Shown here: positions 1 through 47,113 of the stretch, in pieces | Layout: each line of letters opens with the position of its first letter | How positions within the stretch are numbered: position 1 is the stretch's first letter | Source of the DNA: a virus | Length of the DNA stretch: 47,113 nt | Virus record (IMG/VR): IMGVR_UViG_3300017989_006424 | Span: 1-47,113 of that record | Direction: 5' to 3' (one strand) | The notes under the pieces: model-generated | What the model was told of the DNA's origin: nothing | The model's input: only the letters and a program-made list of their open reading frames with translations | The model's database searches: none | Position numbers and translations under genes: made by a program

Positions 1-114
1 GTGGTATTGTCCGAACTGTATCACGCCGGCGGCGAAGGCGGCTCGGGCGTGCGCCCGGACCGGCTCGCCCTATCATCTACGACAGTATCTCCGGATCAGA
101 AAGCGGGGGGCGTG

Positions 115-243
115 ATGGCACTCGCAGATGAAATCGCCAGACTCATTCTGGTTTGGCTGGTCACGCTCAGCGTCGTGTTCGGTGCGGCGAACGTCCATTA
201 TCGAATGAGTAAGAGAAAGGAGGAAAGCGAAAATGATAACTGA
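115..243 (+). CDS. Small single-pass membrane protein, unknown function
   Basis: This 42-residue product has one hydrophobic segment at about residues 8-25 (ARLILVWLVTLSVVFGA), followed by a charged tail rich in Lys, Arg and Glu. The ATG at 115 was chosen because a G-rich stretch at 103-110 could act as a ribosome binding site. The same frame is open back to position 1 (GTG), so a longer gene cut off by the window edge is possible. Its end overlaps the start of the exonuclease gene by 11 bases, so the two are probably translationally coupled. The family is not recognised; small membrane proteins are common at this place in phage early operons. Real gene likely, function unknown. Confidence 0.45.
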   Translation: MALADEIARLILVWLVTLSVVFGAANVHYRMSKRKEESENDN

Positions 244-1165
244 GTGGCAGCGTCAACTGCGCCGGCGACACCTGGGGTCGAGTGATATGCCGATTATTAT
301 GGGCTTGTCGCCGTACAGCAAGACGCCGAGTGATATTTACTGGTCGAAAGTAGCCGAGACGCCGGACGATACGACAGAGGCCATGACGACGGGCAACTGG
401 CTCGAAGGGCCGCTGCTCGATTGGGCGGCGGGGGAGTTGGGTGTTCGGATCGATACGGATCCGGCTGATTTGTTTACGGTGGCCCACGAAGGCGACGGGA
501 AGGATTTACTTGCCGCGAACCACGACGCGCTGATTGTCGGCCGGCGTGAAGGCATCGAAGCCAAGTTCCGCAATTCCGAAGGGGCCAGTGCGTTCGGCGA
601 TGAATACACCGATCAAGTGCCTTACGACATTCTCGTGCAGGTCCAGCATCAGATGTATTGCGGCAACCTCGACAAGGTGTATGTGAGCCTGGGGACGCCG
701 AGTTACTACAAGGTGGACCGCAAGCTGTATATCGTACCGCGAGACGAAGAAATCATTGAACAGATCGTCAAATTTGGCGTCAACTGGTGGCAGCGGCATG
801 TGGAGGCGCAGATCCCGCCGAACGGCGAAACGGTCCCGCCGTTGTATGTCCTTAAGGCGATCGAGCGAAAAGCCGGTGCGCAAATCAAGCTGTCAAACGA
901 CGCTAAGTCGTGGGCCGACAAACGGATAGCGTTAAAAGCGCAGATCAAGGCGCTGGGAAAAGACGTTGATAAGTTCAGTGCCAAGCTCATTCACGCCTTG
1001 TCCGGCGCGGAAATCGGCTTGTTGCCGGACGGCCGGAAAGTGACCTATCACCAGTACGAATCCAACCGTTTCAACAGTAAACAATTCAAGATCGATCATC
1101 CGGACATGGCCCCGGAGTACACAACGAAGTCGAGTCACAGAACCCTCTATATTAAGAAGAAATGA
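233..1165 (+). CDS. YqaJ-family viral recombinase (lambda-type 5'-3' exonuclease)
   Basis: The 310-residue product looks like a YqaJ/lambda-exonuclease family nuclease of the PD-(D/E)XK fold. Visible motifs, in order, are GNWLEG (Glu58), NHDAL (Asp98), the E-x-K pair in GIEAKF (Glu109, Lys111) and QVQHQ at 136-140, which is the expected active-site layout. Known family members degrade one strand of double-stranded DNA ends to give 3' overhangs. The next gene is a RecT/Bet annealing protein, the usual partner, so together they form a RecET-type recombination pair. A clear ribosome binding site (GAAAGGAGGA, 213-222) supports the start at 233. The C-terminal 100 residues contain a predicted helical stretch. 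Identification is firm; exact substrate preference is inferred from the family. Confidence 0.85.
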   Translation: MITEWQRQLRRRHLGSSDMPIIMGLSPYSKTPSDIYWSKVAETPDDTTEAMTTGNWLEGPLLDWAAGELGVRIDTDPADLFTVAHEGDGKDLLAANHDALIVGRREGIEAKFRNSEGASAFGDEYTDQVPYDILVQVQHQMYCGNLDKVYVSLGTPSYYKVDRKLYIVPRDEEIIEQIVKFGVNWWQRHVEAQIPPNGETVPPLYVLKAIERKAGAQIKLSNDAKSWADKRIALKAQIKALGKDVDKFSAKLIHALSGAEIGLLPDGRKVTYHQYESNRFNSKQFKIDHPDMAPEYTTKSSHRTLYIKKK

Positions 1166-1179
1166 ACGGGAGTCATATT

Positions 1180-2112
1180 ATGGCGAAGCGAAACACAGAA
1201 AACGGCAATGCTAATGTACCGGCCCTGTCGCCGCCACGGTTGCCTTATCATCCAGCCGTTGAAGAACGGTTTGGAATCGACAGGAGCGGATGGAAGGCGT
1301 TGGTGGAGGCGATCTTTCCCTCTGCACAATCGCCCGAATCAGTCATTCTGGCTTTGAGCTACTGTAAAGCTCGCAAGCTCGACCCGTTTAAGCGGGTGAT
1401 ACACATTGTAGGGATTTGGGATAGCCAGAAGAATTGCATGAAGGATACGGTGTGGCCGGGCATCGGGGAGCTTCGGACTACAGCACATCGGACGGGGATC
1501 TATGCCGGTCGTGACAAAACGGAATACGGGCCGGACGTGACGAAGGTGTGGGAAGGCAAGGACCGGAAAAAGAACTTCGATTATCGTTATGAAGTGACGT
1601 TCCCGGAATGGGCACAGGTGACTTTGTACCGCACGGTCAACGGCCAACGTGTGGCCTACGCTGGACCACAGGTGTATTGGCTGGAAACGTTCGGTGAGGA
1701 TCGAAACGGTGCTCCGAACAGCATGTGGCGCAAGCGGCCGCGTGGACAGATTGACAAATGCGCGGAGGCGGCGGCGTTGCGTTCGGCTTTTCCGGAAGAA
1801 GTCGGCAACGAATATATCGACGCTGAGGCTCATCTGTCAAAGCAGGTCGAATCCAGGGAAGTCGAGACCGAAGGCGGTAACGAAGGTCTCAAAAAGTTGC
1901 TGGCCGAACGCGAGGCGAATACTCAGGCGGAGCCTCCGCAAGCCGAGACGCCCGAAGAACCGCAAACAGAGGCAGGGAACGTGCCGGCCGACGAAGAACC
2001 CCCGGATAAGTCCGATGAACGCGACGCAGAAACCGAAGCGAAAGTCCAGTCGGAAAAGGAAAAGCTGCAAACAGCCGGGGCCGGCAAGGGCAACGGCTGC
2101 AATCTGTTTTAG
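1180..2112 (+). CDS. bet: RecT/Bet-type single-strand annealing protein
   Basis: This 310-residue protein resembles phage recombination protein Bet of the RecT superfamily, which anneals complementary single strands left by the partner exonuclease just upstream. Recognisable family stretches include ALSYCKARKLDPFKR near residues 60-75, the VWPGIGELRTTAHRTG segment and KCAEAAALRSAFPEE. The last ~90 residues are acidic and rich in Pro, Glu and Gln, a low-complexity tail that probably varies between relatives and may bind partner proteins. An ATG at 1162 overlaps the exonuclease stop (ATGA), but the ATG at 1180 has a better placed GGGAG site at 1168-1172, so it is preferred. A strong terminator follows. 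Identification is confident. Confidence 0.85.
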   Translation: MAKRNTENGNANVPALSPPRLPYHPAVEERFGIDRSGWKALVEAIFPSAQSPESVILALSYCKARKLDPFKRVIHIVGIWDSQKNCMKDTVWPGIGELRTTAHRTGIYAGRDKTEYGPDVTKVWEGKDRKKNFDYRYEVTFPEWAQVTLYRTVNGQRVAYAGPQVYWLETFGEDRNGAPNSMWRKRPRGQIDKCAEAAALRSAFPEEVGNEYIDAEAHLSKQVESREVETEGGNEGLKKLLAEREANTQAEPPQAETPEEPQTEAGNVPADEEPPDKSDERDAETEAKVQSEKEKLQTAGAGKGNGCNLF

Positions 2113-2130
2113 TGGTGGCCATTAGTTGTT

Positions 2131-2172
2131 GAGCGGCGGGTAACGTCTCTCCTCAGCCCGCCGCTCTGTTTT
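2131..2172 (+). terminator. Rho-independent terminator after the recombination genes
   Basis: A perfect 10-bp stem (GAGCGGCGGG at 2131-2140 with CCCGCCGCTC at 2157-2166) encloses a 16-base loop and is followed by TGTTTT. It sits 19 bases after the bet stop and just before the tRNA pair, so it would separate the exo-bet transcript from the tRNA region or reduce read-through into it. Confidence 0.8.
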
Positions 2173-2187
2173 GACAAGTTCATAGTG

Positions 2188-2258
2188 GGTCTCGTCGTCT
2201 AAGGGCAGGATGCCGGGTTTTCGTCCCGGAGGTCGGGGTTCGACTCCCCGCGAGACTA
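2188..2258 (+). tRNA. tRNA-Glu (anticodon TTC)
   Basis: A full cloverleaf can be drawn by hand. The acceptor stem pairs 2188-2194 (GGTCTCG) with 2251-2257 (CGAGACT), with a G-U pair at the end. The anticodon stem CCGGG/CCCGG holds loop TTTTCGT, giving anticodon TTC. The T-arm is CGGGG/CCCCG around TTCGACT, and the discriminator is A2258. The D-arm begins TCGTCTAA, as in bacterial tRNA-Glu. No CCA end is encoded, so host CCA-adding enzyme would be needed. It is only four bases from the next tRNA. Confidence 0.9.
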
Positions 2259-2262
2259 GTAT

Positions 2263-2336
2263 CGCGGGGTGCACGAGTGGTCTAAGTGACGTGTCTCATA
2301 AGCACGGACTCGCGGGTTCGAATCCCGCCCCCGCTA
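2263..2336 (+). tRNA. tRNA-Met (anticodon CAT), initiator-like
   Basis: The cloverleaf has acceptor strands 2263-2269 (CGCGGGG) and 2329-2335 (CCCCGCT), D-stem CAC/GTG, anticodon stem CGTGT/GCACG around CTCATAA (anticodon CAT), variable loop GACTC, T-arm GCGGG/CCCGC around TTCGAAT, and A as discriminator. Fixing T2270 as base 8 makes the first pair an unpaired C1-U72. It also gives an A11-U24 pair. Both are hallmarks of bacterial initiator tRNA, and the 5' acceptor strand matches that of E. coli tRNA-fMet. The three G-C pairs usual in the initiator anticodon stem are missing. It could instead be an elongator Met tRNA or an Ile tRNA with modified CAT. No CCA is encoded. Confidence 0.85.
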
Positions 2337-2344
2337 TTGTTATG

Positions 2345-2463
2345 GGCTCGAAACCCTACAGAGAGCCGGGACCGGGCGGTCCGCGACGGATGCGCATTTA
2401 CCCATTCCGTCGTAGGCGACTGGAACGCCAGTTGAAACGCCTACCCGCCCGTCCCGGCGGGAC
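2345..2463 (+). ncRNA. Strongly folded RNA element (three-way junction) after the tRNAs
   Basis: Just after the tRNA pair lies a segment that folds into three nested helices. P1 pairs 2365-2372 with 2451-2458, and 2374-2379 with 2445-2450 (14 bp with one bulged C). Inside it, P2 pairs 2383-2390 with 2406-2413 (8 bp, 15-base loop). P3 pairs 2414-2418 with 2438-2442 and 2419-2423 with 2428-2432, with a TGAAA bulge. P2 and P3 abut, as in coaxial junctions. Two small hairpins, 2345-2349/2363-2367 and 2451-2455/2459-2463, would compete with P1. It matches no RNA family I recognise. A 41-codon very basic frame (2342-2467) crosses it but looks incidental. It could also be a palindromic mobile remnant. 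Confidence 0.55.
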
Positions 2464-2613
2464 TTAACAAGTGAATAGTCTTCTCATTTACTGCTACAAC
2501 GAACGTAACCACCGGCGAACGGCTCAGGCCGACAGGGATGGAAGGTGCCGAGGCAGATGGACAGGTGTGGAGTAGGCTTTGCCGGTATTTTTGATGAACA
2601 GAAAGGAGAACTC
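2464..2613 (+). other. Leader region of the HD-domain gene
   Basis: About 150 bases without a convincing gene separate the folded RNA element from the HD-domain gene. A short hairpin (CGGC TCAG GCCG) is visible near 2520-2531 and further G-rich stretches suggest folding. The segment ends in a good ribosome binding site (AAAGGAG, 2602-2608). I see no clear -35/-10 promoter and no riboswitch family that I can name. Confidence 0.4.
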
Positions 2614-3318
2614 ATGAGTACGCAAGTAGAAGTCACGAGGAGGGAGTGCATTATTGATTTATTGCGGGGCACGAACCGCAAGGGCATGGACGCTCTGATT
2701 GCCTACCTGGAGGACGAAGGCTTTTTCACGTCCCCGGCGTCCACGAAATTCCACGGAGCCTACCCGGGCGGACTGGCCGAACACTCGCTGAGGGTCTTTG
2801 ACCTATTGCAAGGCTACAGCAACGAGATCGACCTTGTGACGGCAACACGGCCGGGCCAGAAGCCGATTCCCATCGAGTACAACAACATCATCATCGCGGG
2901 CCTGCTGCATGACGTATGCAAGGTCGGGGCCTACATCGGGACCGAATCGCCGTACAAGTGGAATAAGCAACAGCCTTTCGGCCATGCCCTGTTGTCCATC
3001 GAGCGCCTCAAATGCTTCATCGGACTCAAAGAGCTGGAGGTCATGATGATCCGCTTCCACATGGGCATCTATGGCCTTCGAGAGTTCTACGAAGAGGACA
3101 GTTCGGAATATAGGACACATGCCGAATACCCGCTTCGCGGGGATCATTCCAAAGACCGCAAACTTACCAAAGAGCAAAGCCAGAAGGCCCGTTACGGCCA
3201 GTCGATGCGGAATGCGTGGTATCACAATCCGATCTGCAAGCTCATGTATTTCTGCGATGAGCTGGCGACGATGCAGGAAACGAGAGGGGGGGAAATTGAA
3301 AACCAACAAACTGTTTGA
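2614..3318 (+). CDS. HD-domain phosphohydrolase
   Basis: The 234-residue protein carries the HD metal-binding pattern: His57 (AEHSLRV), His99-Asp100 (LLHDVCK), His124 (FGHALLS) and His149 (RFHMG). HD proteins are metal-dependent phosphohydrolases or nucleases acting on nucleotides, cyclic nucleotides or RNA ends; the sequence does not say which. The segment FHGAYPGGLAEHSLR resembles HD proteins of the YhaM/3'-5' exoribonuclease type and phage HD proteins found next to recombination genes. Start 2614 is set by AAAGGAG six bases upstream; an in-frame ATG at 2545 has no such site. It is followed after 48 bases by the SMC-like ATPase gene. Domain call firm, substrate unknown. Confidence 0.75.
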   Translation: MSTQVEVTRRECIIDLLRGTNRKGMDALIAYLEDEGFFTSPASTKFHGAYPGGLAEHSLRVFDLLQGYSNEIDLVTATRPGQKPIPIEYNNIIIAGLLHDVCKVGAYIGTESPYKWNKQQPFGHALLSIERLKCFIGLKELEVMMIRFHMGIYGLREFYEEDSSEYRTHAEYPLRGDHSKDRKLTKEQSQKARYGQSMRNAWYHNPICKLMYFCDELATMQETRGGEIENQQTV

Positions 3319-3366
3319 AATCTGGAATGATTGTCAAGCAAGTCAATGCTATTTCGGGAGAAAACC

Positions 3367-5010
3367 ATGAAGCTCAAGACCCTCAGAGTTAATCATTTTG
3401 TCGGCGTCGAGGAGGCGGAGATTGGCTTCGACAAGCCCGTCACGCTCTTTGCCGGCCGCAACAATCAGGGCAAGTCCACCGTCAAGGACGCCATTGAATT
3501 CAGCCTGACGGGTATGTGTCGGGCGATGAAATTCAAGAAGGATAAAACGTACCTCCATCGCGGCGACAATGGCATGGCGACGGAATTGCTTTATGAAAAT
3601 CATGAAGGCGTCGAGGTCATTACAAACGGGTCACGTCGTAACGGCGACAATCTCGACGTGCTACACTATTGCCTCAATCCCGCCGAGTTCATTTCGCTAC
3701 CCGCCAAGGAGCGGGCGAAGATTCTCGCTGCGGTCCTGGGCGGCGGGTTGGATGATGTCGTTAAGAGCGCCATCGCCGAACACATCGGCAACATCGATGA
3801 GACGGTGCTCGCGGAGGTCAAGGGCAGCGGGATCAATATTCTCGACGTGGACGCCTTCAAAAAGGAGATTGTCGAGATCCGGCGCAGCTACAAGCGGCTG
3901 ATTGCGGACCTGCCGAAGAAACCGCCGCTGTTGGGCGATTATGAGCTGGAGGACGGCTACGACGTCACGAAGGATCGGGAGGCCGTCAAGGCGTTGGCCG
4001 AGCGGATTAAAAATGGCACGGACATGCTGGCCGACGCGAAGGCCATGCTGCAAGCCAAAGCGGAGATTGCGGACCTGCAAAAAGCATTGAAGCACATCGC
4101 ATCGGACAAAAAAACCGTCCCGAGCCTTCCGAGGGGCGTCAGTAAGAAGAAGCTCGAAGATGCGCCGTCGATCATGCTGTTCATGGAGGACATGCTCAAA
4201 GGCAGCGGCGTGAATTGCGAATGCCCCGTCTGCGCACAGAAAACAGAGCGCGGCAAGCTAAAAGCACATTATGACGATGTAGTGACGTGGTATGAGAAGT
4301 ACAAGAACGTCGTCCGGAAGCGAACAGAGGCGGAGCTTCACAATCAGCGAACAGACACCGAAAAGCAGATCAAAGAGACGCAACTCAAAGAAGCGAAGGC
4401 GAAACTCAAAAACAAGAAGATCCCGAAAGGCGGGGAGGCGTTGCTGGCTCAGCTTCAAACCGAGCGGGATCAGGCCCAGGAACGCATTGCTAATTTCAGG
4501 CGGTTCGAGATCGATACGGAGGCGTTCGAAACAGCCGGGCAGAAGCGTGAAGGCTTGAAGGGGCTGGTGGCCGAGTGCGACCGCATCGATGAGGCCCTGA
4601 AAGACGGCGGGCCGGTCAAGTCGGCAATCGCGGCGGGCGGTAAGACGCTGCCGATCAATGAGAGCCTGTTGACGTTGTGGAGTATGAGCGAATTGAGTTG
4701 GTCGGACAATGGCGAGATCAAATTGGGTGATTTGCCCATTGAGTATGCGTCGGCGTCCGAGCAGTATCGTGCCGGTTGCGTGATGGGCATGGCGTTAGCG
4801 GAAGTCTCAGGGATCGGCGTGGTGGCCTTGGATGGCTACGAGATACTCGATCCTGATAATGCAAGTGCCTTTGTGGCTGCGTGCGCAAAGACGCGGATCA
4901 ATAACGCTTTGATCTTCTGTTCGAGTGACAAAAACTATACCGACGTGCAAACCCCCGAGTTCTTGGGAGTCTTTCAGGTCTCTCAGGGGAACGTCACGCG
5001 GATTCATTAG
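3367..5010 (+). CDS. Rad50/SMC-like AAA ATPase with zinc-hook motif
   Basis: This 547-residue protein has the organisation of a small Rad50/SbcC/RecF-type ATPase. The N-terminus shows Walker A (GRNNQGKST, 30-38). A long charged helical centre of about 190-420 is interrupted by CECPVC (Cys286 and Cys289 form the C-x-x-C), which matches the Rad50 zinc hook that dimerises two coiled coils. The C-terminal head has a signature-like SEQYR (near 464) and Walker B VVALDGYEILD (near 485-495). Known relatives organise or process DNA ends with a nuclease partner; here the nearby YqaJ exonuclease or HD protein are candidates. A GGGAG site at 3356-3360 supports the start. Coiled-coil arms are much shorter than in cellular Rad50. 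Confidence 0.75.
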   Translation: MKLKTLRVNHFVGVEEAEIGFDKPVTLFAGRNNQGKSTVKDAIEFSLTGMCRAMKFKKDKTYLHRGDNGMATELLYENHEGVEVITNGSRRNGDNLDVLHYCLNPAEFISLPAKERAKILAAVLGGGLDDVVKSAIAEHIGNIDETVLAEVKGSGINILDVDAFKKEIVEIRRSYKRLIADLPKKPPLLGDYELEDGYDVTKDREAVKALAERIKNGTDMLADAKAMLQAKAEIADLQKALKHIASDKKTVPSLPRGVSKKKLEDAPSIMLFMEDMLKGSGVNCECPVCAQKTERGKLKAHYDDVVTWYEKYKNVVRKRTEAELHNQRTDTEKQIKETQLKEAKAKLKNKKIPKGGEALLAQLQTERDQAQERIANFRRFEIDTEAFETAGQKREGLKGLVAECDRIDEALKDGGPVKSAIAAGGKTLPINESLLTLWSMSELSWSDNGEIKLGDLPIEYASASEQYRAGCVMGMALAEVSGIGVVALDGYEILDPDNASAFVAACAKTRINNALIFCSSDKNYTDVQTPEFLGVFQVSQGNVTRIH

Positions 5011-5029
5011 GATTTTCTCCCTCGGCATC

Positions 5030-5068
5030 GACAGGCGACGTAACGATCCGTTCCTCTGGTCGCCTGTC
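5030..5068 (+). other. Intergenic 10-bp hairpin
   Basis: A perfect inverted repeat, GACAGGCGAC (5030-5039) with GTCGCCTGTC (5059-5068), lies in the 89-base gap between the SMC-like ATPase and the J-domain gene. There is no T-run after it, so it is a weak terminator candidate; it may instead protect mRNA ends or mark a processing site. Confidence 0.55.
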
Positions 5069-5099
5069 ATGCCTCATTAAACAAGGAAGGATTCTGTTG

Positions 5100-5708
5100 A
5101 TGTCATGCAGATTTACGTTTCGCCCGGTTGTTCAATGGCCGTCGAATAAGACGCGACGGCCGAAACCATCTGTTTTTCGCGTGCAATACCAAGTAACGCT
5201 GGATCTGTTGGACAAAGAGCTGACCATGCTCGGAGTGAATCAGGCCGTCATTCAGTTGGATCTGCCGGAATCGAAGATACGAATGGATGGTTTGCCCTAC
5301 AGCAACGCCTCCCCTGATTTCCAGGGCGTCATTCTCAGCTTCGACTCGAAGTACGGCCCCCTTCGATACGCAACGGACGTATTTGATCGATGGAGGGACA
5401 ATCTGCGAGCCATTGCCCTGGGCCTGGAGGCGTTGCGAAAGGTGGACCGTTACGGGATCACGAAGAAAGGTGAGCAGTACACCGGTTGGAAACAGTTGCC
5501 AGCGTCGATTGATGGGTTTAGTGATGAATTCAAGGCGGCGGCGTTCCTCTCTCGACACAGCGGATTGGACGTAAGGGAGGTTCTCAAAAGCCGGGACACC
5601 AAAACCCGGGCGTTCAGAAAGGCCGCTCAAAAGCTCCATCCGGACAAGGGGGGTGCCGCCAGAGACTTCGACTTGCTCAATAAAGCAAAAAATCTGTTAA
5701 TGAAATAA
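5100..5708 (+). CDS. J-domain (DnaJ-like) protein
   Basis: The last ~45 of 202 residues form a J-domain-like helix pair with the invariant HPD motif in HPDKGG (His180-Asp182). J domains recruit and stimulate Hsp70 (DnaK). Phage and viral proteins use them to remodel replication or assembly complexes with host DnaK. The N-terminal 150 residues have no recognised family; the stretch YGPLRYATDVFDRWRDNLRA may be a separate binding domain. Start ATG 5100 follows AAGGAAGG at 5083-5090; the preceding TTG (5097) is in frame but less likely. It is upstream of the SEC-C and ParB-like genes in the same operon. The domain is clear, the client is unknown. Confidence 0.75.
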   Translation: MSCRFTFRPVVQWPSNKTRRPKPSVFRVQYQVTLDLLDKELTMLGVNQAVIQLDLPESKIRMDGLPYSNASPDFQGVILSFDSKYGPLRYATDVFDRWRDNLRAIALGLEALRKVDRYGITKKGEQYTGWKQLPASIDGFSDEFKAAAFLSRHSGLDVREVLKSRDTKTRAFRKAAQKLHPDKGGAARDFDLLNKAKNLLMK

Positions 5709-5720
5709 AGGAGGAATATC

Positions 5721-5942
5721 ATGGACACACGGACAGGTGAGCTATTAACCGAGGACGAAGCCCGACGCCGGAGAGAGGCGCTGGAAACGTGCGGTGTACC
5801 GTTTCCCGAGGATATTATCAAACCGCTACCGGCAAGTTTTCAACCGAACAAGCGACAACTCCAAAGCCATCGTATCGGGCGCAACGAAAAGTGCCCCTGT
5901 GGAAGCGGACTGAAATTTAAAAAGTGCTGTATGAGAGGATGA
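5721..5942 (+). CDS. SEC-C zinc-motif protein
   Basis: This 73-residue protein ends in a clear SEC-C motif: [18 protein letters not shown], with the C-x-C...C-C zinc ligands. The motif is best known from the C-terminus of SecA, where it binds zinc and SecB or ribosomes, and it occurs alone in many small proteins whose role is unknown. Residues 1-50 are charged with no recognised fold. An AAAGGAGGA site precedes the ATG by a normal distance. It lies 12 bases after the J-domain gene and is probably co-transcribed with it. Function cannot be taken further from the sequence. Confidence 0.75.
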
Positions 5943-5993
5943 TATGAATTAGCAGGAAATAACCACACTAACAATAAATCAAAGGAGATCATT

Positions 5994-7631
5994 ATGCCTA
6001 CATTTCAAGAGATCCCGCTCAAAGATATTGTGCTCAGCGGGGACAATCAACGCACCATTCTCGAAGGCGACGACGCCTTTAAGGAACTGAAAGCGAGTAT
6101 CGAAGCCGGTGTTGCCGCGGGCGGTCCGGGCGTGCGCGTTCCGATCATCGTCCGCAAAATCAAAGGCCGAAAGCAACCGGGCAACAATACGAAAGACACC
6201 TACGAGCTGCGCGCGGGTGAACGCCGGTATCGGGCCTGTAAGTCCCTGGGCCTGAAAACCATCCCGGCCGTTGTGCATAATAACCTGGATGACCTGGAAG
6301 CGCTGGACTTAATGTATATCGAAAACAAGTTCCGGGAAAACCTGAAACCGATGGAGGAAGCGGCGGAGGTCGCGTTGCTGATGGAGCGGTTCGGTGGCAG
6401 CGCCAAACGTATCGCCGAGAAGATCGGCAAGGCCGAACAATGGGTGCGCGTGCGCGCCAATATCATCAACGGCCTCATCAAGCCGTGGAAAACAGAGATC
6501 CGTAAAAAGGGTGAGAGCCGGTTTGCCTCCTGGACGATCTCGCACCTGTTACAAATCGCTCGATTGCCGAATCATCATCAAAAGGAGCTGTTGAGATTTT
6601 ATACACAAAGCTGGATTGATCCGGAAAAGGCAACGGCGGCGGACGTGGAAGAGAAGATCGCGCGTCTCATGCAACTACTCTCGAAGGCCATGTGGAATCT
6701 CGATGATGAAACGCTGTGCCCGACCGCCGGGGCGTGCTCACAATGCACGAAGCGAACAGGGCATCAGCCGATGCTGTGGTTCGACAGTGACGATCAGGCC
6801 GAAGCGGGGGATCAGTGCCTCGATCCGGAATGCTGGATGGGTAAGCAGACGGCGTGGCTGGCGCGACGGGCGAAAGAATTGAGGGACAAACACCCCAAGC
6901 TCGTGCTCGTGGCCAAGGGGTATCCGCAAGACCGGGAGGCCGAGGCTATCGGTAAAAACGTCGGGACGTACCTCTGTGAATGGGATTATAAGGTCGTCAA
7001 AAAATCGGCCAAGGGCGCCGTGCCGGCCATGTACGTTTTCGGCAAAGGCGTGGGCCAACTCACCTATATCCAACGCAAATCGAACGCCTCCGAGACGCCG
7101 AAAGCCAAGGGGGTGCCCACGCCTTTGAAAGAGCGACGCGCCAAGCTCAACGCCAAGCGCTGGGCCCAGGTGTTGGTCGATATGAAGGATAGGGTCGAGA
7201 AGAGCACCGCCGGGGATATCACCTACAAAGACAAAGTGACGGGCTTAATGGCGATGGTGGCCTGTTACGGGAATTCGCGGCTATGGTGTGCCCATTCGCA
7301 GGTCAACGCCAAGGACGTTGAAAAGCTCATCAAAGACAAAGATGGGCAGGCGAAAGCCCTCGACATGCTGTGGCAGAGCTTCATCCCCACTCTGAGAGAC
7401 GAGTTGACCTGGAACGGCCCGATTACACAAACCCCGAACAGCTTGACAGAAGATGCGAAGTGGATTGCCAAGCTGATCGGGGTGGATATCCAAGCATTGT
7501 TCAAGGACGTGAGCGAACGCAAAGGTTTCACAGAGCCGAAATCGTGGCAGTCTCTTAACGCCGACGGAACACCGAAGAAAGCGAAACCGAAAAAGACCGA
7601 CCAGCCCAAGCCTATGAAGAAAGCATCGTAA
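5994..7631 (+). CDS. ParB/Srx-domain DNA-binding protein
   Basis: The N-terminal third of this 545-residue protein matches the ParB/sulfiredoxin-like domain: ELRAGERRYRACKSLG with GERR at 75-78, then ENKFRENL at 110-117, followed by a helix-turn-helix-like region (AKRIAEKIGKAEQWVRVR, about 135-155). Cellular ParB is a CTPase that binds and spreads on DNA. The middle has a Cys-rich stretch (CPTAGACSQC, then CLDPEC) that could bind metal. The C-terminus is Lys/Pro-rich. It is roughly twice the usual ParB length and no ParA partner is present, so plasmid-type partition is unlikely; a nuclease, replication or regulatory role is more plausible. AAAGGAG lies ten bases before the start. Confidence 0.75.
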   Translation: MPTFQEIPLKDIVLSGDNQRTILEGDDAFKELKASIEAGVAAGGPGVRVPIIVRKIKGRKQPGNNTKDTYELRAGERRYRACKSLGLKTIPAVVHNNLDDLEALDLMYIENKFRENLKPMEEAAEVALLMERFGGSAKRIAEKIGKAEQWVRVRANIINGLIKPWKTEIRKKGESRFASWTISHLLQIARLPNHHQKELLRFYTQSWIDPEKATAADVEEKIARLMQLLSKAMWNLDDETLCPTAGACSQCTKRTGHQPMLWFDSDDQAEAGDQCLDPECWMGKQTAWLARRAKELRDKHPKLVLVAKGYPQDREAEAIGKNVGTYLCEWDYKVVKKSAKGAVPAMYVFGKGVGQLTYIQRKSNASETPKAKGVPTPLKERRAKLNAKRWAQVLVDMKDRVEKSTAGDITYKDKVTGLMAMVACYGNSRLWCAHSQVNAKDVEKLIKDKDGQAKALDMLWQSFIPTLRDELTWNGPITQTPNSLTEDAKWIAKLIGVDIQALFKDVSERKGFTEPKSWQSLNADGTPKKAKPKKTDQPKPMKKAS

Positions 7632-7633
7632 CG

Positions 7634-8572
7634 ATGGGCACATACCGAGGGAACGTAGATAAGCTCAGAGAGGACATCGACCGCATCGTGGAGCGGCTGA
7701 GGCAGTCCTCTATTCCGATCACGACGCTCTACCGGACGGAGTATCACGTCGGCTATGCGACGTTCAAGCGGGAAATCCTGAAGCGCATCTCTGAGGAAGA
7801 GTACCAGCACATTGCCAAGCAAAGGATGGCACAGCTCAATAACGAGGCCACGCAATTCAAGAAAGGTCATACGCCCTGGAATAAAGACGTCAAGGGCCTC
7901 CGCATGTCGCCCGCGACGGAATTCAAGAAAGGGCATTTGCCTCATAATTATAAAAAGATCGGCGCGATTTACATCGTCAAAGACAAAAAGGGCACGCCGT
8001 ATCGCTGGATCAAGCTCAAGGACACCGGACCGAGAGAACACCGGCGAAAGCCTTACGCTCGGTATGTGTGGGAAGGTGAACACGGCCCGATCCCAAAGGG
8101 CGGGATCATCCGCCATAAGGACGGCGATTCACTCAATGACAACCTCGACAATCTCATGTTGATTGACCGGGCTGAGAATGCCCGAATCACGCGCCGCTCG
8201 CCCAAGGCGGAGGCGAACCGATTGAAGGCTTTACGGAAGGCGGCAAAGAAACGCTGGCGAGCCTATCGTAAGAAAAAAAAGGAACAGGCGGAAGCTCTGG
8301 AATCTCTCAGGCAAAAGAGATTGAAGGCGGTCGCCGAAGAAGTGCGCGACAAGGAATTGCACGAGGAGAATATCATCCAGATCAGAGGGCCGTTGACGGT
8401 TTGGTACGATTGCCCGGGCTGTGGATACAGGGCGAAAGAAGAAGCTCTCCCCTGTCCGAAATGCGGGTCGATTGTCCGATTCGAGCGCATCGAGCACGCG
8501 ATGGAGTATATCGAGAATTGGAATGAAATGAGGGACGGAGCACGTCCGGCAAGGAAGGCTGCATGTTCATGA
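7634..8572 (+). CDS. HNH endonuclease with C-terminal zinc ribbon
   Basis: The 312-residue product looks like a free-standing HNH endonuclease of the homing type. Two FKKGH repeats (residues 75-79, 97-101) resemble the NUMOD-like DNA-binding elements of such enzymes. The core holds RHKDGDSLNDNLDNL (160-174) with His161, Asp163, Asn170 and Asn173, the HNH metal and catalytic pattern. A long basic helix follows, then a zinc ribbon with Cys pairs at 260/263 and 274/277. It starts two bases after the ParB-like stop and overlaps the next start by ten bases, so it is built into the operon and may be a tolerated selfish gene or have a packaging/replication role. Confidence 0.75.
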   Translation: MGTYRGNVDKLREDIDRIVERLRQSSIPITTLYRTEYHVGYATFKREILKRISEEEYQHIAKQRMAQLNNEATQFKKGHTPWNKDVKGLRMSPATEFKKGHLPHNYKKIGAIYIVKDKKGTPYRWIKLKDTGPREHRRKPYARYVWEGEHGPIPKGGIIRHKDGDSLNDNLDNLMLIDRAENARITRRSPKAEANRLKALRKAAKKRWRAYRKKKKEQAEALESLRQKRLKAVAEEVRDKELHEENIIQIRGPLTVWYDCPGCGYRAKEEALPCPKCGSIVRFERIEHAMEYIENWNEMRDGARPARKAACS

Positions 8573-9606
8573 TTACGGAATGGTTTGAACGCTACGAAGT
8601 CAACGAGAAAGGACACCCGGCAAAGCCGGGAGACAAGCTGCGAAAAGGACGTTTAGATTATATCAGATCGAAAGTTCATGGACGATCTCAAAGCGCGGGC
8701 TTTGCTGCTATGCAATCTGTCGCGGGGGAATATGCCTATGAGGTCTTTGGACTCTTTCATAAATTCCTGGAGATCAAAGGGCATGCAGAGGCCGAGAAAC
8801 GAAGTGGCCCCCTTTTAAACGCCCGAAACGAACCGGCAACGATAGAAGATTTGGCATTTATCTGTCGATGGCCAGTCGAGCGCGTGCGTCATGCGTTAGC
8901 TGTTCTATGCCATCCGAGAGTCGAATGGATGTTTGTTCTGAATTCCCATCAAGAGAGTAGTGAATTACTCGACACTATAGATTCCCGGAAATTCCCGGAA
9001 TTCCCGGAGGGGTCAGAGCAAGGTTTAGGGTGCCCAGATTCACACTTTCCCGGAATTCCCAGAAAAAACGGGATATTACCTAAAATCGGCGATCCTGAGC
9101 AAAAAAACGGCATAGATTGCCCAAGTCCACACTTTCCCGGAATTCCCGGACGCTTCTTGAATACAACTCAACACAATACAAGATATACTATACACACACA
9201 CTCAAAGGGCAAGCGAGCAGAAGCGTTTGAATTAAAACCTACCGGAATGGGAGGGAATGACCAGGTAAGCTACGCGCTCCAGGACTGTATCGACGCCTGT
9301 GTCATGGTGGGCATCCCCAAACCCAACGCGCAGAGTTATTACGACCACTACAATTCTCAGGGATGGAAAAAAGCCAACAGCCAGCCGATTACCAGCTTGC
9401 GGTCCCACATGGTCAAGCGATGGGATCGAGCGGCTCAGTGTTGGGACTTTGACAGGAGCCAGTCGAATGGATTCAGACGAGAAGCGACTAAAGCAAATCA
9501 ATCGCCAAATCATAATCAGACAAAAGCAGTCTCGGGCACGCAGAGAAAGAGAATCAGCGACCAGGATTTCGGAGACGACCTCCTCGATCCGTGCGCCGAG
9601 GACTGA
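8563..9606 (+). CDS. Putative replication initiator (lambda O-like in position)
   Basis: This 347-residue protein is called an initiator mainly from context: it precedes a DnaC-like helicase loader, and its gene contains iteron-like repeats beside an AT-rich stretch (see 8981-9205), the arrangement known for lambda O. The N-terminal ~120 residues, including IEDLAFICRWPVERVRHALAV, could form a winged-helix DNA-binding domain as in phage replisome organisers. Residues ~140-215 are low-complexity because they are encoded by the repeats. The C-terminal domain (YALQDCIDACVMVGIPKPNAQSYYDHYNSQGW begins it) resembles the helicase-loader contact region of such proteins. Two ATGs, 8563 and 8569, follow AAGGAAGG (8551-8558); either may start it. 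The end overlaps the loader gene by 140 bases. Confidence 0.6.
   Translation: MFMITEWFERYEVNEKGHPAKPGDKLRKGRLDYIRSKVHGRSQSAGFAAMQSVAGEYAYEVFGLFHKFLEIKGHAEAEKRSGPLLNARNEPATIEDLAFICRWPVERVRHALAVLCHPRVEWMFVLNSHQESSELLDTIDSRKFPEFPEGSEQGLGCPDSHFPGIPRKNGILPKIGDPEQKNGIDCPSPHFPGIPGRFLNTTQHNTRYTIHTHSKGKRAEAFELKPTGMGGNDQVSYALQDCIDACVMVGIPKPNAQSYYDHYNSQGWKKANSQPITSLRSHMVKRWDRAAQCWDFDRSQSNGFRREATKANQSPNHNQTKAVSGTQRKRISDQDFGDDLLDPCAED
8981..9205 (+). other. Likely replication origin: iterons plus AT-rich unwinding element
   Basis: Copies of TTCCCGG(A) cluster inside the initiator gene. Three lie back to back at 8981-9009 (ATTCCCGGA units). Two larger 20-bp copies, CACACTTTCCCGGAATTCCC, occur at 9041-9060 and 9128-9147, 87 bases apart, each preceded by TGCCCA. 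The runs AAAAAACGG(G/C)ATA at 9063 and 9102 are also duplicated. Directly downstream, 9155-9205 is very AT-rich with ATACAACTCAACACAATACA and TATACTATACAC. In lambda and relatives the initiator binds iterons within its own gene and melts a neighbouring AT-rich element, so this is the best origin candidate in the window. Confidence 0.65.
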
Positions 9607-10333
9607 GGATGAACATCAATGTCCTCGGTGCCATAAGGGGAATGTGGAGTTGATGGACCTGACCGGTGAGGGAGATTTGGCCGGTCCGTTTTCAAAGCTG
9701 TGCTCGACGTGTAATGACGAGCGGTTGGATTATTTAAAGCGCCGTGCACGCCAGGAACTGCGGGTGAAAAGGGAGGCGAAGGCCGCAAAGCTTCGATCCG
9801 GCATTGAGAAAACCATACCGCCGCTCTTTCGGAAGGCCCGGCTATGGAAGATCAGCTCCAAACTCAGGGCGGTGTTGCTTGGCCATAATCCTAAAACGGG
9901 CCTCGTGCTGTACGGGCCGACCGGACGGGGTAAAAGTTTTGCGATGTGCGCTTTGCTTCGCTATTTGATCGGTCAAGGCCAATCGGCTGTTCGTGTGGGG
10001 TACGAACGGTTATGCCTGGAAATTCGCGACACGTTTAAACGGGATAACAATACGTCCGAGCTGGACGTGATTCGGCCGTACTTGTCCCCGGACGTCCTGC
10101 TGATCGAGGACCTGGGGGCCGGCAAGGCGATTGGGTCTGTCCAGTCTGATTTCAGTCTGCGTGTGATTTACGTCATTGTCGATCATCGACTCGAACAATG
10201 CAACACGACCCTCATTACCACGAACATGGCGAAGCGCACATTGAGTGAAAGTTTTGATGAGCGAATTGCCAGTCGATTGTCTGTGATGACGTGGCAAGGG
10301 ATTGGGGGAAAGGATAAACGGGAAAAGGAGTGA
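9467..10333 (+). CDS. DnaC-like helicase-loader AAA+ ATPase
   Basis: The 288-residue protein has a DnaC/IstB-type AAA+ core: Walker A GPTGRGKS (150-157), Walker B DVLLIED (209-215), sensor-like LITTNM and an arginine-rich end (DERIASRL). The N-terminus carries two Cys pairs, C52-x-x-C55 and C79-x-x-C82, likely a zinc-binding region. Family members load the replicative helicase onto origin DNA. No helicase gene is visible, so it probably loads the host DnaB. Start 9467 is backed by AGGAG at 9454-9458; this start lies inside the initiator gene and gives a 140-base overlap in another frame. Later starts would delete the first Cys pair. Confidence 0.75.
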   Translation: MDSDEKRLKQINRQIIIRQKQSRARRERESATRISETTSSIRAPRTEDEHQCPRCHKGNVELMDLTGEGDLAGPFSKLCSTCNDERLDYLKRRARQELRVKREAKAAKLRSGIEKTIPPLFRKARLWKISSKLRAVLLGHNPKTGLVLYGPTGRGKSFAMCALLRYLIGQGQSAVRVGYERLCLEIRDTFKRDNNTSELDVIRPYLSPDVLLIEDLGAGKAIGSVQSDFSLRVIYVIVDHRLEQCNTTLITTNMAKRTLSESFDERIASRLSVMTWQGIGGKDKREKE

Positions 10334-10337
10334 CACC

Positions 10338-10538
10338 ATGAGCCTCGTCAAAAAAATCATCCAGAAGCTCGAAGATGACGCGACGGACCTCAAAGGCCAC
10401 ATCGCCACGCTCCAGGCTCGGGCCGACCGAACGAAAGCGGTGGCCGACCAGTTGCGTGAGATGTATGCCGATGAACTCAAAGCGGAAGAGGCGAAAGCAC
10501 TGAAACAGCGAACCACTCGAAGCACGCGCAGACTTTAA
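10338..10538 (+). CDS. Small coiled-coil protein, unknown function
   Basis: This 66-residue, highly charged protein is predicted to be one long helix (residues 2-58), with heptad-like spacing of Leu, Ile and Ala, and ends in a basic tail TTRSTRRL. AAAAGGAG lies eight bases before the ATG. It follows the helicase-loader gene by four bases and precedes rusA, so it belongs to the replication operon. It might be an accessory factor for the loader or nucleic-acid binding via its basic end, but no family is recognised. Confidence 0.6.
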   Translation: MSLVKKIIQKLEDDATDLKGHIATLQARADRTKAVADQLREMYADELKAEEAKALKQRTTRSTRRL

Positions 10539-10568
10539 ACCGTACAAAAAACTCATGTAGGAGAGCCA

Positions 10569-11204
10569 ATGAGAATAGAGTTCTTTATCCCGGGCCGGGC
10601 CCGTCCGGCTGGAAGCAAAGGGGCGTTCAGGCATAAGCATACGGGCGAGATCATCGTGACTCATGCAAACCCGGCGACGAAAGAGTGGATGAACACGGTG
10701 AAGTCTTTTGCTTTAGAGGCGGCGAAACGACACGTTCAAGAGAATCCGAAAGAGAAGATTACAGCCATCACGCCGGCCAATAGACCGTGTCAAATGATGA
10801 TCCGGGCAACCGGAATGAAGCCGACGACGGAAGCGGTCTGCCTCAAATTGGTTTTTCTCAGGGATCGGCCACAGGCTCACTATGGCACCGGGCGTAACGC
10901 CGGCGTATTGAAAAAGTCGGCGCCACCCCACCTCATCCAAACGCCGGATTTAACGAAACTCATACGGGCCGTGGAGGACGGCTTGACCGGGATCATCTGG
11001 AAAGACGACAAACAGGTGATTGCCCAAGCGACCATCAAGCGTTATTGCCGGGGCGATGAGATCCCCGGCGTTCAAGTAATCGTCGAAACCGTGCATGGAT
11101 TGAAAGGATTTTATGATGGCAAAGAAAAAGAAATCAGAGGACAAGGGACAGGGTTCCTTTTCGGGAGTGTTGGGCGGGAAGGTGGAAACGACGGCGGTGA
11201 TTAA
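10569..11204 (+). CDS. rusA: RusA-family Holliday junction resolvase
   Basis: RusA homodimers cut four-way DNA junctions. This product shows the family core TPDLTKLIRAVEDGLTGIIWKDDKQV with acidic residues Asp127, Asp137 and Asp146-147, the expected catalytic and metal-binding positions, plus the N-terminal PGRARPAGSKGAF stretch. Length is 211 residues, longer than the ~120-residue E. coli RusA, owing to a middle insertion and a Gly-rich tail. The tail overlaps the next gene by 92 bases. AGGAGAG precedes the start. In this phage it would resolve branched replication intermediates before packaging, together with exo-bet. Confidence 0.8.
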   Translation: MRIEFFIPGRARPAGSKGAFRHKHTGEIIVTHANPATKEWMNTVKSFALEAAKRHVQENPKEKITAITPANRPCQMMIRATGMKPTTEAVCLKLVFLRDRPQAHYGTGRNAGVLKKSAPPHLIQTPDLTKLIRAVEDGLTGIIWKDDKQVIAQATIKRYCRGDEIPGVQVIVETVHGLKGFYDGKEKEIRGQGTGFLFGSVGREGGNDGGD

Positions 11205-11547
11205 CCAACTGAATATTGGCTGCCATAAGGACGATATCTCGTTTACGTCGTTGTCGCTGAAAGGCGAGGACAACGAGATCATTACCGATATGGTCAAAAA
11301 CGAACGCGACGTGTTGATAGCGATCGCTCTGCAAATGCCGGACAAGCAATTCCCGCCGATCCAGGTCAAGGGCAAGCTCAAGGGCTACAGCATCGCCAAG
11401 ACGTGCGACAGTCCGAAGATCATCAATATTCAGTTCAGCTCGAATCAGGTGCAGCAGATTACCCATTTGATCCGGTCCGAGGAAGAGATCCTGCTGACCT
11501 TCACCGAGTGCGAGCCGGAGCTGGAGTTTGGGGAGGGGCGGGAATGA
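11113..11547 (+). CDS. Conserved-looking phage protein, unknown function
   Basis: The 144-residue product starts with a Lys-rich stretch (AKKKKSEDK) and continues as a probable beta-rich domain (VETTAVINQLNIG, VLIAIALQMPD, KLKGYSIAKT). The C-terminus is acidic (EPELEFGEGRE). Two ATGs, 11113 and 11116, follow GAAAGGA. It overlaps the rusA tail by 92 bases and ends in an ATGA overlap with the next small gene. Position in a replication operon and the beta-rich, acidic-tailed pattern would fit a single-strand-binding-like protein, but that is speculation; no family signature is seen. Confidence 0.6.
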   Translation: MMAKKKKSEDKGQGSFSGVLGGKVETTAVINQLNIGCHKDDISFTSLSLKGEDNEIITDMVKNERDVLIAIALQMPDKQFPPIQVKGKLKGYSIAKTCDSPKIINIQFSSNQVQQITHLIRSEEEILLTFTECEPELEFGEGRE

Positions 11548-11654
11548 TCGTTGTTGAATACAACCACCGCATCAGGCAAAAGCCGGTGAGCGTGAAGGTG
11601 CCGAAACGAATTGCCAGGAAGATTGCGGCGTTAAGGGTTTTGGTGACAAAGTAA
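11544..11654 (+). CDS. Very small basic protein, unknown
   Basis: A 36-codon frame begins at an ATG overlapping the previous stop (ATGA), with a GGGAGGGGCGG ribosome binding site just upstream. The peptide is strongly basic (MIVVEYNHRIRQKPVSVKVP then KRIARKIAALRVLVTK). The spacing and start make it likely to be translated, but the function is unknown. Confidence 0.4.
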   Translation: MIVVEYNHRIRQKPVSVKVPKRIARKIAALRVLVTK

Positions 11655-11679
11655 TGGTTTTAACGAAAGGAGTTGACAG

Positions 11680-12234
11680 ATGTTGGCAGAGTTGGGAACA
11701 AACGCACTGAGTGTGGAGGGCGTGACAGTGACATCGACCATGATGATAATGGGTGTGGGCGTCGGGCTGGTGGTCGAGCTGGTCAAGGCGGTGTTGAGCA
11801 AATGGCCGGGCTTTACGGCGGAGATGCGAAAACCGATGTTGCCGCTGGTCGGGATCGGATTGTCGATGCTGGCGTTTGGCGTGGCCGGGATCGAGAACTG
11901 GCTGCTCGGCGGGATCGTGATGGGTTTGGCCGCGGGCGGCGGTTACGATTTTCTAAAAGGCGTCACGCGGAAAGCCGCCAAAATGGGATCGGCGGCGCCG
12001 TTGTTGGCGGTTCTTCTTCTGGCGAGCCTGTCCGGGTGCCGGGCGTATATGGAACCGAAGCTCAAACAGCAGTTCGAGCAGGCGGCGATTCTGAGCCGGG
12101 CGTGGCTGGAGGATTGCGAGGACGGCAACCCCGAGGCGTGCAGCGAGGGCCTGCGGCTATGCAACGAGACGATGGAGCTGGTCGTGGACGCGATGAACAA
12201 TCAGCCGTCGAGTGAGAAAGGGGGTGAAAAGTGA
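11680..12234 (+). CDS. Putative holin-like membrane protein with internal lipobox
   Basis: The 184-residue protein has three hydrophobic segments (about 17-38, 52-70, 74-90) followed by a basic linker, then a fourth hydrophobic stretch ending LLLASLSGC (Cys120), a classic lipoprotein signal (lipobox L-S-G-C). The remaining 64 residues are soluble and acidic. The first part looks like a holin or other small phage membrane protein, while the second half looks like an outer-membrane spanin or lipoprotein. An in-frame ATG at 11983 would give an 83-residue lipoprotein with an 18-residue signal. AAAGGAG precedes the 11680 start. Whether it is one fused protein or two products from one frame cannot be told. 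Confidence 0.55.
   Translation: MLAELGTNALSVEGVTVTSTMMIMGVGVGLVVELVKAVLSKWPGFTAEMRKPMLPLVGIGLSMLAFGVAGIENWLLGGIVMGLAAGGGYDFLKGVTRKAAKMGSAAPLLAVLLLASLSGCRAYMEPKLKQQFEQAAILSRAWLEDCEDGNPEACSEGLRLCNETMELVVDAMNNQPSSEKGGEK
11983..12234 (+). CDS. Possible internal-start lipoprotein (o-spanin-like)
   Basis: Translation from the in-frame ATG at 11983 would yield 83 residues with an ideal type II signal: a short start, a Leu/Ala-rich core and the lipobox LSGC with Cys at position 19 of this product. The mature part (RAYMEPKLKQQFEQAA...) is helical with four more Cys. Small lipoproteins of this kind are known as outer-membrane spanins in lambda-like phages, often embedded in another lysis gene, although usually in a different frame. 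The upstream ribosome binding site is weak, so expression from this start is uncertain. Confidence 0.35.
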   Translation: MGSAAPLLAVLLLASLSGCRAYMEPKLKQQFEQAAILSRAWLEDCEDGNPEACSEGLRLCNETMELVVDAMNNQPSSEKGGEK

Positions 12235-12542
12235 CAGTTCAAGAACTGATTGCCGATTTACCGGAGATCGTCAGGCCGATGGCCGAGCTGTGGCTTCCCG
12301 TCATAAAATCATGGTCCACCGTGCAGATGGAATCCTGGCTCAGAGATATTCTGTCCAACTGGCAGGAAGGCTATTCTCGCGTGGTCAAGGACATGGACGT
12401 GGCGACCCGCAAGGCGGAGCACGAAAGGGTCAATGAGGCGATTCGGGCGGCGAATAACAACTGGTCGGCCTATATCGAACAGCAGCGGGAAATGATCCTG
12501 GCGATGATCGCCGGATTGCTGACCAAGGTGTTGGGGGCGTAG
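12231..12542 (+). CDS. Small helical protein, possibly lysis-associated
   Basis: Translation starts at GTG 12231, overlapping the previous stop (GTGA), with AAAGGGGG just upstream. The 103-residue product is mostly amphipathic helix (EHERVNEAIRAANNNWSAYI, then a hydrophobic end EMILAMIAGLLTKVLGA). The C-terminal hydrophobic stretch of about 14 residues might touch a membrane. Being tightly coupled to the holin-like gene suggests a shared role, but no family is recognised. Confidence 0.55.
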   Translation: MTVQELIADLPEIVRPMAELWLPVIKSWSTVQMESWLRDILSNWQEGYSRVVKDMDVATRKAEHERVNEAIRAANNNWSAYIEQQREMILAMIAGLLTKVLGA

Positions 12543-12575
12543 CCGACGTGAAGGAAGAACAGGTCAATCATCGTT

Positions 12576-12622
12576 CCCCCGCCTGGGACACCCCTGTAGC
12601 ATCCCGCACAGGCAGGCGGGGG
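12576..12622 (+). terminator. Hairpin terminator candidate before the modification cassette
   Basis: A 10-bp GC-rich stem, CCCCCGCCTG (12576-12585) with CAGGCGGGGG (12613-12622), closes a 27-base loop. The bases after it (ACGTCTTGTTGTC) are only moderately T-rich, so it may be a weak intrinsic terminator. It lies between the lysis-like genes and a promoter-led cassette. Confidence 0.55.
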
Positions 12623-12667
12623 ACGTCTTGTTGTCATAAAATATTATGAAGTATTCAGATTATTTTA

Positions 12668-12696
12668 TTGATACAAGCAAGGAAATAAGGTACACT
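12668..12696 (+). promoter_or_regulatory. Sigma70-type promoter for the DNA-modification cassette
   Basis: TTGATA at 12668-12673 and TACACT at 12691-12696 are separated by exactly 17 bases, in AT-rich DNA. Transcription would be expected to begin about seven bases after the -10 box, at or within a base or two of the ATG at 12703. The mRNA would then be nearly leaderless. The alternative is an upstream promoter with AAGG at 12687-12690 as a distant ribosome binding site. Confidence 0.55.
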
Positions 12697-12702
12697 TAAG
12701 CT

Positions 12703-13104
12703 ATGGCAACGACTCAAAACATTTTTAAAGAGCCGGTGGTGTTCAACATTGGTTATCAAGGCTATGACCTGACGTCATTCATTTCGGCGTTAAAAGCTGC
12801 GGGTATTGATCGTTTAGTGGATCTTCGAGAGAGGCCGGTCAGTCGCAAGAAAGGGTTTTCGAGAAGGCAACTGGAGAGCGCCCTGAAAGCAGAGGGTATC
12901 GCGTATAGCTGGATGGGTCGGCTCCTGGGCGGCTTTTCGATCCCAAAGGAAACCTGGAGGATCGGATGCAAACAGATGGCTGACATGGCTCAGAGCGAAA
13001 CGATCGTCATGATGTGCATGGAAGCGAATGTCAAAGAGTGTCATCGAAGGCAGTTGGCGGATATCCTGGCGATCGAGTATGAGATTCACAACATCAATCT
13101 GTGA
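12703..13104 (+). CDS. DUF488 protein
   Basis: The 133-residue protein fits DUF488: the N-terminal FNIGYQGYDL (14-23), the conserved LVDLRERPVSRKKGFS (38-53), and near the end CMEANVKECHRR (Cys105, Cys113-His-Arg-Arg). DUF488 proteins are widespread, sometimes beside DNA-modification or nucleotide genes, with no firmly established biochemical role; the conserved Cys and His residues suggest an enzyme. Here it heads a three-gene cassette with a predicted adenine-modifying enzyme and a ParB-like protein, with ten bases between this stop and the next start. A promoter lies directly upstream. Confidence 0.8.
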   Translation: MATTQNIFKEPVVFNIGYQGYDLTSFISALKAAGIDRLVDLRERPVSRKKGFSRRQLESALKAEGIAYSWMGRLLGGFSIPKETWRIGCKQMADMAQSETIVMMCMEANVKECHRRQLADILAIEYEIHNINL

Positions 13105-13113
13105 GGCAACGGA

Positions 13114-14439
13114 ATGTTTCGTGGCGTAGTCGGGCACGAGATCAGGGATTGGATCATTAGCAATGCACGCTGTGTAAGCGGCCGGACGGTCTATGTCGGG
13201 TGTAGCGGCGCTTTCACTATCGAGACGGTCTTGTCTCAATTGAACGCTCCCCCTGAGAGAATAATCTCCAGCGACGTGTCACTCTATAGTAGTGCGTTAG
13301 GCTGTTATTATACCGATACGCCTTTTGACCTGACAACGCGGCCGGGCTATGAATGGCTGTCCCCTTTCCTGACGAACACCGCAGAGATCGCCGCGGCGGT
13401 TGTGGTGGTCCAGGAAATGAACCTGTACCGGACGCGCAAGACGTCGTATCACCGGCGAATGTGGGATCATTACCAGAATCATTTCAAAGCGTATCATAGC
13501 GCTGTGCTGGACAAACTCGCCAAGCGCAAATCCCTCCTCACAATTGACGATTATCAAGCCCTCGACGTGAAGGATTTTGTCCATCAATGCCCTGCGGATA
13601 GCGTGTTCCTGTCCTTCATGCCGTTCTATGCAGGCGATTATGCCAGCATGTTTCGCGTGTTGGATGAGGCGTTTGAATGGACGGCCCCTGCGTTCGAGGA
13701 ACTGACGCCGGAACGAAAAGAAGCATTGCTTCGCGGGATCAGCGAAAAGCTCAACTACGTGCATCTAGACGATCAGCGCCGAGCGTTCATGCCGATCCGG
13801 GCCAGTGTGGGGGGCGGTCGAAAGGTCCCTGTGTACCTGTATAGTAATCTGGGCCATGCAGGCTCGGAGGTTTACTATAAGCCGTCCATCAATGCGTGGG
13901 ACGTCCCGCCGTACAAGATTCTCCAAGTCGATCAGGAACTCGGCGCGCCGTATGACCTCAAGATTGTGGCCATCAGCTACCGGCACCTGAGTTACATTCG
14001 CGACAAGAATCTGGCCAAGTCGATCAAGCCGACGAGTCCGAGTTGGGGGTACGGCGTCTTTATAAACGACGTGCTGGTGGGCGTGTTGGGTTGGAATCGA
14101 GGCAAAGACGGTGAAAAATATTACTTGCTCACGGACACCCCGGTTACGTCGAATGTCTATCGCCGAATCAGCAAGCTCATGTGCGCCGTCGCCAAGACCA
14201 AAGCAATGGGGGACATTCTCAGGCAAAGAACAGGGCAGTTCTGGAAAACGTTCACGACGACGGCCCGAACGCAAAAGGCCGTTTCGATGAAGTATCGCGG
14301 TGTGTTTCAAGAGGTCAATCGGGATAAAAAACAAGGCATCATCAACTACGGGTCCAAGTTTAACTGGACGCGAGAAAAGGCCGTCAAGAAATGGATGCAA
14401 TGGGAAAAACAGGCGAAACACTCCAAACAAAAATCGTGA
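13114..14439 (+). CDS. Putative anti-restriction DNA methyltransferase with Mom/GNAT-like C-terminal domain
   Basis: The 441-residue protein resembles the phage family annotated as putative antirestriction adenine methyltransferase. Residues 1-200 look like a class I methyltransferase: motif I YVGCSGAFTIE (27-37), the acidic SSDVSLYSSALG (52-63, Asp54) and a motif-IV-like FMPFY (168-172) where adenine methylases have (D/N)PP(Y/F). Residues ~265-420 look like a GNAT-type acyltransferase related to phage Mu Mom: GVFINDVLVGVLGW (314-327), LLTDTPVTSNVYRRISKLM (338-356) and TTARTQKAVSMKYRG (382-396). The divergent FMPFY leaves open whether methylation occurs. Likely role: modify phage DNA adenine against host restriction. 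Family match is from memory of motifs. Confidence 0.65.
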   Translation: MFRGVVGHEIRDWIISNARCVSGRTVYVGCSGAFTIETVLSQLNAPPERIISSDVSLYSSALGCYYTDTPFDLTTRPGYEWLSPFLTNTAEIAAAVVVVQEMNLYRTRKTSYHRRMWDHYQNHFKAYHSAVLDKLAKRKSLLTIDDYQALDVKDFVHQCPADSVFLSFMPFYAGDYASMFRVLDEAFEWTAPAFEELTPERKEALLRGISEKLNYVHLDDQRRAFMPIRASVGGGRKVPVYLYSNLGHAGSEVYYKPSINAWDVPPYKILQVDQELGAPYDLKIVAISYRHLSYIRDKNLAKSIKPTSPSWGYGVFINDVLVGVLGWNRGKDGEKYYLLTDTPVTSNVYRRISKLMCAVAKTKAMGDILRQRTGQFWKTFTTTARTQKAVSMKYRGVFQEVNRDKKQGIINYGSKFNWTREKAVKKWMQWEKQAKHSKQKS

Positions 14440-15188
14440 GGGTCGATCCCCGCGGATTGACGCTGTTGGAAGAAAACGCTCGGTTCATGCCGGCGGAGCA
14501 ATACCAGCGTTTGGTGTTGAATATCCAGCGGGACGGCTGTTTGAGTAGCACGCCGCTGGTCTATCGAAATAAAGATCAAGTGATTGTGTTGAGCGGCAAT
14601 CATCGAACGATGGCGGCTATCGATGCCGGCCTGGAGGCTATTGACGTCATGGAAATTCTGAGTCCGCTGACGGAAGATCGGATGCGGGCCATCCAGTTAA
14701 GCCATAATGCGTTGAACGGCAAGGACCAACTTAATGTTCTGAAATCGATTTGGAGTAAAATTGATGGTGTTGACGCGAAGGAATACGCGGCGCTGAGCAA
14801 GCAAATGATCGAAGACATGGAACGCATCGACGTGCCGGCCATTGATGCGCGGCTCAATTTCGAGCACATTTCGATCATGTTTTTGGGTGAAGAGAAGGAA
14901 GAAGTGCTGGACGTCCTGCAGAAGGTTCGCAAGTGGAATATCACGGGCAAGGACGTGTGGGTCGAAGCGATTCAGCACTACGACGACATCGCTCGGGCGA
15001 TGGAAGACATCTGTACGCGGGAGACAATCCACAATTTCGCGACGGCCATTCTGTTGATGGCCCGGTACGCGACGGAATATTTGGCATGGGTTGATGCGGG
15101 TGAGGTGACACTGGGACACGCTCAACATCCAGTTGAGAAAGGCGGTTCGATTCCGCATACCCGCTGTTTTGAGGACCGGGAGTTATGA
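14391..15188 (+). CDS. ParB/Srx-like protein of the modification cassette
   Basis: The 265-residue protein carries a ParB/sulfiredoxin-type N-terminal domain: PRGLTLLEENARFMP followed by VIVLSGNHRTMAAIDAG (SGNHR at 68-72, where canonical ParB has GERR). The C-terminal half is helical and unrecognised. Some ParB-like domains act as nucleases, others bind or hydrolyse nucleotides. The gene overlaps the methyltransferase end by 49 bases if it starts at ATG 14391; a GTG at 14436 gives the tidier GTGA overlap and keeps the whole domain, so the true start is uncertain. Its place next to a DNA-modifying enzyme suggests a partner role in target choice or modification. Confidence 0.7.
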   Translation: MDAMGKTGETLQTKIVRVDPRGLTLLEENARFMPAEQYQRLVLNIQRDGCLSSTPLVYRNKDQVIVLSGNHRTMAAIDAGLEAIDVMEILSPLTEDRMRAIQLSHNALNGKDQLNVLKSIWSKIDGVDAKEYAALSKQMIEDMERIDVPAIDARLNFEHISIMFLGEEKEEVLDVLQKVRKWNITGKDVWVEAIQHYDDIARAMEDICTRETIHNFATAILLMARYATEYLAWVDAGEVTLGHAQHPVEKGGSIPHTRCFEDREL

Positions 15189-15556
15189 TGACCTTGGTTG
15201 ACGATAACCGTCAATGTGTTTCGCTGTGCGGGATGACACCCGCCCACTTCCTGGCCTTGCTATCGGCGCTGCGGCAAGCGAAAAACAGTCCGTCTCTGTA
15301 TGTGCAGGCTTTATCCGTGGGATTGCATCTGAGTTACCGATGGGTGTTGAACACGGACCGTCGGTCGATCTCTTTGCTCCATTTGACCTGGGAGGAAGTC
15401 CTGGTCCTGGAGGCGTTCATTGTGTCCTGGAGAGTCAAAGGACAGACCGATCGTTCTTTGGGAGAAATCTTAGAGGCCCTGGATGCGGCGGTGGAGCCGG
15501 TCACTCGGGTCGAGGAAAAGTCGAAGTGTCGGTCCAGTCTCCTATCAAGCGAGTGA
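15185..15556 (+). CDS. Unknown protein, 123 residues
   Basis: The start ATG overlaps the preceding stop (ATGA). The product has a hydrophobic helical stretch near residues 17-50 (MTPAHFLALLSALRQAK, YVQALSVGLHLSYRW) and another (TWEEVLVLEAFIVSWRVKG), which look like buried helices rather than membrane spans. No family recognised. It lies between the modification cassette and the terminase genes, six bases ahead of the next gene, so it may be a regulator of late genes, but that rests on position only. Confidence 0.55.
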   Translation: MMTLVDDNRQCVSLCGMTPAHFLALLSALRQAKNSPSLYVQALSVGLHLSYRWVLNTDRRSISLLHLTWEEVLVLEAFIVSWRVKGQTDRSLGEILEALDAAVEPVTRVEEKSKCRSSLLSSE

Positions 15557-15561
15557 TATGG

Positions 15562-15918
15562 ATGTCGAAACAGAAAAAGACGAAAACAACCCCTATCGCT
15601 CAACTCCTCGAAAAAGCCAAAAGGGAAGGCTACAAGCGAGGGTACGCCGATGGTCGGTGGAAACGCAAACGGCTTGTGGAGTGCATGACGATAACGAATG
15701 CGCAACTATGGGAACATCTGAAATTGCTGGATGAGGAAGAACCACTGGAGGGCGTGGTGATTTCGTTCACGTTTGCCGACCAGGTGATCAAAGCGTTGAG
15801 GGATCATGACTGTCATCATACCTATGCGAACATGCTGAGGCGACGGTATCGAGAGGCCAAACGAACGTCGAAAATCAATGTTTTCCTGGACGCATTGAAA
15901 AAGTCCCGTCGCCCCTGA
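15562..15918 (+). CDS. Unknown basic protein, 118 residues
   Basis: Residues 1-40 are very basic (SKQKKTKTTPIAQLLEKAKR, GYADGRWKRKRLVE), then the protein becomes mixed helical with a His/Cys-containing stretch (DHDCHHTYANMLRRRYREAK). It may bind nucleic acid. The ATG at 15562 is used; a GTG at 15553 is in frame and close to the previous gene end, so either could be the start. It immediately precedes the terminase small subunit region, where late-gene regulators are often found. Function unknown. Confidence 0.55.
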   Translation: MSKQKKTKTTPIAQLLEKAKREGYKRGYADGRWKRKRLVECMTITNAQLWEHLKLLDEEEPLEGVVISFTFADQVIKALRDHDCHHTYANMLRRRYREAKRTSKINVFLDALKKSRRP

Positions 15919-15958
15919 TTTAAGTTCCCCCCCCTTGGTTTGCCGTTAATGCGGTTGT
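15919..15958 (+). other. Gap before terminase genes with an eight-C tract
   Basis: This short gap contains CCCCCCCC at 15927-15934 and a six-codon mini-frame (15949-15966) overlapping the terminase start. No ribosome binding site is seen for the next gene. Packaging sites (cos or pac) in many phages lie next to terS, so this is a place to look, but nothing here proves it. Confidence 0.25.
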
Positions 15959-16525
15959 ATGGCTAAACGCGGCAAAAATAAAAGCAACGTGGGACGCAAG
16001 TCCAAATACCAGACGCACATCGAGCCGAATGTCGAGCTGATTCTTGGATGGCTCCGCAGCGGGTACACCGAACAGAGTATTGCCAAACGGTTGGGCGTGG
16101 GAGCCTCAACATGGAAGCACTACAAAGGCCAATATCAAGACTTTCGAGACCTCATACAAAAGGGCCAACAGGATATCGCGGCGCTGTGTGTGAACAGCCT
16201 GCTCAAACGAGCGGTAGGGTACGATTACGAAGAGGTTCATAAGGAAGTCGTCAATCCGGGGTCCCAGGGCCAGGGGCGCTCCGGAGCGCAGCGCGTTGTG
16301 GTTAAGACCATTACGAAACACGTTCCGGCGGACGTCGGGGCCTGTTGTGTCATTCTGTTCAACCGCATGAAGGGTAAGTGGCAGAACAAACAGGAGATCA
16401 AGCATAGTGGCCAGATCAAGAACACCGGCGTGTTGATGGTCGAGCCCGAGCGTACCAGGAAGCAATGGGAAGAGTGGGTACAACAAGGACACAAAACGCA
16501 GCAAGAAAAAGCGACGCCAACATAA
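15959..16525 (+). CDS. Terminase small subunit
   Basis: The 188-residue product has the layout of phage small terminases: a basic N-terminus, a helix-turn-helix (LILGWLRSGYTEQSIAKRLGVGASTWKHY begins at about residue 29), a helical middle (RDLIQKGQQDIAALCVNSLLKRAVGYDYEE) and an acidic/charged tail. The LKRAVGYDYEEV stretch is often seen in this family. It would bind packaging sites and recruit the large subunit, whose gene overlaps its end by 61 bases. The ATG lacks a clear ribosome binding site. Call rests on motif and position, both consistent. Confidence 0.75.
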   Translation: MAKRGKNKSNVGRKSKYQTHIEPNVELILGWLRSGYTEQSIAKRLGVGASTWKHYKGQYQDFRDLIQKGQQDIAALCVNSLLKRAVGYDYEEVHKEVVNPGSQGQGRSGAQRVVVKTITKHVPADVGACCVILFNRMKGKWQNKQEIKHSGQIKNTGVLMVEPERTRKQWEEWVQQGHKTQQEKATPT

Positions 16526-17883
16526 TCTGGGCACCGCAGCCGGGCAGTCAACAATGGGTTTTAGCCTGTCCGATCTTTGAGTGCCTGTATGAAGGCACCC
16601 GCGGACCGGGCAAGACGGATGCCTTGCTGATGGACTATGCGCAGTATGTGGGCCGCGGTTTCGGTCCGGCATGGCGGGGGATTCTGTTTCGACGCCAGTA
16701 TCCGGACCTGGAAGAAGTCATTCAAAAATCAAAGAAATGGTTTTATCAAATTTTTCCCGGTGCGGACTACAAGGAATCCAACCATCGGTGGGTGTTCCCC
16801 GATGGCGAAATCCTGTTGTTCCGCTATGCGAGTCGGCTGGATGACTACTGGAATTACCACGGCCACGAATACCCCTGGATTGGTTGGGAGGAATTGACGG
16901 CATGGCCGACGGATGAGTTGTACATGATGATGATGTCGGTGTGTCGGTCGAGCGACCCGAATGTCCCCCGTCACTACCGGGCGACGTGCAACCCCTATGG
17001 TCCGGGCCATAACTGGGTGAAGCATCGATTTATCGATCCGATGCCGAGAGGCATCGTGATGGTCGATGAGGATGAAAGAGAGCGAGTGGCTATTCACGGG
17101 TCTATTTTCGAGAATTTGATCTTACTGAAAAACGATCCCGGTTACCTCAACATGCTCAAGGCTCAGACCGGCGCCCGTCGAGAAGCATGGTACAAAGGCA
17201 GTTGGGATATTGTCGCCGGCGGCATGTTCGATGACGTGTGGGATCGGCGTGTGCATGTGATTGAGCCGTTCGAGATCCCGCGAACGTGGCGGATCGATCG
17301 TTCGTTCGACTGGGGCAGCGCCAAACCGTACTCGGTGGGCTATTGGGCCGAATCGGACGGCTGCGATGTGACGCTGGCCGGTGGGCGGATCCGGCCGACG
17401 CAACGCGGGGACCTGTTTCGCATTTCGGAAATGTACGGCTGCACGGGCAAGCCGGACGAAGGGACGAAAGAGCTGGCGGTGGAGGTCGCCCGAAAGATCA
17501 AAAACTACGAAAAGATACTCGGTCGGCGAATTCACCCGGGCCCCGCGGATTCCTCCATCTTCGCGGTGGATAATGGCAATTCAATCGCCGGCGATATGGA
17601 AAAGGTCGGCGTGCGTTGGCTGGCGGCCAACAAGGCGGCGGGCAGCCGGATCAACGGGTGGGAGCTGATGCGGGAACGGTTCAAGAACGCGACCCATCGG
17701 GAAGGCGCGGGCCTGTACGTGTTCGATACATGCCGACATTTTATCCGCACCGTGCCGGCGTTGCCGAGGGATCAGCGAAAACCCGACGATGTGGACACGG
17801 ACACCGAAGATCATATTGCCGACGAGACGCGGTACCGGTGCTTAGCGAAACAGCACAGCATGACCGTTCGGCAGGCGAGTTAG
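16465..17883 (+). CDS. Terminase large subunit (packaging ATPase/nuclease)
   Basis: The 472-residue protein shows the terminase ATPase motifs Walker A EGTRGPGKTDA (43-53) and a Walker-B-like YPWIGWEELTAW with acidic Glu142-143, plus the coupling-like RATCNPYGPGHNW. The C-terminal half has nuclease-type stretches starting with SFDWGSAKPYSVGYW (first metal-binding Asp). Known role: pumps DNA into the prohead and cuts concatemers. Start 16465 is inside the small-subunit gene, with AGGA close upstream; a GTG at 16474 is a fallback. Length is normal for the family. Confidence 0.9.
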   Translation: MGRVGTTRTQNAARKSDANIIWAPQPGSQQWVLACPIFECLYEGTRGPGKTDALLMDYAQYVGRGFGPAWRGILFRRQYPDLEEVIQKSKKWFYQIFPGADYKESNHRWVFPDGEILLFRYASRLDDYWNYHGHEYPWIGWEELTAWPTDELYMMMMSVCRSSDPNVPRHYRATCNPYGPGHNWVKHRFIDPMPRGIVMVDEDERERVAIHGSIFENLILLKNDPGYLNMLKAQTGARREAWYKGSWDIVAGGMFDDVWDRRVHVIEPFEIPRTWRIDRSFDWGSAKPYSVGYWAESDGCDVTLAGGRIRPTQRGDLFRISEMYGCTGKPDEGTKELAVEVARKIKNYEKILGRRIHPGPADSSIFAVDNGNSIAGDMEKVGVRWLAANKAAGSRINGWELMRERFKNATHREGAGLYVFDTCRHFIRTVPALPRDQRKPDDVDTDTEDHIADETRYRCLAKQHSMTVRQAS

Positions 17884-17896
17884 AAAGGGGATTTGA

Positions 17897-18118
17897 ATGA
17901 CAGAGGGGCAATGCCAAAAGCATAGCGGGGTGGCGGAGGCCATCAAGAATCTCCAGCAAAGCGACACGGATCAGTGGGAGCATATCAACAGGATCGAAGC
18001 GGCGCTGCCGAAATTGATTCCGGTGTGGGTGACCGTTGTGTTGATGGTGATGAGCGCGGTCACGGCCAGCGCGTTGACGTTTGCGGGTATGTGGATGAAG
18101 TTTTCAGGAAAGGGGTAA
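17897..18118 (+). CDS. XhlA-like/holin-like single-span protein
   Basis: The 73-residue protein has a soluble helical N-terminus (about 1-40) followed by one membrane span (VWVTVVLMVMSAVTASALTFAGMW as two pieces, ~43-66) and a basic end. This layout matches haemolysin XhlA-type proteins and some holins that aid cell lysis or anchor to the membrane. It lies between terminase and portal, where such small proteins do occur, with a TAATG overlap with the portal gene. Either a lysis or a membrane-associated role is possible. Confidence 0.6.
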   Translation: MTEGQCQKHSGVAEAIKNLQQSDTDQWEHINRIEAALPKLIPVWVTVVLMVMSAVTASALTFAGMWMKFSGKG

Positions 18119-19545
18119 TGATGGCGATAGAGAACGAAGCCCAAGTCGATACGCCGTGCCTGGCGTATGATGCCATGTCGCAGCACTGGCCGTTGATCGA
18201 TGATTTACTCGGTGGCAGCCGGGCGATGCGGGCCAACAGTACGACGTATCTTCCAAAATTCGAGAAAGAGACGGCGGGTCACTATAAGGCGCGGGTCCGG
18301 AATACCGTGTTGTTCAACGCCTACGGCGATACCGTCAAGAATATCGTCAGCAAGCCGTTCAGTAAACCGGTCACGCTTCAGGGGAACGTCCCTGAGCCGC
18401 TTGGCGGCCTGGTGGATGACGTGGACGGCCAGGGCAAGAACCTCGGGCAACTGGCGAAAGATCTGTGTTGGGACTTTGTCAACAGGGGGATCGGACATAT
18501 CCTGGTGGATTATCCAGTGACCTTATCAGAGGACGGGAAGAAGCCGACGCTGAAACAGGAAAGAGATCAAGGGTATCGGCCCCGCTTTGTGCAGGTCCGG
18601 CCCGAGCAGCTCATCGGGTGGCGCGTCGAGAACAGGGAGACCGGCCAACCGGTGTTGACGCGGATTCGTATTGCCGAGACACATACGGAACCGGATGGCC
18701 GGTGGGGCGAACAACAGGTCAAATATATCCGCGTGATCGAGCCAGACGCCTGGAGGGTGTATCGCCAGATCGATAGCGAGGAGTATGTGCTGGACAGTGA
18801 AGGCGAGAACAGCCTGGGGAAAGTGCCGTTGATTACCGGGTATGCCAATCCCACGGGGGTATTGACGGCCGAGCCGCCGTTGGTGGATTTGGCGGAGACG
18901 AATCTCGCTCACTATCAAAGCGACAGCGATCAACGGAATATTCTGCATTACGCCCGCGTTGCGACGTTGGTGCTTTTGGGATTCACGTCCGACGAAGCGG
19001 ATCAGATTGCCCTGGGTCCCAACCAGGTCATCAGCAGCACCAACGAGAACGCCAAGGTCAGTTACGCCGAACACAGCGGCAAGTCCATTGAGGCCGGTGC
19101 GAAAGACGTCGAGAAGCTGGAGGAACGAATGATGATCTTGGGCCTCCAGCCGTTCCTTCGCAGGATCGGCAACCAAACGGCGACCGGCCAGAGCATTGAC
19201 GAATCCCGGGCCAATTCCGATATTCAGGCGTGGGTCATGGCGCTGGAGGATCTGTTGTACCGAGCCTACGTCATGGCCTCCGAATGGATCAAGGTCACGT
19301 TGCCCGACGATTTCAAGGTGGATGTCTTTAACGACTTCGCGATGCTACTGAGGGCAGCGCAGGATATCGGGCACTTGATCAAAATACGGCAGGCCGGCGA
19401 GCTGTCACGGCAGACCTTCCTGCGCGAAGTCAAGCGGAGAAATATTCTATCCGAGACCGTGGACGTGGAGGAGGAAGTTGAGCGGATTGAGGCCGAAGGC
19501 CCGGCCCTGGCGATGGTAGGGTTGAATGACGAGGATGAGGACTAA
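18118..19545 (+). CDS. Portal protein (DUF4055-like)
   Basis: The 475-residue protein follows the terminase, as portals do, and has family-like features: an N-terminal region with FEKETAGHYKARVRNTVLFNAYGDTVKNIVSKPF, a beta-rich centre and an acidic C-terminus (NDEDED). It resembles the DUF4055 group of portals. Twelve copies would form the ring through which DNA enters. The ATG at 18118 overlaps the stop of the previous gene (TAATG), with AGGAAAGGGG upstream. The gene for the minor head protein starts six bases after it. Confidence 0.8.
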   Translation: MMAIENEAQVDTPCLAYDAMSQHWPLIDDLLGGSRAMRANSTTYLPKFEKETAGHYKARVRNTVLFNAYGDTVKNIVSKPFSKPVTLQGNVPEPLGGLVDDVDGQGKNLGQLAKDLCWDFVNRGIGHILVDYPVTLSEDGKKPTLKQERDQGYRPRFVQVRPEQLIGWRVENRETGQPVLTRIRIAETHTEPDGRWGEQQVKYIRVIEPDAWRVYRQIDSEEYVLDSEGENSLGKVPLITGYANPTGVLTAEPPLVDLAETNLAHYQSDSDQRNILHYARVATLVLLGFTSDEADQIALGPNQVISSTNENAKVSYAEHSGKSIEAGAKDVEKLEERMMILGLQPFLRRIGNQTATGQSIDESRANSDIQAWVMALEDLLYRAYVMASEWIKVTLPDDFKVDVFNDFAMLLRAAQDIGHLIKIRQAGELSRQTFLREVKRRNILSETVDVEEEVERIEAEGPALAMVGLNDEDED

Positions 19546-19551
19546 CAGGCC

Positions 19552-20637
19552 ATGCCGATCGGCGATGACAAATTCTCGGAGTTGCCGCACACCGTCAATG
19601 AGCTGGTGGCGGATCGGGCCATTCGGCACGCCCTGTATCTGGAGCGCTACAAAACGCACTTGGTGAATGAGATTCTGGCGGAGTTCAATAATCGTCTGGA
19701 GCCGGCGTTGCGCGAACGCATCGAAAAGAGCCTGCAGCGCGTGACCGTGACCAACAAACAACTCCGGGCGTTGTTCAAGCATAACGGCGAACTGGTGAAA
19801 GCCGAATACGAGGTGATGGAGGCCAAGCTGTACGATCAGCTTCGCGATGTTGGCCAGGTGGAGTCGTCGTGGCTGATTCGCACGTTACAGCAGACGACGC
19901 CGATTGCCTGTGACGTTGTCTCTCCGAACCCCAATATGCTCAAGGCCCTGGTGATTAAGCAGCCGATGGAAGGGGCGCTCGTGAAGGATTGGTTTGCCAA
20001 GCTCAGCAAAGATACGGCGTTTGCGGTCAATCGGCACATCCAGATGGGCATGATCGAAGGGGAAGGGATCGAGAAGATCGTCCGGAGAATCAAGGGCACG
20101 CGAAAGGCCCACTATAAAGACGGGATCTTGAACGCCAGGCGGAATCACCTTCGGGCGGTGGTCCGCACCAGCGTCAGTCATGTCTCGCATGGGGCCAGAG
20201 AGGAAGTCTATAAAGCCAACACCGACGTTGTGAAGGCCGTTCAAATCCAGGCGACGCTCGATACGCGAACGTGCCTGGAGTGCATGAACCTGGACGGTAA
20301 GGTGTTTAAGGTGGGCGACGGGCGGAGACCTCCGTTTCATTATGGGTGCCGGTGTACGGATACACCGGTCCTCAAGAGCTGGAAGGAACTGGACATCAAG
20401 GGCCTCAAAGAGGTGCCGGACAGCACCCGAGCCTCGATGAACGGCCGGGTGGCGGCGACGATGACCTATGCCCAATGGCTCAGGAAACAGGCGGTCGATG
20501 TGCAAAATGAAGCCCTGGGCAAGACCCGCGCCACGCTGTTTCGCCAAGGGCGACTCAAGTTGAAACAGTTCATTGGCCGACACAATAAACCGATCACGCT
20601 CAAGGCGTTGGCCAAGACATTGAACGAAGGGGTATGA
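19552..20637 (+). CDS. Minor head protein (SPP1 gp7/Mu gpF-like)
   Basis: The 361-residue product carries the C-terminal signature of phage Mu F-like/SPP1 gp7 head morphogenesis proteins: TLDTRTCLECMNLDG followed by PPFHYGCRCTDTP, with Cys pairs at about 243/246 and 265/267. These proteins are associated with portal and DNA in the capsid and are needed early in infection or for head assembly. The N-terminal half is helical (HALYLERYKTHLVNEIL...). Its place right after the portal is the standard one. Confidence 0.85.
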   Translation: MPIGDDKFSELPHTVNELVADRAIRHALYLERYKTHLVNEILAEFNNRLEPALRERIEKSLQRVTVTNKQLRALFKHNGELVKAEYEVMEAKLYDQLRDVGQVESSWLIRTLQQTTPIACDVVSPNPNMLKALVIKQPMEGALVKDWFAKLSKDTAFAVNRHIQMGMIEGEGIEKIVRRIKGTRKAHYKDGILNARRNHLRAVVRTSVSHVSHGAREEVYKANTDVVKAVQIQATLDTRTCLECMNLDGKVFKVGDGRRPPFHYGCRCTDTPVLKSWKELDIKGLKEVPDSTRASMNGRVAATMTYAQWLRKQAVDVQNEALGKTRATLFRQGRLKLKQFIGRHNKPITLKALAKTLNEGV

Positions 20638-20871
20638 CGCCTTGGGCGATGGAAACGAGCGGGTGTGTGACCCGCAAGGCATAGCAGACAAGTGAATATC
20701 GGGTTCACGGCTCACCCGGCCAGGTGAGTGGTGACGCAAGAACAAAACAAGCGGCCGTGTAGGGGCCTACACCCTTTACACGCGCCGCTTTTTTTGTTGC
20801 CCGCGCCAGGGCGGGAAGCCCGGGGGTTGGGACAGCCCCTCGAAAGGCGGGAAGCCAAAGGAGAATGTGTC
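20638..20871 (+). other. Gap before scaffold gene: several hairpins, no gene seen
   Basis: This 234-base gap holds a 6-bp hairpin GCGGGT/ACCCGC (20659-20675), a second CTCACC/GGTGAG (near 20711-20728), the terminator described separately, and the ribosome binding site AAAGGAG for the scaffold gene. No frame here has a convincing start. It likely sets the relative level of head genes. Confidence 0.5.
20751..20795 (+). terminator. Rho-independent terminator before scaffold and coat genes
   Basis: The stem pairs GCGGC(C)GTGTA at 20751-20761 with TACAC(GC)GCCGC at 20777-20788 and is followed by seven Ts (20789-20795). Inside the 5' arm, GTGTAGG and CCTACAC (20757-20772) can pair instead in a 7-bp hairpin, which would prevent the full stem, so an on/off arrangement is possible. 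Confidence 0.75.
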
Positions 20872-21660
20872 ATGGCATTGGCAGCAATAGTCAAGGAAGA
20901 AACATACACCGGTTTGTCGGAAGAGATCCAGAAGGAGTACACCAAGCAGGATGACGGGACGTACCTGCTCGATGTCACGGCGGTGGACGATTTCGCCCTG
21001 GAGAACGTCAAGGGCCTCAAATCGGCCTTAAGCTCGGAGCGGACCGCGCGGGAGGCGGCGGAAACCAAGCTCAAAGCATTCGACGATTTGGATGTTGCGA
21101 AAGCGCGGGAAGCGCTGACGAAGGTCGAGGAGATGGCCAATTGGAAGCCTGAAGATAAGGTCCAGGAGCAGATCCACGCGATTACAACGCAGTTGACCGA
21201 AAAGCATAAGACCGAGCTGAGAAAGAAAGACCAGGCGAACAGTACGCTGATCAAGCAGCTTGAAAAAGTGATGATCGAAGCGGAGGCCGTCAAGGCCATC
21301 ACCGAGAACAAAGGATCGAGTACCTTGCTGCTGCCTCATGTTCTCAATGCCACACGGATGCGACAGAACGATCAGGGTGGATTTGTGGTCGAGGTTGTCG
21401 GGGAGGATGGCAATCCTCGTATCAGTCCGGCGACCGGATCGACGGCGCCCATGTTGATCGCGGAGTTGGTCGCCGAAATGAAAAACCAGGACACGTTCGC
21501 CCCGGCTTTTGAGGGAAGCGGCGCCACGGGAAGCGGCGCTACGGGAAGCGACATCAAGCCCAAGATCAAAGGGGGCACGATTCAGATCCAGGAAGGGGAT
21601 CAAGAGGCGATCGAAGACAATATTGAGGAACTGGCCTCCGGTAAAGCCGTCATTGTTTAG
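20872..21660 (+). CDS. Capsid scaffold protein
   Basis: The 262-residue, highly charged helical product sits directly before the coat gene and has the composition of phage scaffolds: a coiled-coil centre (LKSALSSERTAREAAETKLK to about 140) and an acidic C-terminal part with a GSGATGSGATG linker encoded by a small tandem repeat (21520-21550). Scaffolds shape the prohead and leave before DNA packaging. The start at 20872 has AAAGGAG nine bases upstream. Sequence does not reveal a protease, so how the scaffold is removed is unknown. Confidence 0.7.
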   Translation: MALAAIVKEETYTGLSEEIQKEYTKQDDGTYLLDVTAVDDFALENVKGLKSALSSERTAREAAETKLKAFDDLDVAKAREALTKVEEMANWKPEDKVQEQIHAITTQLTEKHKTELRKKDQANSTLIKQLEKVMIEAEAVKAITENKGSSTLLLPHVLNATRMRQNDQGGFVVEVVGEDGNPRISPATGSTAPMLIAELVAEMKNQDTFAPAFEGSGATGSGATGSDIKPKIKGGTIQIQEGDQEAIEDNIEELASGKAVIV

Positions 21661-21687
21661 GAGGCCGATTGTACAAGGAGTTAAAGA

Positions 21688-22854
21688 ATGGCTAATGAAC
21701 TGACAATGTTGACTCATACGATTCTAGCGAGAGGCTTGATGGTTCTCAGAGAGAGCTGTTTGATGCCGATGCTTGTGAATCAGGAGTATTCGCTTGCACC
21801 CAAACAAAAGGGCCAGACCATCGACGTACCGATCAGCAAAGTGGCCAGCACGTACGATATCACACCCAGCCACCAGGATAAGCAGGCGACCGGCACCGAC
21901 CTGGATTACGTGCAGGTGACCTTGGATCAGTGGAAGGGAACCGATTTTTATTTGACGGACCTGGAGCGGACTCGGATCGCCAAAGAGAAGTTCTGGCTTC
22001 CTTCGACCGTCCAGGAGAAAGTCAGAGCGCTGGCGAATGCGGTCAACGCCCATATTCTCAGTCAGTATTATGGGGTGTATGGCTTTGTCGGCACGGCCGG
22101 TACAACGCCGTTCAGTAATTCCACCGACCGAACCGCCGCGAAGGATGCCACGCAACTCTATGCCAGGCTCGACGATCAGCTTTGTCCGAAAGTGGGACGA
22201 CATGCGGTCATTGACACGATGGCGGAAGCGGAGGCGCTGGCGCTGCCCTATTTTGCCCATGCGGATAAGGCGGGCAGTCAGAACGTCATCGAGTTGGCTC
22301 AGATTGGCACGAAGTTCGGGATGAACTGGTTTATTGAGAACGCCATCGTCAGCCACACGGCGGGCACGCCGGGCGGCACGCCGCTGGTGAATGGAGCGCA
22401 TGAGGCGGCTACGAATGATTTGACCGATACGTTGGCCGTCAAGGGAATGACGGTGACGACTGGCGATTACCACCAGGGCGACATTATCACGATGGCGGGG
22501 CATTCTCAAACCTATGCGGTGTTGGCCGATGCCACGGCCGATGGTTCCGGCAATGCGTCGCTCAGTATTGCGCCGGGTCTTCAGGCAGCTCTATCGGGCG
22601 ACGAAGCGATTTCGCTCAAGGCCAGTCACACGGTCAATATGGCGTTCAACAGGGAAGCGTTCGCGTTTGCCACGGCTCCGTTCGAGAAGGACATCATGCC
22701 GGGCGTGGAGATGGCCGTGGTCAGAGATCCGGTCACGGGCCTGGTCTTGCGTCTGGAGGTCAAGCGTCAGTACAAGCAGACGAAGTGGGAATTCGACATT
22801 CTTTACGGCGCCAAGTGTGTCAGGCCCCGATTCGCCTGCCGGCTCGCTGGTTAA
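21688..22854 (+). CDS. Major capsid protein, P22 coat-like
   Basis: The 388-residue protein has features of the P22 coat protein family: an N-terminal LTMLTHTILARGLMVLRESC helix, KGQTIDVPISK and FYLTDLERTRIAKEKFWLPS stretches, and a middle insertion (residues ~220-320) rich in beta strands that corresponds to the I-domain position. C-terminal FDILYGAKCVRPRFACRLAG closes the fold. Several hundred copies would form the shell. AAGGAG precedes the ATG. Upstream is the scaffold, as in P22. Confidence is good that this is the coat; P22-type is inferred from pattern. Confidence 0.8.
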   Translation: MANELTMLTHTILARGLMVLRESCLMPMLVNQEYSLAPKQKGQTIDVPISKVASTYDITPSHQDKQATGTDLDYVQVTLDQWKGTDFYLTDLERTRIAKEKFWLPSTVQEKVRALANAVNAHILSQYYGVYGFVGTAGTTPFSNSTDRTAAKDATQLYARLDDQLCPKVGRHAVIDTMAEAEALALPYFAHADKAGSQNVIELAQIGTKFGMNWFIENAIVSHTAGTPGGTPLVNGAHEAATNDLTDTLAVKGMTVTTGDYHQGDIITMAGHSQTYAVLADATADGSGNASLSIAPGLQAALSGDEAISLKASHTVNMAFNREAFAFATAPFEKDIMPGVEMAVVRDPVTGLVLRLEVKRQYKQTKWEFDILYGAKCVRPRFACRLAG

Positions 22855-22855
22855 G

Positions 22856-22938
22856 ATGTCCGTCTGGGTGCATGGAGACGGACATGGCATCACAGGGTGT
22901 CCGCCTTACATCCAACGGGTAGGCGGGCAGGGGGCCAT
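22856..22938 (+). other. Two hairpins after the coat gene
   Basis: Immediately after the coat stop, ATGTCCGTC (22856-22864) pairs with GACGGACAT (22877-22885) in a 9-bp stem, and a second stem joins CCGCCT with AGGCGG at about 22909-22934. Neither has a T-run. They could stabilise the abundant coat mRNA or attenuate read-through to the head-completion genes. Confidence 0.5.
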
Positions 22939-22967
22939 AACAACACATACAGTGAGGAAGTCACAGG

Positions 22968-23285
22968 ATGTCAATGAAACTTAAAACGATTGAAGTGGTC
23001 GGTCCGGCCGGTCAGATCAAGGTCAACGTATCAGACCTGAAGATGTGGCGGATCAAAGGATACAGGCCGGTGGACGACGTGGAAAGCGAGTCAGAAAACC
23101 CGAGCGGTGTTGCAGAGACCCCGTTGGAGGAGATGACCGTTCCGGAGCTTCGGGATGTGGCTGAGAAGGAAAAGATCGACCTGTCCGGACTCGCTAAGAA
23201 GCGGGACATCCTTGATTATATCAAAGACGTTCGAGCGGAGCGTGAAGGGACCCCCGAGACCGGGGCATCAGGCAACCAGGAGTAG
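22968..23285 (+). CDS. SAP/Rho-N-like small head-region protein
   Basis: In this 105-residue protein the C-terminal TVPELRDVAEKEKIDLSGLAKKRDILDYI is a SAP or Rho-N-terminal-like helix-loop-helix, which binds nucleic acid in other proteins. The first 40 residues (IEVVGPAGQIKVNVSDLKMWRIKGY) form a probable small beta domain. Similar two-part proteins occur just after coat genes in other phages, where they may touch the packaged DNA or decorate the head. It ends six bases before the next gene. Confidence 0.65.
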   Translation: MSMKLKTIEVVGPAGQIKVNVSDLKMWRIKGYRPVDDVESESENPSGVAETPLEEMTVPELRDVAEKEKIDLSGLAKKRDILDYIKDVRAEREGTPETGASGNQE

Positions 23286-23291
23286 TCCCTC

Positions 23292-23804
23292 ATGGCGTTT
23301 GTGGTGGAAGATGGTTCGGGCAAGGCGGACGCCAATAGCTATGTGTCGGTCGCCGATGCCGATGCGTATCACGTCGATCATTCAGCCTCAACGGACTGGA
23401 GCGGGGCCGAGAACGCCGTCAAAGAGAAGGCGTTGCGGCTCGCGACGCAGTATCTCGACGTGAGTTACGAGGGTCGGTGGCGCGGGGCCAAAGCCGATAG
23501 CGACCAGGCGCTGGCCTGGCCGCGATGCTATGCCTACGACAACGACGACTATGCCTATGACAGCGACGCCATTCCGCAAAAGCTTGCCGATGCGGCGGCG
23601 GAACTGGCCTTGCGGGTGGTCGAAGGGGATACCCTGCTCGATGACATCAGTAAGCCGGGCATTGTGAAACGTGAAAGCGTGGGCCTCGGCCCTCTCTCTA
23701 AAAGCGTGGACTACCAGGGCGGCACGTCGCCGGTGAAGGATTACCCGCTCATCCGTGCCCAGTTAAAAGCACTGACGGTCCGGGGGGGTGTCGAGCGAGG
23801 ATGA
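23292..23804 (+). CDS. Head-tail connector protein (DnaT-like family)
   Basis: The 170-residue product starts MAFVVEDGSGKADANSYVSV, followed by helical ATQYLDVSYEGRWRGAKAD and LAWPRCYAYD, a pattern typical of the phage head-completion proteins labelled putative DnaT-like ssDNA-binding protein. Despite that label, in head operons they act as the first connector under the portal. Position between coat and tail-joining genes supports this. It overlaps or abuts the next gene near 23804. Confidence 0.7.
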   Translation: MAFVVEDGSGKADANSYVSVADADAYHVDHSASTDWSGAENAVKEKALRLATQYLDVSYEGRWRGAKADSDQALAWPRCYAYDNDDYAYDSDAIPQKLADAAAELALRVVEGDTLLDDISKPGIVKRESVGLGPLSKSVDYQGGTSPVKDYPLIRAQLKALTVRGGVERG

Positions 23805-23808
23805 TGGG

Positions 23809-24177
23809 ATGACCGCGTTGGATACAGAATTTGTGCCGTTGGCCGCGGAACTGCTGACCGAGTATGGGAAAGCGGCGACGTTTCACGTCTTTTCAGGGGG
23901 CAGTTACACGCCGGCGTCCGGGGTGGGCGCCCCCGGAACAGAGACGACGCAGTCCAGGACGATCATTCCGCCGTATGAGGTCGAGCGGTCGTTTGTGGAT
24001 GGGGACACGATCCGCATCGGGGATATGATGACCGGGCTGGCGGCGGAGAATCTTGGGTTCACGCCCGTCGCCGGCATGAAAGTCACCATCGACTCGCACA
24101 CGTGGACCCTCGTGCGCGTCCATCCGGTGTATAGCGGTGAGCGCATCGCTCTTTATCAATTGTTCCTCAGAAGGTAA
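23809..24177 (+). CDS. Head closure (neck) protein
   Basis: This 122-residue beta-rich product (TFHVFSGGSYTPASG, DTIRIGDMMTGLAAEN, TPVAGMKVTIDSHTWTLVRV) has the size and strand pattern of phage head-closure/stopper proteins. It follows the connector and precedes the gp10-like gene, the normal order in lambda- or HK97-like operons. The ATG at 23809 lies five bases after the previous stop; the weak AGGATGATGGG upstream may serve as its binding site. No catalytic motif is expected. Confidence 0.65.
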   Translation: MTALDTEFVPLAAELLTEYGKAATFHVFSGGSYTPASGVGAPGTETTQSRTIIPPYEVERSFVDGDTIRIGDMMTGLAAENLGFTPVAGMKVTIDSHTWTLVRVHPVYSGERIALYQLFLRR

Positions 24178-24183
24178 GGCGGT

Positions 24184-24582
24184 ATGGACCGGGAACTTAT
24201 CCAGTTCAATAAAGAGATTCGAGACTTCGCCACGTCGATCCCCGACCGGCTGACCACGCTGCAAAAGAAGATCGTGCTGGAGGCGTTGAGGCGGCTGGTG
24301 CAAAAAACGCCGGTGGATACGGGCCGCGCCCGGGGGAACTGGCAAGTGACCATCGGACGGCCGGCGAGCGGGCAGCTCGACCCAACGGACGCCGACGGCG
24401 CGGCGACGATTGCGAAAGGGCGGGCGGCGATGGCCGGCCTCAAAGACGATCACGTCGTGTGGATCTCGAACAACGTGGACTATATCGAGGATCTGGAGCA
24501 CGGCCATAGCCGGCAGGCCCCGCACGGTATGTTGGCGGTCACCGTCCAGGAATTAAGAGGCATGTTCAGGGAGGCGGCCTGA
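24184..24582 (+). CDS. HK97 gp10-like neck/tail protein
   Basis: The 132-residue protein resembles HK97 gp10 family members: the helical N-terminus (IVLEALRRLVQKTPVDTGRA), the conserved PVDTGRARGNW, and the C-terminal YIEDLEHGHSRQAPHGML with the typical Y-x-x-x-L-E-x-G-x-S pattern. These proteins act in joining head and tail. The gene ends in an ATGA overlap with the tail terminator gene. Confidence 0.85.
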   Translation: MDRELIQFNKEIRDFATSIPDRLTTLQKKIVLEALRRLVQKTPVDTGRARGNWQVTIGRPASGQLDPTDADGAATIAKGRAAMAGLKDDHVVWISNNVDYIEDLEHGHSRQAPHGMLAVTVQELRGMFREAA

Positions 24583-24995
24583 TGAGCTTCGAGACGATGG
24601 CCAATACGATTCGGTCCCGGTTCCATACCCTCATCGAGGTCGCCCGGTCCTTGCCCACGCAATACGACAACCAGGAGTATACCCCCCCGGACGATGCGAT
24701 GTGGTGCCGGTTGACGATTTTGCCGGGCGAATCGGATCAGGTCTCTATCGGGGCGCCGGCGTCACGACGGTTTCGGACGTCCGGGGTGGCCACGGCTCAA
24801 TTATTCGGCCCGTTGGGGCTGGGGGATAAGGCGATGCTGACAATGGCCGGCCATATTGTCTCGGCGTTTCGGGCCGTGACGGTCAGCGGCGTGACGTTTG
24901 AAACGCCCTCGGTCGTCAATCGGGGCCGGAACACGCAACAGAATGTATGGCACATCAATGTCGAATGTCCGTTTTGGGCCGACGCGTTCGGATAA
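24582..24995 (+). CDS. Tail terminator protein
   Basis: This 137-residue product occupies the tail-terminator place between the gp10-like gene and the tube protein. It has the expected size and alternating helix/strand pattern (IRSRFHTLIEVARSLPTQYD, then MWCRLTILPG and FRTSGVATAQLFGPLGLG). Terminators cap the tail tube and set its final length together with the tape measure protein. Start ATG overlaps the previous stop. Call is by order and size, and is consistent with DUF4128-like terminators. Confidence 0.65.
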   Translation: MSFETMANTIRSRFHTLIEVARSLPTQYDNQEYTPPDDAMWCRLTILPGESDQVSIGAPASRRFRTSGVATAQLFGPLGLGDKAMLTMAGHIVSAFRAVTVSGVTFETPSVVNRGRNTQQNVWHINVECPFWADAFG

Positions 24996-25021
24996 CCATG
25001 TACGAGTAAGCAAAGGAGACG

Positions 25022-26188
25022 ATGATGTCGATCAGTAATATCAATCGGGTTCAGTTGGCCTATATTGCCGAAACGACGTTCGGCACGCAAAAGACCGGAT
25101 CGAACTTGCAAATCCTGAGAATCACGAGCGAGTCCTTCAAGCAAAATACCGAAATTGCACTGAGCAACGAAATCCGTTCGGACCGACAGCGCGCCGACGT
25201 GGTGCGCACGAAGGTCAACGTGTCCGGGGGATTTGGGTTCGAGTTGAGCTATGCGTCCTTTGACGACTTTTTAGTGGCCGCCCTGATGAGTAGCGACTGG
25301 TCGTCATTGGTAACGGTCGGGCCGGCTGCCACGATCAGCGCCGCCAGTGCGGATAATTCCTTGAGTGATTCCGGGAGCGGCTTTGGGTCGCTGGTGGCGA
25401 ATCAATGGATCAAGACATCCGGCTTCACGAACGCGGCCAATAACGGCTATTTCAAAATTGTCTCGGCGACGGCCGCCAAGATCGTGGTCTCGGGCGGAAC
25501 GCTCACCAATGAGAACGCCGGGCAATCGGTGACGATCAGGATGGGGCCGCAAATTGTCAACGGGACCACAGACACATCGTTCAATATCGAGCGGACATAC
25601 AGCGACCTGAGTAACGAGCTGGCCCTGTTCACCGGCTGCACGGTCAGTCAGTGCAGCTTGAATGTGGCCACCAACGGGATTCTCACCGGCAACTTCGATT
25701 TCCTGGGCAAAGCCGAGACGTCCGAGACGGAAAGCGGGGGCAGCGGGTACGATGCGGTCAATACGAATCCCCTGATGAATTCCATCGATCACGTCGTCGG
25801 GATTTACGAAAACCAGACGAGTATCGACGTGATTGATTTTAGCTTGACGCTCAGCAACAACCTTCGCGAGTTGATGAAGGTCGGCCACCTCGGAACCATC
25901 GATATTTCAGCCGGGGCGGTGGACGTCAGTGGGAGCTTCAACGCCTACTACGAGAGCAAGACCCTCTACGATAAGTATCTGACCTTCACCACGACGTCCC
26001 TGGCCAAGGTGGTCGAGGATGAGGACGGCAACGCTTACGTCATCGACCTGCCCGAGGTCAAAGTCACGGACAGCGGACGGCACGCCGGCGAGGGCGGCGG
26101 CAATGATTTCAAGACGCCCTGCACGTTCCAGGCGTTCCGGGATTCGAGCGAGGATGTGACGATCCGCATCGCCAAGTTCGCCGCGTAA
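25022..26188 (+). CDS. Major tail tube protein
   Basis: The 388-residue product is the likely tube subunit. It opens with a typical NRVQLAYIAETTFGTQ stretch, contains strong beta alternation throughout, and ends with FQAFRDSSEDVTIRIAKFAA. The middle (about residues 95-175, with SSDWSSLVTVGPAATISAAS and KIVSATAAKIVVSGG) looks like an inserted beta domain that could decorate the tube. Position after the tail terminator and before the G/GT chaperones is the standard lambda order. ATG 25022 or 25025 follow AAAGGAG. Confidence 0.8.
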   Translation: MMSISNINRVQLAYIAETTFGTQKTGSNLQILRITSESFKQNTEIALSNEIRSDRQRADVVRTKVNVSGGFGFELSYASFDDFLVAALMSSDWSSLVTVGPAATISAASADNSLSDSGSGFGSLVANQWIKTSGFTNAANNGYFKIVSATAAKIVVSGGTLTNENAGQSVTIRMGPQIVNGTTDTSFNIERTYSDLSNELALFTGCTVSQCSLNVATNGILTGNFDFLGKAETSETESGGSGYDAVNTNPLMNSIDHVVGIYENQTSIDVIDFSLTLSNNLRELMKVGHLGTIDISAGAVDVSGSFNAYYESKTLYDKYLTFTTTSLAKVVEDEDGNAYVIDLPEVKVTDSGRHAGEGGGNDFKTPCTFQAFRDSSEDVTIRIAKFAA

Positions 26189-26231
26189 TTGCGTTATCCC
26201 ACATCACGCATCCAGAAAGGAGACAGACGCT

Positions 26232-26660
26232 ATGGGCCGAATCACAGAGATCATGGCCGACATGGAGAAGGTCGAAAAGGGGCAATGGGTCCCGTTTGCC
26301 GCGGGCATCCGGCTGTGTATCGCCAATATCAACAATGCCAAATACCGCCAGGCGAGAAAAGCGATACTCGGCAAGCACCTTAGAAGCACACGGGCAAGAA
26401 AGCTGGAACCCGATGACGTGTTGGATCTGCTCAAGCCGGCCGTGGCCAGGCACATTTTGGTGGGCTGGGAGAATCTACAGGACGAAGCCGGGTGTACGAT
26501 TGACTACAGCCCCGAAAAGGCGCTGGAGTTCTTCGAGAATCCGGCCCTGAGAGAGCTGTATATCTTCGTGGTCGAAACGGCGGGCGAAGCGGAGTGGTTC
26601 CGGCAAGAGCAGTTCGAGGACTCGGTAAAAAACTTAGAGACTGCCTCCGGTGGCAGTTGA
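26232..26660 (+). CDS. Tail assembly chaperone (gpG-like)
   Basis: This 142-residue helical protein takes the lambda gpG place between tube and tape measure genes. It is mainly charged helix (ARKAILGKHLRSTRARKLEP, HILVGWENLQDEAG). Near its end, the sequence AAAAAAC at 26627-26633 in the correct phase lets a fraction of ribosomes slip back one base to make the longer gpGT-like product. Such chaperones bind the tape measure protein and recruit tube subunits. A GAAAGGAG site precedes the ATG. Confidence 0.8.
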   Translation: MGRITEIMADMEKVEKGQWVPFAAGIRLCIANINNAKYRQARKAILGKHLRSTRARKLEPDDVLDLLKPAVARHILVGWENLQDEAGCTIDYSPEKALEFFENPALRELYIFVVETAGEAEWFRQEQFEDSVKNLETASGGS

Positions 26661-26956
26661 CGTGGGGCAAAGAGGTGGCGTTTCTTCAAAAGCGGTTCGA
26701 CGCCGGCAAGCCGACACCGGCCCTGGAGAATAAGCCGGACGTGTTCCAGGACCTGGAGGACGTGTGGGAGTTGTTCTGGCAGCTCCACCGTTGCCGGCAA
26801 AACGGCATGGGGCCGTCCCCTCTGAGTGTGACGGATATTGTCGCATTGTTTGACATATGCGATATCTCGAAGGTCGAGCGATTGGACACCTTCGAGTTGA
26901 TTAAGGCAATGGATGTTGACTGGCTCGCATGGGCCAACGAACAGGTGAAATCTTAA
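26232..26956 (+). CDS. Frameshifted tail assembly chaperone (gpGT-like), -1 at 26627-26633
   Basis: A -1 slip on A-AAA-AAC joins the first 134 codons to the overlapping frame, which stays open to 26956, giving about 241 residues. The added T part (LRDCLRWQLTWGKEVAFLQK and onward) contains the aromatic and acidic pattern expected of tail chaperone C-termini. Six bases after the slip site is a hairpin (26640-26657, ACTGCC/GGCAGT) that would stimulate slippage. In lambda, G and GT are made in a fixed ratio by the same device and are both needed for tail assembly. The T part has no obvious independent start, which supports the frameshift reading. Confidence 0.85.
26627..26657 (+). promoter_or_regulatory. 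Programmed -1 ribosomal frameshift signal
   Basis: The heptamer AAAAAAC (26627-26633) is in the phase X-XXY-YYZ relative to the frame starting at 26232. A 6-bp stem, ACTGCC (26640-26645) with GGCAGT (26652-26657), begins six bases later. The zero-frame stop TGA follows immediately at 26658. All three parts match known -1 frameshift sites. Confidence 0.85.
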
Positions 26957-29494
26957 ATGGCAACCCTTCAATTAGCCATTGATGCACGCCATCTTCTGGC
27001 GAAGGCCAAACAGGTCGAGCGCGGCCTGTCGGGGATTCGGAGCACGGCGAGCCGGACGTTTAGCACGGTCAAGAGCGCGGCGAATATCGCCCTGGGTCCG
27101 CTGAAATTGATGATCGGCGTCACGGCGTCTCTGAAAGCGTCGATGGTGGCGCTCGGGGCGGCGTCGATCGGCGCGGCGGGCGACTATGAAATGTTCCGGC
27201 AGCAGCTTCTGACCGTCATTCGCTCGAAAAAGGACGCGGACCGGGCCTTTGCCGAGAGTATTGAGTTTTCGGTCAAGACGCCGTTCACGCCGGATGAGAT
27301 TGTCGAGACGCGGCTGGCGTTGGAAAGCGTTGGCGTGCGGGGCGGTGAAGCGGTCGAGCGGGTGGCGGAGGCGGCGGCGGCGATGAACCGAAACGTCGTG
27401 GACGTGGCTCGGGCCGTCAAGTCGATGGAAGTCGAACCCATCCGCAATCTCGGCATTATGATGGATGAGCTGTATAAGCGGGGCGTTGCGAAGGATTTTC
27501 GCCAGAGCACCGAGGCGTTCCGGGACGCGCAAGGAACCTTGATGGAGATCTTCGAGGAACGGTTCGGCGGCGGGATCGAACGCATGGCCCTGACGTGGCA
27601 GGGCCTGGTCTCGACCCTCAAAGGCGCTGTGAAGGATGTGCGGGCGGAATTCGGTGAAGGCTTCCTCGATGAGAGCAAGCTGATCGTCAACGATCTGATC
27701 GAGGCCTCGAAAGGCTTGAAGCAATACGCCGGCGAGGCGGGCCGGGAGTTCGGCGATGAAATGATGAGGGCCCGGGCCTACGTGCTGGCGGGTTTCGATA
27801 CCGCCATGAAAATGGCCGAACAGATCAAAGAAGTCTTGAAACAGGATAGCGGGATCGGCGAGGTGCTGCTCGAAGCCTTCAGGCTCGGGACCACGGTACT
27901 GGGCAAGGGGATAGTGACGGCCTTCGAGGTCTCCCTGCCGTTGTGGAAAACGATTGGCACGATCTTGGGGCAGGGCGTGCTGGATGCCGTGATGCAATCC
28001 GGGATCCCCGGCGCTGATTATGCAAGAGGCAAAGCCATTCAGAAGAATCTGAGCGGCATGTCGGCGTCCGAACTGAGGAAAATGTCGATCGCCCGCGGGT
28101 ACGATATTGATTTCACTACCCCGGACTATCGAACGATCAAAGGGGGAGGCTATCAACAGGTCGGCGTTAAACCGAAGAGCGCCGAGGCGCTGGCTGCGGA
28201 TCTGGCGAAAGAGATTCAAAAGCTCTCCATCGAGGAGCAACTGGCTTTTGCTCAGTTCGATCCCGGCCGGGCCATTGCTGATAGCATCGAGGCGTCGCGG
28301 ACCAAGATGGCCGCGTCCGTCAAGTCGTTGGGGGCCGACATGGTGGCCGAACTCCAAGCGTTCGAGAACAATCTGGCGAAGGCGTCGGGGACCGACGTGA
28401 TTGATTTGACGGAGGATTTCAAGGGCAACCTGCAAGCCCGCCTCGATGAAGGCGAAAAGATGATCACGCAATGGCGACAAACACTTGGTGCGGAGATCCA
28501 GACGGCCGGCGCCGATGGGGCGCGCGCGGTCGGTGCCGAAACAGAGAACCTTGCGGCCCAGACTGCCTTGACCACACTGGATATCGCCCAGGCATACGCC
28601 CGGATGTATGACGAGATGGACGCGCGCAGCGCGGCGAGCTTCGAGGCCCGGCGACGGGTGCTGGATGAGGAAATCAAAGAATACCAGAAAGTCGTTAAAG
28701 ATACCACGGTGCTGGCTGAATACAGGGCAAGAAAGCTGGAGGAGCTGGCGATTGAGCAGGCTCGATCCTCAGACGCTGTATTGGACGGCTTCGCAGCGGG
28801 CCTTCAGGACGTGGAGCGGGAAATGACGACGCTCGGCGAGATCGGGTACCAGACCGCGTTCACGATACGGGATGAGTTGGCCGGGGCGTTCGATACGCTG
28901 ACGATGGAAGGGGCGAGCTGGCGGGATGCGATGACGGGATTCTTTAAGGACGTCGGCCAGGCGTGGCTGCGGATGCTCAATCAGATGGTGGCTGAGGCGT
29001 TGATGACACAGGCGATGCAGCCGGCGTTCAACTGGATCGGCGCGGCGGTCAGCGCATGGGCGTCCTCGGCGATTCCGACCGGCGCGCCGTCGCCGGGCTT
29101 GGGGCAGCCGGGCGTCTCGGGGGTGCATGTACCGCACGGGGGCGGGATCATGGGAAAAACGAACTTCCATCAGCGCGTCGTGTCACCGGGGCTGTTCACG
29201 CACGCCCCGCGTTTTCATTCCGGATTGGGCTCCGATGAAATGGCGGCGATTTTGCGTCGGGACGAACACGTACTGACCCCGAATCAGATGAATACGCTCG
29301 TCAAGGCGGCGGCAAGCGGCCCGTCGAACGGCGAGGTCCATATCCACATGAACAATCAAAGCGGGGTGCGCCAGGAGATCACGAAACAGCAGGAATATAT
29401 GTTCAGCGACCAACGGCACATCGACATCACGTTACAGGCGTTGGAAACCGACAGCAGGCTCCGCCGGGCGGTCAAGCAAGCGGTCAGGCGGTAG
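26957..29494 (+). CDS. Tape measure protein
   Basis: The 845-residue product is the longest helical tail protein and sits right after the G/GT genes. The N-terminus and hydrophobic stretch (LGPLKLMIGVTASLKASMVALGAA, in two pieces, 47-70) fit tape measure proteins. The region to about 250 resembles the phage tape-measure domain (KTPFTPDEIVETRLALESVG). The C-terminus carries FHSGLGSDEMAAILRRDE, like the lambda-type ending (F-x-x-G-G-x-D-E). At roughly 0.15 nm per residue, the tail would be near 125 nm, an estimate only. ATG follows the T-part stop directly. Confidence 0.9.
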   Translation: MATLQLAIDARHLLAKAKQVERGLSGIRSTASRTFSTVKSAANIALGPLKLMIGVTASLKASMVALGAASIGAAGDYEMFRQQLLTVIRSKKDADRAFAESIEFSVKTPFTPDEIVETRLALESVGVRGGEAVERVAEAAAAMNRNVVDVARAVKSMEVEPIRNLGIMMDELYKRGVAKDFRQSTEAFRDAQGTLMEIFEERFGGGIERMALTWQGLVSTLKGAVKDVRAEFGEGFLDESKLIVNDLIEASKGLKQYAGEAGREFGDEMMRARAYVLAGFDTAMKMAEQIKEVLKQDSGIGEVLLEAFRLGTTVLGKGIVTAFEVSLPLWKTIGTILGQGVLDAVMQSGIPGADYARGKAIQKNLSGMSASELRKMSIARGYDIDFTTPDYRTIKGGGYQQVGVKPKSAEALAADLAKEIQKLSIEEQLAFAQFDPGRAIADSIEASRTKMAASVKSLGADMVAELQAFENNLAKASGTDVIDLTEDFKGNLQARLDEGEKMITQWRQTLGAEIQTAGADGARAVGAETENLAAQTALTTLDIAQAYARMYDEMDARSAASFEARRRVLDEEIKEYQKVVKDTTVLAEYRARKLEELAIEQARSSDAVLDGFAAGLQDVEREMTTLGEIGYQTAFTIRDELAGAFDTLTMEGASWRDAMTGFFKDVGQAWLRMLNQMVAEALMTQAMQPAFNWIGAAVSAWASSAIPTGAPSPGLGQPGVSGVHVPHGGGIMGKTNFHQRVVSPGLFTHAPRFHSGLGSDEMAAILRRDEHVLTPNQMNTLVKAAASGPSNGEVHIHMNNQSGVRQEITKQQEYMFSDQRHIDITLQALETDSRLRRAVKQAVRR

Positions 29495-29531
29495 AACATA
29501 AAACGACAGTCATTACGCAAGGAGCATGGTT

Positions 29532-29924
29532 ATGAGTTTCTCAAACTATATGGAAAATGAATTGCTGGATCATCTGTTTGGCAAGGGGGCCTATACCCCG
29601 CCGACGATTTACGTGGGCCTGTCCACGGCGGATCCGGGGGAGGATGCGTCGGGACTGGCGGAGCCGTCGGGCGGGGCGTATGCGCGGGTGTCCACGGCGG
29701 CGTCTGATTGGACCACGGCCTCGGCCGGGGCGCTGTCCAATGCGAACGAAATCAGCTTCCCCGAAGCGACGGGGTCGTGGGGGACCCTTACGCACTTTGC
29801 CGTGTTCGATGCGCTGTCGGGCGGCAATATGTTGGGCAGCGGCGCGCTGAACGCATCGCAGGCGGTGGCCAGTGGTAACACCGTGTCTTTCCAGGCGGGC
29901 GATCTGGATGTGACGCTGGACTAA
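29532..29924 (+). CDS. Phage tail fibre-type protein of a widespread small family
   Basis: This 130-residue product belongs to a small, widespread phage family recognised by MSFSNYMENELLDHLFG, PPTIYVGLSTADPGEDASG, GAYARVS and SFPEATGSWGTLTHFAVFDA. It is a beta-rich protein often annotated as a tail fibre or minor tail protein; its exact site on the virion is unknown. GGAG (29521-29524) favours the ATG at 29532 over that at 29526. It lies between the tape measure gene and the tail tip genes. Confidence 0.7.
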   Translation: MSFSNYMENELLDHLFGKGAYTPPTIYVGLSTADPGEDASGLAEPSGGAYARVSTAASDWTTASAGALSNANEISFPEATGSWGTLTHFAVFDALSGGNMLGSGALNASQAVASGNTVSFQAGDLDVTLD

Positions 29925-29962
29925 AATCGAACCGTCTCAGTGACGATGCTTAGGAGTGCGCC

Positions 29963-30505
29963 ATGGCGGATATTCTTGTTTTCTGGGGGCCGCATTGGAT
30001 GGAGTCGGCCACCGTCCATCAACTCAGCGAAGCCCACTTAGGCAAACAGTATCGCGAAAAAGTCGAGTCGCGGTTGCAGCGGGGCGACATCTGCACGGTC
30101 GGGCGGGACGGGCAGTATGTCCATGCGAAGCTCAAGAAACTGCGGTGCATCCAGGTGTCTGATTTTCCGAGCAAAGAGGCGGCGGCATTAACCTGTCCGC
30201 TGGAACGGCCTCGCACGTCGGACGAACGGGCCGGGGACACCGACGAAGAAGAGCGGCTGATTGCAGCCGAAAACAGCCAGCGACGTCGGAGGCAACGCCC
30301 TTTGATGGGATCGGACGAAGTGACGGCGTTGCGTGAAGGGATCCGGCAAGACCAGGCGGGGCGGCGGGTCATGGTCCGCCAGAAGTCACGCTATATCGAC
30401 GTGAGCCTGCTCGATGACAAGATCGTTCAAAAGCTTGACGCCCGAGAGCCGGTTCGTATGACGTGGGCCCAATTCAAATCGCTCATCTTTATCAAGGGGG
30501 TGTGA
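29963..30505 (+). CDS. Unknown tail-region protein, 180 residues
   Basis: The product has an N-terminal part (LVFWGPHWMESATVHQLS) and a highly charged, Arg/Asp/Glu-rich middle (90-125), then a possible beta segment (YIDVSLLDDKIVQKLD). It is encoded between the tail fibre-type gene and the beta-helix proteins, with a one-base ATGA-type overlap into the next gene. No family recognised; a minor tail role is plausible from position. Confidence 0.55.
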   Translation: MADILVFWGPHWMESATVHQLSEAHLGKQYREKVESRLQRGDICTVGRDGQYVHAKLKKLRCIQVSDFPSKEAAALTCPLERPRTSDERAGDTDEEERLIAAENSQRRRRQRPLMGSDEVTALREGIRQDQAGRRVMVRQKSRYIDVSLLDDKIVQKLDAREPVRMTWAQFKSLIFIKGV

Positions 30506-32145
30506 TGATCGAAGTGTATGTCGATCCCTCGGCGACCGGCGCCGGCGACGGAAGTAGCTGGGCGGACGCCTATACCGATTTAGAAACGGCGAACTACGAA
30601 TATCAAACCGACTTGGTCACCGCGCAGGAGTGCCTTCGGTTCAACTGCCGACGGGGGGACGGGGCGAGCAACAATCCGACCAGTGTGTCCATTACCGGGC
30701 ATGTGACCAGCGCCGACTATTATGCCATTTTTGAGTATGACGGCAGCCCGTTCGATCAACATGCGTTTCACATTGAAGGGACGCAGCCGTCCGGGGGGTC
30801 GTGCCTGGGCTTCACCGAAGATTTTATCGTCTGTCGGGGCTTTTACGTCTATTGCACACATCAGACGGCCAATTTGGTCGGGATCGGGCACCAGGGGGTG
30901 GCGGCGGCCAATCATTGCACGATTGAAAACTGCGTCATTCGCGGAACGTCCAACCCCACGTACAACACACGGGGCTATTATGGCAACGCGAGCATCAACC
31001 TGCCGAATTTGACGATACGCAATACCTTGATCTACGACATGGGATCGACCCTGTTCGGCGCGGGCATCAATGGGAAATACAACGAAGTCACGGTCCAGAA
31101 TGTGACGATCGTGGATACATGGCGCGGCGTGTGGTTGACGGAGGCCGGAACGGATATCACCATGACGAATGTGCTGGTGAAGGCGTCCGCCGATCAGGAT
31201 TATGTGCTGAACAATGAGGTCGTGGCCAACTACAACACCTGTGATTACTGCGCGGGTGAGGATGCGACGTGCGACCCGTCGAATTATCATTTCGGCTCCC
31301 ATTGCCGGCCATCCCAGACGTTTACGTTTGCCGATACGACGTATCACTTGGCGGCGACGGACACGGGGGCCTTTGGGTTGGGGCAGAACTTAGCGACGGT
31401 CTTTACGATTGACCTGGACGGGGACACGCGGGCCGTCTGGTCGATTGGGGCGGACGATGGGCCGGCCGGTGTCATCCAGTTATCCGGTGCGGTCGTTGGA
31501 ACATCGGGCCTGTCCGGGGGGATCTCGATCACACATAGGGTGGGCGGTACGTTGGCCGGTCACTCGTCGTGGGCCGGAACGGTGACCCTCGAACTGTCCG
31601 ACGTGGACGTGGCCGGGCGTCTCCAGGGGGCGGCGGGGCTGTCGGGGCGCTTGAGCGTGCAACGGCCCATGGGCGGAACGCTGGCCGGGCGTGCGACATT
31701 GAGCGGGGAGGCGTCGTTTCTTGATTGGGTGTTGTTGAAAGGCACGATCTCGGGCCGTGCGTCCCTGGGTGCCATTATGAATTTTGTGGACTGGTTTCCC
31801 TGGTACACACGACGGCCCAGGGCGACGGATTTTGTTCATCAACCCGGCCCCGAGACGGCGATGATCGCCCCGGTGTCCAGCGGCACGCCCCTGGTCGGTG
31901 AAGGCTGTGTCTTTGACGCGCAGCCATTCTTTTTCGCATTGCCCTATGTGTCCCAGGCTGTTAAGGAGAGCTATTTTTCGTTCTATAGGAACTATCGGGA
32001 TCGTAGCTTTTATTTCAGAAATCCCCAGGACGCCACAGGGTACAAGGTCGTCTTTGCCGAACCGCCGACCTGCCGAATACACGGCCGGGACGGTCTTTGG
32101 CTCATGGAATTTCATCTCATCCGAGAAACCAGCGGCACGTTTTGA
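30505..32145 (+). CDS. Beta-helix adhesin fused to minor tail core (gpM-like), copy 1
   Basis: This 546-residue product begins with EVYVDPSATGAGDGSSW, a start shared by three neighbouring proteins and typical of right-handed beta-helix (pectate-lyase-like) proteins. Residues ~20-310 hold repeated short strands (ENCVIRG, NCTI-like, TNVLVK). A stretch of GTLAG-type repeats follows (~340-430), then a C-terminal core with FVDWFPWYTRRP, FFALPYVSQ and SFYFRNPQDATGYKV that looks like a lambda gpM-like/minor tail domain. The same C-terminal core is found in copy 2. It would sit at the tail tip and bind cell-surface sugars or proteins. Confidence 0.65.
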   Translation: MIEVYVDPSATGAGDGSSWADAYTDLETANYEYQTDLVTAQECLRFNCRRGDGASNNPTSVSITGHVTSADYYAIFEYDGSPFDQHAFHIEGTQPSGGSCLGFTEDFIVCRGFYVYCTHQTANLVGIGHQGVAAANHCTIENCVIRGTSNPTYNTRGYYGNASINLPNLTIRNTLIYDMGSTLFGAGINGKYNEVTVQNVTIVDTWRGVWLTEAGTDITMTNVLVKASADQDYVLNNEVVANYNTCDYCAGEDATCDPSNYHFGSHCRPSQTFTFADTTYHLAATDTGAFGLGQNLATVFTIDLDGDTRAVWSIGADDGPAGVIQLSGAVVGTSGLSGGISITHRVGGTLAGHSSWAGTVTLELSDVDVAGRLQGAAGLSGRLSVQRPMGGTLAGRATLSGEASFLDWVLLKGTISGRASLGAIMNFVDWFPWYTRRPRATDFVHQPGPETAMIAPVSSGTPLVGEGCVFDAQPFFFALPYVSQAVKESYFSFYRNYRDRSFYFRNPQDATGYKVVFAEPPTCRIHGRDGLWLMEFHLIRETSGTF

Positions 32146-32146
32146 T

Positions 32147-33844
32147 ATGGCACAAGTGGACCTCTATGTGGATCCCTCGGCGACCGGGCTGGGGGACGGA
32201 ACAAGTTGGACCCATGCGTACACGTCATTGGAGATCGCGGTCAACGATAACGAGCAGGATCTCGTCTCGGCCCAGATCAATATCGTCTTTCACTGTCGGC
32301 GGGGGGACGGTGTGACCAACGACGTCCAAACCGGCTCGACGGTCATTCACGGCTGGACCACCAGCGCCGCGTACAACCTGCTGATTGAATACGACGGGTC
32401 CCCGCACGATGTGAACGCCTTCCATTTACATTCATCCGGTTCGGCGGCGACGGTGAACTGCCAGGAGGATTATGTCACCTTTCGGGGGGTGTATGTGTAC
32501 CTGACGAGTCTCACGGCGGCCAACAATGTGCTCTATATCAACGGACAGAACGCGGCCAATGCCATTGGGGTGGACCGTTGTGTGATCCGGGGGCCGAATG
32601 ACGCGACATACAAATCCCGCTGTGTGCAACTGGCGGATGACGATACGGTTATCGAGCTACGAAACTGCCTGATTGTTGACGCCGGCCAGGTGGCGTTTTC
32701 GGCGGGCGTGACGGCCCCGGCGGCCCCGACGGTGACGATGCAGAATTGTACCGTGGCCAACTGTTGGCGGGGGATCTGGCTGAGTAGCGACGGGACGGAC
32801 ACCACGCTTACGAATATCCTGGTGACCGGCTCGGACAGCAACGATTATACTTTCTACAACGCGATACAGTGCTGGGGGCACATCAACTATTGCGCCAGCG
32901 AGGATGATACCGCCGACGATGTGGCGTCAGGGACGGGCAACCGCACCAACCAGACGTTCACCTTCGAGGGGGCGACCTACCACTTGGATGAGGCCGATGC
33001 GGGCGCGCTGGATGTCGGCACGGACCTTTCAGCAAGCTTCACGGTGGACATCGACAATCGGACACGGCTTCGCTGGTCGATCGGCGCCGACGATGGGCCT
33101 CCGGAGGCGTTCAAGGTGTCGGGGACACTTGCGGGTCAGGCGACGCTCAGTGCGACGGCCAAAGTGACCACGCCGTTCAATCTGGCGGGAACGATGGCCG
33201 GTACGAGCGGCCTCACCGGCGCCGTGCATATCACAATGGCTCCGGCGGGGACGATTGCGGGAACGTCGTCTTTCAGTGCAACGGCGACCTTGACCGGTCC
33301 GGTGTATGTCTCGGGCACACTGGCCGGTCAGTCCATGCTCTCGGCCTTTTGTAATATCCGCTATCCGTTGTCGGGCACGCTGGCGGGCCAGTCCGGGCTG
33401 TCTGGAAGAATTTTCTTTCAAGGGCAATGCTGTATCGCCGGCGTTCTGGCGGGTCAGGCGTCCTTGAGTGCCATCATGAACTTTGTCAACTGGTTTCCCT
33501 GGTACACCGCCCGGCCGGTGATTGACCATTTCAAGGAGGAAATCGACGAGCACGCGACCGGGGTGTATCAGTATGCGAGCGGACGGCCGTTGGTGGTGGG
33601 CCGATTCACCCTGGCCCCTCATGTTTTGAGCTTTACCCTGCCAGACGTTTCAGGGACCGAGAGGACGAACTACTTTTCGTTTTATCAAGAGAAAAAGAGC
33701 GAACCCTTCTTCTTTAGAAATCCCCAGGACAGCCACGCCTACAAAGTCATATTTGATCGGGAACCGACGTGTGAACTGGACGGTCGGGCGGACCGTTGGG
33801 TCATGGGATTTCAGCTAAGGCAAGTGGCGGAGGTGGCGTTCTAA
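32147..33844 (+). CDS. Beta-helix adhesin fused to minor tail core (gpM-like), copy 2
   Basis: This 565-residue paralogue of the upstream gene starts AQVDLYVDPSATGLGDG and keeps the beta-helix pattern (DRCVIRGPNDATY, MQNCTVANCWRGIWL). Its GTLAG repeats are the longest of the three (about six units: SGTLAGQATLSA, AGTMAGTSGLTG, SGTLAGQSMLSA, SGTLAGQSGLSG and others). The C-terminal core (FVNWFPWYTARP, SFTLPDVSG, FFFRNPQDSHAYKVIF) matches copy 1, including the Phe-Arg-Asn-Pro-Gln-Asp stretch. It overlaps the next gene by TAATG. Tandem duplication is the simplest origin. Confidence 0.65.
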   Translation: MAQVDLYVDPSATGLGDGTSWTHAYTSLEIAVNDNEQDLVSAQINIVFHCRRGDGVTNDVQTGSTVIHGWTTSAAYNLLIEYDGSPHDVNAFHLHSSGSAATVNCQEDYVTFRGVYVYLTSLTAANNVLYINGQNAANAIGVDRCVIRGPNDATYKSRCVQLADDDTVIELRNCLIVDAGQVAFSAGVTAPAAPTVTMQNCTVANCWRGIWLSSDGTDTTLTNILVTGSDSNDYTFYNAIQCWGHINYCASEDDTADDVASGTGNRTNQTFTFEGATYHLDEADAGALDVGTDLSASFTVDIDNRTRLRWSIGADDGPPEAFKVSGTLAGQATLSATAKVTTPFNLAGTMAGTSGLTGAVHITMAPAGTIAGTSSFSATATLTGPVYVSGTLAGQSMLSAFCNIRYPLSGTLAGQSGLSGRIFFQGQCCIAGVLAGQASLSAIMNFVNWFPWYTARPVIDHFKEEIDEHATGVYQYASGRPLVVGRFTLAPHVLSFTLPDVSGTERTNYFSFYQEKKSEPFFFRNPQDSHAYKVIFDREPTCELDGRADRWVMGFQLRQVAEVAF

Positions 33845-35919
33845 TGGCACAAATAGACGTCTATGTCGATCCTTCGGCGAGCGGAAACGGGGACGGAACA
33901 AGCTGGACGGACGCCTATACGTCCCTCGATACGGCGCTCGATGACAACGAGCAGGATTTGGTGACGGCCGCGGACCATATTGTCTTTCATTGCCGGCGGG
34001 GGGACGAAAGCACCAACGACGGAGGCAGTACCACGCTGGCTGTCAATGGCTGGACCACCAGCGCCGATTACGATATTGTGATGGAGTACGATGGGTCCCC
34101 GCTTGATGCGAAGGCGTATCATTTACACGTCACCGGCGACGAGTGCCTGAATATCAATGAAGATTATGTCACGTTACGGGGCTTGTATCTGTACACGCCC
34201 ACCACCACCGCCAATACCGATGTGGTGTACGTGAGCAACGTGAACGCCTCGAACGCCGTTGTGATGGATCGTTGCATTGTCCGGGGGCCGGATAACGACA
34301 GCTACAAGACCCGGCTGGTGTATGTGGTCTCGGCCACTGTCGATCTGACGCTCCGCAACTGCCTGCTCTATGAGGGAGGGCAGGCGGCGTTTTCAGCCGG
34401 GGTGAATTCCGGGGCGGCGTGCGATGTGACGATGCAGAACTGCACTATCGCGAACTGCTGGCGGGGGATCTGGCTCAGCGCGGCGGGGGTCGAAGCGACC
34501 TTAACGAATGTCCTGGGCGACGATTGTACGAGCAGCACGTTCTGTATCGACAACACGAATTCGCAGAACAACGGACAGATCAATTACTGCGCAACGGAGG
34601 ATGACACGGCGGATGATATCGCCGGTGGGACGGGCAACCGTATTTCACAGACCTTCACCTTCAGCGACACTGTGTATCACCTGGATAGCACGGACACGGG
34701 CGCGTTGGGGTACGGTAACGATTTGTCGGCCACGTTCACGGTGGACATCGACAACGAGACACGATCCGGGTGGTCCATCGGGGCCGACGACGGGCCGGCC
34801 GATACGATGGAGCTGGACGGGACGCTGGCGGGTAGCGCTACTCTGTCCGGGACGGCATCGGTAGCGCGGAATGTGGCGGGGACGTTGGCGGGGCAGTCCG
34901 GACTGTCCGCAGCGCTCACCGGGGGGGATCAGCTTTATCCATCGGGCAGGCTGGCGGGGACGGCCACGCTGACGGCCCATCTGACCCGTGGGGGTCCGAT
35001 TGAGCTGGCGGGGACGATGGCGGGGGTCAGTACGCTGGCCGGAACGCTCACTGCCCCGGCCATCGAAACGAGTATTCCGCCCGCTATGCTGGCAGACATG
35101 ATTCAGCCGAACACGTCCGGGACCTGGATGTGGTTGTGCCAGTTCGTGGTCCCGACGCAAACATCGCGCTATTTAGCGCGCAATACAGAACCCGTGGTGT
35201 ACGCCGGACAGTCATACAATGCGTCCAATTTCAAGGTGGGCCGTCAGCCGTTTTGCGGAGACGGCTCGATTCCCCGCGTCATGTTGCAGGTGAGCAATGT
35301 CAATCAGCAGATGGAGCGGATCATCAATGCCACTCAGGGGGCGCTGGGCGGGCAGGTAAAGCTGATTCGCGTGAACAGCCGGTTCTTGACCAACCCGATT
35401 ACCGCCCTGGAATACGATTATCAGGTGTTGGCCTCGCAAAGCGACCGGCAATGGGCCACGTTTCAATTAGGTATTCCCAACCCCTTCACGCAGCCGGCGC
35501 TGTTGAGGCACTATTCGTGCAGTATGTGTCCCTACGCGACGCCGTCCCTCTACCGGGGGCCGGAGTGCGGGTACAGTCCCCACTTGACGGTGACGGGCGT
35601 TACGGTCACCGGGCCGGCGGTGCCTATCTATGTCTGGACGATTGGAATAAACCATCAGTTAGAGACGGGGGACAGGATCGAACTGGCCGGCATCACCGGC
35701 ATTACACCGAGCTTGAACGGGACCTGGACGATTACGGTCCTTGCCGGCAACTATTTTTCGCTCGATGGGTCCGACGTCGGCAGCTACAGCGGGTCCTACG
35801 GCGGGGGCGGGACGATTGCCTTTGCCGACTGCGACGGGTCCATTGAGGCGTGCCGGCGGCGTAATGGAGCCCGCTTTAACGGCGAGTTGGGCCTGGACCC
35901 CTCCGTGACACAGGTTTGA
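33844..35919 (+). CDS. Beta-helix adhesin fused to gpL-like Fe-S tail tip protein
   Basis: The 691-residue protein begins with the same module (AQIDVYVDPSASGNGDGTSW) as the two genes before it, with beta-helix strands and four or five GTLAG repeats (~325-405). The C-terminal 270 residues differ: they resemble lambda gpL, which closes the tail tip. Cysteines at 559, 562, 575, 663 and 670 (CSMCPY, PECGY, DCDGSIEACRR) match the Cys set that in gpL-type proteins coordinates an iron-sulfur cluster. So the adhesin module is joined to a different tail tip core. Lambda order (M, L, K, J) fits the flanking genes. Confidence 0.7.
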   Translation: MAQIDVYVDPSASGNGDGTSWTDAYTSLDTALDDNEQDLVTAADHIVFHCRRGDESTNDGGSTTLAVNGWTTSADYDIVMEYDGSPLDAKAYHLHVTGDECLNINEDYVTLRGLYLYTPTTTANTDVVYVSNVNASNAVVMDRCIVRGPDNDSYKTRLVYVVSATVDLTLRNCLLYEGGQAAFSAGVNSGAACDVTMQNCTIANCWRGIWLSAAGVEATLTNVLGDDCTSSTFCIDNTNSQNNGQINYCATEDDTADDIAGGTGNRISQTFTFSDTVYHLDSTDTGALGYGNDLSATFTVDIDNETRSGWSIGADDGPADTMELDGTLAGSATLSGTASVARNVAGTLAGQSGLSAALTGGDQLYPSGRLAGTATLTAHLTRGGPIELAGTMAGVSTLAGTLTAPAIETSIPPAMLADMIQPNTSGTWMWLCQFVVPTQTSRYLARNTEPVVYAGQSYNASNFKVGRQPFCGDGSIPRVMLQVSNVNQQMERIINATQGALGGQVKLIRVNSRFLTNPITALEYDYQVLASQSDRQWATFQLGIPNPFTQPALLRHYSCSMCPYATPSLYRGPECGYSPHLTVTGVTVTGPAVPIYVWTIGINHQLETGDRIELAGITGITPSLNGTWTITVLAGNYFSLDGSDVGSYSGSYGGGGTIAFADCDGSIEACRRRNGARFNGELGLDPSVTQV

Positions 35920-35934
35920 CAGAAAGGAGATGGT

Positions 35935-36300
35935 ATGGACCACGAACAGGCGCAGCAACGACGCGAACGGATTGAAGCGATGGTCAATCAACGTTATATC
36001 GGGGGCGGTGAGGTTCGGCCCTGTTGGGCCTTCTGTCAGGAGATCCTGCGTCTGTATGACCAGGTGTTGCCGGACGATCCGCAGGGGGGATTACGGAAAA
36101 TCGAGCAGCCCCACGTGCCCTGTGTGGTCCTGTTCGCCATAGCGGGGGACTGGCACGCCGGCGTGGTCTGGCCGGACGGATTGCACTTTATCCATGCAGC
36201 GCCGACGGACGAAAAGGGCTTGGCCCGGTACGTCCGGCAGGACCGTCTGACCCTGGAACCGTGGTCGCTTGTCCTGAAGGGGTATTATGGGGTGGCGTAA
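35935..36300 (+). CDS. NlpC/P60-type tail peptidase (gpK-like)
   Basis: The 121-residue protein has an NlpC/P60 cysteine-peptidase layout: RPCWAFCQEIL with Cys30 or Cys34, then WHAGVVWPDGLHFIHA with His74 and a later His as the partner. Such tail-tip enzymes cut peptidoglycan cross-links during DNA entry. It sits between the gpL-like and gpJ-like genes, exactly the lambda gpK place. The GAAAGGAG site and ATG are well spaced. It is shorter than free-living NlpC/P60 domains. No separate endolysin is obvious elsewhere in the window. Confidence 0.75.
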   Translation: MDHEQAQQRRERIEAMVNQRYIGGGEVRPCWAFCQEILRLYDQVLPDDPQGGLRKIEQPHVPCVVLFAIAGDWHAGVVWPDGLHFIHAAPTDEKGLARYVRQDRLTLEPWSLVLKGYYGVA

Positions 36301-39300
36301 AAAAAAGCCGATTGACGTCCATGTGTTTCACCATGCCGTCGAACGCTGTCCGGTGACGGCGCACCAGGTCCCGTATCGCCGGCAGCGGTTGGGCGTCCTG
36401 GTGGCCAAGTATAAGACGGCCGAGGAGGTCTCGGTCTATGTGGATAGGCAGGCTGTCGAGCAGACACAGTGGCGTCGCTTGCGGATCAGGCCGGGCCAGC
36501 GGGTGGATATCCTTCCGAAGCCGGGGTTCCTCAATCTCATTCTCCAAGCGGCGTGGTGGGCCTTCGTGCATATCGGCCTGCCGATGGCGATCAGTTATGG
36601 CGTGGGCCGACTTATTTCAGGCGACTATGAACCGGCGGATAACAGCCTGGATGCGTCCGTCCATCATGCCTGGACGCCGCGGACCCTGCAACGAGAGGGG
36701 GTGCCGGTGCCTCGCGCCTGGGGCCGCTGTCCACACGCCGGCAATATCGTAGCCCGGTGGACGGACGTTAACGACAACGGCGACGAAGTGTTGTATCTGC
36801 TCGTCTGCTATGGGGAAGGCCCCTATGCCGGGCCGGTGGACGGTCAGTTGACTCTCAACGATCAGTTGTCCAGCCAGCTAAGCGGCGTGACGACCGACAC
36901 TCGGCGCGGGACGCTCGATCAGGAGGTGATTGCCGGCTTCGATCGGCATAAGCTGGAGTACCAACAGCAGGTCGAAATCACCAACGCCGGCGGGTGGGTG
37001 TACTTTACGACGCGGAACAATTTTTTCGATAATATCGAATTCACCGTCGAGTGGCCCAAGGGCCTGCGTCATTGGAGCAAATCGGGCGCGGCGGGAATGC
37101 TCTCGATGGAGTTCGTTGTGCAAATTGCGGAAAAGGGATCGACGGACTGGGTCACGATTTTTAACCCCACGATCGTCGGGACCCAACTGTCTCCGATGTA
37201 CCGGGCGTACTCGGTCGAGGAGAACGAAGCGGGCTTTACCGTGGAGCGGGGCACGCAATACACGCTGCGGTTCAGAAAATATTCGGGGGATAGTGCCAGT
37301 GAGCGCACGGTCAATGATTTCGCCTTGCGGTCGGTTCGAGAAGTGGTGGACGTGGCGTTTACACGGCCGGGCAAGGTGCTCCGCAGTATTATCGCCGTGG
37401 GGACCGAGCAGCTTTCCGGCGATATCAACATCAAAGACGTTTGGGACGGCCGGATCGTCAGCGTCTATGATGGAGCGAGCTGGTCTCTGCAATACAGCCG
37501 CAACCGGGCCTGGGTCGTGTTCGATGCCCTGACCCAACCGGTCATTGCCGGCAACGGCGACGACGTGCCGTACCGTATCGTTCGGTATGAGGGGGTGAAT
37601 CCGGCCAACGTGGATACGGCCTTGTTCTATGAATGGGCGCAATGGTGCGACCAGCAGGTTCCCGACGGCGCGGACGGGACCGAAGCACGAATGCCCTGTG
37701 ATTATATCGCCGATTCCGACATGGATGTGTGGACCCTGGCGAATCGCCTGGCGCACATCGGACGCATGAATTTGTATTGGTCGGGGACCACGTTGACGGG
37801 CTGGCTGGACGCGGCGGTGTCCTCTGTCACGGATCTGGTCACCTTCGAGAATATGGTGGACGCCGACGAGTGGAAGAATAGCTGGGCGACGGCCGAGGAG
37901 CTGGCGGGCCGGATGAACGTCTGGTACCGGGACGCGGTGCAAGGGTACGAGCGCAAGAAGGTGCCCGGACACAATCACCTGGCCGGCAACATCAAGCGGA
38001 CGGTGGAGATTGAAGGGGACGGGGTGACGAGCCGGACGCTGGCCGAGCGCGTTAAAAATCATGCCCTCAAGCGCAATCAGCTCATTCGCAACGCCAACCA
38101 GTTTCGCCAATACAAGGATGCGTTCCGGTACCGGCTGGGGCAGGTGGTGCGCGTCCAAAGCACGGCGGCCGAGTGGGGCGACGCCTATCGGGTGGTGGCG
38201 GCGGTGGACGCTCAGACGGTGAGATTGGACCGTTCGGTCACCGCGTCGGTCGGCGAGGCCCTGTACCTGCGGACGTACAATGCGAGCACGAAAACGATCC
38301 AGGTCGAAGCCTATACGATTGCCGCCGTCGTCGGCGCCGAGGTGACTATCGAGGAGACGTTTATCGTCACGCCGCTGGCCGGATGGGTGGCGGCGACCGG
38401 GGGGACGGTGCTCAGACGGATCATTAAGCTGGAGGGTGAGAGTGAGCACTTCGTCACGCTGGACGTGGAGACCTACGATACAGACCTGTTCGGCAGCGAC
38501 GCTATCGAGCCGTACAATCCGAACCCCGGATACGTGTGGGCGCCGGCGCCCAAGAAACTGCATCAATACCCGACGAAGCGGGACGTGCTGGATTTGATTG
38601 CGGCGTACCAAACGCCGGCCCTCGATACGGATACACCGGCGCTGAGCAATATCGCGTGGGCGGGCAACGAGGTTGATACGGTGACCTGGTCGGCCACCGA
38701 CAGTGACGAGTCCCTGCAATTGCGCTACAAGGGAACCACCTATGCGATTGCGGCCGGATCAACGACGGATCGATTTATTGTGTGGATTCCCGAGGCCCCG
38801 ACGCTCTTTTCGACCACGGACGACGAGGACGTGGCGCAGGCGGCCCTGCAGAACGGCGCGTGGTTTGTGTGTGAGAACCGAGACGGCGTGCCGTTTGTGG
38901 CACAACCGTTCCGATTGATTTGGGCGGGCTGCGTGCAGACGGGCACCTTGACGGCGAAACTGGCCATTATCGGCGCGTTGGCGGTCGGAACGGGAGAAAT
39001 TCAGGACTATGCGACGGCCTATCCGTTCAGCGCCTATACCGGAAACGGCGTCGAAATCACGCCAGCGGATACCGACGTGACGATCCAGCAGGTCTCATTC
39101 ACGTCAACGGGCCGGGCGGTGAAGCTGCATTTCGGCTCGCGCGTCAGTTCCTATGGAACGCCGGAATATTTGTACTCGCTCTTTATGGACGGCACCGCCG
39201 AGGCGAATAAGATCTGGAATTCCGGGACGATCAATTTTCCCTACCAGGCCCGGCGGCATTGTTCGTTCAGCACGACACATACGCCGCCGGCCGGGGCGCA

Positions 39301-39388
39301 CACCTATTATCTTCGCTTGCAGGCCAGCGTTGCCAATAGTACCTATGCCGACCGCCGTTATCTGTCGGGGATGGAGGTCAAGAAATGA
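36287..39388 (+). CDS. Tail tip/host specificity protein (gpJ-like)
   Basis: This 1033-residue product is the largest gene and resembles gpJ-type central tail tip proteins. The N-terminus has a basic start, a short hydrophobic stretch (IGLPMAISYGVGRLI, ~96-110) and the LQREGVPVPRAWGRCPHAGNI segment common in this family, followed by hub and fibronectin-like beta regions. The last ~100 residues (TDVTIQQVSFTSTGRAVKL, AHTYYLRLQASVANSTYADR) resemble a receptor-binding or stem end. It starts inside the NlpC/P60 gene (14-base overlap). Host range would be set by this and the adhesin-bearing proteins. Confidence 0.8.
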   Translation: MGWRKKKPIDVHVFHHAVERCPVTAHQVPYRRQRLGVLVAKYKTAEEVSVYVDRQAVEQTQWRRLRIRPGQRVDILPKPGFLNLILQAAWWAFVHIGLPMAISYGVGRLISGDYEPADNSLDASVHHAWTPRTLQREGVPVPRAWGRCPHAGNIVARWTDVNDNGDEVLYLLVCYGEGPYAGPVDGQLTLNDQLSSQLSGVTTDTRRGTLDQEVIAGFDRHKLEYQQQVEITNAGGWVYFTTRNNFFDNIEFTVEWPKGLRHWSKSGAAGMLSMEFVVQIAEKGSTDWVTIFNPTIVGTQLSPMYRAYSVEENEAGFTVERGTQYTLRFRKYSGDSASERTVNDFALRSVREVVDVAFTRPGKVLRSIIAVGTEQLSGDINIKDVWDGRIVSVYDGASWSLQYSRNRAWVVFDALTQPVIAGNGDDVPYRIVRYEGVNPANVDTALFYEWAQWCDQQVPDGADGTEARMPCDYIADSDMDVWTLANRLAHIGRMNLYWSGTTLTGWLDAAVSSVTDLVTFENMVDADEWKNSWATAEELAGRMNVWYRDAVQGYERKKVPGHNHLAGNIKRTVEIEGDGVTSRTLAERVKNHALKRNQLIRNANQFRQYKDAFRYRLGQVVRVQSTAAEWGDAYRVVAAVDAQTVRLDRSVTASVGEALYLRTYNASTKTIQVEAYTIAAVVGAEVTIEETFIVTPLAGWVAATGGTVLRRIIKLEGESEHFVTLDVETYDTDLFGSDAIEPYNPNPGYVWAPAPKKLHQYPTKRDVLDLIAAYQTPALDTDTPALSNIAWAGNEVDTVTWSATDSDESLQLRYKGTTYAIAAGSTTDRFIVWIPEAPTLFSTTDDEDVAQAALQNGAWFVCENRDGVPFVAQPFRLIWAGCVQTGTLTAKLAIIGALAVGTGEIQDYATAYPFSAYTGNGVEITPADTDVTIQQVSFTSTGRAVKLHFGSRVSSYGTPEYLYSLFMDGTAEANKIWNSGTINFPYQARRHCSFSTTHTPPAGAHTYYLRLQASVANSTYADRRYLSGMEVKK

Positions 39389-39723
39389 ATTATACGGTGT
39401 ATGATGGCGACGGTAAGATTTTACGGCATGGAACCTGCGCGGGTGAGGATATGGACTTGCAAGCGAACGCGGGCGAATACGTCATGGCCAGTGATGCCGA
39501 TGATGCCCTGCAGAACGTCGCGTTCGACGGCTTCGACGTCACCGGTCAGCCGGTGTCCCCGCGCCTGGTCGCTCAGTCGGCGGCTGAAAAGGCACAATGG
39601 CGCAGGCCGCCGGTGCCCGAGGAGGACGCACCGGTCGTCATTAAGAAAAAGGACTGGGACGAACTGCAAGCGCGGCTGGCCGCGTTGGAGAAGGAAACCC
39701 CTTCCTCTCGACTCAAAGCGTAA
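39385..39723 (+). CDS. Small tail-associated protein, possible fibre accessory
   Basis: The 112-residue product starts in an ATGA overlap with the gpJ-like gene. Residues 1-50 (YTVYDGDGKILRHGTCAGED, MDLQANAGEYVMASD) form a beta-rich piece often found in tail fibre accessory proteins, and the end is a coiled helix (KKDWDELQARLAALEKE). It may be attached to fibres or aid their folding. Call by pattern and position. Confidence 0.55.
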   Translation: MNYTVYDGDGKILRHGTCAGEDMDLQANAGEYVMASDADDALQNVAFDGFDVTGQPVSPRLVAQSAAEKAQWRRPPVPEEDAPVVIKKKDWDELQARLAALEKETPSSRLKA

Positions 39724-39739
39724 GGAAGGATCCATCGCC

Positions 39740-39949
39740 ATGGCGACTCGCTTAGAAGAACAGAAGGCACTCCACGCACAGGTCTGTCGGTTGTGGGATC
39801 GTTACCGGGACCTGGTGAAAGCTCAATTGGTCTTGAAAGGGGACGTCAGCGATTTGGAGCGTCAGCTCGACGTTGCCGGCCGAAAGTTGATCGCCTTGTA
39901 CCGCGCCAGCGATGCCGGTCTGGACGCAGAGGGGCCGGACACGCCATAG
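39740..39949 (+). CDS. Small coiled-coil protein at end of tail operon
   Basis: This 69-residue helical, charged product (LEEQKALHAQVCRLWDRYRD, LVLKGDVSDLERQLDVAGRK) has a good AAGGAAGGA site nine bases upstream. It is the last gene before the tail terminator hairpin. Function unknown. Confidence 0.5.
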   Translation: MATRLEEQKALHAQVCRLWDRYRDLVKAQLVLKGDVSDLERQLDVAGRKLIALYRASDAGLDAEGPDTP

Positions 39950-39981
39950 CTACAAATTTATGTGTCTTTCCTATTATGGAG

Positions 39982-40033
39982 AAACCGGCGCACTGAAACC
40001 CTGCGTAGGGGCGGCTAAGAACGCCGGTTTTTT
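39982..40033 (+). terminator. Rho-independent terminator of the late operon
   Basis: AAACCGGCG (39982-39990) pairs with CGCCGGTTT (40022-40030), and the T-run extends to 40033 (six Ts). The 31-base loop holds a smaller CCCT/AGGG hairpin. It ends the head-tail operon. Confidence 0.8.
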
Positions 40034-40313
40034 GTGCGCCCGTTGCCCACCTGATGAACCGAAGGAAGGTTTGATTTCGAGAACTGAAATTCGGAACGTA
40101 TTAACTGATCGTAAAACAGTCACCACGTCGTCACTTCGTAAAAATATTTTCGCGATAAGCACTATTTTTAGGGGTCGTAACCTATCACACAACAAAAGTT
40201 TAGAGGCCGATTAAGATAAATTTATGGCGAGTACATAAAATCTTATTGACATCCCATAAGATATACGGTAAGATATATTCATAATAAAAACCAAATCATT
40301 TAAGGGTAGCACC
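40034..40313 (+). other. AT-rich regulatory region without a gene
   Basis: About 280 bases of markedly AT-rich DNA separate the late terminator from the next operon. I see no convincing gene in it. It holds the 40246 promoter with an overlapping inverted repeat and a direct repeat TAAGATATA (40257, 40269). It is the best candidate in the window for a controlled early promoter region. Confidence 0.6.
40246..40274 (+). promoter_or_regulatory. Strong sigma70-type early promoter
   Basis: TTGACA at 40246-40251 and TAAGAT at 40269-40274 lie 17 bases apart. An inverted repeat TCTTAT (40241-40246) with ATAAGA (40256-40261) overlaps the -35 box, as operators do. It would drive the string of small genes from 40314 on and, in a circular genome, the recombination genes at position 1. 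Confidence 0.75.
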
Positions 40314-40448
40314 ATGACCATTCCAATTCTCATTGCAGCGATAAGTCTGTACGCATACCAGCTTTATCATCAAAGGCCGCGCGTGAGCCGTCAGGTCGAA
40401 TGGCTGAAGAAGTCCATAAAAACCGCCGATTCCTATCGGCTTGTCTGA
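40314..40448 (+). CDS. Small membrane protein, 44 residues
   Basis: This short frame is the first gene behind the 40246 promoter. It has AAGGG (40303-40307) before its ATG. Residues 3-18 (IPILIAAISLYAYQLY) form one membrane span and the rest is basic (HQRPRVSRQVEWLKKSI). Small early membrane proteins in phages often change host functions or exclude other phages, but nothing specific is visible here. Confidence 0.5.
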   Translation: MTIPILIAAISLYAYQLYHQRPRVSRQVEWLKKSIKTADSYRLV

Positions 40449-40460
40449 AAGGTTAGCACA

Positions 40461-40652
40461 ATGGCAAGTAGCAGATTAACGATAGCGGACGCAACCACGC
40501 TCATAGCCTATGCAACGGCACTGGAGAGCCTTGACAGGTATTCGGATACCGAATTCCAAAAGGTCTTTCAAGTCACCAAGCGAGAAGCGGTATCCAATGT
40601 CGCTAAGTGTCTCCGCCGGTACGTTGCCAACAGAACAGGAGAGGGGGCGTAA
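40461..40652 (+). CDS. Small helical early protein, 63 residues
   Basis: The product is mainly helix with a basic end (AKCLRRYVANRTGEGA). Its leader (AAAGGTTAGCACAATG) is similar to that of the previous gene. It ends directly against the next ATG (TAA then ATG). No family recognised. Confidence 0.5.
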   Translation: MASSRLTIADATTLIAYATALESLDRYSDTEFQKVFQVTKREAVSNVAKCLRRYVANRTGEGA

Positions 40653-40919
40653 ATGAAATCCATAACCGAAATCAAGTCAAGAGTCCGTGCGCTGGCCGCC
40701 ACGCTCGGCGCTAAGATATGTGAAAACAGCCGAACCGATATCGAAGTGGAAGCTCCGGACGGTTATTGCTGGTCTTGTGAGGGCGGTTGGGGCCTCCATG
40801 TGCTGGTCGCGTCCCAATGGGATGATGAGCCGATTGGCCATTTGTGGCGGGACCTTTGGGAACGCATGGACTATGGAATCGAAAAATGTGATTGCGATGA
40901 GTGCGGAAAGGAGGCGTAA
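40653..40919 (+). CDS. Small early protein with Cys-rich end, 88 residues
   Basis: The 88-residue product has a Trp/Cys-containing centre (YCWSCEGGWGLHV) and a Cys-rich end (KCDCDECGKEA) that may bind metal. It begins at once after the previous stop, with GGAGAGGGGG upstream. Position in an early operon suggests a host-takeover role; no family recognised. Confidence 0.55.
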   Translation: MKSITEIKSRVRALAATLGAKICENSRTDIEVEAPDGYCWSCEGGWGLHVLVASQWDDEPIGHLWRDLWERMDYGIEKCDCDECGKEA

Positions 40920-40921
40920 AC

Positions 40922-41503
40922 ATGGTCGTGTGGACCTACAAAGCGAAGCGAGACAGTGACGGCGTTATTGCCTTAGTCGAAATCAGAGACGACGAAACGA
41001 CGCGGAGCTATCCGTTGCGTCATTTTGTCCGTCACAGTCCGACGGGGTTTGAAATGGGGTACGGCGGATCCGGGCCGGCTGACTTGGCGTACTCGATCCT
41101 GGTGCATTACTTCCTGAGTTACAAGCTCACACTGGACGCCGCCAAAGAGGAAGCCAGTGCGCATTATCAGGCGTTCAAGTGGCAATTCATTGCTCCAGCC
41201 AAAGAGAGTGTGATGATCCGCGACGGAGAAATCGAAGAATGGTGGGTCGGCCGGCGCCAGGCCGGAAAAGACCCGACAAAGTATGTGGCCGACTCCGTGA
41301 ACGGCGAGAAGGTGACCCTAAGAGTACGCAAGACAGCGACAAAGACAGAGCTTAAACAGTACGGCAGCTTTTTGGTGTCGAGCGGGTGCACGTGCGAACA
41401 CTCCGAGTTTCTCTGCTATCCTGGAGACGGCGAGTGCTCGTGCGGCATCTTCAAGCACCATGTTCATTGTAAGCTGTGCGGCGGTGTAAGTCAGATCGGT
41501 TGA
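40922..41503 (+). CDS. Unknown early protein with C-terminal Cys cluster
   Basis: This 193-residue product includes a DUF6166-like-looking N-terminal part (KAKRDSDGVIALVEIRDDET, PTGFEMGYGGSGPADLAYSI) and a Cys/His-rich C-terminus (CTCEHSEFLCYPGD, CSCGIFKHHVHCKLCGG) that likely binds zinc. The start at 40922 follows AAAGGAGG. The N-terminal resemblance is from memory and is weak. It is probably in the early operon driven from 40246. Function unknown. Confidence 0.55.
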   Translation: MVVWTYKAKRDSDGVIALVEIRDDETTRSYPLRHFVRHSPTGFEMGYGGSGPADLAYSILVHYFLSYKLTLDAAKEEASAHYQAFKWQFIAPAKESVMIRDGEIEEWWVGRRQAGKDPTKYVADSVNGEKVTLRVRKTATKTELKQYGSFLVSSGCTCEHSEFLCYPGDGECSCGIFKHHVHCKLCGGVSQIG

Positions 41504-41595
41504 GTCCCGCCGACCTGGGCGGCTGCAATGTCGCCCACCGCCTTAGCCCCCGCAGGTGGGGCCCTATAGAAACCTGTTGTACAGGAGAGACGGTT
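41504..41595 (+). other. GC-rich gap, no gene seen
   Basis: This 92-base gap contains short GC-rich inverted repeats (for example GGGCGG with a later CCGCC) but no T-run and no convincing start until the AGGAGAG site at 41583-41589 that serves the next gene. Confidence 0.4.
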
Positions 41596-41778
41596 ATGTC
41601 AGAACAACAAGTCACACTCAAAGAGACGAAGCAATGCAAGCACAGTGTCCGATTCGACAACCCGGACAAGAATTCTAAGGTGCTCAGTTCAGTGTATGTG
41701 CTGAGGCCGGCGTATGAGGCCATGCACAATCCAAAGGAAATCACGGTGACGATCAACGGTCCCCGAGCTAAAGAATGA
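41596..41778 (+). CDS. Small early protein, 60 residues
   Basis: This basic product (QQVTLKETKQCKHSVRFDNP, DKNSKVLSSVYVLRPAYE) forms a probable small beta domain with a single Cys, and its end EITVTINGPRAKE looks like a closing strand. The ATG at 41596 follows AGGAGAG. Short phage proteins of this pattern are common; function unknown. Confidence 0.55.
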   Translation: MSEQQVTLKETKQCKHSVRFDNPDKNSKVLSSVYVLRPAYEAMHNPKEITVTINGPRAKE

Positions 41779-41839
41779 ACAGGCGGGGATCGTTTAAGGG
41801 TAGCGAAAGCAATGGTAACAGAAAGTGAGGAGACGTCAA

Positions 41840-42853
41840 ATGGCACACGAGTTGGAAGTCCAAGAAAACGGCGACGCCCGGATGTTCTATGCGGGTAAAG
41901 CGCCCTGGCACGGATTGGGAACGAAGGTCGAAAAGGAAGTCACGAGCACGGCGGCTATGAAGCTGGCCGGTCTGGATTGGAAGGTGGAGAAACAGCCGCT
42001 CTATGTCAAAAAATATTCTGATGACGGCGAGGCCGAGCGATACGAACCGTTTGACACGCACCGCGTCGTGGTGCGAACCGAAGACCGGAAAGTCCTGGGT
42101 ATGGTCGGGCAATGGTACGAGTTGATTCAGAACGAAGAAGCGGTTGCCTTTTTGGATTCGCTGGTCGGTGAAGGGTTGGCGATGTACAATACGGCGGGGT
42201 CGCTGTTCGGCGGACGGCGGGTATTCTGCTGCTGCAAGCTGCCGGAGAGCATCCAGGTCGGCCCCGATCAAGTGGATAAGTATCTGGTGGCGATTTGGGG
42301 GCATGACGGCGGGATGGCGTTTCATATCAAATGGACGCCGATACGGGTCGTCTGTTGGAATACGGCGAGCGCCGCGTTTCAAATTAGGGGGGGCAAGGTT
42401 GAGGCGACAGACAGCGTGTCCATCCGCCATACGATACACTGGAAGAACCACGCCAAAGAGGCGCGAGAGATTTTAAATCTGACGAACCTGTATTATGATC
42501 GACTGGAAGAATGTTTTCAGAAGCTCATCAAATCGAAGTTCAGAGAAAGCGACTTCACAAGGTTCGCCAACAAGCTCTTTCCGGACGGCGTGAACGAAAA
42601 GGGCAATACGATTGACCGCAGTTGGTTACGTGATCCGTTGAGAGGATTGTTTCACCACGGTCGGGGCAACGATCATACGGACGTCAAGGGGACGCGATGG
42701 GCGGCTTACAATGCGGTGACTGAATTCATCGACCACGAAAAGGTGTATTACGAAAGCCAGTATGGCGGCGTGGCCGACACGCGAATGAATCAAGTGATTT
42801 GGGGGCCGGGATCGAACATCAAGAAGCGGGCGCTCGACCTGCTGACCGTCTGA
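41840..42853 (+). CDS. DUF932 (phage/plasmid-like) protein
   Basis: The 337-residue product belongs to the DUF932/phage-plasmid-like family: it opens with AHELEVQENGDARMFYAGKA, then PWHGLGTKVEK (the family hallmark), VLGMVGQWYELIQNEEAVAFLD and RVVCWNTASAAF. These proteins are widespread on phages and plasmids. Their biochemical role is not settled; they are often near replication or recombination genes. The start at 41840 is preceded by GAAAGTGAGGA (41821-41831), a leader shared with three other genes in this region. Confidence 0.85.
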   Translation: MAHELEVQENGDARMFYAGKAPWHGLGTKVEKEVTSTAAMKLAGLDWKVEKQPLYVKKYSDDGEAERYEPFDTHRVVVRTEDRKVLGMVGQWYELIQNEEAVAFLDSLVGEGLAMYNTAGSLFGGRRVFCCCKLPESIQVGPDQVDKYLVAIWGHDGGMAFHIKWTPIRVVCWNTASAAFQIRGGKVEATDSVSIRHTIHWKNHAKEAREILNLTNLYYDRLEECFQKLIKSKFRESDFTRFANKLFPDGVNEKGNTIDRSWLRDPLRGLFHHGRGNDHTDVKGTRWAAYNAVTEFIDHEKVYYESQYGGVADTRMNQVIWGPGSNIKKRALDLLTV

Positions 42854-42919
42854 ATGTTGGCTACCCTGTTGAGGCGGGGGCGCCGGTATGGGCCTCCGCC
42901 CTTTAAAAAGGACATCATC

Positions 42920-43126
42920 ATGGACCGTATGGTATGGGTGAGAAGCGACAAGTTGACCGACCAAAGCATGGCCTACTCGACATGCCTGAGCCTCGACGGA
43001 GACGATCACGATATTGAGTTCGTCATGGCGGATGAGCGATCGGCGCACGATCTGGCGGCGGCGTTGCGTTGCCACGAAAAGACGATTGTTGATGTGTGGG
43101 TCAGAGAAAAAGGCAGGCGGTTATGA
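42920..43126 (+). CDS. Small acidic early protein, 68 residues
   Basis: The product is acidic in the middle (LDGDDHDIEFVMADERSAHD) and ends basic (VDVWVREKGRRL), with a helix AHDLAAALRCHEKT. AAAAAGGA precedes the ATG at 42920. An open frame extends upstream to 42854 but has no ribosome binding site. The end overlaps the next gene (ATGA). Confidence 0.55.
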   Translation: MDRMVWVRSDKLTDQSMAYSTCLSLDGDDHDIEFVMADERSAHDLAAALRCHEKTIVDVWVREKGRRL

Positions 43127-43326
43127 GCAACGGAAAGATGTTACTGAATAAGGCCCACGTCCGGGCGTACATTCTCAGCCGTCAGAAAGAGATCCGGCCG
43201 GGATGGGCGTTCAAGAACGTCTCGGCGCAGGTGTACGATGATTTGAACGAACGGGTCCGGTTGTGGATCGACGGTTCGCTGAGGCGCCACCCGAGCAAAG
43301 GAAAGACATTTACGCAGATTGCATGA
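43123..43326 (+). CDS. Small protein with possible histone-fold-like pattern
   Basis: The start ATG overlaps the previous stop (ATGA). The 67-residue basic, helical product (KAHVRAYILSRQKEIRPGWA, KNVSAQVYDDLNERVRLWID, RRHPSKGKTF) vaguely recalls small histone-like or CBF/NF-Y-like folds found in phages: a short helix, a long central helix and a Lys-rich end. The resemblance is weak. The 27 bases at its end recur at 43576-43602. Confidence 0.5.
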   Translation: MSNGKMLLNKAHVRAYILSRQKEIRPGWAFKNVSAQVYDDLNERVRLWIDGSLRRHPSKGKTFTQIA

Positions 43327-43333
43327 GGTAAAC

Positions 43334-43564
43334 ATGAGCGAAAAAGAAACTCAGTATTGCCAAATCAGCACTTGTCAGACAGAGGCGGTGACAGAACGCA
43401 CAGATGAAGGTAGCGGTCTTGTTTATAAACTCTGTAGCCAGTGCGCTTCGGTTTGGGATTTGGCTCAAAGTTGTGTCGAGATTGCCGTCGAGATTGTCAA
43501 TGGTGTGGCTTATTGCGATGATCCGCGCGTGGATATAGTCGATCACGACGATAAGAGGCGGTGA
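43334..43564 (+). CDS. Small Cys-rich early protein, 76 residues
   Basis: Four Cys in two pairs (YCQISTC near 8-14 and LCSQC near 34-38) suggest a small zinc-binding fold in this 76-residue product. The rest is acidic (DDPRVDIVDHDDKRR). The ATG follows GAGGTAAAC. It lies in the early operon; function unknown. Confidence 0.55.
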   Translation: MSEKETQYCQISTCQTEAVTERTDEGSGLVYKLCSQCASVWDLAQSCVEIAVEIVNGVAYCDDPRVDIVDHDDKRR

Positions 43565-43602
43565 CAGAGTGTTATGGGAAAACGTTTGCGCAGATTGCGT
43601 GA
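43561..43602 (+). pseudogene. Remnant of a duplicated gene end (GKTFAQIA)
   Basis: A 14-codon frame from GTG 43561 ends GKTFAQIA-stop. Its last 27 bases (43576-43602) match the last 27 bases of the gene at 43123-43326 (43300-43326), with five differences, of which four are silent third-base changes. It looks like the leftover end of a duplicated gene whose front has been lost. Confidence 0.55.
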
Positions 43603-43616
43603 AAGGAGATTGGTTT

Positions 43617-43988
43617 ATGGGTTTAGGTTTTGGTGTGAAAAAAATTGACTACGATGAGTGTGCAGCGTCTTGGGGTTATCCTGGATTCAATAACTTTAGG
43701 AAGCGGCTGGCGTTGGCGGTCGGTATTGACCTGGATTTGATGCCGGGGTTCGCAAAAGAACCGGAGTTTGAGTGGGACGATTTCGATGATGACATTATCC
43801 CGTTGCTCAATCACTCGGATTGTGACGGCGACTTGACGCCAGAGGAGTGCAAAACAGTGGCCCCTCGTTTGCGGGAATTAGTGCTGCCGTGGGACGCCAA
43901 CCATGACCGTGACAGGGTGGAGGCGTTATATCTGGCCGACACGATGGAAAAGTGTGCGGAGAAGGGTTGGGATTTAATCTTTTGCTGA
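43617..43988 (+). CDS. Unknown early protein with EF-hand-like loop
   Basis: The 123-residue acidic product contains SDCDGDLTPEECK (around residues 61-75), which resembles an EF-hand calcium-binding loop except for a His at its first position. Similar stretches (DCDG-x-L/I-T-P-E-E-C) recur in small phage proteins without a known role. A good GAAAGGAG site precedes the ATG at 43617. The end overlaps the GAAAGTGAGG leader of the next gene. Confidence 0.6.
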   Translation: MGLGFGVKKIDYDECAASWGYPGFNNFRKRLALAVGIDLDLMPGFAKEPEFEWDDFDDDIIPLLNHSDCDGDLTPEECKTVAPRLRELVLPWDANHDRDRVEALYLADTMEKCAEKGWDLIFC

Positions 43989-43999
43989 AAGTGAGGCCG

Positions 44000-44473
44000 A
44001 TGATGGATAACCACATAGCGAAGCAAGAAATTCAAGAGGGCGGGTGCCCGATGTGCGGGGACATGCTGAATTACGGTGACAGCGGCACGCAGGACGACTA
44101 TCGCTGGTATGACGTGGCGTGCCCGAAGTGTCTTTGGGAAGGCCGGCAATGGGAGCGAGTGATCTTTGAGGGCTATACGGTGCAGGATGAAAACGACGAG
44201 ACCCGGAACGTCGAGCCAAGCGACGGAACACTCGGGCCCGCGAGTACCCGACAGGCGGCTCTCGAAGCCTGCAAAAGGCTCGGTATGGATATCTCGGACG
44301 GCAAGCCCCAGGTGCTTATCACGGTCGAAGGGGGCTTGGTGCAAGGGGTTCAGAAAACCGATCCGCAGATCAGGGTGATTGTCCGGGATTATGATGTGGA
44401 AGGAACCGACAAAGACGACCCCCGTATCAGCCAAGACCCGCAAGGGAACGATTGCTGTGAATCCGAATGGTAG
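44000..44473 (+). CDS. Unknown protein with N-terminal zinc ribbon
   Basis: Residues 12-15 (CPMC) and about 38-41 (CPKC) form a likely zinc ribbon in this 157-residue product. The rest is acidic, with a beta segment (QVLITVEGGLVQGVQ) and an Asp-rich end (DDPRISQDPQ). ATGs at 44000 and 44003 follow GAAAGTGAGG. It may bind RNA or a protein partner; no family recognised. Confidence 0.55.
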   Translation: MMDNHIAKQEIQEGGCPMCGDMLNYGDSGTQDDYRWYDVACPKCLWEGRQWERVIFEGYTVQDENDETRNVEPSDGTLGPASTRQAALEACKRLGMDISDGKPQVLITVEGGLVQGVQKTDPQIRVIVRDYDVEGTDKDDPRISQDPQGNDCCESEW

Positions 44474-44493
44474 GCGAGACCATGAGTCAAAAC

Positions 44494-44561
44494 AACACGG
44501 AAAGTGAGGACAGACGATGACAGAACTCTATGAAGAACACAGATCCCAAACGCTCGATGAG
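44494..44561 (+). repeat. 68-base duplication, copy 1 (leader and gene start)
   Basis: The sequence 44494-44561 matches 44821-44888 with about seven differences. It covers the GAAAGTGAGG leader, the ATG and the first 15 codons of two neighbouring genes. The genes diverge completely after it. Confidence 0.85.
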
Positions 44562-44834
44562 CCTGAGCGCAACAGCGTTATCTTGGAAGATTGGCTTGCC
44601 GGCCTTGACTGGACGGCCAAACTCGGTTGCTGCTTTTTTCACGCCCTTCTGACGTCCAAATCGAAGCGACTGAAAGAGGTTGGTACGAACATGATGCGAC
44701 AATTTGATGTGGACATCATCGAAACAAGCGGAATGACCGCCTCTGAGGATTTCTATATCCGCGAACTGTATTTGATGTTCGCTGAGCACCGTGTCTCTCA
44801 GGAGGCGATCCATTTACTCGAACACGGAAAGTGA
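44517..44834 (+). CDS. Unknown protein with duplicated N-terminus, 105 residues
   Basis: The first 15 residues (MTELYEEHRSQTLDE) are a near copy of the start of the next gene (MTALFEKYRPQTLDE), carried on the 68-base duplication. The rest is unrelated helix (NSVILEDWLAGLDWTAKLG, FFHALLTSKSKRLKEVG). It therefore looks like a chimera: an unrelated protein brought under a copied leader. A 12-codon mini-frame (44482-44520) overlaps its start. Function unknown. Confidence 0.55.
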   Translation: MTELYEEHRSQTLDEPERNSVILEDWLAGLDWTAKLGCCFFHALLTSKSKRLKEVGTNMMRQFDVDIIETSGMTASEDFYIRELYLMFAEHRVSQEAIHLLEHGK

Positions 44835-44888
44835 GGATAGACGATGACAGCACTGTTTGAAAAATACAGACCCCAAACGCTCGATGAG
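44821..44888 (+). repeat. 68-base duplication, copy 2 (leader and gene start)
   Basis: This is the probable parent copy, since the matching codons continue into a well-formed AAA+ clamp-loader N-terminus (FEKYRPQTLDEVVGQ). It overlaps the end of the gene at 44517-44834. Confidence 0.8.
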
Positions 44889-45485
44889 GTCGTTGGGCAG
44901 GATGAGGCGGTCGAGCGGGTTAGACGATTGCTCGAGCGCGGGTGGGGCGGCCGGGCATGGTGGTTTGCCGGGTCCAGCGGCACCGGAAAAACAACCCTGG
45001 CCCGGATCATTGCCCGGATGGGCGCCGATGATTTCTTTATCGAGGAATACGATAGCGGAGACGCGATTAAGACGGGGGATCTCGAGCGCATTGAAAGGAC
45101 GATGGGTCTTGGTGCGACGGGCAAGCGGGGCCGGGCGTTCGTGATTAACGAGGCGCACGGCTTGCCGCGGTCGGCGATCCGGAAGCTGCTCGGTATCCTC
45201 GAGCGCATTCCGAGCCATGTCGTGTTCATCTTCACGACCACGCGGATGGGCCAGAAGAAACTGTTTGACGATCAGATTGACGCGCATCCACTGTTGAGCC
45301 GGTGTGCCAATATTGAATTGAATTACCTGGGTCTCCATGAAGTGTTTGCCAAGCATTGCCGGCAGATTGCTACAAAAGAGAACTTGAACGGCAGGCCGTT
45401 CGGCGAATACGTCAAGCTGTCGATGCGGTGTAAAGGCAACTGCCGAGAAATGCTGATGAAAATCGAAGCGGGAGAAATGCTATGA
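44844..45485 (+). CDS. Short clamp-loader-like AAA+ ATPase
   Basis: The 213-residue product opens with EKYRPQTLDEVVGQDEAV, the clamp loader (DnaX/RFC) N-terminal signature. Walker A is GSSGTGKTT (43-51), Walker B-like FVINEAHG has Asn102 where Asp is usual but keeps the catalytic Glu103, sensor 1 is FTTTRM (130-135), and SRC at 152-154 is the arginine-finger box of clamp-loader subunits. It ends soon after the ATPase lid, without the collar domain of full loaders (about 320 residues or more). It may be a simplified loader, or a helper that works with the host clamp. No clamp gene is visible. Confidence 0.7.
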   Translation: MTALFEKYRPQTLDEVVGQDEAVERVRRLLERGWGGRAWWFAGSSGTGKTTLARIIARMGADDFFIEEYDSGDAIKTGDLERIERTMGLGATGKRGRAFVINEAHGLPRSAIRKLLGILERIPSHVVFIFTTTRMGQKKLFDDQIDAHPLLSRCANIELNYLGLHEVFAKHCRQIATKENLNGRPFGEYVKLSMRCKGNCREMLMKIEAGEML

Positions 45486-45712
45486 AGCGTGTTGTGCATT
45501 ACGCAAACCACGGCAAACGCTTTAGGTTTCCTTGCTGTCAAGAGGAAATGAATCGATGGCGAGCGTCCTTTAAGGACGATTGCACGCAGGCCGATATGAA
45601 ATTGTGGCCGAAAACGACCACCAGCTTGCACAGAGTGACGTGCCTGGAGTGCTGGCGGCATATCAAGACAATGGCCGACATGAGGCTCAAGAGAAAGAGA
45701 GGATGGCGATGA
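45482..45712 (+). CDS. Small basic zinc-finger-like protein, 76 residues
   Basis: Cys pairs (PCCQ near 18-19 and CLEC near 54-57) in a basic 76-residue product suggest a small zinc finger. The ATG overlaps the clamp-loader stop (ATGA), so it may be coupled to it. DNA-binding is possible; not recognised. Confidence 0.55.
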   Translation: MKRVVHYANHGKRFRFPCCQEEMNRWRASFKDDCTQADMKLWPKTTTSLHRVTCLECWRHIKTMADMRLKRKRGWR

Positions 45713-46041
45713 ACTACAAGCTATGGTTGCAAATCGAAGAGATTGACGGGGCAGAAAACCATTACGAGAACATCGGAGATCCGGACTGGATTGCCGAATA
45801 TGATACGCTCCAGGAGGCCCAGGCTCAATTCGATCTGGTGGCGGAAACGCCGCCGAACGAAACGAAGATGGCATTGACGCATAGTAAAGCCATGCTCGAG
45901 CGCCTCATGGAATCGACGAATCTGCTGGCCCGAATCTCGGAGCACTTTTTCGATGCAGACGATGGGCCGGCAAAGGATGCGAAGAACCAAATCATGGAAA
46001 ACCTGAAAGTCATTGACGCCGCACAGAAGGAAGGATCATGA
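45709..46041 (+). CDS. Unknown helical early protein, 110 residues
   Basis: The ATG at 45709 overlaps the previous stop and has GAGAGG six bases upstream; the ATG at 45703 is the alternative. The product is acidic and helical (IEEIDGAENHYENIGDPDW, LARISEHFFDADDG). Near its end it overlaps the next gene by ATGA. Function unknown. Confidence 0.55.
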   Translation: MNYKLWLQIEEIDGAENHYENIGDPDWIAEYDTLQEAQAQFDLVAETPPNETKMALTHSKAMLERLMESTNLLARISEHFFDADDGPAKDAKNQIMENLKVIDAAQKEGS

Positions 46042-46223
46042 GCTTGCTGAGTATCAAGATCCAGACGTTCAAGAAGGACGGCCGGCGTTTCATACGTTTC
46101 GAGAGCGGCTCGGTCATGCCGGCTTCCGAAATCCCCGTCGGCTGGATATTAAAAATCGATTACGCCGACCCCTCAGACGAGCCAACGTCTGATCGGCAAC
46201 CGCTCGACGGCAGGGGCAAGTAA
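46038..46223 (+). CDS. Small early protein, 61 residues
   Basis: This short product (LLSIKIQTFKKDGRRFIRFE then GSVMPASEIPVGWILKIDYA) has a basic start and a proline-rich end (DEPTSDRQPLDGRGK). Its ATG overlaps the previous stop, with AAGGAAGG upstream. It is the last of this gene string before an AT-rich gap. Confidence 0.5.
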   Translation: MSLLSIKIQTFKKDGRRFIRFESGSVMPASEIPVGWILKIDYADPSDEPTSDRQPLDGRGK

Positions 46224-46411
46224 GGGATGGATACATGTCAACTTCAAAGCCGATCTGTGGCGCCATAATATCACTACATATCCTCTTTTCAGCGAACCAT
46301 CCCTGATAGAAACACCTGTCAAGCGCCAAAAAGGCACTTTTACAGGTGGTAATCGGACAACAAGGACTATGCCCCACAAATCAACTTGCGCAGTAACGGA
46401 GATTTGATCCG
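46224..46411 (+). other. Gap with three hairpins, no gene seen
   Basis: This 188-base gap has GGGATGG (46227-46233) paired with CCATCCC near 46297, a large hairpin CACCTGT (46313-46319)/ACAGGTG (46342-46348) with an inner AAG.GCC/GGC.CTT stem, and AACGGA/TCCGTT at 46395-46413 just before the next start. The second one may end the preceding operon. No promoter is obvious. Confidence 0.5.
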
Positions 46412-46666
46412 TTGCTCAAAAAACAGACTTCGCCTATTGGCCAGTCGCAACCCACCAAGTATCAATCACTTACAGAAACAACCAAATCAGCCAGCGCCCT
46501 CGAAAAACAGAATCTTGTTTCTGGCTTGTTTTTTGAAAGCGAAATTGACACGTCAGAGCTATCCCCAGACTTGATAGAAATCGTATCTGTCTGGCCGGAT
46601 TTGCCGGGGTATATCAGAGCAGCAATCAAGGCACTAATCGAAACGCATATCCGAGGGAAGAAGTAA
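46412..46666 (+). CDS. Unknown small protein, possibly integrase-associated type
   Basis: Translation would use TTG 46412, as no in-frame ATG or GTG lies nearby. The 84-residue product ends in IVSVWPDLPGYIRAAIKALI, a stretch like those in small proteins encoded next to site-specific recombinases in some bacteria, from memory. The Ser/Thr-rich N-terminus is low complexity. A nearby integrase, if any, would lie outside the window. The next gene starts immediately after its stop. Confidence 0.45.
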   Translation: MLKKQTSPIGQSQPTKYQSLTETTKSASALEKQNLVSGLFFESEIDTSELSPDLIEIVSVWPDLPGYIRAAIKALIETHIRGKK

Positions 46667-47113
46667 ATGGCTAAGGAGAAAACGACAAAGAAACGAAAAA
46701 TCCCTGCCAAACAGGGAAAATCAAAAGTCGGCTATAAAAAGCCGCCGGAGGAATATCAATTCAAACTCGGTGAGTCTGGTAACCCTGCCGGACCTCCTAT
46801 TCGTCGTACTCAGTTGTGGGTGTATTTCTGCAAGTACATGACGATGACGGACGCCGAGCTTGTGAAGCTGGATCGGAGCAAGTTGACTCAAGCCCAGCAG
46901 ACGGCACTGAGGCTTGTGGAAAATGCCAAAGCCGGGAAATACTCTGGTTCTGAGCGCTTAGCCCGGCATGTATTTGATCGGGAAGAGGGCAAGGCCAAGC
47001 AGAAACTAAAGATTGAAGGCGAAGTGCTGGTGTCGCGCGTACTGAGTGATGAGCAACTACGCGAGTTGATACAGGACAAGGTAACTGATTGTGCAGACGC
47101 CATAGCGAGCTAA
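46667..47113 (+). CDS. DUF5681-like protein
   Basis: This 148-residue product begins with a Lys-rich stretch, then YQFKLGESGNPAGPP, the hallmark of DUF5681 proteins (G-x-S-G-N-P-x-G-R/P-P), which occur on phages and plasmids, often by terminase genes. The C-terminal half is mixed helix (SGSERLARHVFDREEGKAKQ). The stop codon is the last three bases of the window. Role unknown; a DNA-packaging or replication-linked function is inferred only from where relatives occur. Confidence 0.65.
   Translation: MAKEKTTKKRKIPAKQGKSKVGYKKPPEEYQFKLGESGNPAGPPIRRTQLWVYFCKYMTMTDAELVKLDRSKLTQAQQTALRLVENAKAGKYSGSERLARHVFDREEGKAKQKLKIEGEVLVSRVLSDEQLRELIQDKVTDCADAIAS

Follow-up and report, generated by a model that had tools for sequence, protein, structure and literature searches.

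A strongly folded element directly behind two phage tRNA genes: a possible boundary of the tRNA unit

Introduction

Several structured RNAs may be compared with an element beside phage tRNA genes. They include the small stable RNAs of the T4 tRNA cluster, the sponge RNAs derived from 3′ external transcribed spacers of tRNA operons in bacteria, and the packaging RNA of phi29, which contains a three-way junction. In theta and HDV ribozymes, a closing helix with two hairpins makes up the layout known as P2/P3/P4. As far as we are aware, little is known about tRNA maturation in phages of the kind treated here. GOLLD and ROOL are phage-encoded structured RNAs often located near tRNA islands, and GOLLD env-38 is described downstream of a Met-tRNA (PMC12286853). 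Theta ribozymes are reported at the 3′ ends of phage tRNAs (PMC10879173). Hairpin clusters, in which poly-U is often missing, are described at operon ends in 13 genomes (PMC8355165). This report concerns a folded element that follows two tRNAs in a phage genome, and weighs the roles that it might play.

The locus and its gene context

The window, i.e., the whole stretch of DNA analysed, is a virus record of 47,113 bases whose called genes lie mostly on the + strand. Its gene order is RecE-like exonuclease, RecT, two tRNAs, HD-domain protein, SbcC-like ATPase, and ParB-like and HNH proteins, with DnaC-like and RusA-like proteins further along and then the packaging and structural genes. Among the terminase relatives found in bacterial genomes (n = 13), the largest group belongs to Planctomycetota (6 loci in 5 MAGs, two of them Sedimentisphaerales) and the other seven are scattered among other phyla, which is a hint, not a proof, that the host is perhaps a member of the Planctomycetota. 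The features of the locus are the following:

2131-2173, + strand: upstream hairpin, 10-bp stem (2131-2140/2157-2166) followed by TGTTTTG, -23.3 kcal/mol
2188-2258, + strand: tRNA-Glu (TTC), CCA not encoded
2263-2336 (Rfam) or 2262-2337 (ARAGORN), + strand: tRNA-Met, CAT anticodon, CCA not encoded
2337-2470, + strand: whole folded element, 134 bases, closed by a 6-bp A/T-rich helix (2337-2342/2465-2470)
2614-3318, + strand: HD-domain protein gene (Pfam HD, E 1.5e-4), AAGGAG ahead of its ATG

The two tRNAs are thus bracketed by a U-tailed hairpin before them and by the folded element after them. The hairpin at 2131-2173, which the terminator scan missed because of its loop limit of 8, is a terminator-like end of the RecE/RecT pair. 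It ends merely 14 bases ahead of tRNA-Glu, and the little promoter space left between them is consistent with read-through. Discriminator base A73 of tRNA-Met is position 2336, and the folded element begins one base later. Downstream, the HD gene lies on the same strand as the tRNAs and has a good Shine-Dalgarno-like site; a promoter scan of 2000-2800, limited to the sigma-70 type, found no such promoter, so that this gene may depend on read-through. The earlier note had seen no convincing protein in the element, and this holds: the 85-aa ORF at 2210-2467 overlaps the two tRNAs and drew no match in PHROGs or by tblastn, and a coding function was therefore rejected.

The tRNA with the CAT anticodon has a C1 x U72 mismatch, and its counterpart in the relative phage G018 has C1 x A72. 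Initiator tRNAs have an anticodon stem with three G-C pairs, which are absent in both. The tRNA of the window may be a Met elongator, initiator-like, or Ile2.

Anatomy of the folded element

Within the element, the predicted fold comprises the following parts:

2365-2379, + strand: 5′ arm of the closing helix, which has 14 bp and a single bulged C at 2372 or 2373
2385-2411, + strand: inner hairpin A, GACGGA/TCCGTC, 6 bp, extendable to 8 by two further pairs
2412-2444, + strand: inner hairpin B, helices of 7 and 5 bp on either side of the 5-nt bulge TGAAA, with loop AACG
2445-2458, + strand: 3′ arm of the closing helix

The closing helix and hairpins A and B form a predicted three-way junction, outside which TTGTTA (2337-2342) pairs with TAACAA (2465-2470). 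Pairing probabilities along the 5′ arm are 0.97-0.99, except for the C that can pair in two ways, at 0.49. All thirty-two pairs of the core are Watson-Crick, with no G-T pair. The length of 14 bp claimed previously for the closing helix stands once the bulged C is added, and the 8 bp given for one inner helix agrees in part with hairpin A; the 10 bp given for the other has to be replaced by the 12 bp (7 + 5) of hairpin B. A folded element does lie within 2345-2463, the extent first proposed, but it is better placed at 2337-2470, since the additional 6-bp helix closes the whole.

Small hairpins competing with the closing helix had also been proposed, and folding energies bear them out:

2345-2367, + strand: alternative 5′ hairpin, GGCTC...GAGCC, -6.7 kcal/mol, sharing three bases with the closing helix
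2369-2382, + strand: alternative hairpin, GGACC-GGGC-GGTCC, -7.1 kcal/mol
2451-2463, + strand: alternative 3′ hairpin, GTCCC-GGC-GGGAC, -5.8 kcal/mol, followed by TTAACAAG (two T only)

When increasing prefixes are folded, the hairpin at 2345-2367 is stable until the 3′ arm is made, as is the one at 2369-2382 at several lengths, and the closing helix prevails once about 120 nt have been made. The best fold without the closing helix is about 29 kcal/mol worse; the alternatives are thus early folding states rather than one side of an even switch.

Fold strength against chance

The fold is real and beyond chance. By comparison with dinucleotide shuffles, the 141-nt stretch 2335-2475 gives -60.2 kcal/mol on the + strand (z -3.55) and -67.1 kcal/mol on the - strand (z -4.96), with 0 of 200 shuffles as good in either case. 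The core (2365-2458) reaches -54.5 kcal/mol on the + strand and -59.0 on the - strand, with z about -5.6 on both and 0 of 1000 shuffles as good, values that are flattering because the ends of the core were picked after the fold had been seen. The 47 kb contain a single strict Watson-Crick stem of 7 + 7 bp with no more than one bulged base, that of the element; 40 shuffled windows held five such stems in total (mean 0.125 against the one observed). The description of a strongly folded stretch directly after two tRNAs is therefore sound, as every dinucleotide shuffle is beaten and tRNA-Glu and tRNA-Met lie directly upstream. That it is far more base-paired than the neighbouring gaps is right for whole gaps, but short hairpins elsewhere equal it per base.

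It is important to note that the + strand fold is good, yet not singular in the record. Among G+C-corrected 120-nt windows of the whole record, the element ranks first on the - strand. On the + strand its window comes 12th, and eight other places stand ahead of it; these include the hairpin at 12.57 kb, the structure at 22.86 kb and, near 20.75 kb, a U-tailed terminator. Over the whole 141 nt the - strand folds somewhat better, and the core does not discriminate between the strands. A fold without any G-T pair gives no evidence of selection on RNA rather than on DNA; the argument for an RNA is one of position only, since the tRNAs and the flanking annotated genes all read rightward.

Family and homologue searches

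The element had been called unrecognised, and the Rfam scan proposed with that claim agrees: at gathering level, Rfam 15 matches in the 47 kb only the two tRNAs, and at a loose threshold (E up to 10) nothing credible beyond the tRNAs, and no riboswitch, was found in 2150-2650. In viral contigs, relatives were sought by way of four proteins (HD, RecT, terminase and AAA), with two-row alignments for HD and RecT. Of two DNA patterns, the one for tRNA-Met gave 39 loci and the one for inner hairpin B had no match. From 244 terminase relatives 80 loci were kept, and 39 of these were searched as whole records, the other 41 being left out. No homologue was found in the searched phages and plasmids, in these 39 related phage records, or in the sampled Planctomycetota genomes. 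With blastn, the best pieces among the matches listed for phages and plasmids covered 14-30% of the query at E 0.1 or worse, and 392 Planctomycetota genomes held no copy, at most two candidates per genome being scored among the matches listed. Three short Planctomycetota matches (24-33 nt) covered a single part of the element, with no tRNA at the fetched locus, and were dropped.

A covariance model of the element, R1, had a single sequence, given in duplicate, as its input and is consequently weak on distant relatives. It found no homologue in 150 genomes (under stricter filters) or in the 39 related records, a result that shows little without a positive control, and its best foreign match (locus L174, 19.7 bits, E 0.29) was dropped as it lies over ORFs and outside a tRNA context. 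At thirteen RecT loci there was no match at E < 0.2; the one tRNA call there is an opposite-strand tRNA-Pro (L177), which overlaps the RecT match at its end. As no homologue was found, there are no compensatory changes to prove that an RNA is under selection.

One of these thirteen loci belongs to G004 (50 kb), the nearest relative phage and the only record with the same locus (HD 56-57% and RecT 70-72% identity). The order RecE-like, RecT, HD, ATPase is kept there, RecE and ATPase being judged by eye. In the gap there are two small ORFs and, just before HD, a hairpin that differs from the element and has a T-run, with neither a tRNA nor an R1-like element. The RecT of G004 (L102:7597-9507, - strand) has 636 aa against 316 in the window, with about 300 additional residues after ...RGQIDK that start with C-F-D-S-E-T and end in ...GN before C; by eye, this insertion looks like an intein.

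Survey of flanks behind phage tRNAs

A survey of the 39 tRNA-Met pattern loci plus the window (40 sources) gave 219 tRNAs and 80 distinct cluster-final flanks, a sample that derives from one tRNA pattern and from which near copies were dropped only if their first 60 flank bases were identical. Mean z was -1.02 in the flanks against -0.35 in 209 random stretches (Mann-Whitney p 9e-5). Values below -2 were found in 15 of the 80 flanks and 21 of the 209 random stretches, and values below -3 in 10/80 against 6/209 (9/79 with the window left out, Fisher p 0.007); the flank of the window ranks 9th of 80, with z -3.11. Stems with 11 or more strict pairs that begin no further than 40 nt from the tRNA, a threshold set after looking at the data, occur in 5/80 flanks and 3/279 controls (p 0.016), or in 4/79 flanks without the window (p 0.045). 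The 14-bp stem of the element is the longest among the 80. Flanks without strong structure are the majority, given that 65 of 80 miss z below -2 and 75 of 80 lack a stem of at least 11 bp near the tRNA. Structured trailers thus occur behind phage tRNAs in a minority of cases, and strong folding is mildly enriched there.

The G018 record carries a similar tRNA-Met. This tRNA, about 4 kb or less from the RecE/RecT-like genes of G018 (judged by eye), is followed some 2-3 nt later by a 10-bp hairpin of different sequence and without a T-run. Folded together with its surroundings over 120-130 nt, this hairpin is not unusual (z -1.58 and -0.67).

Other structures and repeats in the window

The gene at about 20.87 kb is preceded, at 20740-20800, by a strong hairpin with a T-run on one side and an A-rich run on the other, probably a bidirectional terminator; the stretch 20690-20830 has z -3.8 on the + strand and -4.8 on the - strand. 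Two hairpins occupy the gap behind the gene 21688-22854, at 22855-22945, and 22840-22960 is strand-specific (z -3.4 on +, -0.8 on -). Short words such as CGCCTACCCG are common to the structure at 22.84-22.96 kb and the element when compared by eye, a likeness taken as chance. On the - strand, 46250-46390 exceeds the element by this measure (z -5.3, 0 of 200 shuffles). Repeated gene modules about 1.65-1.7 kb apart, encoding long proteins of the structural region, are found at 30463-35919 and are roughly 60-90% alike across stretches of 27-178 nt. Finally, a 68-nt repeat (44494-44561 and 44821-44888, 90% alike) involves the start of a clamp-loader-like gene and an upstream copy.

Possible roles of the element

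The explanation that fits best, and that we put forward tentatively, is that the element is a structured trailer which bounds or shields the tRNA unit in a read-through transcript. What is observed is a fold that begins one base beyond the discriminator of tRNA-Met, annotated genes on the same strand, and a stem with no T-run behind it. A single transcript would run through the tRNAs toward the HD gene, and RNase P and RNase Z would excise the tRNAs, as CCA is not encoded. The leftover RNA would start at about 2337, with its first bases locked in the outer helix and in the three-way junction. Such a lock might keep exonucleases away from the downstream message at its new 5′ end, or from the 3′ end of tRNA precursors that have not been processed. 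The element may also slow or partly stop read-through, and by calculation early local hairpins, later rearranged, could delay the locked state. The fold beyond shuffles, the contact with the tRNA end, the G018 hairpin in a like position behind tRNA-Met and the enrichment among flanks speak for this trailer; against it, the core folds equally on both strands without a G-T pair, like a DNA palindrome, and most cluster-final phage tRNAs examined lack strong structure. Of the three roles guessed at in the earlier note, an element for tRNA processing is the one that fits best, the leader of the HD gene has become weaker because G004 keeps the RecT-HD order without tRNAs or an R1-like element, and the small RNA has gained no support. 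If the trailer reading is right, the element would show how the downstream message escapes destruction by tRNA processing in a phage that perhaps infects Planctomycetota.

The trailer has to be weighed against readings in which the same structure stops transcription or acts as DNA. A G+C-rich hairpin does stand at the end of the unit, but no T run follows the stem, where TTAACAAG is found, and the scan (loops 3-8) called no terminator; the missing T-run rules out a canonical U-tailed terminator. A terminator of the tRNA unit without a U-tract, working as a bulky hairpin cluster or with the help of Rho, comes next after the trailer but is rather unlikely: the cluster-final position and the long G+C-rich stem suit it, and termination by hairpin clusters without poly-U is described (PMC8355165), but this phage uses U-tailed hairpins elsewhere (2131-2173 and about 20750-20798) and the HD gene would be left without a visible sigma-70-like promoter. 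It is unlikely, too, that the element acts as DNA, as a cruciform-forming or protein-binding palindrome in replication, recombination or packaging. The 32 Watson-Crick pairs out of 32, the equal z of the core on both strands, the near-palindromic arms and the neighbouring recombination genes (RecE-like, RecT, SbcC-like) would agree with it; the element nevertheless abuts the tRNA to the base, has a single copy, and has no turn of GC skew nearby. A mobile palindromic repeat or its scar, suggested by the TTGTTA...TAACAA ends and by the other DNA that G004 carries at the locus, is highly improbable and was rejected, given one copy in the record, none in phages, plasmids or the sampled Planctomycetota genomes, and three short partial genome matches only.

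Other readings take the element as an RNA with a function of its own. The element is quite unlikely to be excised beside the tRNAs as a separate small phage RNA, about 110-134 nt long, that acts in trans or as a sponge: its compact stable fold lies beside sites where tRNA enzymes would cut, but no searched collection holds a homologue and no promoter-like site is present. It would be still more surprising if it represented a new class of small phage RNA, a three-way junction of about 134 nt freed by tRNA-processing enzymes and serving in its own right to decoy host RNases or regulators. Its importance as a new RNA would depend on relatives with compensatory changes, and at present it is one well-folded example. 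A regulatory leader (attenuator or riboswitch) of the HD gene, opposing the closing helix to the small hairpins, is very doubtful. Alternative hairpins do use each arm of the closing helix, and prefix folds favour 2345-2367 and, at several lengths, 2369-2382; however, some 140 nt separate the end of the element from the HD start, the closing helix is favoured by about 29 kcal/mol, G004 keeps the gene without the element, and no Rfam riboswitch matches. There is, lastly, scarcely any chance that an HDV-like theta ribozyme matures the tRNA 3′ end. The closing helix and two hairpins of the element resemble P2/P3/P4, but no mismatch-free P1 of 6-7 bp opening with G at most 5 nt from the tRNA end was found (a looser + strand search with one mismatch gave 63 matches, 25 of which were examined), and Rfam gave no HDV match at gathering level or at E up to 10; within the limits of these tests, this ribozyme was rejected.

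Comparison with known systems

GOLLD and ROOL are far larger, many GOLLD members exceeding 800 nt (PMC12286853), and the element has no Rfam match, including none of the phi29 packaging RNA kind. With theta ribozymes (PMC10879173) it has in common its place at a phage tRNA 3′ end and a closing helix with inner hairpins; it differs in having no P1 pseudoknot at the tRNA end and no Rfam HDV match. The stable RNAs of T4 and the sponge RNAs of tRNA operons are alike in their size of about 120 nt or in their adjacency to tRNAs, and a literature search on the former found nothing to the point. In its position and strong stem the element resembles the hairpins or terminators behind cluster-final phage tRNAs. 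Other phage tRNA flanks also carry long stems, several of them without a T-run (L120, which is in G018, L124, L134 and L144); compared with these, the element has a three-way junction, the 14-bp stem that is the longest of the 80, and an unrelated sequence.

What the first reader, a model, noticed from the sequence alone, without database searches (positions are those of the whole stretch)
12703..15188. Three-gene DNA-modification cassette: DUF488 + methyltransferase-Mom/GNAT fusion + ParB-like
A promoter-led cassette combines a DUF488 protein, a protein with a methyltransferase-like half and a Mom/GNAT-like half, and a ParB-like protein overlapping it. The methyltransferase catalytic motif is divergent (FMPFY instead of an adenine-methylase (D/N)PP(Y/F)), so the chemistry may not be simple methylation; a two-step adenine hypermodification by the two halves is possible. 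DUF488 and the ParB-like domain have no settled roles in such systems. This is the best candidate in the window for an undescribed biochemical system.
Basis: partly seen in the sequence, partly recalled or inferred. Interest (0 to 1): 0.8.

Follow-up and report, generated by a model that had tools for sequence, protein, structure and literature searches.

The report
Phage three-gene DNA-acylation-like cassette
A phage carries three neighbouring genes (a phosphatase-like enzyme, a DNA-methylase/acetyltransferase fusion and a ParB-like protein) that stay together in many unrelated phages and probably put an as yet unidentified chemical group on phage DNA.

Summary
Three + strand ORFs (12703-13104, 13114-14439, 14391-15188) encode a DUF488 protein, a DAM-like + GNAT fusion and a ParB-like protein, just upstream of the terminase genes. 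The association is real: in 58 non-redundant loci found with the fusion alone, all carry the ParB-like gene and 43 have DUF488 within 6 kb. Searching with phage DUF488-N3 alone finds the fusion in 54 of 80 loci. One relative fuses MT, GNAT and ParB in one ORF. The fusion models well (pLDDT 92); its best solved matches are E. coli Dam and phage Mu Mom. The DUF488 model resembles PTP/dual-specificity phosphatases. The odd FMPFY is a clade-wide trait, not decay: a sister clade keeps NPPTY, and GNAT residues differ with it. Two relatives drop the methylase half but keep GNAT, ParB and DUF488. So the GNAT is probably the working enzyme and the Dam-derived half targets DNA or binds SAM; a two-step methylate-then-acylate route is not supported. 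That DNA is the substrate is inferred, not shown. The domains already have Pfam families, and DUF488-linked phage systems were, from memory, predicted in 2023. It is therefore a new member of a named but uncharacterised kind.

The parts
12703..13104 (+). DUF488 protein, 133 aa, predicted cysteine-dependent rhodanese-phosphatase (PTP/DUSP-like) enzyme
   Evidence: PF04343 E=1.2e-19; AF2 model pLDDT 93 with best PDB matches to dual-specificity phosphatases and RNA 5'-triphosphatases, E=3e-3, prob about 1.00
13015..13047 (+). Predicted DUF488 active-site loop, C105...C113-H114-R115
   Evidence: Invariant in the 15, 17 and 24 aligned cassette DUF488 proteins
13114..14439 (+). DAM-like methylase + GNAT fusion, 441 aa
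   Evidence: PF22555 and PF22559, found in all 58 aligned members; model pLDDT 91.9
13117..13854 (+). DAM-like (Rossmann methyltransferase) half, residues 2-247
   Evidence: PF22555 E=7e-58; Foldseek best PDB hits are E. coli Dam 4rtn/4rtm, E about 1e-4
13195..13224 (+). Motif I (SAM-binding), VGCSGAFTIE, residues 28-37
   Evidence: G32 invariant in 89/89 and C30 in 83/89 sequences; D54 (motif II) invariant 89/89
13615..13629 (+). Motif IV position FMPFY (residues 168-172), aromatic in place of catalytic D/N
   Evidence: F/Y/H in all 56 members of the window's clade; N in 32 of 33 sister-clade members; P170 invariant 89/89
13957..14403 (+). GNAT half, residues 282-430
   Evidence: PF22559 E=2e-27; Foldseek best GNAT-fold hit is phage Mu Mom 8bv8 E=5e-4
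14391..15188 (+). ParB-like protein, 265 aa, overlapping the fusion by 49 nt
   Evidence: phrog_7405 E=5e-55; family profile matches ParB structures 7bnr/7bnk E=7e-5
14592..14606 (+). ParB Box II-like motif SGNHR, residues 68-72
   Evidence: G69 and R72 in 78/78 and H71 in 77/78 aligned sequences that cover the position
12572..12625 (+). GC-rich hairpin, probable terminator of the upstream gene
   Evidence: MFE -37.4 kcal/mol for 12560-12650, z=-3.7; the T-run after it is imperfect and the consensus scan did not list it
12668..12696 (+). Weak sigma-70-like promoter match TTGATA-17-TACACT
   Evidence: 9 of 12 consensus bases; not above chance on its own

Best explanation
This is a phage DNA-modification module centred on acyl transfer. 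The C-terminal GNAT transfers an acyl group from an acyl-CoA to an amine of a DNA base. Adenine N6 is the likeliest target, by analogy with Mom and because the partner domain descends from an adenine methylase. The N-terminal Dam-derived half binds SAM and DNA and presents the base. In the window's clade it no longer has the D/N of the methylation motif, so it probably does not methylate N6. The ParB-like protein is an NTP-binding partner made together with the fusion; it may load or target the complex, as DpdB (ParB-like) partners DpdA. DUF488 is a PTP-like cysteine enzyme that removes or transfers a phosphate (or similar) on a substrate of the pathway: a donor, a nucleotide or a DNA end. The module would act late, before packaging, to protect virion DNA from host nucleases. 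Shown here: the domains, their conservation, linkage, folds and motif states. Inferred: DNA as substrate, the acyl donor, the order of steps and the protective role.
For: The ParB-like gene accompanies the fusion in all 58 non-redundant viral loci, usually overlapping it, and one relative encodes MT-GNAT-ParB as a single 691-aa ORF (L354). DUF488 is within 6 kb in 43/58 loci. It sits directly upstream on the same strand in 21 of 49 eligible loci of the window's clade and 22 of 28 of the sister clade, against 1.6 and 1.1 under random placement. Searching with phage DUF488-N3 alone finds the fusion in 54/80 loci, and ten more records carry the GNAT elsewhere on the contig. Foldseek best PDB matches are Dam for the N half and Mom for the C half. 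Motif I G32 and motif II D54 are invariant in 89/89 while the catalytic position is F/Y/H across the window's clade, so SAM binding seems kept and methyl chemistry changed. GNAT, ParB and DUF488 persist without the methylase half in L359 and L344. DUF488 folds like PTP/DUSP phosphatases. ParB-like partners of DNA-modifying enzymes are known: DpdB and DndB (PMC12839542, PMC10853773).
Against: No experiment shows modified DNA in any of these phages. The GNAT half is not significantly similar to Mom by sequence profile, and non-DNA GNATs match nearly as well by fold, so protein, tRNA or small-molecule acylation is open. A sister clade keeps NPPTY, and metK lies near some of its cassettes (9 of 65 loci, related phages), so methylation may still matter there. 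MT-less versions are rare: two loci.
Confidence: 0.45

Rival explanations
1. Two-step adenine hypermodification: the methylase half first alkylates adenine (methyl, or another SAM-derived group such as aminocarboxypropyl), then the GNAT acylates the product.
For: Motif I and motif II residues that bind SAM are invariant. A sister clade has an intact NPPTY motif and metK near some cassettes. The two halves are fused in nearly all members and their key residues differ together between clades.
Against: The D/N needed for amine methylation is aromatic in the window's clade. Two relatives lack a methylase half. N6-methylation would make the same nitrogen a poorer acyl acceptor (chemical reasoning).
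Confidence: 0.15
2. DNA-end or packaging-linked processing: the set acts on DNA ends or at the packaging site rather than genome-wide, with DUF488 removing end phosphates and ParB marking the site next to the terminase.
For: In the window and many relatives the cassette lies directly upstream of terminase genes (a TerL cluster within 6 kb in 32/58 loci; FP_Brigit and ValentiniPuff). DUF488 folds like phosphatases including RNA 5'-triphosphatases. DNA-end processing was, from memory, predicted for this DUF488 clade by Burroughs and Aravind 2023 (paper not held).
Against: In Gordonia phage Clawz and Mycobacterium phage Megabear the cassette is not directly next to the terminase large subunit gene. 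A GNAT has no obvious role at DNA ends. Position near the terminase may only reflect gene order.
Confidence: 0.15
3. The GNAT acylates a protein or RNA target (host transcription, translation or defence), and the methylase-like and ParB-like parts give DNA or nucleotide binding only.
For: General GNATs such as Naa50 match the model almost as well as Mom. Phage GNATs that acylate host proteins are known (phiKMV Rac, reviewed in PMC7824862). The ParB fold can bind NTPs and be fused to acetyltransferases (PMC12704722).
Against: Near-constant fusion to a Dam-derived domain points to a DNA-linked substrate; one variant has an HNH nuclease domain in that place (L344), again DNA-acting.
Confidence: 0.2

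Closest known systems
Pfam PF22555 DAM-like-phage1 + PF22559 GNAT-phage-like, with PF04343/PF22751 DUF488-N3a (named, uncharacterised families)
   Same: The window fusion passes both MT and GNAT cut-offs; all 58 aligned relatives match both; the DUF488 neighbour passes PF04343.
   Different: The window's DUF488 is below the PF22751 cut-off (15 vs 27 bits); motif IV is FMPFY, a rare form within the family (FMP only in the window and L010).
Phage Mu Mom (adenine acyl-type hypermodification)
   Same: GNAT fold; best solved match to the C half (8bv8, E=5e-4).
   Different: No significant sequence-profile similarity; Mu Mom has no fused Dam domain, and no ParB or DUF488 partner is annotated beside it.
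E. coli Dam (DNA adenine methyltransferase)
   Same: Rossmann fold; motif I and motif II SAM-binding residues; best solved match to the N half (4rtn, E=8e-5).
   Different: The catalytic DPPY motif is replaced by FMPFY; fused to a GNAT.
DpdA/DpdB (TGT plus ParB-like ATPase inserting 7-deazaguanine in DNA)
   Same: A ParB-like NTP-binding partner encoded beside a DNA-modifying enzyme.
   Different: A different modifying enzyme; a functional analogy only, no sequence test done.
Rhodanese-phosphatase superfamily, RapZ-C/DUF488/DUF4326 clade (Burroughs and Aravind 2023, from memory)
   Same: Conserved Cys...CHR loop and PTP-like fold; predicted role in phage nucleic-acid modification.
   Different: The paper could not be read here, so whether it lists this exact cassette is unverified.

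Membership tests
DAM-like-phage1 / GNAT-phage-like (Pfam) | Both profiles over curated cut-off in one protein | tested here: met
   196.5 and 96.5 bits against cut-offs of 27; 58 of 58 relatives match both
Active DNA adenine methyltransferase (Dam type) | SAM-binding motifs I and II | tested here: met
   G32 and D54 invariant in 89/89 sequences; Dam is the best fold match
Active DNA adenine methyltransferase (Dam type) | Catalytic motif (D/N/S)PP(Y/F/W) | tested here: not met
   FMPFY at residues 168-172; aromatic across the window's clade
Mom family | GNAT fold with Mom as nearest structure | tested here: met
   8bv8 is the best-scoring GNAT-fold hit, E=5e-4, though other GNATs follow closely
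Mom family | Sequence-profile relationship to Mom | tested here: not met
   hhalign probability 1.5%, P=0.034 over 21 columns
Mom family | Acyl-type modification of adenine in virion DNA | not testable with these tools
   Needs nucleoside LC-MS
DUF488 (PF04343) | Profile over cut-off | tested here: met
   71.5 bits against 22.2
DUF488-N3a active subclade (PF22751) | Profile over cut-off | tested here: not met
   15 bits against 27 for the window; 12 of 15 cassette DUF488s match at E up to 0.1
Rhodanese-phosphatase superfamily | PTP/rhodanese fold with catalytic Cys and Arg loop | tested here: met
   PTP/DUSP folds dominate the top of the Foldseek list, TMq up to 0.61, E from 3e-3; C105 and R115 invariant. 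Catalysis untested
ParB-CTPase/Srx fold | Box I/II core and conserved Arg | tested here: met
   Family profile hits 7bnr/7bnk E=7e-5; SGNHR with R72 invariant
Canonical ParB (partition) | Neighbouring ParA, HTH domain, parS | not tested
   No HTH or ParA was reported next to it, but no dedicated search was made

The most novel reading that the evidence does not exclude
A widespread phage system makes a DNA base modification not yet described: an acyl group set by a GNAT that a Dam-derived, SAM-binding but no longer methylating domain aims at its base, with a ParB-like NTPase and a PTP-like DUF488 enzyme as obligate partners; two clades of it make two different products.
Probability: 0.3. Interest if true: 0.85.

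Novelty: new member of a known kind. Interest (0 to 1): 0.58.

Why it matters
If the module marks DNA, it is a common uncharacterised phage DNA-modification system: relatives turned up in 211 IMG/VR stretches and 100 bacterial genome stretches from one scan each, in phages or prophages of Actinomycetota, Bacillota, Pseudomonadota, Deltaproteobacteria, Nitrospirota and others. Cultured carriers exist (Gordonia Clawz and Soos, Mycobacterium Megabear, Microbacterium ValentiniPuff, Faecalibacterium FP_Brigit), so the question can be settled by LC-MS on virion DNA. It would also give a role to DUF488 and to a ParB-like family in DNA modification, and explain a methylase fold that keeps its cofactor site but has lost its catalytic residue.

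Tried and rejected
Sequence search of the fusion against PDB: nothing meaningful. Mom by profile-profile comparison: not significant, so a specific Mom relationship is not claimed. phrog_2443 'amidoligase': the profile hit to the GNAT half and the BFVD amidoligase match (E=2e-25, over the whole fusion) suggest an amidoligase-DAM-GNAT fusion somewhere, but the survey of 291 genomes almost only found the amidoligase part on its own, so it is left as a lead. PF22751 as a probe misses most phage DUF488-N3 copies; an own alignment found them in 6 of 14 records. A search for more MT-less GNATs added none beyond the two known. The idea that FMPFY is decay in one phage was rejected: the position is F/Y/H throughout the clade. 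Chance co-location was rejected. The literature tools did not hold the key papers, so prior description is stated from memory.

Full report
What is there. Three + strand ORFs follow each other at 12703-13104, 13114-14439 and 14391-15188. The first is DUF488 (PF04343, E=1.2e-19). The second is a 441-aa fusion of Pfam DAM-like-phage1 (residues 2-247, E=7e-58) and GNAT-phage-like (282-430, E=2e-27). The third overlaps it by 49 nt and belongs to phrog_7405 with ParB-like PHROGs behind it. Small and large terminase genes follow at 15959 and 16465, then portal, head and tail genes; recombination and replication genes lie upstream. A hairpin at 12572-12625 (z=-3.7) probably ends the upstream transcript. 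The promoter match at 12668-12696 is weak.

Is the trio more than chance? One scan of IMG/VR with the fusion found 211 relatives, of which 80 were fetched. After removing redundancy at 85% identity, together with phage relatives from GenBank, 58 loci remain. All 58 carry the ParB-like gene, nearly always overlapping or abutting the fusion. DUF488 proteins, recognised by iterated profiles and the C...CHR loop, lie within about 6 kb in 43 of 58. A second clade (31 non-redundant loci) has DUF488 directly upstream almost throughout. Under random placement 1.6 and 1.1 loci would show DUF488 directly upstream; 21 of 49 and 22 of 28 do. The reverse search, with phage DUF488-N3 alone, finds the fusion within 5 kb in 54 of 80 loci, directly downstream in 46; ten of thirty records that lacked it nearby carry the GNAT elsewhere. 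Microbacterium phage ValentiniPuff has all three genes across its genome ends. In bacterial genomes the pattern repeats: 64 of 80 with ParB and 45 of 80 with DUF488 by strict position filters. The DUF488 profiles were built from these loci, so drift is possible; the invariant C, C, H, R residues argue against it.

What the parts are. The AlphaFold2 model of the fusion has mean pLDDT 91.9 and pTM 0.72. Its best PDB matches are E. coli Dam (8e-5) and phage Mu Mom (5e-4), each for one half; other GNATs follow at 7e-4 to 2e-3. Profile comparison of the GNAT half with Mom is not significant, so the fold is GNAT, with Mom nearest but not exclusively so. The DUF488 model (pLDDT 93.1) matches dual-specificity and PTP phosphatases and RNA 5'-triphosphatases at the top of the list, at E=3e-3 and above with probability near 1. 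That places it in the rhodanese-phosphatase superfamily. The ParB-like family profile matches ParB structures and keeps SGNHR with an invariant Arg; in a recent survey the conserved Arg of Box II was needed for NTP binding by ParB-fold proteins (PMC12704722).

The motif. Across 89 sequences the fusion splits into two deep clades. In one, 32 of 33 have N at the catalytic position (NPPTY). In the other, all 56 have F, Y or H there, the window with its sister L010 having FMP. G32, D54 and P170 are invariant in all 89. GNAT residues D341, K393 and Y394 are fixed in the aromatic clade and different in the other. Motif IV and GNAT residues thus differ together between the clades, which looks like a change of chemistry or of division of labour rather than decay. 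With two clades this is one event and not statistical proof of coupling.

Which half matters. In L359 the order is DUF488-N3, GNAT alone (208 aa), ParB, terminase. In L344 an HNH domain replaces the methylase half. In L354 MT, GNAT and ParB form one 691-aa protein. GNAT, ParB and DUF488 are thus the constant set and the methylase half is usual but replaceable. This favours the GNAT as the chemical centre and a targeting or base-presenting role for the methylase half. Methylation and then acylation of one N6 is chemically awkward and lacks the catalytic residue here. In the NPPTY clade, where metK lies near 9 of 65 cassettes, SAM chemistry may remain.

Mechanism and limits. The best explanation (confidence 0.45) is acyl-type modification of phage DNA by the GNAT, aimed by the Dam-derived half, with ParB as NTP-dependent partner and DUF488 as a phosphate-handling enzyme. 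DNA as substrate is inferred from the Dam relationship, the HNH variant and the ParB precedents DpdB and DndB. Rivals are a true two-step modification, a DNA-end or packaging role, and acylation of protein or RNA.

Known or new. The domains are named in Pfam as phage DAM-like, phage GNAT-like and active DUF488-N3, so their authors had recognised them. From memory, Burroughs and Aravind (NAR Genom Bioinform 2023, lqad029) predicted nucleic-acid-modifying phage systems with DUF488-clade enzymes; that paper is not held, and whether it draws this exact cassette is unchecked. No experimental study turned up in the held library.

Noticed in passing
window 5994-8572: A second, different ParB-like protein (545 aa, phrog_4715/3264) is followed directly by an HNH endonuclease gene.
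   Followed up: no
L344:6097-6879: HNH-GNAT fusion in the cassette position where the methylase half normally sits.
   Followed up: partly
L354:2851-4923: Natural single-ORF fusion of DAM-like, GNAT and ParB-like domains, 691 aa, with DUF488 divergently encoded.
   Followed up: yes
L359:32-745; also L156, L173, L176, L310, L311, L312, L314: A PAPS-reductase-like gene lies near some cassettes.
   Followed up: partly
L123, L124, L125, L127, L131, L145, L158, L170, L172 and L007: A phage methionine adenosyltransferase gene lies near NPPTY-clade cassettes, suggesting SAM demand.
   Followed up: partly
BFVD A0A8S5SJK3: An annotated amidoligase (695 aa) matches the whole fusion model (E=2e-25, TMq 0.75), suggesting an amidoligase-DAM-GNAT fusion.
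   Followed up: partly
L027:7831-9100: A second, DUF488 plus weak ParB-like gene pair lies about 4 kb downstream of the main fusion.
   Followed up: no
L004:5863-7305: In Mycobacterium phage Megabear the annotated fusion gene overlaps a tRNA-Gly gene by 18 bases.
   Followed up: no
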